NCBI RefSeq assembly: GCF_963675165.1
Contig: NC_087380.1
Coordinates: forward strand, 5,836,071-5,900,070
Source: Halichondria panicea
Lineage: Eukaryota; Porifera; Demospongiae; Suberitida; Halichondriidae
Length of the DNA stretch: 64,000 nt
Reading direction: 5' to 3'
The notes under the pieces were generated by a model that searched no databases, was not told the DNA's origin, and worked only from the letters and a program-made list of their open reading frames with translations. Below, piece after piece: positions 1-64,000 of this stretch (within the stretch, counting starts at the first letter, position 1; every line of letters starts with the position of its first letter). The translations under genes were made by a program, and so were the position numbers.

Positions 1-684
1 CTGCACTGCAGGCAGCTATAGTCAAGCTTTTATCATAGCTTTTCATTAGGAATAGTACGCAACTCCCCTTAAAACCGTAGTGGGCGTTTCTTCCAACCTA
101 CGTCGCCAACCACATGCTGTTGTGTGAAATCAAATTTGCAATGAATAACATAGTGATGATTATTCATTTACAACTGCCAGTAGGAAAGGCAATGAATAAC
201 ATAGTTACTCATTGCCTTTCCTGCTAGTTGCGGTTACAACAGCTAGTATCTGTGACGTAGGTCTGGAGGAATGCCTTTTGTGTACAGTCTATTGGAGTTG
301 CGTACGTACTCTTCCTAATGACTCTTGCTTTTACAAGACAGTACTGTAATAGATAGTGAGAGATGTCTACAGCTATTCAGCTAGCTAGTACCAAGTCTGA
401 GAGTGACTTCCACAGCCAATGAGTGAGACACAAAGATAATTATTTTCCAAGGTCAGGGGGGTGCTTGAGCACCCTCTGCTATACCTGCTAGATCCACCCC
501 TGCATATAACTCGAGAATGAAGCAGTACTTTTTGCAAATCCACAAATCCAATTAAACGTGACTATAGAAACCTATATAGAAGTGCACTGCTGTAGCAGCT
601 AGTCTCCATACGCAGACACACTACTGTATATACATGTACATCCCTGCGATGTGCACACCGAGGCATAAATATAATGCATGTACG
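1..684. other. Non-coding / dispersed-repeat stretch
   Basis: No convincing coding region. A 70-bp stretch near 135-225 holds a direct or inverted duplication of an 'aatgaataacatagt' word. The part from about 510 to 680 (a run starting 'actcgagaatgaag' and ending 'gcacaccgaggcat') recurs at 48.9-49.08, 53.46-53.69 and 61.34-61.65 kb, so it is a dispersed repeat. Further 3' exons of the minus-strand gene at 685 could lie here or beyond the window edge, but I cannot identify any. Confidence 0.5.
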
Positions 685-3600
685 TTATTCATGCACTCGT
701 TTTTTTACCTTTATGAACATCTTAAATGAAAGTTGATCGATAGAAGGAAGAGAAGCAAACTCGTAGAATGCAGCCAATTCTTGACTTTCAAGATTCTTGA
801 ACACCAGACCTTTAGAAGGGTCCATCGAAACTGAGTACACATCTTCTATAGTTGTCAGCTTGGGTAGACGGGCCAGTAACTGTGGAAGAGCTTTTCCCAG
901 TACAGACTTAATGGACTCAAGTGCATTCAGTGCATCCAAATCAGTATCCTGTAATTTAAAAATGCATAGTTACTGCATTAATTGCGTTAAGAGCTTCAGT
1001 CTGCCCTAAGACTCCAAATGTTGTAAGACAGGAAGTGCTACAAGTTGCCTCATGAATATATTAATGAGAACAGTTTTTCTTTGTTTCTGGAGCAATCTAA
1101 GTTGAAATAAGAAGACAGTTTAACATACGATAAACACTTTAAAATATGAATTTGGGTCAAACTGGCATTAAGTTGTGTGAAACGATTGCAGAAAGTTCGA
1201 GTTTTTGAGCAAGCTGTTCACCATCAACGTAGCAAGCTAAAAATTGGTTGATCAATCTAAATTACAACATATTCAAGGTAAATGCCATACAAATGAATGG
1301 TGTGTTTGCAAAGCAGTTACACAAACTTTGAAATAAATACACAACTTGGTAATAGCATAGAACACATCATGAATGACTTCAAGCCTTCTACATGTACGTA
1401 GCTTGCTGCTAAGCATGCACATGCATCAGATGCACTAGTTGATACCGTTAGGCAGTCTCTGGTTCCATTCACATCTGGAGATATGCAGCCATGAGTTCCA
1501 CCAACCACAGACATTATTCAGAATGAGCTAACTTTGAGTTTTTGCGCAAGCTGTTCACACTATCTCAATCCAGTCCAAACTTGCTGAGTCAATACATTCC
1601 ATATTGAACTAATTTATCTCCTAGTAACCGATTCTAGTTCAGTAAATGGTCTGTGTTATGAGCTTTGGAAATTCAGAAAAATCACCCTTCACTACATCTG
1701 ACAGAGTTGTAGGGTGTCATCATTATGAATCTCATTATATAATTACGATAAAACAATGTTTTTTTGTGATGTCATCCTTATGAAACCATTAAAATACTTG
1801 TGGTATGTATTTCCTGTCTTGTCTTGCAAATACTGAAAACCTGGGGGTCTTAGGGCAGACTGCTTAGCAAAAATTAGCAAACCTTAGAGTTATCACTCTC
1901 CTGGAAGATACCAAAGTTGCATATTAAATCTGAGGTGAAACTTCCTTGGAAATTCTGCAAGAAGGCGCCATAATAATTATTATTGTGTACCAGTAACTTA
2001 GTTACCTCCAGTGAATTCCGAAGACTGGGAAGCAGTACCTCAGAACCCACCTCCTCACAACGGGGATCTAAAAACATGCAAAATTTGGGGATAGGGTCAG
2101 AGTCCAACATAATTGAATGGACAGTGCTCCCAAACTGAGGGGCCTCTTCCATTGCCATGGTAACCACAGGGAGGGTGATCATTGGAGCACCTAGTGTGAT
2201 GCAGGCAACATTCTCTTGCAAGGATTCCACACTGAGGAGTGGCTCTCTCCACATCCTAGCAGCCACTGCTTTGGCCAGTAGACCCCCAAATGAGAATCCT
2301 ATAACGGAATTGAATGAGGGGCTGATTATACATGCAATGGCTGAATACCCCACCCCGCAAAAGTGGTATTGTGAAAAACAATAAAGCACATACAAGGTAC
2401 ACATGAATACAAATGCTATAATACCTGTGAATACAATTCGATATCCATCGTGCAGTTGACGGACAAAGAATCGCAGTGGAATCCTATCACTTTGTATCTG
2501 AATTCCTGATGTGTATAAAAGCTCAATGTCAAATCAGTAATAGGTCATTAGAACTCAGATACCTTGCTCAAAAGATTTGAATTTTTTCCTCCAGTCTGAG
2601 AGGAATGGTTCACTCCGGAAAGCAACATAGAACACCTTCCCCTGCCTAGCAATGAGGTAGCGATCGACTTCTTCTCTGTCTTGTGATCGAGAGAGAGACG
2701 CTTCTTCGAGGGAGTGCTCAGGAAACTTCTTATTGAAGAAATCTTTGTAGTCGGCAACAGTACAAGTGCTAGTGGCTAGACTACATAGGCAAGCATGGTA
2801 GACAGCGTCTTTACTGAAAAGTGGTGGAATCTCTTCCGTAGTGGAAAGTTCTTGCTCTTCTAAAGCCCTGGTTGATGCATTTTCCATTACGGCGATTTCT
2901 TTCAAACCCCATTCGTAAATGCTGTTGTCTACAAGTAGATCACCACTATATAATTTAGCAAAAACTTTCCTAATGCTGTCGGTTCCGATTCTTGACTTCA
3001 TTGTGTCTCTTAGAAAGCCAAGCATAGCTCTCTTTATATACCGTACGTTTAGTTGCTCATCCTCTTCAGAATCTATTGGTAGTTTCTTGATTAATTCTAA
3101 CTGTTTTCGCAGTTCCTGTGAAGAAACTTCAAGGAGGTGAGAATTGCCTGCAAAGGATGAAACCAACCCATATAGATTACTTTGTGCAATAGGGGAGTGG
3201 TGATATACCTTCCTCTGCCAGCAATACATCTTTGGCACTTGATTCATCTAAAGAAGAACAATTAAACTACATAATAATAATTAGTTTACTGATTTACAAT
3301 CTTACGTTTTATAACGTGATCTTTTGCTATGGCAATAGCATGTGCTCTGTTGTTTCCACCAGCAGAATGCTCTACTGCTTTAATTATCTTCAGCCATGTT
3401 GGCTTTCCGTGCTTCTTGGTGTCATAGCCCATGCGCACATACTCCGCTACTGTGTCAGCTAAACAATCCTGAACATCTCCCTTGTGCGTGCTCTCGAACT
3501 CATCCAACTTGTTACGCCTTATCCTGAGAGCTGTTCCAATAGCCTTCCATTTTGCGGCAACAGGAGAGAGAGCCTCAATTACGTCAAACATGTCATCCTC

Positions 3601-3853
3601 TCCTGTGTTTGTGTTAGAAGTTGATAACACATCAGGTATTAATTGTGATTCACTTACCAAGTGTTTTTTTATCCACTTGAGGTAGTAATGCTGAAAGATC
3701 TGTAGCTTCTGTAGCTGCCAAACATAAAAGTAGACAAAATTATTATTATTTTTTTTTTATAAACTTGAATTTTAATATAATTTTAGACTCAAAGAATAGA
3801 TCTAGATCTAGGAACTTTTTGCTACAGAGTAAAGTTAAGTTACCTTCGGTCAT
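685..3853 (-). CDS. Death-domain / class-3 lipase-like fusion protein, copy 1
   Basis: Nine exons join in phase: 3844-3853, 3658-3714, 3306-3602, 3209-3247, 2563-3147, 2425-2505, 2006-2298, 1883-1954 and 685-948, giving about 565 residues. Residues about 25-115 form a death domain (SPVAAKWKAIGTALRIR, then a Gly-Gly-Asn-Asn motif before a final helix). After a helical linker, a class-3 lipase fold starts at VFYVAFRSEP (the family has VAFRGT). It continues to the nucleophile elbow GFSFGG at about 357-362 (family GHSLGG) and the acid motif DSDPIPKF. No catalytic His is seen in the last exon; it is either in an unseen 3' exon or absent. The last exon reads nine residues past a possible donor to a stop. 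The intron between exons 8 and 9 carries a TIR element at 997-1862. Copy 2 at 49-51.4 kb has the same exon structure. Domain order suggests a signalling or cell-death role; this is inference. Confidence 0.82.
997..1862. mobile_element. 866-bp TIR element, 3-bp target duplication CTT
   Basis: The ends are inverted copies starting CAGTCTGCCCTAAGAC. They are flanked by CTT at 994-996 and 1863-1865. The paralogous intron of copy 2 (around 49360-49400) carries the uninterrupted site with a single CTT, so the element boundaries and target duplication are read directly. It also contains a partial internal direct repeat (around 1195 and 1530). No transposase is seen, so it is non-autonomous. A 3-bp duplication would fit a PIF/Harbinger-type element, but that is inference. 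Confidence 0.85.
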
Positions 3854-3929
3854 GGTTAATTAGGTAAGGCCAAGATGATGATGATCATGTACATGTATTT
3901 AGCTTTAAAAAAAACGCAAAAAAAACATA

Positions 3930-4156
3930 ACACTTGTGTAGAAGTGGGCGTGTTCAGATCAAAGGAAGCAAACTTGTCAAAGAGGTGTGTGTGCTGGGCG
4001 GGGCTGTGCAGCAAATGTGAAGTCTCCTCCACTGCACTGCACTTGCGAAGAGTAAAGCAGCCAAGAAGAGGAAGAAAGGTAAGGGACCTGGCTGGATACA
4101 ACATTTATTATTTTGTAATACACTTCACATACAGTTTCCCCTATGAGAAGATGTAG
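3930..4156 (+). pseudogene. Decayed PPWD1 promoter, exon 1 and exon 2 relic
   Basis: This stretch parallels 51475-51925. It has the same 'agaagtgggcgtg' and GGGCGGGGC promoter words, then 'gtctcctccac', then the 3' end of PPWD1 exon 1 encoding AAKKRKK with its donor (about 4058-4079). Next comes an acceptor plus the first 20 or so bases of exon 2 (4134-4156), where the frame runs into TAG. The start codon and most of exon 1 are gone. It sits head to head with death-lipase copy 1 exactly as the intact PPWD1 sits next to copy 2. Confidence 0.85.
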
Positions 4157-4431
4157 ATCTACTGTCACGTTAAATTTGACAGTGCATGCATGGAGCTTGT
4201 ATACTGTCGGTTGTTTACTATTACTCAAAACTCTATACGATATGAGCATTATAATCATTCTTTTTGCTTGTAGTGTAATTTGCGATGTGATGTACATAAT
4301 TATACATTTTTCATACACATTAATTAATCAAGTTACTTTTTGCTGTAGTTTTACTAAAACAAGTGTATAATTATAAGTTCTAGCTAGCACGTCCTCCGCT
4401 TTTTACAATCTTCACTCTATATACAATCTGC
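4157..4431. other. Intergenic, no feature seen
   Basis: AT-rich sequence between the PPWD1 relic and the 3' end of the small minus-strand gene. No splice-consistent exon or repeat boundary could be recognised. Confidence 0.4.
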
Positions 4432-5094
4432 TTAGCTGTGGTTTTTCAAAGCCAGGACAAATCTCTCCTGTTCTGGCCTATTCTTATGAATGACCCAGCG
4501 ATTGACCTTCCTATTGATAGAGCCTGAGTAGGTGCGGCCCTTGTCATCAGCGAAAGTTGTAACGATTGTTTCGATATTCCACCCATCAGTGTTTACTGCA
4601 ATCACTGTTATGTTGGTAGGATCGAAAATGGTGAAACAATCTGTAAGAGCGAAGCTGTAAAGTTTTGCTTGACTTTTTTTCGGAATATTGGTGAGGCTAA
4701 ACTTTTGTTTTTCTCCGCCTACAAAGGAGATTTCAACATCATGTGATCCTGCCGTCTGAGCATTATCAACACTTGACGTCTGAACAAAGATGTCGAATTC
4801 AGTCAAACAATTGCTTCATCCCCCTGCATGTGTAGAGAAATGGTATACATTACAGTATGGAGATGTACCTGTTAGAAAACATGTATAGTGGAGCTATGAG
4901 TATATGCATGCTGACTGCTGCATAGCAACGGGATATAAACAATAAAAAATCTGTTTTAGAATACTACCTGTTTGCTGCTGTTTGGCTGTCTGTAGCAGTG
5001 ACTCAATGAAGGAGTTTATTTCAGTTTCTTTATCATTATATTTTGCTCTTACCATGGACACAGCCAGAGTGAGGATGAGAAGGGTCAGCTTCAT
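4432..5094 (-). CDS. Small secreted protein with a beta-sandwich (PLAT-like?) domain
   Basis: The first exon (5094 down to about 4967) starts with ATG and encodes a clear signal peptide (MKLTLLILTLAVSMVRA), then a charged helical stretch ending QQQTG at a GT donor. The second block (about 4806-4432) encodes about 124 residues, FDIFVQTSSVDNAQTAGSHDVEISFVG onward, with alternating hydrophobic strands and ending KNHS-stop. The strand pattern resembles the PLAT domain of animal lipases (VTL...G.H.V.ISL.G), but I am not certain. The splice phase between the two blocks is not resolved: donor phase 1 does not match the nearest acceptors, and a TGA lies three codons upstream of the second block. There may be another small exon, or a sequence or frame defect. 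Extracellular if real. Confidence 0.55.
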
Positions 5095-5582
5095 TCTTTA
5101 TGCGGTTGGTTATAGATTTCGATTAGCCTTTAACTGTGCACAATCTGCTCATACGTATATACAGTGTATACGTCTACTGTATAGGACACGTACCATACAA
5201 ATTTAATTTAACATGCCATGGTCACTAAGCAGGCTCTTGGAAAGCATTTACCACATAGCTACTTGTTTTGGTTATTTCTGTCTCATGAAATCCGTCACTC
5301 TCAGCCAATCTCATCTCAGTTTGAAGGAATGCACGGGCAACTTACTAGCTGGAATAGAGAAAAGGACTAGATTTGCGGTGCATTTAGTATTCAATATTCA
5401 AACTAGTGGCTGCAACCTTGCTCATTATATGTACATGTAGCTGAAATCTGAGCGAGAAAATTAACTTTTTCCCTCTGAGATTTTAAAAGCATTAATGTAC
5501 CACGTTCCTTGTCTCTTGGTATTCTATATTTAGTGAGTGTTATACATGTACATGCCAGTACTTACCCCCCTCCCACCCGCAT
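5095..5582. other. Intergenic, no feature seen
   Basis: Upstream region of the small secreted-protein gene. Ordinary AT-rich sequence in which no exon or element boundary was recognised. Confidence 0.4.
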
Positions 5583-5584
5583 AG

Positions 5585-5627
<43 letters not shown>

Positions 5628-5628
5628 G
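5583..5628. repeat. (AC)n microsatellite
   Basis: About 45 bp of AC dinucleotide with one interruption. It ends exactly at the AG in front of the BRG1-like exon relic, so it takes the place of a polypyrimidine/acceptor region. Confidence 0.95.
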
Positions 5629-5844
5629 ATGGAACTGAACGAAGAGGAGACCATTCTTATTCCTGCACAAAGTGATGCGTCCGTTTCTCCTGAGATATGA
5701 CTCAAGAAGGAGGTGGAGTCTCAGCTGCCTGACAAAGTGGAGTACGTCATTAAGTGTGACATGTCGGCTCTACAGAGACAAATGTACGGACACATGCTGA
5801 AGAAGGGTATATTGCTCACTGATGGGTCAGAGAGGGACAGGAAG
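5629..5844 (+). pseudogene. SMARCA4/BRG1 (SNF2 ATPase) exon relic, two frame breaks
   Basis: The translated pieces match the helicase part of BRG1-type SWI/SNF ATPases. EEETILI comes first, then in a second frame LHKVMRPFLLR, then back in the first frame [20 protein letters not shown], followed by [28 protein letters not shown] and a GT donor. About five bases are missing between the first two blocks, and two extra bases create a TGA before LKKEVE. An AG acceptor and a GT donor still bracket the piece, so it was a genuine exon. No other BRG1 exon is visible nearby. This is an isolated, decayed exon left by a duplication or transposition. Confidence 0.88.
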
Positions 5845-6830
5845 GTATGTATGTAAATGGGGGGATTTCTTAACTGTTCAACATGAAATGTGACTGCCAT
5901 AACACAGATAATTATGTTTCCTAATTGATGTTAATTGGAAACTTTTCATCTCTTAGCCTATCAATTACTAAGCTCTATCAGTTGCCATAGGGTAACATTC
6001 CATCAAAATTACTTTATTTCATATGATACTAATTGTAACCCTGTCAACTCGCTTCAGATGTTCAATATTAGAAAGTGAACAATTTGTGTCAGTAAGTAGT
6101 CTTATGAATCAGCCGCCCTTCCTAGTGAAGAGACCGTCTGAGCACTTTAGTCTGAAGTCATTACAATGAAATGTTAATTGTGATTACGTACTGTCATAAA
6201 CTATTGTGCAACGCATGCAAAGCTCAACCGCTTATGCGAACGCTTGATTAGCAGTTATGAATTTTGTTTGGCTTGTTCCAAGAATGTTGCTAACGGAACA
6301 AGAAAAGTGTTGCACAGGCCCAGTGCATCAACTCGACTTATACTATAAACAGGAGGTCCTTGACTGACTGATAACTAACAATAGCCATAGCCAAGTTAGG
6401 GTAGCTATAAATGCGTCCCACTGCATAGAACGCATACGCTTCTTCTCATTTCAATCCTTGATCTGATTAGTCATGTTTTCATTGATCTCATTTATGGGAT
6501 ACCGGTGTTTGGTTGTACATACCGTATATAGCGGGTAATTTTTTTGGGGGGGGGGAAATATTCATTGTTTATTCAGTTCGTGGATCTTATTTCCGTGATT
6601 GTTGCTTGCAAACAAATATGGGTGGGGCATTGCAGAGTCTGAGAATGGGTGGGTGTGATTGCATGCTTACATTTGGCCACAAGTATGCAATATTGGAATA
6701 TTGGGTCCATGTGGCACGACCAAGAATCACATTCACAATGTCGCAAACAAGAGATTGCTCTTAATCTCTGCTCAAACTCTGGATAATTTAAGCCACAGAG
6801 ACTCTCAATCAATATCAAGTATCAAGTATA

Positions 6831-7055
6831 CCGTATAGCGCGAAATGTTCGAGGGGCTTAATTTTCGCAGATTTCGTGGGTTAGCAATCCTACACGAAAA
6901 TTAAGTCCACGAAAATTGTTAGAATTATCTGCTATAACGTGCAAAGATTTAAAGGCGTGGCTTCCGGTAAGCAGTCATTCCGTGAACATTGTGAAACAAA
7001 ATGCTTTTAGAGGCCATTTCACGAAATATAAGTGCCTCGAAAATTTCGTGTACGG
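6831..7055. mobile_element. MITE, family CCGTATAGCG, TA target site
   Basis: Starts CCGTATAGCGCGAAA and ends with the inverted form ...TTTCGTGTACGG. TA dinucleotides lie directly outside both ends. Related copies lie at 31498-31702 and 52438-52572, with degenerate ones near 23.2 and 24.1 kb. No coding capacity. Confidence 0.75.
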
Positions 7056-8600
7056 TATATATAGTATCAAGTAAACTTTTTCGACAATAACTTCTACAAT
7101 CTAGCCTTCCTAAAATTATTTTGCTGATAACAGGAAGTGAAAATCAACCACAACTAATTAAAAGGGTGTGGCCTCCACCCAAAATTTTTTTAGGAGCAAG
7201 TTGCCCCCCCCCTTTCTATAAATCCTAGCTAGACAGCTAGCTTTGAATTTATATCTAGAGTTAGAGATTGATCATGATATACGTATGTGTATATAGCTAG
7301 ATTTATGCACCTCCATGCACCGCGCCGAGGCATCATGCATACAGCACCCACGGTGCTTTCATTAATTAAATACCCACAGTTGTAAATGTTGTAGTGCTTC
7401 ATAACCAGACTCTACGTCTTACTATATAGTATATGTAGATGGATGCATGTTAAGTTTTGGTAAGTGATATTGCTCAAAAAACTCTCCTTTCTCTCACAAA
7501 CTAACTTCAAGATTAGCTGGATGGAAAGAGTTAAGAAAGGAATGGTATAGCTATATATATAATGCATCTATAATTTAATACGCATGTGTTTTTAGTATGT
7601 CACATGTAATAGCTAAAGAATACATTGTGTGTGCACTGTTTTCTTGGGTTTCAGCATTTTACTATGTGCCCCAAATATCCAAGAGAGCTGCAAAAGCATG
7701 CACAGTATCCCTTTCCACAGTATTATCCCTTTCCAGAGTATCCCTTTCCAGATCATTCGCAACCGTGGGGAAAAGGGTCATCACTTTAGTTTGAATTTGT
7801 GGTCAGCCGGCCCAACGTATAGCCCAACCCACCAACTTAGCTTGATTTAATCGCCGCCCCCCAACGAACACTTGAGATGTGGCGTGGATCAATGGTTGTG
7901 CACACACACACACACACTAACCAGTTGATTATGCCCTGCTGCTGCCTTGATTGAAGTATGTGTCGCCTTTAAAAGCTGTAGCTGGCCTAAACCTTCAATT
8001 TGACAGGTAAAGGGACACAGTATAGGACACACAAAAGATGAGTTGTGTCTGGAGAAAGTATAACTTAGCATCTTTAAATTAAAGGTGGTGTAGATCTAGA
8101 TGGGAGCAGTAGCTAGTCACAGAACAGGAGAATAAGCAGTTAATATCACCAGAAAAAAAAGAGTACAAAATCAATAGTGCTGCCAGAGCCAATCCTCGGT
8201 TGTAAGTGTCAGCTAATTCAACAGCTCAGCAATTAAACTTCAAAGGATAAAAGCATTCATGACACTCTCCACTCTATACCACACAATCCAATATCCATTG
8301 ATCAATATTGACAAGTTGATAGCATGCTCCTTTGTTGTTGTATTATTTACAATAGTAAAGTCACATGTAATAAAATATATTGTGTGTGCACTGTTTTCTT
8401 GGGTTTCAGCATTTTACTATGTGCCCCAAATCTCCAAGAGAGCTGCAAAGCACAGTATACATGTAATAGAATATACTGTGTGTGCACTGTTTTCTTAGGT
8501 TTCTCGTTTTCCAGTTGAAACGGTTTTCAGATATATCAATTGTCCAAAACAAACAGAACAGAGGCAGCAACAACATACCATCAACAGCTACCTATAGCTA

Positions 8601-8799
8601 CAGTGGAACCCATCTATAACAGACACCTTTGGGGAACCGTGAATGTTTTGGCCTTTATACATGCGGAGGTGGCTTTTGTTGAGGGGTTGTTTTGTACACA
8701 AACTGTTCATTTGGGACCTGCATGGATGCCTGGCCGTTTTATAGCAATTGGACTTTATTCGGAGGTGCACGTGGTTGTTAATTAACAGAGGTTCCACTG
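8601..8799. mobile_element. MITE, family CAGTGGAACC, TA target duplication
   Basis: Ends are CAGTGGAACC and GGTTCCACTG, flanked by TA on both sides (8599-8600 and 8800-8801). It interrupts the 5' flank of EF-hand copy 1. The same flank in copy 2 (around 15520-15540) reads straight through with one TA, giving an exact empty site. The TA target and CAGTG ends fit pogo/Tigger-type Tc1-mariner derivatives. A second family member lies at 44970-45433. Confidence 0.88.
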
Positions 8800-8871
8800 T
8801 ATATAACTTCACAACTGAGCATATTAAACTGAGAAAGCTTGACTACCTACTATATACGTCACAAGAGAAAG

Positions 8872-9172
8872 ATGTCTTACACAGCTAGAGCAACAGAAGC
8901 ATAATTATATACCATCTTAGGAAGATGACTCAGAGGACCAGAGCTGCAAGAGTTATAGACTGGATATCAACAAAAATGGTTTCATTTCACGTGAAGACTA
9001 CGAAATCATGAGCAAAAGATTGACAGAATACAGCAATGTAACTGAAGAGCAAGCTAAAAAGAATCCATGCATGATTTTATTCTAGTCGTAGCTGACAACA
9101 TAAAACTCACTGGTGATACAAAGTTTCCGAATTTGCTATTAGTCAAGCTATTCTTAAAGAGACAGATGATAA
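8872..9172 (+). pseudogene. EF-hand calcium-binding protein relic, copy 1
   Basis: Aligns to the first half of the EF-hand gene at 15594, starting at the same ATG, but with several small insertions and frame changes (for example extra bases after the first codons, before the DINKNGFISREDYE loop and after the QAK stretch). The second half, with the last EF hands, is missing. The 5' flanking sequence is also shared, apart from the MITE at 8601-8799. Non-functional. Confidence 0.85.
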
Positions 9173-9547
9173 GTGATATCACCCACTCACCCCATGCAGG
9201 CATGCAGGCATGTACTGTATTTACAACACATGCAGTAGTACAATCCTTAGATAAAGTTATAAGGCAACCAGTTATAATCTTGAAAGGAGTTGTGTGAGAA
9301 GGAGTGTCCTATAATGAGCAATACCAAAAGTTAACAGGTATCCATTATGCTGGCATAATAGGCTAGAAGTACAAGCCAATACGAATTATAGTATAAATAT
9401 TTGTAGGCCTGATGGTCGTGCATGTGATGGAAGTGCTGATGGTATTACCTCCTTGGAATTTTGCATGCATGAAATGCTAACTGCAGTGGAATGTAATAGA
9501 TCTATAGTACTTACAGTCAGCACCTGTGTTTACCAGGCTGCATAATT
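9173..9547. other. Intergenic, no feature seen
   Basis: Upstream of the MFS transporter. No exon or bounded repeat was recognised. Confidence 0.4.
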
Positions 9548-12500
9548 ATGTGTGACTCAAAGAACAAAGAGCAAGAGCTATGGAGGTTACGGCTAAACTG
9601 GGCATTCATTATCTTCATGGCTCCCATGTATTCAACCAGTCTGTATGGTATTACTTCATCCTTTCATCAGTTTGTAACCAACCCAACTGAAGTTGAAATT
9701 CTGTCACAAAACAACACTAAACAGAAGGTATTGTCTAGCTAGTCTCGAATGAAGGAATCCATCGTAAAGCAGCTTCGAGTGAAACTTTAAATTGTGTTGT
9801 ATTATATAATACCGCTTGAATAATACACTGTATGCATCTCAATGCAGATTGAGCCAGGCCTCGGAGAATCTGAATTATTTTACTCCTTGTTAATTTCAGG
9901 TACCAATGTTGGTACTATCATTGGTGGGCTAGTGTGTGGATTTCTTATGAGGATCGTTCCCTACTGGTATTTGTGGGCAGTATCACTAGTGGCACACACA
10001 ATTAGCTATGTTATGTACTGTGTTGTACATCAAGGTTGGCTGATGATGATTTCCAGGCTTCTTGCTGGGTATTTCGCAGGTGCTACTCTTACACTCGGCT
10101 TCAGCTACTTCACTGACACCAGTGTTTTGTATGTTGAAGAACTAAACAGAATGAGAACTGGTGCCAAAACAGAATCAGAGCGAGTTAGAAACTATCTGTT
10201 TGCTACTTTTAGTGTTTCAATGAACTTGGGATTCATTTTAGGACCAGGTAAGCGATTCGTGTTAGCTGGGTTTAAAATCCATAATTTTTGTGCAGGTTTG
10301 ACAGTAATTGTGGCACAGTTTGAGTCAGTGGATCAGTTCAGGGCAATTGGATGGTTCAACGTTGCCTACGGTGTAGTTGTTTTGTGTGTATTTGTGATAT
10401 TGTTTCGGGGAGAAATGAGTTTCAAAACTGACAGATTGAGTTATTGTCAAGTTAAGAAAAAGGATTCTAACTGTCGAATGCGGAATATGAGTCTACTGTC
10501 ACTTTTCATATCCTTTCGAATACATTATTATCTTAAAGAGCATGATTGTATACCTCATTATATGCCTTAACTACGTCTATACATAATAATTTCATTTATT
10601 TTCTTGTTTCTAATGGAAAGGATCCGAATGGCCTTTATTGTAACTGTATTCAATCCCATTGCCAGTGATTCGTTTGGAATTGATGAGAATAGTGCCTCGT
10701 ACTTCGTCTTCGCTCTGTGTATTCCTCAACTGGGAGGATCAGTTTCATTGTGAGTCAGTGTATTTCTGCATGTCTGTTCACTGCATGTCTTTAATCCCCA
10801 TCATCCCATTTCCTTTCAATTTTTCTGCAGACTTGTTTTCCAAAGACTAAAGATGTCTAGCCAGATGATTGTCCTGACAGGCATCATTACTACAATGTGT
10901 GGATATTTAATTGTGACTGATTGGCAGACGATTCCCTACGATCCGTGCACAGAGTACAGTCCCTTTCATCATCCTGAAATTGTCCAATATTATGAAAATA
11001 ACACAATCATTGTAGGCAAGTTTCAAAAGAATATTGAATCACATGTTGATTTCACTTTGCCCAAGCTGAAGAGTCAAGCTTTTGCCCAACATTAACCTCA
11101 TATTTGCTGATGGTGCATCTTTTGAGGCGGACTTAAGGATTAATCTCAGTTGTAGTCATGTTTACAATTGTACGTGTGCTCTAAAGAATCCTACTTGTTT
11201 GTATTTCAAAATAAATGAAAATCTAAACACCGAGGATCTATATTATTACGACTGTAGTTCTGACTTCAACCTGAGATCACCAATCACAGCATGTATTACT
11301 CTATCAAGACATCAAACAGTACTGGCAGGTAATAAAGCAACGACATCTGTAGATGAACATGAATCTGAAATTGAAAGTATCACTGTACTGCCAAAAAGAG
11401 TATACTTCATAGCCCGAAACACTTGCATTGAGGCGAATGTGACTGGTCACCAGTGTCACTGGATACCCTCGTCCACAATCACCAAGAAGGAGTGTAAAGA
11501 CTGTCAGCCCATCTGTAGGAGCGTGAGCCAGACACTCACTTTTGCTCAGTTTCTGGTTGGCAATGGACTGTTGGTTTACACCAGTGCACTCCAGTATGCT
11601 CCGATCATATCATTACTCATGAACCAAACACCAAAAAACAAATCCAGGTGCTGTTAATTAGGTATAGTAATTATGTCATTTTGGTGCATGGTCTATAGAC
11701 AAATATGTATAATATTATAGCCTGCAGGTAATGAATGTGGATATATTACACGCATGCATGCACGCACTGAATTCCTGAATAGTCTGAGTTGCACGGCTTG
11801 CCTTTTTCTTTTTATCAGCCTATAATAGCCAAGGTACCCGCACTATTTGACCAATCTTTTAATTTCATGCATGCATGGTTTTATACATGCAGGCTATGCC
11901 GCTCTGTTAATTCTTCACTAACAACGGCATTATACATGTCTTTTGAATACGAATTATGTTAACTTGCAACTTTCAGTTACCACACATTAATGATGCAGGG
12001 AATTGTGATTGGATCCATGACAGCTTTGGGCGGTGTATCATCAAGTGTGTTTCCTCTACTGAGTAAGTTATCAATGCTTAGGTGCGTGCATGCATGTCAA
12101 CTGCAAGACAAAATAATACCTTTGACATAATACATGTAATACATGACTGTATACATGCCACTCTGTTTCATTGTGAGCCGACAAACATGAGATATAATTC
12201 TCATGTTTTGTCGGCTCGAATAGTAGACATAATTTTATCAGGAGCAGATTACAGAAGGAGCTTCTAACTCTACATGGGTGTGAGAATTACGTCTCGTGTG
12301 TTTTCCTAATTAAATGCTGCATTGCCTTATAAGAAAAGTGCATAAATTACAGAGTGGTCAGCCTGACTGTGAACGGATTTTGTTACGTATAGTGCAGCAG
12401 CAGGAGAGCTAGGTTGAGCCAGAAAGAGCTAAAAAAAGATAGCTATAGGTCTTTGATGGATATTGGTATACATCAGACTGTCATTGGTGACGTACAGAAA

Positions 12501-13713
12501 ATTCTAAAATTCTGCGGAAAGAGGAGCATATCCAATTACTTTGTAAAGAGAAAGTTTGCTGGACCTATAGACTAACATACAGTCAGTGCACATATTAAAG
12601 TCGTTTCAGGATTGGTGTTTAGCCTATACCCATACAGTGCATCCAGTCTAGAGAGTAGAATACCATGCACAAATATGTGAGTAGTTGTACTTAAATGCTT
12701 ATGATTGGAACAAAGTATGCTGATACCATTGTTTAGGTGAATGAATAAGTTACGACATATCCAAAAATTTTCCATGACAACATAAGGTGGTGCATGGGTT
12801 TGTGGTGATTAGTAAAACAGTAAACAATTGTAATAGTGGGTAATCGGTTAGGGAGAGAAAGAGGCCAACGGTCTCTGGCTAAGGTTTGGAATTTGTCACT
12901 ACATCTATAGATAGTTTGGCTATCTTATGAAAGGTTCGTGCTCAGTTTTTAGTGTCGTTTCGGTTATATAGGGACAGATTTGAAGATGTTACGGCTAAGG
13001 TCCAAAAATTACACGGAGGAGTTAGCTTGAATAAATTGTCTAACTTTTGATAAGAACAATTTGTCCAGAAATACTTTAGTTTCAGAGATAATTGATGTTA
13101 TATACATACATTTTTTTACGATCACCCCCATTTTCATCTAAAAGTGTTTCCCACCTACTACAACAGCTTTTTTTTAGGGAAATATAGTATTGTTGCTTAT
13201 TCATTCACCTATACAATGGTATCAGCCATAAAATCAGCACAATTTCTTAGAAATGTTCCAATCTTGAGAATACATTTAAGTATACAACTGCTCACCTATT
13301 TTGTATTCTACTCTCTAGACTGGATGCACTGTAAAGCATTACAGTGCTGTACATGTATTTGATGTGTTTGCACTACTACATGCACAAGAATGGCAATTAT
13401 TGCATGACGTGCCTGTGGCCCTCGAGCATTCCAGTGTCAATATTAATATTGAGGCACTTGTGCCATGCAAGAACTTAATTAATACATTAATTTATTGCTA
13501 TGCCACCAAAGACGAACTGACTATAATTATGCATCACATTTCATTGCAGTCGATGCTGTGTACGAAGAGATGAAGAAAAGAGTGTTTTTGCTAACCATAC
13601 TTTTTGCTCTAGCACACATTCCGTTTATCCTTGAGATTATTGCACTCTACCCAAAACTGGGACCAAGAACTACGGACAACACAGACATTGAATACAGCAA
13701 ATTGAATAATTAG
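9548..13713 (+). CDS. Major facilitator superfamily transporter, MFSD8-like, with a frame break
   Basis: Exons: 9548-9727 (ATG; RLRLNWAFIIFMAPMYSTS), 9848-10247, 10296 to about 10470, about 10622-10749, 10831-11647, 11977-12062 and 13550-13713. Membrane segments typical of MFS include the GTNVGTIIGGLVCGFLMR loop, LLAGYFAGATLTLGFSY, SVSMNLGFILGPG (motif C-like) and a C-terminal pair ending in VFLLTILFALAHIPFIL. A large glycosylatable, Cys-rich luminal loop sits in exon 5. The order and the NLGFILGP motif resemble the lysosomal MFSD8/CLN7 group; the exact subfamily is inference. Near 11080 the frame shifts by one base, so either the gene is damaged or a short unrecognised intron sits there. The exon 3/exon 4 join is also unresolved. 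The last intron is enlarged by an inverted repeat (12.63-13.34 kb). Confidence 0.65.
12176..12218. repeat. Near-perfect hairpin
   Basis: GAGCCGACAAACATGAGA, a short AT loop, then its reverse complement with a single-base bulge. It lies inside the last intron of the MFS gene. Possibly the remains of a small palindromic element or a structured RNA segment. Confidence 0.85.
12630..13340. repeat. Foldback inverted repeat in MFS gene intron
   Basis: The left arm (about 12630-12770) and right arm (about 13180-13340) are reverse complements with indels. Shared words include GCATCCAGTCTAGAGAGTAG, TTGTAYACTTAAATG-like and GGTGAATGAATAAG. The spacer is about 400 bp with no coding potential. A non-autonomous foldback element is the simplest reading. 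Confidence 0.8.
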
Positions 13714-15593
13714 AACATGTCGATTGATAATAATTATTATGCTATAATTATACTCTCTAGGAAAATGCCATGCACTCTCATGGATGATGTAATTGTGTTT
13801 GTGTATAAAAAACATTGTGTGTTGGAAATGTTGTTATCCAGAATTTGTTTGCTCATTCCCTTTCTGAGTTATAGAACTGATCATTTGGTCATGCATCTAT
13901 ATACTCTGATTCACAAATCAACTGCTTGTGTATCTTACTATAGGCAAAAGTATATCACAGCTATTCCTTATACCTGATGTTTGCCGGTATAAAAGAGGCA
14001 TTTAATGCAGTTTAAACTATTTCCTAGTGGAACGGTACACCCAATCTTGGTTTAGGACTCAGGAGTCAACTCCTACCCTAACCCTAACCCTAAAAAATAA
14101 AGATTAGTATAATTATACACACGATAAAAATTACTACATGACTAATCCAAAATTACATATTAAAATAGATATACAGTTGAGAGAGAGCCACCGCTACTAA
14201 CCCTCACGCAGTGGCACGGGCGAGAACGTAGAGCGCTAGCGACATGACAATGCAAGACAGACATTCGTGTAACAGGTTTCTGGAGACGTCAGTGCATTAT
14301 TCTCCACACAATATTAAGTCGTATATAGACATACATGTAAACACAGCACGCAACAAAGACAAGTCATCGTTTATATTACCTATTTTATAGACGGGTAGTG
14401 ATTTTAGCTTTTTCAGATTTTTCTATGTTTTTAGCCATTTTTTGGCGGTTGTAGCAAATTTATTAGCACAACACAAAAAACTGTAAGTGTTTTAGGAAGT
14501 TTGGAGTCAAATACAGATGAAAAAAGGGACAGCTTGCTTAGCATACTCTCAAAAGTATAGTTAATATGCGTTTTGGTCAATTTTAAGGCTACGAAAACAT
14601 TATGTGATTTTTATTTATGCGATTAATCTATTTCCTTAAATGCCACGATTTCAATGGGGGTTGTACAGGCCTCATAATTGTGCAATACAAATTTATGCGA
14701 TGTGATAGATGCTTGCATAAATAGCACTAATTTGTACTACGGTAGCACATATTTAGCTCTATGATGTTATTGCCGATGTCATGCAGTTAACAACGAACAC
14801 CACTCAAACATGTAATCAATGTGAGACAATATTTTCCTGCTATAGTTAATTAATACAGTGATATATAAAATTATGTACCTCAGTCACCCAGGGCTTTAGT
14901 TTGTTCTTCAGCTAGCTCATTTTCTCACCATTTCTCTCTGCAGGTTCTATGGTGAATGCAAGTATAGATATAGCAACAGATTTACATGCATACATTGACT
15001 ATGCATTACAACATCTAGCCCAAATTCTAGTAATAACTAGCTGTATAATTATATATAGATCTAATACAACAAACCAACACTATATTTAAGACTGAATTGC
15101 AGGATAATGAAAGCAAAAGGACATAATTAAGACCTGCTCATTGGAGGTGATAACTAAAAATCTTAATTATCAAAGGAAACACCTCCATTATAAAGGTGAC
15201 CATTAAATTTTATATGCATTAATAATGAAGTACCGGGATTCGAGGTCTCCACTATACGTATACTATATACGCAGGCGCCTCCAAATGCACTTAATATCTC
15301 ACAGCATTTTACTATGTGCCCCAAATATCCAAGAGAGCTGCAAAGCACAGTATATAGTATGTCACATGTAATAAGAATATTATATTGTGTGTGCACTGTT
15401 TTCTTGGGTTTCTCAATACATTTGTTTTCTAGTTAAAACGGTTTTCTGATATATCAATCATTTCTAATACAATTATAGGAACAGAACAGAGGCAGCAACA
15501 ACATACACCAGCAACAGCTACCTATAGCTATATAACTTCAAGACTGAGCATATTAAACTGAGAAAGCTTGAACCTACATCACAAGAGAGAAAG
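13714..15593. other. Intergenic with dispersed repeats
   Basis: No gene. Contains three telomere-like CCCTAA units at 14076-14093, a segment at about 14400-14580 that recurs at about 60.73-60.92 kb, a segment at about 14760-15145 that recurs at 22.75-23.17 kb, and the 15303-15415 copy of the 7.6/8.4-kb repeat. Confidence 0.65.
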
Positions 15594-16153
15594 ATGTCTT
15601 ACACAGAGCAACAGAAAGCATACCATTTTAGGAAGATGAGGACCAGAGCTGCAAGACTGGATATCAACAAAGATGGTTTCATTTCACGTGAAGACTATGA
15701 AATCATGAGCAAGAGATTGACAGAATATAGCAATGTCACTGAAGAGCAAGCTAAAAGAATCCATGATTTTATTCTAGTCGTAGCTGACAACATAAAGCTC
15801 ACTGGTGATACAAAGTTTCCAGTTAAAGAATTTGCTATAAAGATTAGTCAAGCTATTCTTGAAGAGACAGAATGATGAAAAAACGAGGTTTTTTTATGAT
15901 TCTCACAGTAACGTGTTCGATGGCATTGACACTAATGGTGATGGCCACATTTCAGTGAAGAAGTTCAAAGTTTACTTGAAGGTGGTGGCCCCGAACCTGA
16001 CAGGATCAAGCCAAGCATGCTTTTGATTTCATCGATACTGACAAGAACGGGAAAATCAGTCGAGAGGAATTCTTGGCAGCTGCTAAAGATTTTTATTTTG
16101 GTGTTGAAGAGACAGAGCTTGCTGCTACATTCATGGGAAAGCTGGTGGACTAA
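15594..16153 (+). pseudogene. EF-hand calcium-binding protein (sarcoplasmic/luciferin-binding-like), frameshifted
   Basis: The ATG opens MSYTEQQKAYHFRKMRTRAARLD and a good first EF loop (DINKDGFISRED). The frame stays open for 93 codons to a TGA at 15873. In the next frame the protein continues NDEKTRFF, then a second EF loop (DTNGDGHISVKK). A further frame change near 15995-16010 leads to a third loop (DTDKNGKISREE) and an end at FMGKLVD-stop. Two one-base losses would explain both breaks. The layout (about 185 residues, loops spread as in sarcoplasmic Ca-binding and coelenterazine-binding proteins) points to a cytosolic Ca buffer or sensor. It could be functional if the breaks are sequence errors. 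Confidence 0.75.
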
Positions 16154-17208
16154 TTAAGTCACACAATTTGATTAATGGACTGTACAATAATAATAGAAGA
16201 ATAATTATATAGCTTATAATTATAGGTTAGAATTTGCTGAATACAGAACTGCTGAAATACAGTAACCATGCAACCTTAATTTTTTGTATGGGATGTATCA
16301 TTTATATAGTGTGTAGTGTATAATTATTAGTCTGAGGAGTGTATAGCTTCTCAATAGACTTATTAAAGATGAAGTGGTTTTTCCCGGCCTGCCCGCTCAT
16401 TTTGTTTTAATGAGAGTCATATGGACAGTAGAATCTGTCTTAGCTCCAGACACATCCAGTCCTGTGTGACTAATTATTAGTCTAATAGTAGCTCACAAAA
16501 CTCATTCTCATGTGCACACATTCAAGAAAAGTTTCTAAAATTTATACAAGATATACTGTATAGAAGAGCGGTCTCACTGATCAATGTAACTTCAAGTGGC
16601 AGCAATGCATACTTTCTACACTTGTGATGTAATTTATAGCTACCTTATAACGGGGAAATTTGGCAAGCGTTTTAATTTGGCGAATTTTACCAAATTTGAA
16701 ACTGCCAAATTAAACACCAAATGGCTCATTCGCCAAATTTTCATTATGTTTTATACAGTATTACATTGTGTGTCTTAATATGTAAAAGTAGGCACTACAT
16801 GTATATGTGCATGGTATACACCGAAGTCCATCAGTTTAGTAACAAACCAACGAAAAGTGCTGGCTGTCCCAAACTAGGTTTTCAATGTACAGTATGACCG
16901 GATATGACATTTTGGATTTGGTTTGGCTGGATTACACTTAAACAGAGATCAGAATGAGTCATTATCCTTGAGACAGAACTGTCATAAGATTCGGAGTAAG
17001 GTTGTTTTATATAGCCGCGGCTATTTTCTGAAATACAGCCACCTCGCTATTCCGGCCAGGCTGCACTGTCCCAAGGGTGACCGGATTAACAAGGGTCTAG
17101 TACTGTATTCCACTTTTTATTGTGAGTATACATGTATTAATAGGATTCGTCGAGATTTACCATGAATATTAATATGCATCAAACAAGACTAGAGGCGAAT
17201 GAGAGTGG

Positions 17209-17930
17209 CCAGGGGCGGATCCAGGGGGTGGTTTTGAGGAGCTGAAGCCCCCCCCCCTTTTGAAAAAACTATACCTATGTATTTCTAGTCTGAGGTTACA
17301 ACAATTTTGCCACCAACCTTGTTATTTATGCATCTGCATATAGACTCACTGACTTAATTAAGAGATGCTAGACAACAGCCAAGTCTAGCTACTAAGAGTA
17401 TAAAGGATGTAGGCTAGCTATGGGCATACTGTGCTAGCTAGCTAGCTAGCTACTAATAAAGTGCATAGGTCAACTATTGCTGTTGCTGAGTCAGCTCCTT
17501 GTGCAATGTTTTGTAGCCTCGATCATATCCCAGGCCTCTCTTCCTAGGCTGCTGTTGAGCTGCAACACGGAGCAGATCTCAGACTTTTTCAGCTAGTTGC
17601 AAGGAAGCAGCCTTACCTTCTCTCACTCTCAGTGCAGTCTTGGTAGGCATTGTGATTCTTTCATGTACCAAGAGTGCATGAATGTAGATGTAACATCTAC
17701 AGTATACATCCTTTTGTTGATTAGAACGAATTAACTTTTTCATATTCAGTATTCACTTATTAATATGACAGTTCAAAGGAAAAAGTGTGAGCAAATTGTA
17801 AAAATCAAAAAATTTCGCCTCCGGCAAGGCGGGAGAGGGATGCTCCCCCTCCCATACCCACCCTCGTACGGGGCTTCGCCCCTTTCTACTAGCCCCCCCT
17901 TTCATTTTTCCTGGATCTGCCCCTGGTAGC
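17209..17930. mobile_element. TIR element with CCAGGGGCGGATCCAGG ends
   Basis: The left end CCAGGGGCGGATCCAGG and right end CCTGGATCTGCCCCTGG are inverted with one mismatch. Such ends are common in hAT-type non-autonomous elements. No clean 8-bp target duplication could be read. It encloses the small minus-strand reading frame at 17474-17650. Confidence 0.7.
17474..17650 (-). pseudogene. Small unidentified reading frame inside the TIR element, one stop
   Basis: From ATG, 59 codons in one frame: MPTKTALRVREG, KAASLQLAEKV, stop, DLLRVAAQQQ, PRKRGLGYDRG and YKTLHKELTQQQQ, ending TAG. The basic, Gln-rich composition differs from flanking DNA, and the frame is open except for one TGA. A GT donor-like site follows the first 12 codons, so it may be a captured exon. 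Family unknown. Confidence 0.35.
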
Positions 17931-18841
17931 TGTGACATTTAGTGATCAATCAATTTAGAACGGTAAGCAGAAATTTTACAGGCTGCAGCTGCTTTTGATT
18001 TAATGTACATGCAACAATTCACACATAGGGAACATGGAATATATATACAGTTAGTGCACAGTTCGAGAAGCTCCAGTAGCTCCAGGTGAAGCCGAGTGCT
18101 ATCATGAAAAACATGATGCTTTCAGAACTTCCGCGAGGCCAATAATATCCATAGATCACGAGAGCGTAAAACGGTTGTTGTCTTTGCACTGAGTCATAAA
18201 TTGTGAATTCTCCAACTGTTTCGGGGGCTATGTTGTCATGACTTGAGGCAAGGTTTGCGTTTGCGCACTAGTACATGTAGCTAGATTAGTTATATATAAA
18301 TTACCGTGTTTGATTTAAAAGGCCCTCCCCTCAGTTAATTGATTGAAGTACCCTCGCTACGCTCGGGATACTAAATCAGTGCATTTGGGCTTTTAATTCC
18401 CATAGACACCTCCAATAGAATGATGTGTATATCAGTATAGTTACTGAGATAGTAGTAATTGTGACTATATTTTTGCAAATTCAAATAGATCTAATTATGT
18501 TTGCTACTCACAAAACATTCAATATGGTAACACATAGAACGTGTAAACAGTACCCATGCACAGCATGCTCACATCATTGTATCACTATATGTTGCAACAA
18601 TAGCTGAACTACAGAAAATATAAACTTTCACAATGTATTCTTCTACCTAGAAATAATTCTGAAACTATAAACACACAAATAGAGTAAATACAAATAGAGT
18701 AAACAAAGCATTCTAATTTCTCAGCAAAGTGTATTATACATAGCGTTATCAACCTCCTATTTTGATCATTCACAAGACTGTCACAGCCTATTCGGAGCTA
18801 TAGCCAGAATTTTGACGAGTGTCGAAAGTACCGTAGTTATT

Positions 18842-21800
18842 ATGACATTGTACCAGCTACTATTATTGCTCGCAGCTGTTGTTGCCCTAACAGTCTCTGA
18901 CGACGGAAAACTTGCTAATCAAACAGAAAATTGGAAAAAGGTAGCAGTACCATGTCAAGGGATTGAATTTGTTGACTTTATTCTAAAAAGCATTGAGAAC
19001 AAGACACGAGTAGTTTTAGCAGATTGCCAAAATCAAAACTATGTTGTAAATTCAAATCTAAACATTTCATTTATTGACAAACTTCTCATCCATAGAAGCC
19101 AGCCGAATTTCTCCAGAATATATTGCACATCGAACACGGTAATTAGCTTTACGAATGTCACGAACCTCTACTTGGAAAATCTTTACATATTAAACTGTGG
19201 GAATGAAAGGCAAAACGGAGGATTAAAAATAACCAACTGTACAAATGTCACACTAAATGGAGTTACAATTGAGAACAGCTGGAGAACTGGTTTGACAATG
19301 ATCAACGTTAGAGGCAACGTACTAATGGAGTACAGCAATTTCTTGAATAATAGCAGGCACCAAAGCAACTTAACACAGCAACTCCTTAACAGCACTTACA
19401 ATGACTTTCACGAGAGAGGAGGAGGTATGCAAGTAATGATAGGCGATGGTCAAGCAAATGGTTCCTTTATGATAAGGAACTGCAACTTCTCACGCAATTC
19501 TGCCTCTCACGGAGGAGGTCTATTTCTAGTACTTCACGAAGAGGCTACAGGAAACAAAATCACAATTGACAATACAGTTTTCGAGCACAATGATTGCCAA
19601 TATGGTGGCGGAGGAGTGCAAATTGGGTATGTACAAGAGGATCCAAATAGAAACACAATCACAAACAACAGTATTCTCTTTAAACAATGTAATTTTTATC
19701 AAAATACAGCTAAATATGGAGGAGGTACAACAGTTTTTTCTACGCTAGGTTCACTCGAATTCTCAAAAAACGTTTTGACTTTCAGTTCCTGCAATTGGAC
19801 AAACAATTCAGCGATTCTTGGACTGGCAATGGACATTTCTGTCGCACCTTGGGAAACTCTCACGTCACGGCGACACCTCCCTTCCCCCGTATTTATCGAC
19901 TGTGTTTTTAGTGGGAACAGAGATACATCTGTCATCAGATCACCATTCATTCTCAACAAACCCAGAGGTATTTTGGTCGTAACCAAATTCAGATTGGAGT
20001 TTAGAAATTTTACACTTTTTATACAAAACTTAGGCTCTGCTATTGAAGCTACATCAGCAACATTGGACTTTCAACCCAATTCAAATGTGCATTTCATTGA
20101 AAACAAAGGCCTTCAAGGTGCTGCAATGAATTTGAAAGCATCAACAGAGGTAATCATTCGTGACAACTCGTTCTTTTTGTTTAAAAACAACACCACCACT
20201 TACAGTGGAGGTGCTATATATGTAGAATTTTCAGATAAACATTCTTTCTTCACTTCAAAACGTTGTTTCCTTAGGTATGTTGGTGGGGAAGAGCCTAAAA
20301 ATGTCACACTTACATTTGAGAATAACTTTGCTGCAGTAGATTCTTTGAGCCAACAATGTCAGTTAAAAGACGAAAATATCAGACATCATGGTGATTCGAT
20401 ATTTGCTACTTCTGTTATACCTTGCTTTGAAAAATGCATTCAATCATTACGAACTGACGTATCACTGCCTATAACTGATACTCTCAAATGTATTGGACAG
20501 TTTTCGTTTGATGAACTTGACACTAGACGAAGACAAATATCCACATCTCCACACCATTTTGCAGCCACAGAAACTACCAGTAGCTTTGAATACGATAATA
20601 TGTGCTCAGTAATTGTCAATATCACAAACAATACAATGAGGAGGAATCCCAACTATCAACCAGAAAGATTCAATCCATTTGAGGGACCACTTCATCTAAT
20701 CCCTGGAAATCAACGAAGATACCACTGCGGCTAGTAGACGATTTATGTGCTGAAGTTTTCTTCGTTGTACAAGTACGAGTAGTGTCATCTGAAATGAACT
20801 CACTAATTATCCACACCGCTCATTCAGTACTCACAGACAATTCTTTAACTCTTTACGGAGAAGAAAATGACACAGGACACATACAACTTACAACGTTTGG
20901 AATCCGAGCTATCAGCGTCACAATCAAAGTAACAATGGACCAGTGCCCTCCCGGTTACATACATGACAATTACGATGGATTAAAGGCATGCCAGTGCTCT
21001 AGTATTGACGGAATGAACTATCATGGGATTGAGAGATGTAATGTAAGTGAATTTAGAGCTTACGTAAAGCATGGATATTGGGTAGGATATGTTAAGAATC
21101 GCAGCGAATCAAGTTTAGCTAGTGCTCTGTGTCCAAAAGGATTTTGTATTAATAATACAGCCCCACCAAAAGAGCATTTACTGCCAGCAAACATTAGTGA
21201 GGATATAAGCCTGTATATTTGCAATGCTAACAGGACTGGTATGATTTGTGGATCATGTAAGGAGAACCATTCAGCCTACTATCATTCACTGTCTTTCTAC
21301 TGTGGAAGTAGCGATCTGTGCCATCTGGGTTGGTTGTTTTATATCCTGTCTGAGCTTATCCCCGTTACGATACTGTTTCTGGTAGTAATCGTATTTAACA
21401 TTTCTTTCACATCAGGGCCACTAAATGGAGTCATATTTTTCATTCAAATGATTGACACCCTAAAGATAAAAGCAGAGAATTTTATTTGGTTTGATACCCC
21501 ATTGCATACCATAGCTCAACTTTATCAATCTGTTTTTCGGATGTTCACTTTAAATTTCTTTTCACATCAACACTTGTCGTTTTGTCTCATACGTCATGCT
21601 TCAGCTATGGATGTGCTAGCCTTTAAGTACATCACCATTATTTACAGCCTGCTACTTGTTTTTGGAACTGTTTTTTTACTGAAAATTTGTAACTTTAAGC
21701 TCTGTGGAAGATCTCCGCCTAGCCTCAAAGGTTCCATTATCCATGGTCTGTCTGGTTTCCTAGTGATGAGCTACTCAGAATGTACAAGAGTTTCTCTTAT

Positions 21801-22668
21801 GATACTCACTAAATCACATGTCTATGTTGGATCTAATTCAGAAAATGTTGACTTTGTTACTTTCTACAATGGAGATTATTCGTACATGGGACCTGAGCAT
21901 TTGAAATATGCCATTCCTGCTATCATTTTCATTCAAACTATGGTAGCAATACCTCCTCTGTTGCTACTCACCTACCCTTTGTGTTACAAGTTGTTTGCTC
22001 TGTTGAGGATAGAGGAATCAAAGTGTGTGCAGATGACCTGCAAGATGATCATCCCTCTAGAAAAAACCAAACCACTTTTCGATTCAATACAGGGTGCTTT
22101 CAAAGATCGCTATCGGTTTTTTGCTGGTCTCTACTTTCTCTATAGATTGTGTGCGCTACTATCCTTCACACTATCAAATACACTTACTACACACTACACA
22201 CTAACTGGAGCGCTGCTGGTTTCTATGCTTACTCTTCACGCTACATTTTGTCCATACAAAAAGAGGTGGCACAATATTTTGGATGCCATATTGTTTTGCA
22301 ACCTAATTATCATCAACACGATAACGCATTACAACTACAGCCTCTCTTTTCTCAAATTTGACTCTACTACTCTAGTAACAGTGATGATCAGTTTGCAATG
22401 CGTACTAATACTTCTCCCATTAGTCTACTTGATTGCCTTTACTATATATTCAATAGTGGTGAAAACAAAACCACTATGCACACTCAGATGTCACAGTTCT
22501 GCTCAACGAAATACAGAAGACGATTCCGATATTATTCTGAAGATTTTGGATGAGAGGAACATTGAAAATTCAACAGAAGGCAGTGGCTACAACTATGACA
22601 ATACATTAGAACCTAGTGATTACACCCTAATGGAAGATGTCAAGGAAAAGAGATCTGATATTGATTAA
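18842..22668 (+). CDS. Beta-helix / multi-TM surface protein, paralog A (one frameshift)
   Basis: Intronless. The first ATG gives MTLYQLLLLLAAVVALTV, a signal peptide, then an N-glycosylation-rich region with repeated F..N.A...GGG units typical of right-handed beta-helix (POMP-like) repeats. At 20707-20709 the run is AAA where paralogs B and C have AAAA. This one-base loss ends the first frame at about residue 630. The rest continues in another frame from 20735 to 22668: Cys-rich stalk (CPPGYIHD, CPKGFC, CNANRTGMICGSC) and about nine membrane segments, ending VKEKRSDID. The gene is otherwise fully preserved, so the break is very recent, allelic, or a sequencing error. Its C-terminal tail is longer than that of B. 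Confidence 0.85.
20707..20709 (+). other. Frameshift site in paralog A
   Basis: A three-A run stands where both paralogs have four A. This is the only break in an otherwise open reading frame of about 1,275 codons. Confidence 0.9.
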
Positions 22669-25600
22669 GAATTCAAATTGAAAGTTATTGGGAACACAGT
22701 TTACAAACCTTGCTAAATGTTTACTTAATAAGCCTATATAGATAGATGTAGATGTGCTAATTTTATATGCAGTTAACAACAAACACCACTCAAACAATGT
22801 GAGACAATAATATTATTTTCCTTCTTATTATATAATACATGTCAGTGATATATAAAATCATGTACCTCAGTCACCCAGGCCTATATGCAGCCAGCTCATT
22901 CTCTTACCATTCTCTCTGCAGGTTGATATTCTATGGTGAATGCAAGATTAGATATAATTATAGCACCAGATTTATGCATGCAGTCTGAGTGAATGAATGC
23001 AGTGACTATATATATATGTATCATGCACAACATCTAGCCCAAATTCTAGTAAGCAAAAACTCTATAGTTATATAGATTTATACATGCATGCATACAACTA
23101 TTTAAGGACTGAATTGCAGGATCATGAAAGCAGTAGGACATGTACATAACTGATTAACAAAGACCTGTTCATTGGGTAAACTTAATTATGCATAATTATA
23201 TAATTATAGAGGTACCATAATTATAGCGCGAAATTTTCGAGTGCTTACTTTTTGCTGTTTTTGTTGAGGATATATGCAATCACATATATACACAGCTGAT
23301 AGCAGATGCAACTTGCATAGACATAATATATACCGTATAGGAAAGGAGGGTTATTCACAAACCATGTATTCGACGATATTTATTTAGAAATTCTAAGTGC
23401 CTCGAAAATGTTGAGCTAGCTATACAGATCTTATACATAACTTAATCCACATAATTATATATAGTATAGCTATATATAGCATATATTCATTGAGTTGCAC
23501 ATTTAACCATAGATAGAAGAAGGAATTCTATCTATGATTTAACGCACACATTTCACATGGCAATGGTGCGCTGAGGAATGCCATACCACAAATACCGCAA
23601 CTAGTGGAGACCTCGAATCCTTATAATTGTGGGTTGGGTTTAGGTTCACTGTCAATATCAAGCATGCACTGTCACCTGTGTGCGATATGCATGGTAGATA
23701 TATGTTTCTTTTGGTCTGGCGAATAATAATAGGTATAATATAACTAGCTATAACTTCCGCAAAGGAGGGTTATACAAACCAACTAAAGGAAACAGCGCAA
23801 CGAAAACACATTCATGCATGCATGAATGTGTTTTCCAGTTGTTTTGGCGGGGGGAGTCTAGAGGAGTGCAGATTGGGTATGCACAATTGAAAGATGGAAG
23901 AAAAGAAAACTCGAGGAAGTTACGGTCAATTCTCAAACACATATAGAATGATCGATCGAAAATGGTAAGTTAAAGAAGGGCCAGAAATTATGGAAGGACC
24001 TTTGCCAAGTACATACTTGATGGAAGAAATTAAGCTAGTGCATACAGTGCATTCAAATCGGTGCCCTGTGAAGCATACAATCATGCATGTACCGTATATA
24101 GTAGGTATATTTCGAGGGTATAAACTTTTGCAGAATAACCGTTAGAAAGGTTTTCACAGATTCAATTTTCGCGGAATAGCAACCTTTCTGCATGCATGCG
24201 ATAAATGTTCGTGGTATAGATGCTTGATCAGCGAAAACACGAACATTTATACACTCAAAATATACCTGCTATAACAGTATTATATATCATTCTGAAGTTA
24301 CCACTGTCCTGGATGGATGCTTGATAAAGTCCTTGGAAATGCTGTAAAATTTTTCATAATTTTCACATTGCATGTGCGCCATGAGAACTGGTGACACAAT
24401 TTAGGGGGATTGGATTAGAGTCTGAATGAGAAGTGCTCCCAAACTTGGGGAAGTTTCCTCCATTGCCATAGAGACCACCGGGAGTGTATGATGATAGGAG
24501 CACCTATGATATTTCTTCCTAGAGGCGTACACATCCTCTCAAGTATACCCTATAGCTCCCCAGCCTCCCTCAGCCAGACGGTGCATATAATTATATATAT
24601 ACTTCATGCATGCAAACTAGATGCTGAGATATAATTATATAATTATAATTATAGCCCTGTTGACCGTGACCAGGCCTTTAATCCGGGTTTCAACCCCGGA
24701 TTAAACCTAACCACGTTCGTGTAAACGGCTTATCCTGGTTCTAATCCGGATTAGCCAACCCACTCTGGAGGTGGTTCAAATTGTGTCAGAAGCGGTTTAG
24801 CTGTGAGTAAACACAAAGAGCTAATTCTGAGGTGTTGTACATGTTTGTGGGTGTTCCCTGTAGCTTCCTATTAGGCAATGTTTGCGCAAATGATCAGTGG
24901 TTATTTTACTATGTCCATGCACTACCCAAATAATCTGACTCAGATTCAATCCGGATTATAACTAGATAGGTGTCGTGTAAACGGGGCTAATTGATTCATC
25001 TGATGCTTTGTAATAAATTATTATTGCTCTTTTTTCTTTATAATTATTGTCACAATGGTACTTCAAGCTAGATATGTTATTGATTACTGCCATGAGAGCA
25101 TACCTAAATCTTTTTTGCATGATTGTACATGCATGGGGATATCAAAGTGTGTGCAGATGCACCTGAAGATTCAGGAAACCGAGATTAAACACTAAAACAA
25201 ATACTAAACATGTAATACACTTGACAATAATTATCAGTGAATACACATAAACTCATTGCACGTTGCAACAACACATGCATACAACTATTATAACAGCTGA
25301 ACAACAGAAAATCTACTTGGATAAACTTACTCTGTGTGTTCTTTTACTTAGAAACAACCGTGAAACTATAAACATTCGAACAGAGTAAACATTTCAATCC
25401 AACTAAGGCAGCTTGGCTCATGAAGCATAATAGGTTTAAATTGTATAGTTTCAAAGTTGTTTCTAAGTAAAAGAACACACAGAGTAAGTTTATTATTGCA
25501 TGCATGGGTGCAGCTCTTGTTTTAACAGTCTCTGACAGAGACTTTGCTAACGGGAAACATCCTGCCTCGAGGCTTTTTCTAAAATTAATGCGATTTGCCT

Positions 25601-27057
25601 CACATGAGATCAACTTTCATGAGATCAATTCCCACGAGATCAATTCTTACAAAAGCAACTTTGCATGAGGTCAACTGTCAGTATAGACCAACTCTAGATC
25701 TCATATGGAAGCAACTTTTCATTTATTACATCTCACACACACAGAGAAGAGGATCGTTTGGCATGGCTCTCAGTACATATTTATGCTACTGAAGTTTATC
25801 GTTTTGTAACAGCATTGATATGAATTATGATATGTTAATTCTTCTATGAGAATGACAGTTCACCGATAATAATGCAAAGTTACTATTGTAAGTGTACACA
25901 CCATTAATAACTTAATTATGCTAAAGTAACAGTACACTTAAATGGCAAAATTAATCATGTCTTGCATCCCAAGTGGTAGTTCATTCCACTTACATGTGTT
26001 CTGCAAATTGGTGCATGTATGTTATTAATTTTGTGCTCAGAGGGCGTACATAATTATTACTCTTCATCTTCACTCCAAAAGTGGATCTGTAAATTTATTA
26101 CCTGATAAAGGTATGATAGTTTCAGGTAAAATGTTCTTGTGAAAAAGACGGTATAGGTCCACAAGGTTCGTGCAGACTGGGTAACTTAGTTTAGTAAAAT
26201 CTGTTTTCTGGTGACCATAATTATGCCTATTGGATCCCAAACAGGGACAGCATATTCCGGTTTCAATCTCACTTAAGCATTCTAGTGAGAAATGACCATT
26301 GTAAAGTATGCCAACTTGTTTGCAGGCATTTCTGCACATTGAATCGATTTGTTTTTTCCATGAGAGGTCATGAAAGAGAGCCATGCACACACTAAGGTAT
26401 TTGTAGTGGTCATGCAACTTTAAGCAGAGGGTATCCACCTAATTCTCTTGATATAGTCATGTATTTACATTTGCTTTTTTGAAAAGGATTGCATCAGACC
26501 ATTTTTCTATATCTATATAGCTCCTTGCTGGCAACTTTAATCGGATACGATGGTAAAGATAAAGTGATATGTATGGCTTAGCTATAATTATAGCTATAAT
26601 TATTTAGTTATTAGTGTGGTGTAGGCCCAAAGTGTAGAAAGTATAATGAGAGTATATGCATGCCTCAATCATTCTATGATCGTACATAGGGATACAAAGT
26701 GTGCATGCATCTGCAAAATTCAGAAAACCAAAACACTAAAACGAATACTAAACATGTATTACACAGGACAATAGCACAATACACTTGAATTTACTATACT
26801 CATTGTATGTTGCAACAACACATGCATGCAACTATTATAACAGCGGAACAACAACATATCTATTTCGATAAACTTACACAGTGTGTTCTCTACTTAGTAA
26901 TAACTTTGAAACTGTTAACGTAGCATCCAACTAAAACAATTTGGCATCAACTTCAGCTTACATGTCTAAATAAGGTGATAGATATCACAGCACTATCCCA
27001 AATAAAACTGACCCGGCCGGCCACTTGTATAAGATATCAAAAGTAATTCTAAGTATT
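22669..27057. other. Spacer between paralogs A and B: repeats and gene relics
   Basis: No complete gene. Contains the repeat copy at 22.75-23.17 kb, degenerate MITEs near 23.22-23.41 and 24.09-24.27 kb, and an element-like block at about 24650-24990 (AGCCCTGTT and AACGGGGCT ends, 'gtgtaaacgg' words). Three short relics of the beta-helix/TM family occur: around 23850-23885, 25138-25180 and 25500-25555 (signal-peptide exit, 'tctctgacagagactttgctaac'). Also present are an imperfect 15-16-bp tandem repeat at about 25605-25680 and a LINE-like relic at 26070-26438. Confidence 0.65.
26070..26438 (-). pseudogene. Non-LTR retrotransposon (LINE) reverse-transcriptase C-terminal relic
   Basis: The minus-strand translation DHYKYLSVCMALFHDLSWKKQIDSMCRNACKQVGILY follows the pattern after the RT catalytic core of LINEs (KYLGV...L.W..HI..IC.KA.K.LG.L). 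Only about 120 codons remain. A second, more decayed copy lies at about 33190-33480 in the same position relative to paralog C, so it was copied together with the tandem gene unit. Confidence 0.65.
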
Positions 27058-30000
27058 ATGACAATGTACAAGCAATTATTATTGCTCGTAGCTGCTGTTG
27101 TTTTAACAGCTACTGATGGAGGCTTTGCTAACGAAACTGAAAATTGGAAAGAGGTAACAGTACGGTGCCAAGAGGTTGAATTCGTTGAATTTCTTCTCGA
27201 AAATATCAAGAACGAGACACGAGTAGTTTTAGCAGATTGTGGAAAGAAAAACTTTGTTGTATCTTCTAACTTCAGCATTTCATCGATTGACAAACTTTGC
27301 ATCTGTGGAAGACAATTGAGTCTCTCTAGAATACATTGCACGAACAACACAGCAATTATATTTACAGATGTCACGAACCTCCACTTGGAAAATGTTCACA
27401 TACAAAACTGTGGTTGGAATGAAACGCATAATGGAGGATTAAAAATAACCAACTGTACAAATGTCACACTAAGTGGAGTTACAATTGAGAACAGCTGGAG
27501 AACTGGTTTGATAATGATTAACGTTAGAGGCAACGTACTAATTGAGTACAGCAATTTCTTGAATAATGGCAGGCACCAAAGCAACTTAACACAGCAACTA
27601 ATGAACAGCACTTACAATGACTTTCACGAGAGAGGAGGAGGTATGCAAGTAATGATAGGCGATGGTCAAGCAAATGGTTTCTTTACCATGAGGGAGTGTT
27701 ACTTCTCAAACAACTTTGCCTCTCATGGAGGTGGCCTATTCTTAGTTATTCACGAAGCAGCTACACAAAATAACATAACAATTGAGAAAACATTTTTCCA
27801 GAACAATCATTGTTACTATGGTGGTGGCGGTGGAGGAGTGCAAATTGGGTATGTACAAGAGGACGAAAATAACGACACAATCACAAACAACAGTGTTTTT
27901 TTTAAAGAATGTGATTTTTCCCAAAATACAGCCAGGTATGGAGGAGGTACAGCAGTTTTTTCTACATTTGGTTTACTTGAATTCTCACAAAATATTTTGA
28001 CTTTCAGTTCTTGCAATTGGACAAATAATTCAGCGATTCTTGGACTGGCAATGGACATTTCTGTAGCACCTTGGCAAACCCTCTCGTCACGGCGACACCT
28101 CCCTTCCCCTGTATTTATCAACTGTATTTTCCATGGAAACGCCAACACATCTACTGAAAAATCACCATTCATTCTTAATACACCCAGAGGTATCTTGGTC
28201 GTAACCAAATTCAGATTGAAGTTTAGACATCTAACAGTTTTTTGTCAAAATATAGGCTCTGCTATTGAAGCTACATCAGCAACATTGGACTTTCAACCCA
28301 ATTCAAATGTGCATTTCATTGAAAACAAAGGCCTTCAAGGTGCTGCAATGAATTTGAAAGCATCAACAGATGTAATCATTCGTGAAAACTCGTTCCTTTT
28401 GTTTAAAAACAACACCGCCACTTACAGTGGAGGTGCTATATATGTAGAATATTCAGATAAGCATTCTTTCTTCACTTCAAAACGTTGTTTCCTTAGGTAT
28501 GTTGGTGGGGAAGAGCCTAAAAATGTCACTCTTAGGTTCGAGAATAACTTTGCTGCAGTAGATTCTATGAGGCCACACTCTCAGTTAAACGAAGAAAATA
28601 TTAGACATCATGGTGATTCGATATTTGCTACTTCTATTGTACCTTGCTTTGAAAAATGCATTCAATCATTACAAACTGATGTATCATTGCCTATAACTGA
28701 TACTCTCAAATGTATTGGACAGTTTTCGTTTGATGAGCTTGACACTAAACGAAGACAAATATCCACATCTCCACATCATTTTGCAGCTACGGAAACTAGT
28801 TTTGAATACGATAATATGTGCTTAGTTTATGTCAATATCACAAACAATTCGATAAAGAGGAATCCCAACTATCAACCAAAAAGATACAATCCATTTGAGG
28901 GGCCACTTCATATAATCCCTGGAAAATCAACAAAGATACCACTGCGGCTAGTAGATGATTTATGTGCTGAAGTTTTCTTCGTTGTACAAGTACGAGTAGT
29001 GTCATCTGAAATGAAATCGCTAATTATTCACGCCGCTCATTCAGTACTCACAGACAATTCTTTAACTCTTTACGGAGAAGAAAATGACACAGGACACATA
29101 CAACTTACAACTTTTGGAGTCCGAGCTATCAGCGTAACAATCAAAGTAACAATGGACCAGTGTCCTCCCGGTTACATACATGACAATTACGATGGATTAA
29201 GGGCATGCCGATGCTTAAGCAATATCAACAGAATGAACTATCGTGGGATTGAGAGGTGTAATGAGAGTGAATTTAGAGCTTACGTAAAGCATGGATATTG
29301 GGTAGGGTATGTTAAGAATCGCAGCGAATCAAGTTTAGCTAGTGCTCTGTGTCCAAAAGGATTTTGTATTAATAATACAAATACAACCCCACCTACAGAG
29401 CATTTACTGCCAGCAAACAGAAATGAGGATATAAGCCTGTACATTTGCAACGCTAACAGGACAGGTAGGATTTGTGGATCATGCAAGGAGTACCATTCAG
29501 CCTACTATCATTCAACGTCCTTCTATTGTGGTAGTAACGATCTATGCCATCTGGGTTGGCTGTTTTATACCCTGTCCGAGATTATCCCCGTTACGATACT
29601 GTTTCTGGTAGTAATCGTATTTAACATTTCTTTCACATCAGGGCCACTAAATGGAGTCATATTTTTCATTCAAATGATTGACGCACTAAAAATAAAAGCA
29701 GAGAACTTTATTTGGTTTGACCCCTCGTTGCATAACATAACCTACCTATATAAAAGCATTTTTCGGATGTTCACTTTAAATTTCTTCTCATATCATCAAG
29801 ATTTGTCATTTTGTCTCATAAGAGATGCTTCGGCAATGGATATGTTAGCTTTTAAGTACTTCACCATTATTTACAGCCTGTTACTCGTTCTTGGAACCGT
29901 TTTTTTACTAAAGATATGTAACTTCAAGCTCCATGGAAAATCTCTGCCTAGCCTCAAAGGCTCCATTATCCATGGTCTGTCTGGTTTTCTAGTGATGAGC

Positions 30001-30828
30001 TACTCAGAATGCACAAGAGTTTCTCTTATGATCCTCACCAAATCATATGTTAATGTTATTGGGTCTGATAAATATGATGTTGTTCCTTTCTACAATGGAG
30101 ATTATTCGTACATGGGACTTGAGCATTTGAAATATGCCATTCCTGCAATTATCTTCCTTCAAACCTTGGTAGCAATACCTCCTCTGTTGCTACTCACCTA
30201 CCCTTTGTGTTACAAGTTGTTTGCTCTGTTGAGGATAGAGGAATCAAAGTGTGTGCAGATCACCTGCAAGATCATCCCTCTAGAAAAAACCAAACCACTT
30301 TTCGATTCGATACAGGGTGCTTTCAAAGATCGCTATCGGTTTTTTGCTGGTCTATACTTTCTCTATAGATTGTGTGTGCTACTATCTTTCACACTATCAA
30401 ATACACTTACTACGCACTACACAGTAACTGGAGCGCTGCTGGTTTCTATGCTTACTCTTCACGCTACATTTTGTCCATACAAAAAAAGGTGGCACAATAT
30501 TTTGGATGCCATATTGTTTTGCAACCTAATTATCATCAACACGATAACGCATTACAACTACAGCCTCTTGTTTCTCAAATTTGACTCTACTACTCTAGTA
30601 ACAGTGATGATCAGTTTGCAATGCGTACTAATATTTCTCCCATTAGTCTACTTGATTGCCTTTACTATATATTCAATAGTGGTGAAAACAAAGCCACTAT
30701 GCACACTCAGATGTCACAGCTTTGCTCAACGAAACACAGAGGACGATTCCGATATTATTTTGAATAATTTGGATGAGAGGGAAAATTCAACGGAAGGCAG
30801 TGACTATACAGCTATGACAATACATTAG
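27058..30828 (+). CDS. Beta-helix / multi-TM surface protein, paralog B (intact)
   Basis: A single exon of about 1,256 residues; the ATG at 27058 is the first in frame. Signal peptide 1-20 (MTMYKQLLLLVAAVVLTATDG). Residues about 60-500 carry many N-x-S/T sites and beta-helix units (FSNNFASHGGGLF near 216, FSQNTARYGGGTAVF near 285, FIENKGLQGAAMNL near 419, FKNNTATYSGGAIYV near 449), the F..N.A...GG pattern of POMP repeats. From about 700 there is a Cys-rich stalk: DQCPPGYIHD, CPKGFC, then C..NRTGRICGSC. From about 830 to 1210 there are some nine hydrophobic segments, with FKDRYRFFAGLYFLYRL and CPYKKRWHNILDAI loops that recall TRP/PKD-like channels. The C-terminus is short because of a frame change relative to A. 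Likely an N-out plasma-membrane receptor or channel with an extracellular adhesive head; the function is unknown. Confidence 0.9.
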   Translation: MTMYKQLLLLVAAVVLTATDGGFANETENWKEVTVRCQEVEFVEFLLENIKNETRVVLADCGKKNFVVSSNFSISSIDKLCICGRQLSLSRIHCTNNTAIIFTDVTNLHLENVHIQNCGWNETHNGGLKITNCTNVTLSGVTIENSWRTGLIMINVRGNVLIEYSNFLNNGRHQSNLTQQLMNSTYNDFHERGGGMQVMIGDGQANGFFTMRECYFSNNFASHGGGLFLVIHEAATQNNITIEKTFFQNNHCYYGGGGGGVQIGYVQEDENNDTITNNSVFFKECDFSQNTARYGGGTAVFSTFGLLEFSQNILTFSSCNWTNNSAILGLAMDISVAPWQTLSSRRHLPSPVFINCIFHGNANTSTEKSPFILNTPRGILVVTKFRLKFRHLTVFCQNIGSAIEATSATLDFQPNSNVHFIENKGLQGAAMNLKASTDVIIRENSFLLFKNNTATYSGGAIYVEYSDKHSFFTSKRCFLRYVGGEEPKNVTLRFENNFAAVDSMRPHSQLNEENIRHHGDSIFATSIVPCFEKCIQSLQTDVSLPITDTLKCIGQFSFDELDTKRRQISTSPHHFAATETSFEYDNMCLVYVNITNNSIKRNPNYQPKRYNPFEGPLHIIPGKSTKIPLRLVDDLCAEVFFVVQVRVVSSEMKSLIIHAAHSVLTDNSLTLYGEENDTGHIQLTTFGVRAISVTIKVTMDQCPPGYIHDNYDGLRACRCLSNINRMNYRGIERCNESEFRAYVKHGYWVGYVKNRSESSLASALCPKGFCINNTNTTPPTEHLLPANRNEDISLYICNANRTGRICGSCKEYHSAYYHSTSFYCGSNDLCHLGWLFYTLSEIIPVTILFLVVIVFNISFTSGPLNGVIFFIQMIDALKIKAENFIWFDPSLHNITYLYKSIFRMFTLNFFSYHQDLSFCLIRDASAMDMLAFKYFTIIYSLLLVLGTVFLLKICNFKLHGKSLPSLKGSIIHGLSGFLVMSYSECTRVSLMILTKSYVNVIGSDKYDVVPFYNGDYSYMGLEHLKYAIPAIIFLQTLVAIPPLLLLTYPLCYKLFALLRIEESKCVQITCKIIPLEKTKPLFDSIQGAFKDRYRFFAGLYFLYRLCVLLSFTLSNTLTTHYTVTGALLVSMLTLHATFCPYKKRWHNILDAILFCNLIIINTITHYNYSLLFLKFDSTTLVTVMISLQCVLIFLPLVYLIAFTIYSIVVKTKPLCTLRCHSFAQRNTEDDSDIILNNLDERENSTEGSDYTAMTIH

Positions 30829-31985
30829 AACCTAGTGATTACACCTTATAAGAAGAAAATGTCAAGGAAAAGAGATCTGCTATTGAAAATAGAGTTTTGG
30901 GAACACAGTTTACGAACCTTGCTAAATTTTTACACTTTGGATATTCACAAGTATACAAAGAGCCGTACTTAGTGTGTGAACAATTTTAACTACCATTACA
31001 TAATTAAAACAATTTAATACACCGCACCCAAAATGTTTGATATAATATTTGCACTACAAACAAGTCAATAATGTGAGCGCTATAGCCGCTGGGAGATTGC
31101 ATGAAGCATAATTTTATAATTATAGCTACATCATGATCACTGTATGCTCCAATGATAGCCTACCTTCTACAGCTTCGTGCAGGTATTTATTTTGCTCTAT
31201 CAATACCGTAATACCTCGCTTTAAGGCAACACTTAAAGTATGTGATCAACACCTCGAGCTCAGGCAATTTTTTTTCGGACCTCTAATGGGTCAAAAAGAT
31301 AATTGTTATCAAAGGTCGCTACTTTTAGAGTCTGACCGTATGCCATGATAGTTATTATAATAAATGGAGGTAAATCAGAGCCATACCCTAGCCTCGATTA
31401 TAGCCATTACTGGGCGGGGTATTGTATTTGTCAAATACATGTGTCTTTTGAACCGACTTAGCGGTTTTTTTATTTGGCGTCTCAAGTGTGGCTACTACCG
31501 TATAGCGGGTAATTTTCGGGGGACAAAATATTCGTGGTTCAGCAATATTGAGACATTTCGTTGGTAATATTTTTTTGGTTGCTGCTTGCACTGCAGGTAA
31601 AGGTAGGCAAGGTCGCTTATTCGTGGGTAAAATATTCGTGGTCAGACCTCCAACCACGAAAACCACGAATATTTTGCCCCACGAAAATTACACGCTATAC
31701 GGTATATGCAATGACTTTGTGTCCACCGGAATACTTTCATTTGGCGGTTTTAATTTGGTTCGGTAAAATTTACCAAATCGCTACATTTGCCAAAGTTTCC
31801 CAGTTGTACGGTAGCAGCTTGAAAACATAATTTGTCAACCTCTATAGAAGCGACCTCTGGCTTTAAATGTGTCTCCTTAAATCAAGCTGCAAGAGCCACT
31901 AGTTCGATTGAGCAGTGTCCGCTGTTATCCTTTTTTCTCTAAAATCTCAACGTGACCCCTCGCTTCGCTCGGAATTATCCATGCT
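30829..31985. other. Intergenic with MITEs
   Basis: No gene. Contains a degenerate member of the CCGTAAGACCTCG family starting near 31206, the full MITE at 31498-31702, and the gccaaatt-type repeat near 31740-31815. Confidence 0.6.
31498..31702. mobile_element. MITE, family CCGTATAGCG, TA target site
   Basis: The best-preserved copy in the window. Ends are CCGTATAGCGGGTAATTTTC and its inverted form, followed inward by inverted 'aaaatattcgtgg' words. TA is directly outside both ends (31496-31497, 31703-31704). No coding capacity. Confidence 0.88.
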
Positions 31986-33162
31986 TACATAATTATACCA
32001 AAGCCTACATGCATGTATGTGGAATTATCACTCCGAACACCAATCCTAGAAGCTACGTACAGTTACATGCATGTGTATGTATAATAATTATGGTTATAAT
32101 TTCTATGGTTTTCTGGCTACAGAAAATGTGACACTCTCGTACTAGCTCCACCCTAACCTCCACAGGCAGACGGACTGCTCCTCTGTACCACGTCTGATGA
32201 CAAGGCTCTCAAGATATTCGATGTTATTAATTTTGGTAATAAGCGCAATCATCTTCATACACAGCTGTTACAATACATGTATATAGCTGGGTGTGTAAAA
32301 TATACAAAGTGCATGTACTAGCTGATCTTCACCCAGAATTATATACCATCATATAGCGAGTAATTTTCGTTGGTGCATGAACTAGTATTCTAAATAATTA
32401 TTTGTAGTACAGCTCAGGATAGTGACGTAGAACCTATTGCCCAGAAGAATTTCGCAGTTCTAATTTTCTGGTTACTAAATACAATACGAACATTTCCACA
32501 AATAACCAGTATATATCTTAGACTAGAATTTGTATGTGGTGATAGTCGAAGGTATTCTTAACGGCTCACTTGGAGGGTCAATTGATTTTCTAAAGCATCC
32601 AATCTTAATACATTGGTCTTATACTTCTTATAATTCGGAAATGCGTCTTATGCATGCTGATCTAGTACATCTCTATTATTTACTTGTCCTAATAAATGCA
32701 GATGATCAACATGTTTCGACTGAAGTATGTGCCCACCCACTGTGTCTGGTTGTTCACTGGGGGAGCTGCTACACCTGCAGTGGCATGGTCAGTTAATTGA
32801 GTTAGTTTAATATATACGGTGTGTGACAGGTCTTGAAGGTGTGTCTGTAATGATTTTGTGTGCTGTAGAATGTGTGCTCAATGACATGTACAAAAGGTGG
32901 GGTTATAGATAATGTATTAGCTGTAACAACTATACATTTATGTAAGTTTTGTACACTGTACTTTTCATCTAACGTCTGCCCCCCTCCCTCCAGCTGTGAG
33001 CAGGGTCATCCGGTGATCCATGTTGTACGATGGGCGGGTGAAAACAAGGAAATAGCCGTTTTGGATAACCTCCACTCCTCACCTATCACGTTCATGGAGA
33101 TACAGACATCACTAATCACTGTGCATTCAATATCATTAACTTTTCAAAACTTTAGCTTTTAG
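31986..33162 (+). pseudogene. PPWD1 pseudogene fragment, exons 4-6 with introns
   Basis: Collinear with 52630-54430 of the intact PPWD1 gene, introns included. Exon 4 relic (about 32164-32235) lacks the first 24 or so bases encoding INGMSVSA. Exon 5 relic (about 32703-32792) has lost two bases after the acceptor. Exon 6 relic (about 32994-33096) has an inserted T and a lost G. All three keep splice-site remnants. Intron similarity shows that it is a segmental, not a retro-, duplication. Confidence 0.92.
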
Positions 33163-33806
33163 AGACCTGATAAACGTAGGAGAGTCTCAGGTACAATCCT
33201 CTGATGAAAAGGACAGTAAGTCCACGATATAATATTATATTTAATAGTCAGATTTTGTGCAGTTAAGGGCAAACTTTTTGAACGTGCATTTTCATATTCC
33301 AGTTTTGATCTCACAAGCAAGCATTCTAGTGAGGAATGACTGAACTGTCTGTAAAATATGCCAACCTGTTTGCAGGCATTTCTGCACTATCGCATCATTT
33401 AATTTTGTTTTATCCGTAAGAGGTCGTGAGAGAGCCATACACACACCAAGGTATAGTTGTAGTGATCAACTTTAAGCATGGGGCATGCATGTACATTTGC
33501 TTTGGTTGAAAAAAATACTAAACATGTATTACACAGGACAATAATTATCACAACACTTAAGTTTACTATACTCATTGTATGTTGCAACAACACATGCATG
33601 CAACTAAATTAACAGCTAAACAACAGAAAATTTATTTCGATAAGTGTTCTTCTAAAGTAACAACTTTGAAACTACAACTAGAGCATCCAAACTAAAAGCA
33701 ATTTCTAAATAAGGTGATAGATATCACAACTATCCCAAATAACACTCATATGCAGTCAATAATCATTAGCCAGAATATACTTGAATGGTTACTTGTTGTA
33801 AGTATT
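33163..33806. other. LINE relic and 5' flank of paralog C
   Basis: About 33190-33480 aligns with the LINE-like relic at 26.07-26.44 kb. About 33530-33735 aligns with the 5' flank of paralog B (26.77-27.0 kb), including 'aaataaggtgatagatatcac'. So the gene and upstream flank were duplicated together. Confidence 0.75.
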
Positions 33807-36800
33807 ATGACAATGTACAAGCAATTATTATTGCTCGTAGCTGTTGTTGTTTTAACAGCTACTGATGGAGACTTTGCTAACGAAACTGAAAATTGGAAAG
33901 AGGTAACAGTACTGTGCCAAGAGGTTGAATTCGTTGAATTTCTTCTTGAAAATATCAAGAACGAGACACGAGTAATTTTAGCAGATTGTGGAAAGAAAAA
34001 CTTTGTTGTATCTTCTAACTTCAGAATTTCATCGATAGACAAACTTCGCATCCATGGAAGACAATCGAATCTCTCTAGAATACATTGCACGAACAACACA
34101 GCAATTATATTTACAGATGTCACGAACCTCCACTTGGAAAATTTTCACATACAAAACTGTGGTTGGAATGAAACGCATAATGGAGGATTAAAAATAACCA
34201 ACTGTACAAATGTCACACTAAATGGAGTTACAATTGAGAACAGCTGGAGAACTGGTTTGATAATGATTAACGTTAGAGGCAACGTACTAATTGAGTACAG
34301 CAATTTCTTGAATAATGGCAGGCACCAAAGCAACTTAACACAGCAACTAATGAACAGCACTTACAATGACTTTCACGAGAGAGGAGGAGGTATGCAAGTA
34401 ATGATAGGCGATGGTCAAGCAAATGGTTTCTTTACCATGAGGGAGTGTTACTTCTCAAACAACTTTGCCTCTCATGGAGGTGGCCTATTCTTAGTTATTC
34501 ACGAAGCAGCTACACAAAATAACATAACAATTGAGAAAACAGTTTTCCAGAATAATCATTGTTACTATGGCGGTGGCGGTGGAGGAGTGCAAATTGGGTA
34601 TGTACAAGAGGACGAAAATAACGACACAATCACAAACAACAGTGTTTTTTTTAAAGAATGTGATTTTTCTCAAAATACAGCCAGGTATGGAGGAGGTACA
34701 GCAGTTTTTTCTACATTTGGTTCTCTCGTATTCTCACAAAATGATGTTTTGACTTTCACTTCTTGCAATTGGACAAATAATTCAGCGATTCTTGGACTGG
34801 CAATGGACATTTCTGTAGCACCTTGGGAAACTTTCGTGTCACGGCGACACCTCCCCTCCCCCGTATTTATCGACTGTGTTTTCTATGGAAACGCTGACCT
34901 ATCCACCAAAAATCACCATTCATTCTTAACAAAGACAGAGGTATCTTAGTCGTAACCAAATTCAGACTGGAGTTTAAAAATCGGATAGTTTTTTGTCAAA
35001 ATTTAGGCTCTGCTATTGAAGCTACATCAGCAACATTGAACTTTCAATCCAATTCAAATGTGAAATTTATTGAAAACAATGGCCTTCATGGCGCTGCAAT
35101 GAATTTGAAAGCATCAACAGAGGTATTCATTCGTGACAACTCATTCTTTTTGTTAAAACAACAATGCCACTTACAGTGGAGGCGCTATATATGTAGAATT
35201 TTCAGATAAACATTCATTTTTTACTTCAAAAAGATGCTTCTTTAGGTATGTTGGTGGGGAAGAGCCTAAAAATGTCACATTTGTATTTAAGAAGAACTTT
35301 GCGGGGGTAGATTCTTCGAGACCACATTCTCAGTTAAACAAAGAAAATGTTAGACATCGAGGTGATTCGATATTTGCTACTTCTGTTATACCTTGCTTTG
35401 AAAAATGCATTCAATCATTGCAAACTGATGTATCATTGCCTATAACTGATACTCTCAAATGTATTGGACAGTTTTCGTTTGATGAACTTGACACTAAACG
35501 AAGACAAATATCCACATCTCCACACCATTTTGCAGCCACAGAAACTACCAGTAGCTTTGAATACGATAATATGTGCTCAGTAATTGTCAATATCACAAAC
35601 AATTGGATAAAGAGGAATCCCAACTATCAACCAGAAAGATTCAATCCATTTGAGGGACCACTTCATCTAATCCCTGGAAAATCAACGAAGATACCACTGC
35701 GGCTAATAGACGATTTATGCGGTGTGGTTTTCTTTATTGTACAAGTAAAAGTAGTGTCATCAGAAATGGACTCACTAATTATTCACGCCGCTCATTCGGT
35801 AGTCACAGACAATTCTTTAACTCTTTACAGAGAAGAAAATGACACAGGACACATATAACTTACAACTTTTGGAGTCCGAGCTATCAGCGTAACAATCAAA
35901 GTAAAAATCGACCAGTGTCCTCCCGGTTATATACGACACAGCGATAATGGATTAAAGGCATGTCGGTGCTCTAGTATCAACAGAATGAACTATCGTGGGA
36001 TTGAGAGGTGTAATGAGAGTGAATTTAGAGCTTACGTAAAGCATGGATATTGGGTAGGGTATGTTGAAGATCCTAATGAGTTGAGTTTAGCTAGTGCTCT
36101 GTGCCCAAGAGGATTCTGCTCAAATAATACAGCCCCACCAAAAGAGCATTTACTACCAGCAAACATTAATTAGTGAGGATATAAGCCTGTACATTTGCAA
36201 CGCTAACAGGACTGGTATGATTTGTGGATTATGCAAGGAGTACCATTCAGCCTACTATCATTCAACGTCTTTCTATTGTGGTAGTAACGATCTATGCCAT
36301 CTGGGTTGGCTGTTTTATATTCTGTCCGAGATTATCCCCGTTACGACACTGTTTCTGGTAGTAATCGTATTTAACATTTCATTCACATCAAGGCCGCTAA
36401 ATGGAGTCATCTTTTTCATCCAAATGATTGACACACTAAAGATAAATGCAGAGAATATTATTTGGTTTGACCGCCCATTGTATACCCTAGCTCAAGTTTA
36501 TCAATTTGTTTTTCGGATGTTTAGTTTAAATTTTTTCTCAAACTGAGATTTGTCTTTTTGTCTCCTACAAAATGCTTCAGCTATGGATGTGCTAGCCCTC
36601 AAGTACATCACCATTATATACAGCCTCTTACTCGTTATCGGAACAGTCCTTTTACTAAAAATGTGTAACTTCAAGCTCTGTGGGAAATCTCCGCCTAGCC
36701 TCAAAGGTTCCATTATCCATGGTCTGTCTGGTTTTCTAGTAATGAGCTACTCAGAATGCACAAAAGTTTCTCTTATGATACTGACAAGATCAAAACTCAG

Positions 36801-37588
36801 TATTGGACCTGAAAAGGTTGACTATGTTGCTTTCTACAATGGAGATTATTCGTACATGGGACCTGAGCATTTGAAATATGCCATTCCAGCAATTATCTTC
36901 CTTCAAACCATGGTAGCAATACCTCCTCTGTTGCTACTCACCTACCCCTTGTGTTACAAGCTGTTTGCTCTGTTGAGGATAGAGGAATCGAAGTGTGTGC
37001 ACATCACCTGCGAGATCGTCCCTCTAGAAAAAACCAATCCACTTTTCGATTCTATACAAGGAGCTTTCAAAGATCGCTATCGCTTTTTTGCTAGTCTCTA
37101 CTTTCTCTATAGATTGTGTGCTCTACTATCCTTCACACTATCAAATACACTTACTACACACTACACACTAACTGGAGCGCTGCTGGTTTTCATGCTCACT
37201 ATCCACGCTACATTTTGTCCATACAAAAAGAGGTGGCACAATTAATATTTTGGATGCTATATATATTGTTTTGCAACCTAATTATCATCAACACGATAAC
37301 GCATATTACAACTACAGTTTCTCTTTTCTAAAAGTTAGCTCCTCTATTCTAGTAACAGGGATGATCAGTTTGCAATCCGTACTAATACTTCTCCCATTAG
37401 TCTACTTGATTGCCTTTACTATATATTCAATAGTGGTGAAAACAAAACCACTATGCACACTCAGATGTTGTAGGTCTGCTCAACAAAATACAGAGGACGA
37501 TTCCGATATTATTTTGAAGATTTTTTGGATGAAAGGAACATTGAAAATTCAACAGACGACAACAATACTAGTGATTACACCTTACTGA
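33807..37588 (+). pseudogene. Beta-helix / multi-TM surface protein, paralog C (pseudogene)
   Basis: Same layout as paralogs A and B from the ATG at 33807 (MTMYKQLLLLVAVVVLTATDG). Breaks: a one-base loss near 34905, another indel near 35155 (TTAAAACAACA), CAA to TAA at about 35856, a four-base insertion at about 36165-36172, a TGA at about 36544, four-base insertions near 37242 and 37256, and others towards the end. The 5' third is almost identical to B, while parts of the middle match A better (for example the TTSSFEYDNMCSVIVN segment). No product of normal length can be made. Confidence 0.93.
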
Positions 37589-38741
37589 AAAATGACTGTC
37601 ACAGATAATGATAACCCTTTCCAGGTCAGCCGCACACAATCTGGAACAACCTGGAACAGTTCCATCACTTTAGTTTGCATCTGAGCCCAACCCACCAAAT
37701 TAGCTTGATGTTACGCCGCCCCCAATGAAGTGGCTATGGCTTGTAGAGATGGGCGTGGGTCAATGGCTGTGCCACAAACTAACATCGATTTTATGCCTTG
37801 CTGCTGCCTCGATGGAAGTATGTGTGGCCTTTAAAAGCTGCACTCTGGTCAACTCTAAGCTGCTTAGCAAGCATGTAGACTATTGTAGAGCTTGTGTCTA
37901 CTTGTGAAGTGCCTGTGTACACAAATGGCTTGCTGCTTCCTCTTCGAAAATATTCTATGGCTACAAAGATAGTCCAGAGGGTCTACCAATGGATACTACT
38001 CAGTCCTACATGCTGTAGAGCTTGTTTTAAACCTTTTTTAATTGAACAGCTCAGCAGAACTTCAAAGGATAATTGCATTCATGATACTATCCAATCTGCC
38101 ACAGAATCCAATATCATGCAACATTCACAAGTTGATAGCACGCTCCCTCCCAGATTGTTGTTGTAAAATTTACAACAATTTGACCAGTAAAGGGATAAAG
38201 GATTAAATACTACAGTTTACGAACCTAAATGTTTATAGACTTCGGGCATTCACTAGTATACAAGGACCCCTATAGTACTTAGTGTGTAAACACATTACCA
38301 TAATACACTGGACACCCAATTATGTTTACACTATAAAAAGTTGAATGTGAGTGCTGATTGAGATTGCATGCAGTCTAATCCACTGTATAATTATAATTAT
38401 GCTCCAATGATATAGCTCATGCACTTCTTCCTATAATTATTACAGCTTCACTGTTCACGTATTTCGGTTGGTACTTGATATTTTATAAAAATTATAGTCC
38501 GAGGGAAAACCCCACCTTCTATGTGCCCTTTATCATGTTGCTTGCTCTAAATCTATAGATCTAGCTAGCTTAATTAGCAAAAGCAAAATCCAGCGCTATA
38601 CTACAATAACTGCATGCTCTACATAATTATATTAATAGTGCTGGGATGAAGATAGCAATGAAGACTCATTAAGCATAGTTACACAAAACTACAAAAATAC
38701 AAAACTACAAAAATAGACATTTAACTACTTGAGTGTACATA
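37589..38741. other. Intergenic with dispersed repeat and a recent duplicate
   Basis: About 37660-38180 aligns with 7775-8350 (a dispersed repeat). 38490-38678 is one copy of a 180-bp direct repeat whose partner lies in the next gene's last intron. No gene seen. Confidence 0.65.
38490..38678. repeat. Direct repeat copy 1 flanking the last GTPase exon
   Basis: Nearly identical to 39028-39208; the main difference is about 10 extra bases (cataattata). The two copies bracket the terminal coding exon 38742-38969. Confidence 0.92.
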
Positions 38742-41700
38742 CTACTTCGAGTGTACATAGAGTCTGAGTTGCTTGGCCACTTCGTCCTGTTCCAGTTGGC
38801 TCTCAAACACACCGGCCAGCCAGTCACCCACCGCTTGGGGTGGGGCGATCCCGGCATCCTTTAACCTCTCTCGTCCCTCGGGAGTGTTCAAGACAGAATC
38901 ACGGTCTTGGCTGAATGAGAAGAGCTGCACTTCATGAGACGGCACATCACCAAGCTGCTCCCTGATCATCTGTGAACAAGGGGTGGGATTTGTCGGAAGC
39001 ACATGAAAAAACAAATCTAAAACCTCAAAATTATAGTCCGAGGGAAAACCCCACCTTCTGAGTGCCCTTTATCATGTTGCTTGCTCTAAATCTATAGATC
39101 TAGCTAGCTTAATTAGCAAAAGCAAAAGCCAGCGCTATACTACAATAACTGCATGCTCTATATTAATAGTGCTGGGATGAAGATAGCAATGAAGACTCAT
39201 TAAGCATACTCAAGCTGTTGAACATGTTATGGTATACTGTAATATCTAGCTAATTCGTCTGAACTCACTGAGCATTCCTCAGTGATTCTTTGTTTGATGT
39301 AGCTGGCGTCGGGGTGGGAGCCATCTTTGCCCATGTGCTCAGCGTAGAGCTTGTCAGCATAGGTGAGGCACACCAGTACAGGAACTGATTTGTCCTCCAG
39401 CATCTCAAGCCATTTCTTGGCTGACTGGGTGTGTGCTTTCCTGGAGGGTGACAACGTTGTAAATTATAACGATATATTAATTTGTCACTGTTTCTACTAG
39501 ACTACATGTAGTCTAATTAGCAAAATGTAATGACACTGTGGTGGGATCAACTTTAATTCAGCATGCCTGGCCAATTGCAGTTGTAATAGTTCTGTTACGT
39601 AGTAAAATGAGTATTTATAGAGCAATCAGTCAAAAATGAAGCACATGCAGTAGTAAACACCCGCCTAAAAATATATCTGGACGCACTGGTAAGACAAAAG
39701 TCAAAGAAGATGGAACGCTTACATTGATCTCAGTATAATTATGTGTGGCAGATAATAATTAAATTAACCTGTAGTCCACTACGAAGATGACCACTTGTGC
39801 GAGGGCCAGGAGGAGCTCACATAGGTCAGGAATAGTGTCATCTCTGTCATCCACACCAGGGAAGTCGATCACGTCCATTCCATCAATCACACCCTCAAGA
39901 TTGTATAGGAACGGGATTGTGGTACGCTTGACAGCTGTGGTACCAACTGGGACCTACATGAGAAGCAAAAGCAGTAATGCATGACGTGTGCGCATACAAG
40001 CAAAAAATTGGCCACAGTTAAGTTAGCATAAAACACATCTACATGATATATACCTCAATGTTGAAGAGGGTGCTAACGAGGAGGGACTTCCTCGAGTTGA
40101 CGAGCCCCACCACGCCCACAGTTGTGTACTTGGCCAGCTCCTCCCTCAGATTGTGTATCATGAGAGCCCACTTAATCCAGCAGGCTATCAGAGAGCGATG
40201 TGTGGGAACAACCAGAGAAAGGACGTCTTCTTTGAAGAGCTTGTCCCAGTCTCGTACAAATACTTCGAGAGGGGTCGATTCGCTGATGTTTAGCTTCTTG
40301 CAGAGCTCAATAAGTTGGCGTTCGAGTGAGTAGCTGATGTAGTGAGTGTTGCAACTGACTGTCTTGTCCATTCCCTGAATCAAAAACTGGAGCTTGCCAG
40401 CATAGTTGTGATCAGCAGTGGTTGTCTTCTCAGCAAAGATGCCTCTAATGTACTCCTTGACTTGCACCAGAAGAGATCCGGAAGGAATTGAGTGAATGAC
40501 TGCATTCATGTCACCTAAGGAGAGACTGAACATTGCCCATACACCAACAGCGGCAGCATTCACAAGAGCACCTAGTGCCTTAGCTGTGTTGAACTCAGAC
40601 TTGACTAAAGGAACTTTGATTTGATTTTCCATGAACGCCCCCAAAAGGTATGTGCACATTTTAAGATCCTTAGAGCGAATGTAGTTAACTAAGTCTAACA
40701 TCTTTGAGTTGTACAGTTGGGAGAGCCTCTGTCGTTGGTCTTCTTTCAAACTTGTATCACTTGAATCACTGATTGATTGCTGTGATAGCTGTGATAGCTT
40801 CTTTCGACTAACAACAAGAATTTCTAATGGTGATCTTTCTTGAGAATCCAGAGTTGGGTAGATCATACCGAGCTTTAAATCATTGATAGCATTTATCTGT
40901 TCATAATTTTGGGTATTCCTTGATACTCTGCCAGACAATAATAGTATGCGAGACAATAGCTGGAGATTAGGGTGACTTGGTAAAATGGTTTGCAAATATT
41001 CATGTGCATCACTTTGGGTAAATTTTGTCCCACCCTGATAGTAGTGCGCTTGATGGGACTGTTTTGCGTAGAAAGCTTCCCTGTCAATAATTTTATTGAC
41101 AGTAGTGGCACCAGTAGCTCGAGAGGTTTGCTTAGCATACTTCTGGTAGTGTGCACGAGCTGTTTCTCTCGTCACAGTTTTACCTGATACGAACTGCTTC
41201 CAGTTAAGATACTGATCTTCATTTGAATTAAGTTTTTTAGGCTGACCTGTGGTAAGAGTTTGAGCAACCCAAAAAGCACTTTCACCACCTGTTAACAACA
41301 GAAGGGAAGGAGGAAGATCGAGCTGAGAAGACTCCAAAAGGCTACAACATCTGGTCATAATCTCTAGATCATCAGATATGGCAATTGTATGAAAAATGCT
41401 CTCAATAGGAACAACAGAAACTATCTGCTCCAAGAAATGTTTAACTGTGTTGAATCGATGAGAGAACACCTTCAACTTGGTTGTGTGAGGGTGCTGTTCC
41501 AGCAGAGTACTTAGATATGCTGTCTCGATCAGCTCCGAGGGAGTGAGTTTAGCAAGCTGCTCTTGTCGAAAGGTGAAATGAAATACCTATTTATGAGAAG
41601 ATTAAGTAAGTCAACGGTTGTCAAAAACATAAGGAATGCAAAAATAAACGACTCTCAACTGGTTGGTTAGATACGTGCAACAACCAAAGACAGTAGATTT

Positions 41701-44684
41701 TTTTTTTACATAGTTTGTTGCATATCTTTTGAAGTTTAGGTGATATGAGTGCAGGTACTGAAAGTTCAACTATTGGCGCTTCCATTGGACCACCACCTGT
41801 TACATCATATGACATCATCAATATAAAATGGCTGTCTGAAGATGTGTACTTCTGAAAATATGTTAGGAATAGAAGTAGCTTATTTCTTTGAGTTAAGATC
41901 TGAAATGTGTTGTGTATGAACTTGAGGATATTGCTCATCTTTTGAGCTTCAACGGAAGTCTGGGCTACTAGTAAGTTCTGAGAAATACTGCATTTTGTTA
42001 TTTTTTGGTGGCAAATAATTATGTTAGGAATACAACGTTCGATTTTATGCTACCGTAAGACCTCGATTTAAGGCGACACTTTTAAATAATTACGTTTTGC
42101 GAAAGTAGAGTTTTAATGTACACAAAAAAAATGAATTTATATGGTGCTATAATATGGGCGAAATGTCCAAGTGTCGCATATTTAGAGGGTCGCCTTAAAT
42201 AGAGGTTTTACGGTAGTTAATTAAGGTCTGATTTTTGAGAAGCATGTACTACAATAGTATACTTTCATTTGTACTAACTTACTTACAGGAGCTAGACAAG
42301 ACTAGTCTTTTCTTTGCTAGAGCAGCCCTTCTTGTCAAAAATGGTGATTTTGCTCCGTTTTACTGATATTTGCTACATCCAAGCTCATGTGATGTCTACC
42401 TGCAACTACCCAGTTGGTGTTGGTCATTCTGTATCACAGAGGCGTGGCAATTGAGCTTACTACGTAGCCAAATCATCAATGAAAATCACTGTTTTTGACA
42501 AGATGGGCCGCTCTAGCAAAAAAGAGACTAGCCTAACTCCTGTAAGTTAGTACAGATGAAAAGTACACTATTGTAGTACATGCGGCTCAAAAATCAGACC
42601 TTAACTAACATAAACTCAAAAGTTGTATTCCTAACATACTTTCCAAAGAAGCAACAAAATGCAGTATTTCTCGGAACTTACTAGTAGCCCAGATTTCCGT
42701 TGAAGCTTAAAAGTTAAACAATATATAGACAAGTTCATACACAACAAATTTCAGATCTTAACTCAAGCTACTTCTGTTCCTAACGGATTTTCAGAGGTAC
42801 ACATCTTCAGACAGCCATTTAGCGCCAATAGTTGAACTTTCAGTACCTGCACTCAAATAGATCATATCACTTTTACTTTAGAAGATAAGCCACAAAATAT
42901 AAAAATGTTCACCCCCAAAAAAATCTACTCTCTTTGGTTGTTGCACTGTACAGGATTTAAAATTATAAACGAAAACATTGTCTTTTGAAAACTGTGTTGA
43001 TACAGCTAAGGCCACTGTTAGTTACATACTTGTTTCAGATCAACCTCCCTCCTCGGTTTTGCTCACCTCCTCAATTAAGTCATTATTGCTGATGTCAGCC
43101 ATTATTTGAGGTCAAAGTCTTTTTGTTTGCTGACATTGCATTATTTTACCATGTGCAAGTTGCATTGTGCACCAAAAATCCAGTGCGTAAAAAAATTGTT
43201 TTCTATTTTTATGTTCAGACTCCGTCTTTTTGTCACTTAAAAAAACAGGATATGACGTCATCAAATAATGGTATAATGGGTAATGAAGACCTCCCTCCCT
43301 CATCGGGTTGAGCTCAGAGGAGGTTGGACACGAAGCCAAAAAGTTAATAATGACGTAGTCTTTATTAAAATATTAACATTCTTGAACCTTGAACCTACTT
43401 TTATCAAGCTCTTTTCTAGCCAGCAGGCCACCTTTTCATTCTGGAAACAAGAGCATACTTAGATGATGATATAGCTGAGCTATACATTCACTCTACAGCA
43501 CGGTAGCTCCTACTTTATAAAGGTCAGAGGTCAGTTTGACATGACAGAACTACGACCTTTGTGAGAGGTCACCCCTTTTAGGCACTGCACGATTTCTCTG
43601 GAGGGGCGCAGTAGCTAAAAGTTAACTAATTTGCAGCAGCAGTAACATGAAGGGGCTACTTTATCACAAGAATCAGGGCGCGATGTGCAGTCAAACTTGC
43701 AAATTTACTGCACAAAACATAAGCTCACGTGATGATTCATTAGTGACCTTTTGACCCTGTCCACCCTCCTCTGGGTTGAGCTAGTATTCTCATCTGAAAC
43801 AAGTATGCAACTAACAGTAGCCTAATCTATATAGTGCTGATAAGAAACATGCATGATATACTGATTATACATGCATGCAGCCAGGGTTTTATGGGTTAGG
43901 AGGAAAATTCTCTCGTAACTCGATCCCCTTCACACCAGTTTGCAATTAAAACTTGTCTAGAGAGGGTCTACCATACTACTATACAGTTTAAAAATTGCAT
44001 TCAAATTTCAAATACTGTATTACTAGAATGTTTTGCGAGCATCAAACATTTGCGAACTTTGCGAGGGTTGATCAATTCGCAACAATTAAATCCGCAAAAC
44101 CTAAATTATTACTAGTAAAATACACATGATCCTTTCCAGAACGCAATAGTTAGATCGCAAAGGGTCAAATTTTCTGCTGATTTAGCTCATTCGCAAAGGT
44201 TTTTCACCCGCAAAATATTCTAGTAATACGGTACTCTTTCCCCCTATAACTAACAATCTTAGACTCTATAGATTACAGCGTGTATAACCCTAAACTGTAT
44301 TCTATACAACAAACCTTTCGTGAGACTTGTACTTGACCGTCTTTCACTGGATTGGAGAACTGACTAGAAAGTGCTGCTTTAACATGATCAGCATCCATGA
44401 CGATCCTCGTATCATTTTCAGCATCATAGTTAAACTGCAGTGAGTGCTGACTGGTGTCTTTGGCACAGACCTTCGTCTTGTATTGAGCAACTTGAATATG
44501 GTAACAGAACCACAGGTTGTTGCCATTCACTGTCACCGAAACCTCTCTACCATGGCGACGGAAATCGACAGATGTGATTGATGGTGTTACGACATTTAGA
44601 TTTTGTAGTGGTGAGCCAGGTTTAGGTGGTTGCTTGATGTAGCTCCTGAAGACAGCTTGTTGGTAAGATTCGGCATTATGCTGA
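38742..44684 (-). CDS. Protein with C-terminal P-loop GTPase domain
   Basis: Phased exons: 40054-41586, 39769-39953, 39269-39440, 38742-38969 (stop). The large exon begins VFHFTFRQEQLAKLT and runs through a mostly helical region with no recognised domain. It ends with the P-loop GLVNSRKS (G1). The next exon has TT and DFPGVDD (G3), the next TYADKL (a G4-like N/TKxD variant), and the last a possible G5 (FSFSQD) and a helical tail ending YVHSK. An upstream exon at 44305-44684 (an immunoglobulin/IPT-like piece, SVDFRRHGREVSVTVNGNNLWF) ends in the matching phase and is probably joined across a 2.7-kb repeat-filled intron, but this is not proven. The 5' end is not found. The GTPase is not of an obvious named family; dynamin-, GBP- or GIMAP-like folds are possible. 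Confidence 0.68.
39028..39208. repeat. Direct repeat copy 2 in the last GTPase intron
   Basis: Partner of 38490-38678 and almost identical to it. It lies in the intron before the terminal exon. Confidence 0.92.
41690..42945. repeat. Large imperfect palindrome (arms of several hundred bp)
   Basis: The left arm (about 41690-42350) and right arm (about 42480-42945) are reverse complements. Shared words include AGGTCTGATTTTTGAG, TAGTACAnATGAAA-type, TTTTTGACAAGA.GGGC and GTACACATCTTCAGACAGCC. The centre is near 42.4 kb. The left arm is longer because it carries the MITE at 42053-42213, which the right arm lacks. It lies in the long intron of the GTPase gene. Confidence 0.88.
42053..42213. mobile_element. 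MITE, family CCGTAAGACCTCG, TA target duplication
   Basis: Inverted ends CCGTAAGACCTCGATTTAAG and ...TAAATAGAGGTTTTACGG, TA on both sides (42051-42052, 42214-42215). The matching position in the other palindrome arm (near 42610) has the empty site. Degenerate relatives lie near 31.2 and 45.9-46.08 kb. Confidence 0.9.
43010..43822. mobile_element. 813-bp TIR element, TAA target duplication (PIF/Harbinger-like)
   Basis: 31-bp ends with two mismatches: GGCCACTGTTAGTTACATAC... and the inverted GGCTACTGTTAGTTGCATAC.... TAA lies at 43007-43009 and 43823-43825. A 3-bp TAA duplication with GG-starting ends is what PIF/Harbinger elements produce. The interior has further subterminal inverted words (gggttgagct) and no transposase. 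Confidence 0.88.
44015..44231. mobile_element. MITE, family C(T/C)GTATTACTAGAAT, TA target site
   Basis: The ends CTGTATTACTAGAATGTTTT and the inverted CCGTATTACTAGAATATTTT lie between TA dinucleotides (44013-44014, 44232-44233). 217 bp, no coding capacity. Confidence 0.85.
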
Positions 44685-44969
44685 AGTGAATTCGAAAAAT
44701 AAGCACATGTAATTAATGAAAGCACAGTGGAGGCGCAAAGCTTTATGTCATGAATTAAACATACTTATGTACACACTGTACCTGTACTTTGATAATTACA
44801 TAATTTTAATTATGCATCAGAGAATGGTGCAAAAGAGTGCATATGGGAAATGATCGACCATGATTACTGCTAATTTAAAAGAGGATGGAGTGCATATGGG
44901 AAATGATCGACAATGATTATTGCTAATTTAAAAGAGGATACCAAAACAGTGGCCAGGGGGAAGGAACTA

Positions 44970-45433
44970 CAGTGGAACCTCCACCTCCAAAGAGCAACCA
45001 CATGCTATACAACGGCCAAGAGCTTAGGTCCGGATTGAAACTACAATGACTTCAATGTAAAGCAACCTCTCAGGAGCGACTACCTCTCTACTTTGTATAA
45101 CGAGCAGCTTTCTAGTCCCCCAATCAGCTTTAGCAATGGAACCAGAACGGACAGCCACACCCAGAATTAACAGAAAATTATTGCTGAGATAACATTCTTT
45201 TGCACAATCGTGAAAACCTAGCTGTATAGCTTGTCCCTATACAGCTTTTTCAAAGCTTGTATGTGCTAAAGAAGCAGTTAGCAAAGCTCCAAGATTCATT
45301 TGCAGCAAGAAACAGCAAGAAATGGCTCAGAGCATACATAGCTGGCAATCGAAACCCCCAAGGAAGACCACCTCTCTGTAACGGCCAAAAGGCTGTTCCC
45401 CATGCAATGTGTCCTTTTATGGAGGTTCCACTG
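44970..45433. mobile_element. MITE, family CAGTGGAACC, 464 bp
   Basis: The ends CAGTGGAACCTCCA and TGGAGGTTCCACTG are perfect inverted copies flanked by TA. Same family as 8601-8799 but longer. Inner parts contain 'acggccaa' words on both sides. Confidence 0.9.
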
Positions 45434-46723
45434 TATTAATACAAAAACTGCTATAGCTGATAGCTGTATATCAAAGCCATAATAACGAGTGCTGGAAGCT
45501 GCGCTGTGCTAATGCCTCTCGCCATGTTTTGCTTTCGCTCAAAAATTGTTAAGAGTTTTAGAAGACGTAATTATAGTTTACTTTGTATATAATGTTACGT
45601 TATTATTATGCCTCGAGGCTGATAGTCAGAAAAGAGCTGCAAAAGCTGCAACGTACACTGCTAGCCTTCAACCTATATCGTTATTTTAGAGACAAATCGG
45701 CCTGGCAACAGCCCTTTATCCCACCCCTTTTTTATTGACAAGAAATGCAATATAGATCTATACATGCTTTTCTATCCTCTGGCTTCTATATATCCTTGAA
45801 GATCTCAATCATCAGGCCATCAGATAGACTTCTATAATGACTGTGTGGTTCAGTGTCAACAATAATTGCATGCATAACATTATACACTCTAATATGATTT
45901 TCCAGTAGGCTACAATCGAGGCTAGGGAGTGGCTACATTTACCTCTATTTAGGATGCGACATTAAAAAATAATTGTCAACGCAGCTGTCGCTACTTTTAG
46001 AGGTCAGAAAATTGCCTGAGCTCGAGGATGTCGCATATACTTGGAGGGTTGCCTTAAATCGAGGTCTTACGGTAGGTAAGGTAGGTAAGGTAGTAGTTTA
46101 CGGTAGGTAGTTTAAGTAGTAGCTAGTTAGCTACTACCTAAAAGTTACTTTCTTCACTAAAATAGTCAACAAGTCATGTGGCATTTAGTTACTGCACATG
46201 TTCAAACGCTTCATTCTGGGTGTGCATATAATCATAGATATAAGAAGGGAGAGGGATGGGAAACGGAGCACGTGCGCACAATCACTTCTGTGTAATGCCA
46301 GAAGTTGATCCGTGTTTCGCCTCTAGACACCCCGCCAACCCAGCGGGAAATGTTATTACTATATCATTCACAGTTCCCCATTGGGACTCTTAGTCCTGTG
46401 CTGAGCATCCACGCCTACTGTGCATTATATAGAAGTGTTGTGTATCTCACCAAGAGCTTGAAAGCTTTCAAAGGCAGTTTTTTGAGTGTTGTATTATCGT
46501 TTCGGCTCTATCTAGTGGCTTTGTGTACCTTCTACAAGGAGAGGCTGTGACTATACAGCCCAAAATATTAATGATCCTCTCTTTCTTAAGTAACTGGGCA
46601 TTGTATACAAGTAAAATCAAAGCCACTTAGCTTAGGTTGGTAAGTAATGTTCATTTTTGTACGGTGGCCCTGAAGGTCACTCAGCAGTTGTGTTCTCAAC
46701 TTGGTGTTCTGCACTTGAGCTTC

Positions 46724-46830
46724 GCTAGTTGAGCCTTGCGCTAGTTGAGTGATCGCTAGTTGAGCTTCGCTAGTTGAGCCTTCGCTAGTTGAGACTTCGC
46801 TAGTTGAGTCTTCGATAGTTGACGACCTTT
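46724..46830 (-). repeat. 15-bp minisatellite, left array
   Basis: About seven units of the form CTCAACTAGCGAAGN on the minus strand, reading as STSEx repeats in one frame. Inverted relative to the right array. Confidence 0.92.
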
Positions 46831-47382
46831 GACCTATGGGTGTGGTTTGATGCACTAAAGGTACGTACGTACGTACATGCAGGCAAGTGGCAAGATCCAA
46901 GCTTTACAATGACAGTATACAGCACTACAGTATATTTATCAAGAGATATAGATATAGACAACAACTAGAGCTACAAGACAAGTTGTACAGAAATACAGGC
47001 CAGAAATTATGGCCTGGGCATATTAATATTACATGTTCTGTTTTGTGAAGTTAGTGAAAGAATAATTATTACTCAAAGAAGAATATTACTCAAAGAAGTA
47101 CTCATGACAATGTACGTGAGGGCAACTCAATAAATATTCAATAAACAAAAGAGCAAATGATTTGACTGATGAAGATGTGTATCAGGTTGCACAATGAATA
47201 CCAGATGAGATAGATCTACAGGTTCACTATAGTTAAACTCTTCTTACTTCACTTCAGTGGCTAGCCAGCTAGCTATTCTTGATCTTGCAAGCTATTTCTC
47301 ATTAATATGGTCTCGCTTGCTAGGTAGCTGCAGTTACCAACAAACCACACCCATAGGTCAAAGGTCGTAAACTATCGAAGAC

Positions 47383-47680
47383 TCAACTATAGCGAAGGCT
47401 CAACTAGCGATCACTCAACTAGCGATCACTCAACTAGCGAAGGCTCAACTAGCGAAGACTCAACTAGCGAAGACTCAACTAGCAAAGGCTCAACTAGCGA
47501 TCGCTAGTTGTAGCGATCACTCAACTAGCGATCACTCAACTAGCAATCACTCAACTAGTGAAAACTCAACTAGCGAAGGCTCAACTAGCGAAGACTCAAC
47601 TAGCGAAGACTCAACTATAGAGAAGGCTCAACTAGCGATCACTCAACTAGCGGAGGCTCAACTAGCAAAGCTCAAGTGCA
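47383..47680 (+). repeat. 15-bp minisatellite, right array
   Basis: About 19 units of CTCAACTAGC plus five variable bases (GAAGG, GAAGA, GATCA and others). A local inversion (ctagttgtagcg) interrupts it near 47500. It is longer than the left array, so it expanded or contracted after the inverted duplication. Confidence 0.95.
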
Positions 47681-47788
47681 GAACACCAAGTTGAGAACAC
47701 AACTGCTGAGTGACCTTCAGGGCCACCGAATTTTTGTCATAGTAAGCTGGTTTTGAAAAGCAGACTTTTTGTGTACCCATTTAGAAAT

Positions 47789-48040
47789 TTATATCAATGA
47801 TTGAATGTAGGTAAATGTCTCTTTGTATTCATTGATAGTTGGTTCATCGTATCGGCACAGTAATTTACGATAGAACTTTGCTACATTTTCATAATTCTCT
47901 ATCATGTCCGTGACTGTATTGGAATACTCAACGGTACAGACAGAGCTCCTCTCAAGAATTTGCCTGTCCAAACTGCTTTTTACTGCTTGGAGGGGTCTCA
48001 CTAACTGTTGATACCTTGTTGTGACTGTTCCACTAGCCAT
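47789..48040 (-). CDS. Hypothetical 83-residue helical protein
   Basis: The ATG frame MASGTVTTRYQQLVRPLQAVKSSLD..., ending YIQSLI-stop, is predicted helical and has no signal peptide. No family is recognised. Start context and amino-acid composition look protein-like, but it lies inside the foldback element. It could be an element-encoded or captured exon, or chance. Confidence 0.35.
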   Translation of the reverse strand: MASGTVTTRYQQLVRPLQAVKSSLDRQILERSSVCTVEYSNTVTDMIENYENVAKFYRKLLCRYDEPTINEYKETFTYIQSLI

Positions 48041-48192
48041 TGCTAATACATGGAGCTCAGTACCTAGTTTATAGCCTAGTACTAGCTAGAAGCATGGGCT
48101 GGAGGAAATAAAGAAGAAAACATTGACCGAAACGCGGATCCTCAATGTTATTTACGTAGCATTTCCCATCCCTCTCCATTCTTATATCTATG

Positions 48193-49001
48193 GTAAAGTC
48201 GAGTCAAAATACCCTGCATGATGCAAGAATTAACTCAAAGCAAAAGAGGGGAAGGGCGTTTATTCAAGATGTCATTTTCGGATGTCTCTGTGATGAGAGC
48301 TGACTCGTAAGCTAGCTAGAACGTGAGCAACAAACAAGGTAAGCAGGCAACCCTAACTGGATCTATTATGCAAAATACAACTTCATATTAACATTCATAT
48401 TGCAGGAAATGGAACAAAAGGGTCCAAGTTCACCTCTCAGCATGATCAAACAATTAAGGTACCTGTCTTTTCAGATGGATATATCACCATGCAGCTATAA
48501 TTATAGCTACCATGCACTGTATAGTACAAGCTATAGCTATAGCAATAAACGAAATTAGCTGAATCAATTCTAAATGTTCACTATAATAATTATGATAACG
48601 AAGTGATATTATCACTTCGCATAATTGGAAAAAAGTGCTTCAATTCGAGACAAAAATCTGCAGTTGAGTATGCGCTTAAAATAAAGATACGGAAACTGTA
48701 TACGAACTTACCAGAACGAGCTAGGGTTACCAATTGGCTTGTCTCTATTATGTGTTTGTCCCAATATACGATAATGTATTTTATATTCGGTGGCATCAGT
48801 GATGCCTGTCTGTCAGCCACAACTTATTATGTCATCACCTACTGTAAAGCTTGAATATAATAAATTATTCTAGTGCTGAGCTATAACTAACTATAAGTAT
48901 AGAGTATACGTAGCAACACTTCATGGAAAAATTTTGCTATGCACTATTCTGCAAATGGCATTCTATAGATTGCATAAATTCAATAAAACGTGGCTAGAAG
49001 C
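48193..49001. other. Intergenic, one possible orphan exon
   Basis: 48405-48460 (EMEQKGPSSPLSMIKQLR) is bracketed by a good acceptor (tattgcag) and a donor (gtacct) on the plus strand, and an ATG (MSFSDVSVMRADS) lies upstream near 48269. The phases do not give a long product, so no gene is called. From 48.9 kb the dispersed 'gcacaccgaggca' repeat follows. Confidence 0.4.
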
Positions 49002-51419
49002 CTATATAATTACAATTGTATATAGAAACTCTTTTGCACGAATATCGGTGCACACCGAGGCACAATTAGGCACAATTATATGCATGCACTTATGCACTAG
49101 TTGTTTTTTTACCTTTATAAACATCTCAAAAGAAAGTTGATCGATAGAAGGAAGAGAAGCAAACTCGTAGAATGCAGTCAATTCTTGACTTTCAAGATTC
49201 TTGAACACCAGACCTTTAGAAGGATCCATCAAAACTGAGTATACATCTCCTATAGTTGTCAGCTTAGGTAGGCGGGCCAGAAACTGTGGAAGAGCTTTGC
49301 CCAGTACAGACTTAATGGAAGCAAGTGCATTCGGTGCATCCAAATCGGTACCCTGTAAAGTGCATCATTCACAGCATTGCGTTAAGGGCTTAGCAAACCT
49401 TAGAGTTACCACTGTCCTGGAAAATACCAAAGTTGCATGTTAAATCTGAGGTGAAACTTCCTTGGAAATTCTGCAAAAAGGTATCTATTTGTGCTATGCA
49501 GTATAACTTTATTACCTCCAGTGATTTCCGAAGACTGGGGAGCAGCACCTCAGAACCCACCTCCTCACAACGGGGGTCCAAAAACATGCACAATTTGGGG
49601 ATGGGGTCAGAGTCCAACATAATTGAATGGACAGTGCTCCCAAACTGAGGGGTCTCTTCCATTGCCATGGTAACCACAGGGAGGGTGATCATTGGGGCAC
49701 CTAGTGTGATGCAGGCAACATTCTCTTGCAAAGATTCCACACTGAGGAGTGGCTCTCTCCACATCCTAGCAGCCACTGCTTTGGCCAGTAGACCCCCAAA
49801 TGAGAAACCTATAGGAAGTACATGATTTGTTGTAATGTTGAACAATGCCTCTGAAAATATGTGGCGTGTCAGACAGTAGAAGATTTTACAACAAGTGAAA
49901 CAGGTTTACCACTGCTATTACCATGCATACCTGTGAATACAATTCGATATCCGTCGTGCAATTGACGAACAAAGAATCGCAGTGGAATCCTATCACTTTG
50001 TATCTGAATTCCTGTGTATACAAATTTTGTAAAATTTAGTGTTATAGCCCATCAGAATGTACGTACCTTGTTCAAAAGAAGTGAATTTCTTCATCCAGTC
50101 TGAGAGGAATGGCTCACTCCGGAAAGCAACATAGAACACTTTTTCCTGTCTAGCGATGAGGTAGCGATCGACATCTTCTCTGTCTTGTGATCGAGAGAGT
50201 GACGCTTCTTCGAGGGAGTGCTCAGGAAACCTCTTGTTGAAGAAATCTTTGTAGTCGGCAACAGTGCAAGTGCTAGTGGCTAGACTACACAAGCAAGCAT
50301 GGTAGACAATATCTTTACTGAAGAGTGGTAAAACCTCTTCTTTAATGGGGAGTTTTTGCTCCTCTAGAGGCTGGCTTGCCTCTTTATCTAATAAACCAAT
50401 TTCTCTCAAAGCCCATTCGTAAATGCTGTTGTCTACAAGCAGGTCACAGCTATACATCTTAGCAAGGACTTTCCTGACACTGTCGGGCCCAATTCCAGAT
50501 TTCAACGTGTCCTTTATAAAGCCGAGCAAGGCTCTTTTTACACACCGTACATTCTGTTGCTCATCCTCTTCAGAATCTATTAGAAGTGTCTTAATTGATT
50601 CCAACTGTTTTCGCAGTTTCTGTGAAAGAGCCTCAAGGAGGTGAGAATTGCCTGCAAAGGATGAAACCAACACATATAGATTACTTTGTGCAACAGGGGG
50701 TGGTGATATACCTTCCTCTGCCAGCAATACATCTTTGGCACTTGATTCATCTAAAAGAAGAACACAATAATTGATACAGAGGATTTCAGGTTGGTTGGCA
50801 GAAGTTAAAAGTTGAAGTGCACGCAACCATGTCCACATACTGTGTGTTTCTCCCTACTAATGTAATTAGTGGTCATGGTTGACTGCACTTCAACGTTTAA
50901 TGTCAGCTTACGATTTAAAATGTGATCCTTCGCTATGGCAATAGCATGTGCTTTGTTGTTTCCACCAGCAGAATGCTCTACTGCTTTGATTATCTTCAGC
51001 CATGTTGGCTCTCCGTGCTTTTTGGTGTCATAGCCCATACGCACATACTCTGCTACTGTGTCAGCTAAACAATCCTGAACATCTCCCTTGTGTGTGCTCT
51101 CGAACTCATCCAACTTGTTACGCCTTATCCTGAGAGCTGTTCCAATAGCCTTCCATTTTGCGGCAACAGGAGAGAGAGCTTCAATTACGTCAAACATGTC
51201 CTCCTCCCCTGTGCATAGAGCCACGGAGCAGTCAGTACATTATCAGCGACACCAAACAATATTAAGGAAACCATTCATTATTATTAAATCATCATGTTCA
51301 TCTTCACTTACCAAGTGTTTTGTTATCCACTGCTGAAAGATCTGTAGCTTCGGCTGTAGCTGCTAAAGGAACAAATTAGTAAGAGAAAGAATAGCTATTA
51401 CAGACTTACCTTCAGTCAT
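49002..51419 (-). CDS. Death-domain / class-3 lipase-like fusion protein, copy 2
   Basis: Nine phased exons: 51410-51419, 51312-51359, 50912-51208, 50712-50750, 50067-50651, 49931-50011, 49516-49808, 49399-49470, 49002-49352, giving about 591 residues. Exon lengths equal copy 1 except exons 2 and 9. The death domain is intact (EEDMFDVIEALSPVAAKW, ...SAGGNN). The lipase part has VFYVAFRSEP, GFSFGGLLAKAVA (nucleophile Ser) and LDSDPIPKL (acid). The last exon continues past a possible donor (gtaaaaaaac) to a longer tail (VKKQLVHKCMH...) than copy 1. The 3' end, and with it any catalytic His, is uncertain. It is transcribed divergently from PPWD1 with 132 bp between start codons, so the two probably share a promoter. 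Open throughout; likely functional. Confidence 0.85.
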
Positions 51420-51551
51420 GGTTAAGTTTCTGTGATCACAGTACAGATAGATGTATGCTGTGATAAATACGCCCAGTTTTGTAGAAGTGGGCGTGTGCAG
51501 TAAGTTTTGTCAAAGAGGTGTGTGCCAGGGCGGGGCTGTGCATCGGAAAGC
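51420..51551. promoter_or_regulatory. Bidirectional promoter between death-lipase copy 2 and PPWD1
   Basis: 132 bp separate the two ATGs. The segment holds AGAAGTGGGCGTG and the GC box GGGCGGGGC (from 51528); no TATA box is seen. Both words, and their spacing to the death-lipase gene, are retained in the relic next to copy 1 (GC box at 3996-4004). Confidence 0.7.
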
Positions 51552-54500
51552 ATGGCTACTGAGCTTGAGAATGAGAGGGACGGTAGAAAGCGAAAGATTA
51601 GCGCTGGGTCTCCTCCACCTGCAGAAGAAGAGGTAATTGGACCTATGCCAGTGGCTCCTGAGAATGCAGCCAAGAAGAGGAAGAAAGGTGACCTAGCTGC
51701 TGCAATGGAAGTAAAAATTGTTTGCCAGTGGCGGAATTGGATTCATTGAGCATGAGTAGTCTATTGTAACAACAACATTGAGACCACTGACTATAGATTA
51801 TCTTAGTGAATAATCTTTATCCATTCACCAGATACTTTCTGACAAACATTTTCGTCACCTCAGCAACTGTTAAGTTTTTTCGTCAATGCACTCATGTACA
51901 CACAGTTCTCCCCTATGAGAAGATGTACCTTGACAACCTGCCGTGTGCTGAGATGTACCAAACCAGCTACATGCATCGCGACGTCATCACACACCTCATC
52001 TCCACCAAGTCAGTGCAGGCCCATGACTAGTTAGTCATCAGTACAGTGCTACATAGCATATTGTACTTGTAACACCTCCTTTAAGTATAGTTGACCAATT
52101 AATGTTCCTTGGCTGTAATTGTTTGTTACTTGACAGTATTTCTTGTTACATATTGAATAGGGTGCTTACTCTTGCAATGACAGTACTTCTTGTTACATAT
52201 TGAATAGGGTGCTTACTCTTGCAATGACATGTATTTTAAATAAGGTAAATTATTACTGACTGTACATTTGCCACAGGACTGACTTCCTGGTGACAGGCAG
52301 TCAGGATGGCCACGTTAAGTTCTGGAAGAAGCAAGAGGAGGGGATAGAGTTTGTCAAACATTTCAGAGCTCACCTTGGTAAATTGTTTTGTTAGTCACGT
52401 GTATTAGCTAGCCAGTACTGTGCTTGAATGTACACTACCGTATATCGGGGAATTTTCGTGGGGTAAAATTTAGTTCAATTCGAATATATAAATAAGCATT
52501 GCATGCGTTCCAGTAACGTTTTCGTGGAGGTCAGCTTGCCCATGAAAATATCGAAAATTTCACGCTATACGGTACTGTCATATGTATAGGTCAACGTTAA
52601 TTTGCCCGTAAAACCCACTATAGTTATTATCCATGTTCACATTAGGAAACCAAAGCCTACATGTATGTGGAAATGGATTACCACTCCGAACACCAATCCT
52701 AGAAGCTATCGATTAGAGTCAGGAGCTTGTGTCACAGTTACATGTATAATAATTATGGTTATAATTTCTATGGTTTTTTGGCTACAGAAAATGTGACACT
52801 CTCACACTAGCTCCACCCTCACCCCCACAGGCAGGATCAACGGCATGTCAGTGAGTGCGGACGGACTGCTCCTCTGTACTACGTCTGATGACAAGGCTCT
52901 CAAGATATTCGATGTTATCAACTTTGGTGAGCACAATTATCTTCATACACAATCTGTTAAAATACATGTAGCTGGGTGTGTAAAATATACACAACGTGTA
53001 CTAGCTGATCTTCACCCATAATTATATTGTATTGTAGCTGGTAATTTTTCGTTGGTGCAAATTTTTATATGAACTACACCCAATTAGTATTCTAAATGAA
53101 AGCACCGCGGGTGCTGATGCCTCGGTGGAGGTGCCAAAGCTACATAACATAAAGCTACTAATAACTAGCTTTTATACACACATTAATTATAATGAATTTT
53201 GCTGCATGCAGAATATAGAATCACAGGGAAAACTCAAAGAGTGGGTAATGATCGACCATGATTGTTGTTAAAAACGATTGATGCCAAAAGTTCAAGTAAT
53301 GGCTGCAAGTCAGCGCAGCAGAGCCTTGCAGCTCTCTTCTCACTCTTGCAGCTACCAATAGCTATTGGTAGCGTTCTAATGCAGAGCTAACTACTAAGTA
53401 GAGTAGCAACACTCGGTGAACAAGTTTTGCTACGGACTGACTCTTCTGAAAAGGCTGCAATGGCATTCCAAGTAAGCAAAACTAGGCATAACTCGAGAAC
53501 GAAGCTTTATTTTGCAAATCCACAAATACCAAGCCAAGAAAACATGACTAGAAGCCTATAGAAACTCTTACTTGCACTTCATTGATCCTTGAGCAGCTGA
53601 AACAGTCTACACACACAGAGACACACACACAGACAAACACACTACCGTATACCTCGCTTGCGCATGCGCACCGAGGCATAATAATTATTCATACAGCTTA
53701 GGATAGTGGTGTAGAGCCTATTTCACAGAATAATATCTGTACTGTAATACTATTTTCGGGTTACTAAATGCAAAACAAAAATTAATACGAAAATGTCCAC
53801 TCGATATACAAAAATAACCCGCTATACAGTATCTTAGACTAGAATGTGCATGTGGTGATATTTGTAGGCTTTCTTAACGGCTAATTTTGACAGTCAATAA
53901 TACATCGGTCTTATAATTCAGCTTTTGGGGAATGCGTCTTATGCATGCTGATCTAGTACATCTCTATTATTTACTTGTCCTAATAAATGCAGATATGATC
54001 AACATGTTTCGACTGAAGTTTGTGCCCACCCACTGTGTCTGGTTGTTCACTGGGGGAGCTGCTACACCTGCAGTGGCATGGTCAGTTAATTGAGTTACAA
54101 GGGCTGAATATATACGGTTTATGGCAGGTCTTGAAGGTGTGATCAGTAATTTATCATTATGTGTGCTCAATGACATGTAGAAAAGGTGAGATTATAGATA
54201 CTACTAGCCCTGAGAAACTGAGCTGTAACAACTATACATAAGTTTCGTACACTGTACTTTTCATCTAACGTCTGCCCCCCTCCCTCCAGTTGTGAGCAGG
54301 ATCGTCCGGTGATCCATGTGTACGATGGGCGGGGTGAAAACAAGGAAATAGCCATTTTGGATAACCTCCACTCCTCACCTATCACTTTCATGGAGGTACA
54401 TACAGACATCACTAGTCACTGTGCATTGAATATCACTGCATTGAATATCACTGTAAACAGTTAATTAAGGTACTTTTCTAGTTAGCTTTGAGAGGCTGTA

Positions 54501-57500
54501 CGTGACATTTATTTGTAGGCTCTATAACCATCAATTAGACAAAGTTATCAATGATGCAATTTACAGAATGCTTGGGGTGAGCCATTTCAGAATGCTTTCT
54601 GTAGCCCAGACTCGTTGTATCACACACATGTACATAATTTTATGCGTATGGTGTACCCCATCATTCAAGACCAACCCCCTTCCCCTTTACAGTATGACAG
54701 TCAACATGACATTGTCGTGTCAGGGGACCAATCGGGTATGGTTGAGTACTGGAGTGGCCCTGCACAGGAGTATGGCTTCCCCAGAGCCGCCAAGTTCCAA
54801 CACAAGATAGACACTGACCTCTACGAGTTTGCCAAGGTACACGTGTGTAAAGTGTATACAGTCTAATGTTCTTACAATAAGTAGTTTGTTCATTTCAATC
54901 CAGCCGATTACATCATGTACGCATGTACTTCATTTGATGTGTTCACTATAACTAACCATTTTTTCATGGATTGTGATTTTGGTGTATGCAAGTTTCTAGA
55001 AGATATTAATTTAGAGATGCCCCTGATTTCAGTTTTGAATAAGGTTCGGTGACTTACATGTATTGTAAGCAGAGTTCCATCTGTATAACAGTATATAGTA
55101 GTTCGGTGATGGTTAACCCTTTCTGACCTTTAATTAGAGTCTCTCTGTTAAATCCGGTGATTCCTAAAGGGCAAACCTATCAGAACTAAGACTATAAGTT
55201 ATTGAAAAGGGGTCGGTAAGTGCATGCAAACCTACAAACAAAGATTTAGGTTACCTCGATCCCATTGACCTCTTCTCCCCATCATAAACACCAATTAATG
55301 ATACAATGATACATACTGTTTTGCATGTTGGGCTCGCTCATTTTATAATTGTCCCCCTCCTCCCAGCACAAGACCACTCCCCTGTCGCTCACATTTTCAC
55401 CTAATGGTCGACTGTTTGCGGTGATATCACGTGATCGAAAGGTGAGAGTCTTCCACACACTCACGGGGAAGCTGCACAGAGTATTTGATGAGGCTCTGGA
55501 CATATTCACGGAACAACAACAGGTAACTACATGTATTTACTGTTATATGGTGTCATTGCATCAAGAGTCCACAATCAGTCTGCTGAATTTAGAAAGAGCA
55601 TGATGTAGGCCATAACTCTGACTCTGTGCAGAGGCGGCATGAACTTCTTGGCTTTCCTTCGACACTTCCAATACACAGGAGCAATCCGGAAGATTCTCAA
55701 ACCTCGTCGTTAAATATGCAGAACCGAATAGTAGTGAAATAACCGTTAGAATGAGAAAATTGACTAGCGTGAAGGCTAGCCTCACACTGCTGTTAAAGTG
55801 CTGGTCACAGCAAGGTCCAACGTTTGTTCCATCACAAGTCATTGTAGGGACGGTAGTATTTCCAACTCTTTTAAAACCGCCACAGCCAAAGCCACAATCA
55901 AGAGGTAGCTCGTTATCCATAAGAATATGCAAACAAAAGCAGACACCTACAATTGCTATTAATCCGATGAGTACAAAGAGTCGGTATTTAATTGTAGACT
56001 GGCGGTGACAGCCGCCCGAGCGTGTAGCGCGAGCGACTGGCAAACTGCCTATCAGTCACTCGTCTCAGCGGAAGTGTAATAGATCGTATGACACTACTAA
56101 ACATGAATATCGTTATAGATAATGTGGTTAAATTTTGCTATGAGATTCAGCTACTATGGAATGCACTGAATCCCCTGAAGTGTAAGTGCGGTTACAATTA
56201 CAGGGCTAATATGACGTTGAGCAATCTGATAGGCTGCAATGCTCGTTGCAGCTGAGACGAGTGACTGATAGACAGTTTGCCAGTCCCTCGCGGTACACGA
56301 GGGGCTGTCGCCGCCAGTCTAATTTAATTGCTGGATTTTTGTCAGCTGCTAAAACGTAGCATATAACTCCCATATACAACAAGCCTAGAATCATGCATAG
56401 AACGAGAAAGACAGTGCTTAGTGTGACACTTGTACCAGAGCATAAGTCTTCTGAGCTCTCAATCATTGCGATAATTGCCGAGTATAGTATGTCAATTTTA
56501 AGGATCACAGTGAGTGCATCGATAGCAGTACACCAGTGCTTTTCATCCAATTCTTTGTTCTTCCTAGAGGCTATAGCCGAATCAATTTTCTCCCTTAGTA
56601 CATGGCTTATTTGAGGCCCCAATAGGAAAATCACTAGAGCTATTCCAATGAATACAGTGCCCACAATTTGAGCAGCTTCCAGATCTCCTCCATAGAAAAC
56701 AACCAACTGCGTGATATTGTCACCAACAAAATATAAGATGGCCCCAATATGTTGCAGTATTAGTGAGAATATACGGTACGTATACCATTCTTTAGTTAGC
56801 TTCAGATGAAAGATTGTTATGACAATCGATAGAGCCAGGAACAGTACAATCATCAATGCGAACATGGCGTATGCTGCACCAACACTTTGACTGCTTAGCA
56901 TGATGCTCTCTTGTATGATAGTGTGGAGCATGTTGACTAGCAGTAGGGACACGAGCACTCCTCGGCACTCTGGGAGGTCCTGTGAGAGGGGAGAGGATAT
57001 GTACTCTGAATATTTAATTGTCAACTTTTTGAACTGCAAGTAATAAGGGCCATATTGTTTTTGCTAGCAAGATTGCCAGAAAATATTGCAGTAGTACAAT
57101 TAATTGTTTCTATAACATTCTGATAATTGACTGACTTACTGCCATTGCAAAACTTGCACTTGTACGAGGTGTAGTAGTAGTCTCTGTGTAAACTTGATCT
57201 GGCTTAGCTGTTGATCTGGCTTAACTGTTACATGTAATTCTGCTTGTTTATATAAATACCAAAGTGCAATTGTCAGCAAATACACAGTACTGATGAGATT
57301 CATTGTCCTAGCCATTAATTGTACACACCATAGTTATTTGTTGACTTGACATTATTCACTAATGTACATGTATAATCTTACACACTGCACACACAATATA
57401 GAAAACACCACAGCTGCCCAATATGGAGTTTGGTCGTCGCCTGGCTACAGAGAGAGAGCTAGACAAATCACCAGCTTTCTCTCTCTCCAATACAAGTAAG

Positions 57501-57872
57501 TGGACACACTCTGAAAGGGCGTGTTCGTTCGTATGTAGATGTTTTCCCTGTGCATGTACAGTACATGTATATAGTTAGTTGTTATCATAATGGCATTATC
57601 TGGTGGGACTTTCCTGGGGAAATGCCTTACAAAATACAGGGCAGATTATCTTCCCCCATTGTATTTCCCCAGGAAAGTCCCACCAGATAATGCTATAACA
57701 TCTAACTATCTATTATCTTCCCCCATTGTGGGTACTAGATTATGTAGTGTACCAGTGTCTATGCACCAACGAGTGTAGATTATCAATGTGTATTTTTGTG
57801 TCATATTGCAGTGTTTGATGAGACTGGCAACTTCCTGATGTTCGCCAGCATGGTAGGGATCAAAGGTCAGTC

Positions 57873-57903
<31 letters not shown>

Positions 57904-60142
57904 AGCTAGGAGGGAAGTTCTGATTGCATAGAAATCAATCAACATGCAGTATTGACAATCCTTGTCTCTATGTTTACAGTGATCAACTTGGTCACCAACA
58001 AGTGTGTCAGGATGATTGGAAAGGTGTGTATTAATTTGAATCGAGGCCTGTCCCAAATAAATGGTCTCATCCTAACCACTTTGTCTCGACTAGACACCTA
58101 TAGTCAAATATTTTGTAGTCACATGCATTTACTTATCGCAGGAGGAGAATGTTCGGTTTCTCCAGTTGGCGGTTCATCAAGGGCAAGTGGGCAAGAAGGT
58201 CACAGCTAACATGGTGGGTATTGTTATCTGTGAATTAATAGAGCCGTTTAATGTGGAAGCATCTATGTGTAATTACCCCAGGCTGTGCCGCAGCCAGCGG
58301 GTATAGTAGTCGTCTGTTTGTGAAACATGAGTCTGCTTACCTGGATTCCATAGCGCTGCGTTTACAGCATGGATTGCCTTCACACAAAAAGTTATTAGGC
58401 AGATTTTGATGTTAAAGCTTCGTTGTCGAATAAAAGCTAAGAAGCTTGAACTTACACACATTGGCTAGATAGCTCTACACCCGGCCTTTATTCGAGGTAG
58501 GTCCTACGTATTTACAGCTGAAGTGATCCCGTACCCAAAAACAATGGAACAGGGTCACTAAAGTAGAAAGCTAAAATTATGACTGTTGGTGCTTCTTTGC
58601 TTTTGCTTATCCTGATCCTAGCCCCAGAACATACCACAAGAGCCATGTTTCTAAGACTCCAGGCTTCTTTCATAACTTTTCTGTGATCCTAGTCCACAAT
58701 GAATGTCTCATACAAAACTTCGTTTTCAGTTCTTAAAAGTTTCAGCATACCTCTAGCTCCTAGCTGTTACTTGCTGCTTAGCCAGCATTTTACTTTTTTG
58801 ATTGCTATAGATCTTTATTATTCATGTCAACAGCCGAGGGTTGGCACTTCAGTGCTCTAGTTACTATGCTCCTACATGTAACAGAAACTGCAACCAATTA
58901 TGTCTTTGTACTTTCTCTTTTAAAAGTACCATATAAATTGGTACTAGTGTATCACTATACTGGTCCCTCTACAGATTTGTATTCACTGCAAAACATAATT
59001 ATGTTCTAACTGATTATGCTACCCTATACTCTCATAGGAAATGGAGGTGTCGGAAAACCCTGGTCTCTGTAAGGACACGTCTGACCCCACCCTCTTCTGT
59101 ACGGCCTACAAAAAGAACAGGTTCTACCTCTTCACCAGAAAGGAGCCGGCTGATGTCAAGAGGTACGGTACAGTGAGTGCCTGTGTGTGTGTCATGTATG
59201 TACGTATACAGTACAGTCATGTACATGTACTTAGCTCAATTTGTCACTTCACATGAACACTGAGATAGTGCAACTATTACAGTGCTAGTTGTGATCTTTT
59301 TACATTGTCTATAGATATAAGTTTAGCAAGTGTACGTACATCCTGAGTAACAAGTGGTCACCCTTGGCTTATAAGCAGGTCACTCTCTGTAATACAGCCA
59401 GGTTATTGGGCCTTAATGTCTCCCTGTTTCAACCTGTGTTAGTAGACCACCTCAGCCATTGTTGGGCAAGGATGACTGCTATAGACATGTGTCACTGTAC
59501 TTCCTCTGACATGTACATGTACATGCACATGCACATGCACATGCACATGTACATGCACATGCACATGCACATGTAGTAATTGCGCTATTTGTACCCCTTG
59601 CAGTGGTGAGAGTGACAGAGATGTGTTCAATGAGAAACCCTCCAAAGAAGAGCAGATGGCCGCCACTCAGGTGAGTGGGTGTGAGTGTGGGGGTGGTCTG
59701 ATTTATTCAGTCACTAGCAGAGGAGATAATTATAATCAGATTATGCTTTACACTTTGCCCACGACTACATACGTACATACATGTATTTTCAAAAGTGCAA
59801 CCTTTACCCATTATGCAATTGCTATATATTATAATTATGTGACAAGGCTCTCTGCTGCTGCAGGGAGGAGGGTCCAGAGTGAGCAATCTGGCTACACTGC
59901 ACACCACACTAGGGGACATTCAAATCAAGCTCTTCCCTGAATAGTGAGTTGTACTGCATGTATACACTGTAGCTCAAATTGTGACCTGTCTCGAATTGAG
60001 GCGTATTGTCTTGAACACCTGGTTAGTAAAGTAATAAAGATGTACGTACACATGTTTAGAGCCTAGTCTCCTGCATGAGTCCAATCTGAATAGAACCCCC
60101 CCCCCCGCAACTAGTTGGGCATGATTGACACACACACACACA

Positions 60143-60191
<49 letters not shown>

Positions 60192-62057
60192 TCCCTCTCC
60201 CTCTCCCTCTCTCCCTCTCTCCCCCTCTCTCACTCTCTCCCTCTCTCCCTCTCTCCCTCTCTCCCTCTCTCTCTCTCTCTCTCTCGCAGTTGTCCTAAGA
60301 CAGTAGAGAACTTCTGCGTCCACAGCGGCAACGGCTACTACAATGGCCACATCTTTCACAGAGTCATCAAGCAGTTTATGATTCAGACAGGGGACCCCAC
60401 AGGTGAAGTTGGATGCGTTGTTGGTGTTTATTGGCTATAACTATCCTCGCTGTTGATCATGTGTATAACTGTATGTACGTAATGCCAGAGATTGTAGTTG
60501 ATTAAAGCATAATATCATGTGATAGGCCTCCCTAGAACCCGCTGCCATAATTATACATGTACATCTAGAGTTTATGGATAGCAACAGAACATTAAATCCA
60601 TAATTATAGCCTTTGATTTTGTTATAAATACACTGAAGTGTTAGATATGGGTCCCTACATATAGGAATACCTAAGGTTGCCACAGTATTAAAACGAATAC
60701 AGCTGTGTTTTCAAATTTTTATCTGTTGAGAGTACTAATTTTGGCGGGATTTGCAGCAAATTCATTAGCACATATATATTAGTAAGAGTATAATAAAAGC
60801 TTGTGTGAATACTTCTACAGCCCCGACGAATCCAAGGGCGGTTGAATAGAAGGTTTGAGTTTGGAGTCGGATATAGATAAAAAAGGGCTAGCTTGCTTAG
60901 TATACTCTCAAAAGTATATTTATATTTTATTTTAATGCGGACATAATTTAGCGTTAATGCTAAAATAGATAATAGGACACACTACACACAGTATCCGTAC
61001 TAAAAAAAAGTACACACTGTATAATTTCTGTCTCTTGGTACACATAAAGTACCATGACGTCATTTTTTATCTTCAATAAGTCACACCCGCTCACCCTAAC
61101 ACAGGTACAGGGACGGGTGGAGAGTCAATATGGGGTGACGAGTTTGAGGATGAGCTCCACCCCACACTGAAACATGACCGACCTTACACTGTTTCTATGG
61201 CAAACGCTGGCCCCAACACCAACGGCTCCCAATTTTTCATCATTGTTGTACCCACTGTAAGTCAGAACATGTATTTAAATTATACTTGTACTCTTTTTGT
61301 ATGCTACAGTAGTGAGTAGAAACAACTAAGTGCATGCAGCTTTGCAGCTCTTTTCTCACTCTCGCAGCTACATGTACCAAATAGCTAGCGTTCTAGTGCA
61401 GAGCTAATTATTAGAGTAGCAACACTCCATGGACAAGCTTTGCTACACACTGTTTTGAAACGATTATGGCACATAACTCGAGCCACAAATTGATATCAAG
61501 ACAACCGGACCAGAAGCCTATTACATAGAAGCTCTTACTTGCACTTCCGTGATCTCTGAGTGAAACTGTTACAGTAGCAGTCTAGACACACACACTACCT
61601 GTACATGTACATGTATACCTCGCTTGCACATGCGCTCACCGAGGAATAAATATTAGGCAAATTTGCTTTTGTATGTTGCTATCTACTGAGTTCGGAATGC
61701 ATGTGTGTGAAATAGCCTCCATGCATAGACTTCAATACGATTACCGTGATGCCAACTGTTAGTGTTTATAGCACTATAAAACCTGATAATTGCTACAATT
61801 ATTGCATGCTGTACATATATACATGTAGTGGATATTCTAACAGGAACAATTACGAGTTGTTTTTTTAAATACTCAATACTCACACATGCACACCCACACA
61901 CACCCACAAACAGCCATGGCTGGACAACAAACACACCGTTTTCGGCCGGGTTATCAAGGGGATGAACGTGTGCCAGGAAATCAGTGAGGTGAAGGTACAC
62001 CCAAAAACTGACAAACCCTATGAAGATGTCAAAATTATGAACGTGACTTTGAAATGA
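51552..62057 (+). CDS. PPWD1: PPWD1: WD40-repeat peptidyl-prolyl cis-trans isomerase (cyclophilin), spliceosome-associated
   Basis: Eighteen exons join in frame: 51552-51687, 51906-52008, 52277-52377, 52831-52926, 53993-54080, 54290-54395, 54693-54836, 55367-55522, 57414-57495, 57812-57865, 57980-58023, 58142-58213, 59038-59162, 59604-59670, 59864-59943, 60290-60402, 61105-61256, 61914-62057. Together 1,863 nt, 620 residues (human about 646). The N-terminus is Lys-rich (KKRKK). Next come WD40 repeats ([51 protein letters not shown]) and a C-terminal cyclophilin domain with the active-site set [22 protein letters not shown] and [10 protein letters not shown] (Arg, Phe, Met, Gln, Phe, Trp and His all present). 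It is known as a nuclear prolyl isomerase of the catalytic spliceosome. An antisense gene sits in the intron between exons 8 and 9. Confidence 0.96.
52116..52228. repeat. Tandem duplication in PPWD1 intron 2
   Basis: A unit of about 48-50 bp ('cttgttacatattgaatagg...') occurs twice in a row, almost identical. Confidence 0.92.
52438..52572. mobile_element. MITE, family CCGTATAGCG, in PPWD1 intron 3
   Basis: Ends CCGTATATCGGGGAATTTTC and inverted ...AAATTTCACGCTATACGG, between TA dinucleotides. 135 bp. The PPWD1 relic at 32 kb begins about 60 bp downstream of the equivalent position, so presence there cannot be tested. Confidence 0.85.
53290..53690. repeat. Dispersed repeat (gcagctctcttctcactc ... 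caccgaggcat)
   Basis: The unit in PPWD1 intron 4 recurs in PPWD1 intron 17 (about 61335-61650), with 3' parts near 48.9-49.08 and 0.51-0.68 kb. The fixed right end is 'caccgaggcataa'. No terminal inversion or coding part was recognised. Possibly SINE-like, but no A/B box was identified. Confidence 0.75.
55561..57145 (-). pseudogene. Multi-pass membrane protein gene nested in PPWD1 intron 8, split by a MITE
   Basis: Antisense to PPWD1. The coding start is a two-codon exon (ATGGCA, 57140-57145) with donor GTAAGT. It is joined to an exon from 57033 ([14 protein letters not shown]). Six or so membrane segments follow ([98 protein letters not shown]). At NPAIK the frame runs into a 327-bp TIR element and stops after about 30 foreign residues. 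Beyond it the protein resumes [17 protein letters not shown] with one more pair of membrane segments and a Cys-rich loop (CGFGCGG, CDQHF). Subtracting the element and one 9-bp target copy leaves 1,143 nt, a whole number of codons (380 residues). Family not recognised. This allele is probably inactive or encodes a truncated protein. Confidence 0.78.
55995..56321. mobile_element. 327-bp MITE with 9-bp target duplication (Mutator-like)
   Basis: Both ends start TAGACTGGCGG; the inverted similarity runs on for about 75 bp (shared 'actggcaaactg.ctatcag' and 'cactcgtctcagc'). The direct repeat ATTTAATTG lies at 55986-55994 and 56322-56330. A perfect 9-bp duplication with long TIRs is typical of Mutator-like elements. 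It interrupts the coding sequence of the nested gene. Confidence 0.92.
57593..57693. repeat. Perfect-arm hairpin element in PPWD1 intron 9
   Basis: Arms of about 32 bp (GCATTATCTGGTGGGACTTT... and its exact inverse) around a loop of about 35 bp. A minimal MITE or transcribed hairpin. Confidence 0.92.
58283..58410 (+). other. Orphan open segment in PPWD1 intron 12
   Basis: The plus-strand frame [20 protein letters not shown], then [14 protein letters not shown]-stop, reads like a protein fragment of about 40 residues but matches no family I know, and no splice partners are seen. Probably a relic of another gene or element. Confidence 0.3.
59512..59574. repeat. ACATG(C/T) short tandem repeat
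   Basis: About ten 6-bp units, acatgc with some acatgt, in PPWD1 intron 13. Confidence 0.95.
60129..60289 (+). repeat. 150-bp CT-repeat tract running into a splice acceptor
   Basis: (CA)n then (CT)n/(CTCCCT)n continues up to 'ctctcgcag', the acceptor of PPWD1 exon 16. It is in effect an oversized polypyrimidine tract and should vary in length between individuals. Confidence 0.93.
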
Positions 62058-62469
62058 CAGTATACAGTTATACATGTATAAGTATCATTTCTATAACAAG
62101 CTCAGTATATACATGTACACAATGTCATTTTCTACGATGATACAATAATTATAATTACGTCTATTTAAGGCTCCACAGTTACGCTGGTAAGGTGGCTGTA
62201 TTCAGAGATGGAAAATTAGTTGAAGCTGGATGGCGTGTCTTTAGAGGGCCGCCTAGTGCTATTAAATAGTAGGGTTGGGTCGAAAACAGCAAAAAGCCCC
62301 CCTCTAGCTCTCAGTCTGGATCTCACCATAGATTATATACTCTGACTGAAGGTAACCAGTGCATGCTAGCCTCGATTCCAGGCCGCACTAGAAGATGGGC
62401 TATAAAACCATAAAGTGCATGCCTGTGGGCTAAGTTGGGCAATTATAACTTTTCAGTATTTATAAATCA
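62058..62469. other. Intergenic between PPWD1 and the phosphatase gene
   Basis: About 410 bp holding the PPWD1 3' UTR and the promoter of the next gene. A TATAAA at 62461 lies only nine bases before the ATG, so it is not a usable TATA box for that start. Nothing else recognised. Confidence 0.45.
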
Positions 62470-63656
62470 ATGGCCACTTGGAGTGTCCTCTTGTTAGCGC
62501 TTGTCTTGAGCACTGCTCTAAGGCTGGGTCAAAGTGAGTTCACAGATCCTGAGCAAATAGCCATTGCTGCAACTGGTAAGTGTCTTTTTAGCTAGATCTC
62601 TATAGTCGCTGTTTATATATAGGGCTAGGGATAATGCAATGATGGTGTCATGAGAATGTAAGCAAGGCTTATAGGTAATTCTGTCCAGCTAGCATCTGTG
62701 CATCTGTATGAGGTAGACTACGATGTATACCTCCATCGCTATAGAATGTAAATATGGAAATTGTACAGACTCCTACTCGGGAATCGTGGTTACATGGGTG
62801 ACCTTTAACCGGACAGAGACCTCAGAAGTGCAGTATGGTATCCATAGCGACAAGACGGACCTGTCCAAGACTGCAAAGGGAGATACCACAAAGTTTGTAG
62901 TGGGAGACGTGAATCGCTTCATTCACAGGACCACTCTCAGAAATCTGGTTCCACTAGCGAAGTACGGTGAGTGTTGCACTATTAATTGTTCATTTTGGTC
63001 CCCCCAAAGACACCACCTCTAGTGATGTACTATCATTATCGTGGTGTGTGTTCTATTATGACAGAGACCACTCAACAACGTTCCTACAGGAAATATTCCT
63101 TACACTCTGGTCATATGTAAAGTTATACCTTCCTCACAAGCCAACATTTACAATAGGGTTTCTTGCATGCAGGATTTTTAGCTGGGAGGGGGAAATGTTT
63201 AATTGAGGATTCGGAGGACCCCAGAATTTTTGTTGAGGAACGGTTATCTTTGGTGCAACTTGGGTTTTGTATAAACCATTACATTTATATAGTTCGAAAA
63301 AAAAATCATACATTTTGTCATGACATAATTTAATTTCTAGGGGAATCGAATCCCAGGGCACCCCCCCTCCTCCTGATAACTAAATTTGTAACTGTACATC
63401 CTACAATGCTCAGTAGATATGGACACATTCAATGACATTGTATACTACAGACTACAGATGTGGCTCCCCTGCCAACTGGAGTCAGGTGCTCACTCTGAGA
63501 ACCCTGGGAGACCATACCTCGTCCCCTACGCTGGCATTCTATGGTGACTTTGGACTGGAGAATGCTCGCTCCCTCCCCTGGCTCATTGACGATGTTAATA
63601 GAGAACGGTTTGATGCTGTACTGCATGCAGGGGACATGGCATACAACTTATTCAAT
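62470..63656 (+). CDS. Purple acid phosphatase, ACP7 (PAPL) type, 5' part
   Basis: Exons 62470-62575 (signal peptide MATWSVLLLALVLSTALRLG, then the EQIAIAAT start), 62745-62966 and 63451-63656, all in phase. More exons lie beyond the window. Exon 2 is the N-terminal fibronectin-like domain of plant/animal high-molecular-weight PAPs (VVTWVTFNRTETSEVQYG, FIHRTTLRNLVPLAKY). It joins DYRCGSPANWSQVLTLRTL. The metallophosphatase core begins with FYGDFGLENARS (GDxG, first metal ligand Asp) and HAGDMAYN (GDxxY, bridging Asp and metal-binding Tyr). The remaining ligand motifs (GNHE, VxxH, GHxH) would follow downstream. Secreted or lysosomal Fe-dependent phosphomonoesterase. Confidence 0.9.
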
Positions 63657-64000
63657 GTGAGGATTGTTGAGTAACAAAAATTGATGGTTGAATGTTTGAT
63701 AGAACGACTGCCTACCTTGAAGTTACATACACTGTTGACTTACAGCAGACGTTCAGTTTCATGTACCTTGCAACACATACACGAACGTGAAACATGAAAC
63801 CACAATGTATAAGCTGTGGTTACTGAAATGTGGACCCTTGTATACTTTGCACTGTACACTGCAGTACCTTTATCAGTGGTATCCTAGCTGCATGTCCAGT
63901 GGTGTATATAGGAACCAGGGGCTGCAGCCCCCCTTCAGTTTTGGTGCATGCACTGCAACGCTACATGCCTGCTATTTTTAGTCAAGCTCAATGGAATCAA
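63657..64000. other. Intron of the phosphatase gene, cut by the window end
   Basis: No further exon recognised. The final 110 bases include a 'aaccaggggctgcagcccccc' stretch resembling the CAGGGGC-type TIR of the element at 17.2 kb. Confidence 0.5.

Follow-up and report, generated by a model that had tools for sequence, protein, structure and literature searches.

A sponge gene joining a death domain, a class-3 lipase core with weak likeness to EDS1 and a TRAFAC-type GTPase, and its family

Immune lipases of the EDS1 type are known from plants. EDS1 retains the Ser-Asp-His residues, yet its immune role works without hydrolysis. On the side of the GTPases, we know of no lipase in the URGCP/VLIG or dynamin-type families. 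Death-fold proteins with enzyme effectors or NTPases have been described for Amphimedon and other animals. In Amphimedon, the joining of death-like N-termini to effector enzymes is a described immune theme, for which the section of the paper devoted to these proteins names caspase, PNPase and HD as potential enzymatic effectors (Kaur et al. 2021, PMC8195603). The Halichondria panicea gene described here shares with these death-fold proteins an N-terminal death-like domain and an enzymatic part, and NTPases occur in the related systems, but the proteins of that section are TRADD-N proteins and no lipase is among the Amphimedon effectors named there (Kaur et al. 2021, PMC8195603).

We analysed a stretch of 64,000 nucleotides from the genome of Halichondria panicea (hereafter the window), which contains a gene, termed gene A, with the domain order death domain, helical region, class-3 lipase, beta-rich region, helical module and TRAFAC-type GTPase, as well as part of a tandem copy (copy B). 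Their features, in window coordinates, are as follows.

Gene A: 38742..51419, minus strand; 14 exons and 1383 aa in the spliced model.
Exon 3: 50912..51208, minus strand; death domain, from a local death-domain profile, a bridging homologue and four genome loci.
Exon 5: 50067..50651, minus strand; helical linker (by eye) and start of the lipase with VAFRSEP, conserved in seven aligned family proteins.
Exon 7: 49516..49808, minus strand; lipase core with GFSFGG and DSDPIP, from Pfam Lipase_3 and a PAD4/EDS1 profile match.
Ser357 codon: 49801..49803, minus strand; putative nucleophile, conserved in all ten members with coverage here.
Asp422 codon: 49606..49608, minus strand; putative catalytic residue, conserved in the same ten members.
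Exon 8: 49399..49470, minus strand; donor AAG|GTTTGC, picked for frame and recurring in copy B.
Exon 9: 49113..49352, minus strand; donor AAG|GTAAAA at its end, common to copy B.
Exon 10: 44315..44680, minus strand; opens with the putative catalytic His557 (KHNAESY), followed by the beta-rich region (by eye).
Exon 11: 40054..41586, minus strand; helical module of ~480 aa and GTPase G1 motif, from 13 genome loci and AF2.
Arg1177 codon: 40090..40092, minus strand; AGG, in the P-loop GLVNSRKS, with Gly in the 12 other loci.
Exon 12: 39769..39953, minus strand; GTPase G2 (GTTAVKRTT) and G3 (DFPGVDD), from 13 loci and Pfam MMR_HSR1 (9.3e-6).
Exon 13: 39269..39440, minus strand; GTPase G4 position (CLTYADKL).
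Exon 14: 38742..38969, minus strand; end of the GTPase region and stop codon.
Copy B, exons 1-9: 709..3853, minus strand; death domain and lipase, with exons 10-14 to the left of the window in the stretch L021.

All 14 exons of gene A are open and bounded by GT-AG sites in the spliced model. Exons 1-9 (51419-49113, minus strand) contain the VAFRSEP, GFSFGG and DSDPIP motifs and show a death domain joined to a lipase-3 domain in a single gene, as proposed in an earlier, sequence-only reading of this DNA. That reading had treated these nine exons as the whole gene, ending near 49002, and here it does not hold. The sequence past 49113 is read-through beyond the splice donor AAG|GTAAAA, which is also present in copy B, and for the read-through region (48960-49110) the genome offers a single further match, a partial one. 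When the two copies were compared, homology was also seen at 44287-44755 and 40051-41619, where exons 10 and 11 lie, and five further exons are matched by copy B, with 80-98% amino-acid identity between A and B across exons 10-14. The GTPase, these last five exons, the second copy within this window and a family of 13 loci had all been overlooked. Two introns of gene A are large (4.4 kb and 2.7 kb), the 4.4-kb intron preceding exons 10-14. The large intron also contains oppositely oriented short tandem repeats (units ~ctagcgaagactcaa) at 47.4-47.7 kb and ~46.7-46.8 kb.

Copy B has open counterparts for all 14 exons of gene A, in the same order. Gene A and C15a, one of eight related loci on the contig termed C15 (C15a to C15h), were modelled by hand and separately, and all of their exon phases agree from the lipase to the end. 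Complete open models were obtained for copy B, C15b, C15d and C15e, for C15c in all but exon 3 and for C15f from about exon 3; the template phase was required by the script used for copy B and C15b-f, so their phases are not evidence, whereas their open frames are. Between A and B the dN/dS ratio is 0.27 for the whole protein, with values of 0.17 for the death domain, 0.28 for the linker, 0.17 for the lipase, 0.42 for the beta region, 0.37 for the helical module and 0.09 for the GTPase. All parts of gene A therefore look to be coding and under purifying selection.

The assignment of exon 3 to the death domains, also made in the sequence-only reading, required evidence beyond Pfam. The Pfam Death model matches the nine-exon window protein at E 0.09 and exon 3 alone at E 0.0089 (16.6 bits against a cut-off of 22.6), both below the cut-off, and a death domain is absent from the Pfam matches to the full 1383-aa protein. 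For a local death profile we took 40 Pfam-Death regions of this genome, hand-picked down a list of 148 genome Pfam Death matches, and used 39 of them, one region being left out because it was in the wrong frame. This profile matches exon 3 with 26.6 bits (E 5.3e-7), against a maximum of 7.1 bits over 2000 shuffles; among 246 ORFs of the window, the death-exon ORFs of A and B score 25.4 and 26.5 bits and the next ORF 6.8. A bridging homologue (C4:2507680) matches exon 3 at E 5.8e-14 and Pfam Death with 28.2 bits, and is the one of eight exon-3 homologues to exceed the cut-off, three others falling below it and four giving no match. Searching PDB with a two-sequence profile of the death exon found no death domain, and the AF2 model of exon 3 alone (pLDDT 47) is too poor for use. 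Membership of exon 3 in the death domain superfamily is supported at the level of sequence by the local profile and the bridging homologue, although its Pfam score stays under the cut-off.

The lipase-3 domain deduced earlier from the motifs is borne out by Pfam, which matches Lipase_3 above its cut-off both in the nine-exon window protein (9.8e-8) and in the full protein (2.9e-7, 30.9 bits, cut-off 22); copy B and C15a (7.9e-7) pass as well. The sequence-only reading had seen no catalytic His and, from this and the GFSFG elbow, had argued for a possible pseudo-lipase. Ser357, Asp422 and His557 are all present, in order, and most likely the “missing” His is the residue that opens exon 10. Counted over the 13 loci, with the C8 copy and C15h outside coverage, Ser357 (in GFSFGG) and Asp422 (in DSDPIP) are kept in the ten members covered (A, B, the third C4 copy, C15a-f and C9), and His557 in 11 of 11 (the same ten and C15g). 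The assignment of His557 is by place and conservation, since the alignments to solved lipases end before it. The pseudo-lipase argument falls because the three residues are kept in all covered members, some of which are ~33% identical. The beta-rich region (by eye) past His557 has no Pfam match, and no signal peptide is evident by eye. In its Lipase_3 match, GxSxG-type elbow and triad residues the protein resembles the DAG and fungal lipases of class 3, but it differs from them in the GFSFGG form of the elbow and in its fused domains.

A possible relationship to EDS1 had also been suggested, and part of this suggestion stands. A lipase family profile built from five members (A, B, C15a, C15e and C15f) ranks PAD4 (6e-4) and EDS1 (0.003 and 0.011) first among PDB entries, followed by two PAD4 entries at 0.077 and then fungal lipases at 0.39. 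In single-sequence searches the fungal lipase 1lgy came first (0.002) and EDS1 second (0.036, 0.023). As a like-for-like control we ran a single-sequence search with a protein of the same genome (C5), which on our own reading we take to be DAG-lipase-like; EDS1 or PAD4 appeared in none of its 28 PDB rows to E 10, of which 26 were lipases and esterases and two were unrelated chains. This control matches a different set of PDB entries from the lipase of gene A. As the profile finds PAD4 and EDS1 first and the control finds neither, the likeness of the lipase core to EDS1/PAD4 is weak but looks specific, with one control behind it. Asp422 and His557 are separated by 135 residues, presumably close to the corresponding spacing in EDS1. 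The class-3 lipase core is what gene A has in common with plant EDS1/PAD4, the top solved-structure matches of the family profile. In contrast, no EP domain (we take EDS1_EP to be the relevant model) is found among Pfam matches to E 1 for the full gene A protein, and this animal protein carries a death domain, a beta-rich region, a helical module and a GTPase. Membership of the EDS1 family was rejected, since a GTPase and helical module are found in place of the EP domain.

The GTPase is recognised by Pfam MMR_HSR1, which passes in gene A and in C15a (1.3e-9), and a GTPase profile matches eIF5B (5.8e-5), EngA (4.7e-4) and Era (0.012) in PDB. The family contains the TRAFAC motifs G1 (GLVNSGKS), G2 (GT...RTT) and G3 (DFPGVDD), but the G4 consensus N/TKxD is not seen at its place, which reads T-F/Y-A-D in seven aligned proteins and T-H-G-D in C15h. 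C15a has weak matches to Dynamin_N (1.3e-5, 25.7 bits, cut-off 27) and URGCP_GTPase (0.0061), both below the cut-off, which recall the dynamin-type and URGCP/VLIG GTPases; in contrast, MMR_HSR1 is the model that passes for both gene A and C15a. The P-loop reads NSGKS in other loci and NSGKT in the C9 gene, and NSRKS in gene A only (one of 13). This Gly to Arg change rests on a single base and may therefore be an allelic variant or a fault in the assembly. Gene A may be a regulatory copy with poor nucleotide binding. Exon 11 is predicted by AF2 to be almost entirely helix (pLDDT 64, moderate), and the predicted structure gave no informative fold match. Elsewhere in the genome (C12, ~1.04-2.08 Mb), open frames of very large size (870-4555 aa) that match MMR_HSR1 form an array; several lie ~2 kb from Pfam Death matches, and they resemble giant VLIG-type GTPases with death domains.

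Searches with exon 11 revealed at least 13 distinct loci in the Halichondria panicea genome, and exon 12 found the same ones: eight on C15, three on C4 (the window gene among them) and one each on C8 and C9. The death domain of gene A is found at four loci (C4, C8) with 88-100% identity. Five tandem copies on C15 have a different N-terminal domain of ~100 aa; one such N-terminus, scanned with the local death profile, gave no match, and none of 56 genome Pfam CARD matches (to E 1) fall on C15. The death-domain part is therefore not family-wide. With its 148 Death and 56 CARD matches, the genome agrees with an animal origin. C15f is ~33% identical to gene A in the seven-protein alignment. Exon 3 of C15c, one of the five tandem copies (L023 5118-5760), has an in-frame stop, which marks either a pseudogene or else an allelic variant or a fault in the assembly. 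With its 13 or more loci, the family suggests a type of immune or cell-death signalling protein that has not been described before.

Our preferred interpretation, to which we assign a probability of about 0.5, is that these proteins form a cytosolic family of signalling lipases for immunity or cell death, assembled through the death domain and gated by the GTPase. The N-terminal death domain would recruit, or be recruited into, a death-fold assembly, and in the C15 copies the other N-terminal domain would take over this place. The C-terminal TRAFAC GTPase may serve as a switch, acting via the helical module, and the EDS1-like class-3 lipase in between could work as the effector or as a lipid sensor. 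The lipase retains Ser, Asp and His and probably hydrolyses an acyl ester once switch and assembly are on. If this is correct, the fusion of an EDS1-like lipase core to a death domain and a GTPase in an animal genome, under constraint between copies and with 13 loci, would tie together the immune toolkits of plants and animals, and lipase, switch and death-fold assembly could be studied within one protein.

It is very improbable that the window holds two genes here, one with death domain and lipase that stops near 49002 and another for the GTPase: such an arrangement might be suspected from the 4.4- and 2.7-kb introns and from an open read-through past exon 9 that reaches a stop at 49002-49004, but the exon phases fit, the donor closing exon 9 recurs in copy B, the likely catalytic His sits in exon 10 and, from the lipase onward, the C15a introns at the same junctions are just 48-177 bp. 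It also seems distinctly unlikely that gene A is decaying while other members of the family supply the function, as all of its exons are open, its GTPase is constrained between A and B (dN/dS 0.09) and the loss of the P-loop Gly in A alone, which prompts the idea, concerns one base, so that an allele or assembly error is possible.

The role of the lipase admits other readings. The main rival, put forward in the sequence-only reading, is a non-catalytic hub of the EDS1 kind, whose lipase fold would hold a partner protein or a small molecule and serve purely as a scaffold for signalling. The ranking of PAD4 and EDS1 by the family profile, their absence from the DAG-lipase-like control, the Asp-His spacing and the precedent of EDS1, whose triad is dispensable for immunity, all favour such a hub, but the reason originally given for it, the lack of a His, has fallen with the conserved triad residues, and there is no EP domain among the Pfam matches; on balance we consider it possible but rather unlikely. 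Against our preferred interpretation count the limitation of the death domain to part of the family, the stop in C15c, the altered P-loop of gene A and the retention of class-3 lipase residues in metabolic lipases too. A membrane-lipid enzyme with a dynamin-like or Era-like GTPase, acting in membrane traffic or repair instead of immunity, would accommodate the Dynamin_N score of C15a, slightly under its cut-off, and the large helical module that separates lipase from GTPase; we regard it as unlikely as well, given the death domain at four loci and a tandem expansion with varied N-termini, which would be more typical of defence genes. More speculative than the signalling lipase, and in our view doubtful, is the idea that one animal protein unites parts that in plants are divided between a receiver of the EDS1 type and its helpers, with an expansion and diversification like those of immune gene families; here the EDS1-like lipase pocket would sense a lipid or nucleotide-derived messenger, the GTPase would be the switch and the death domain would start cell death.

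The surroundings of gene A and copy B provide some further observations on the duplication. A multi-pass membrane-like gene (by eye) at 36.5-37.6 kb of the window (plus strand) and at L021 3064-3762 has been duplicated along with genes A and B, and the duplication unit therefore exceeds the lipase gene. The divergent neighbour of gene A at 51.5-52.9 kb (plus strand) resembles PPWD1, and short pieces of it are also present upstream of copy B, where they probably mark the edge of the duplication.
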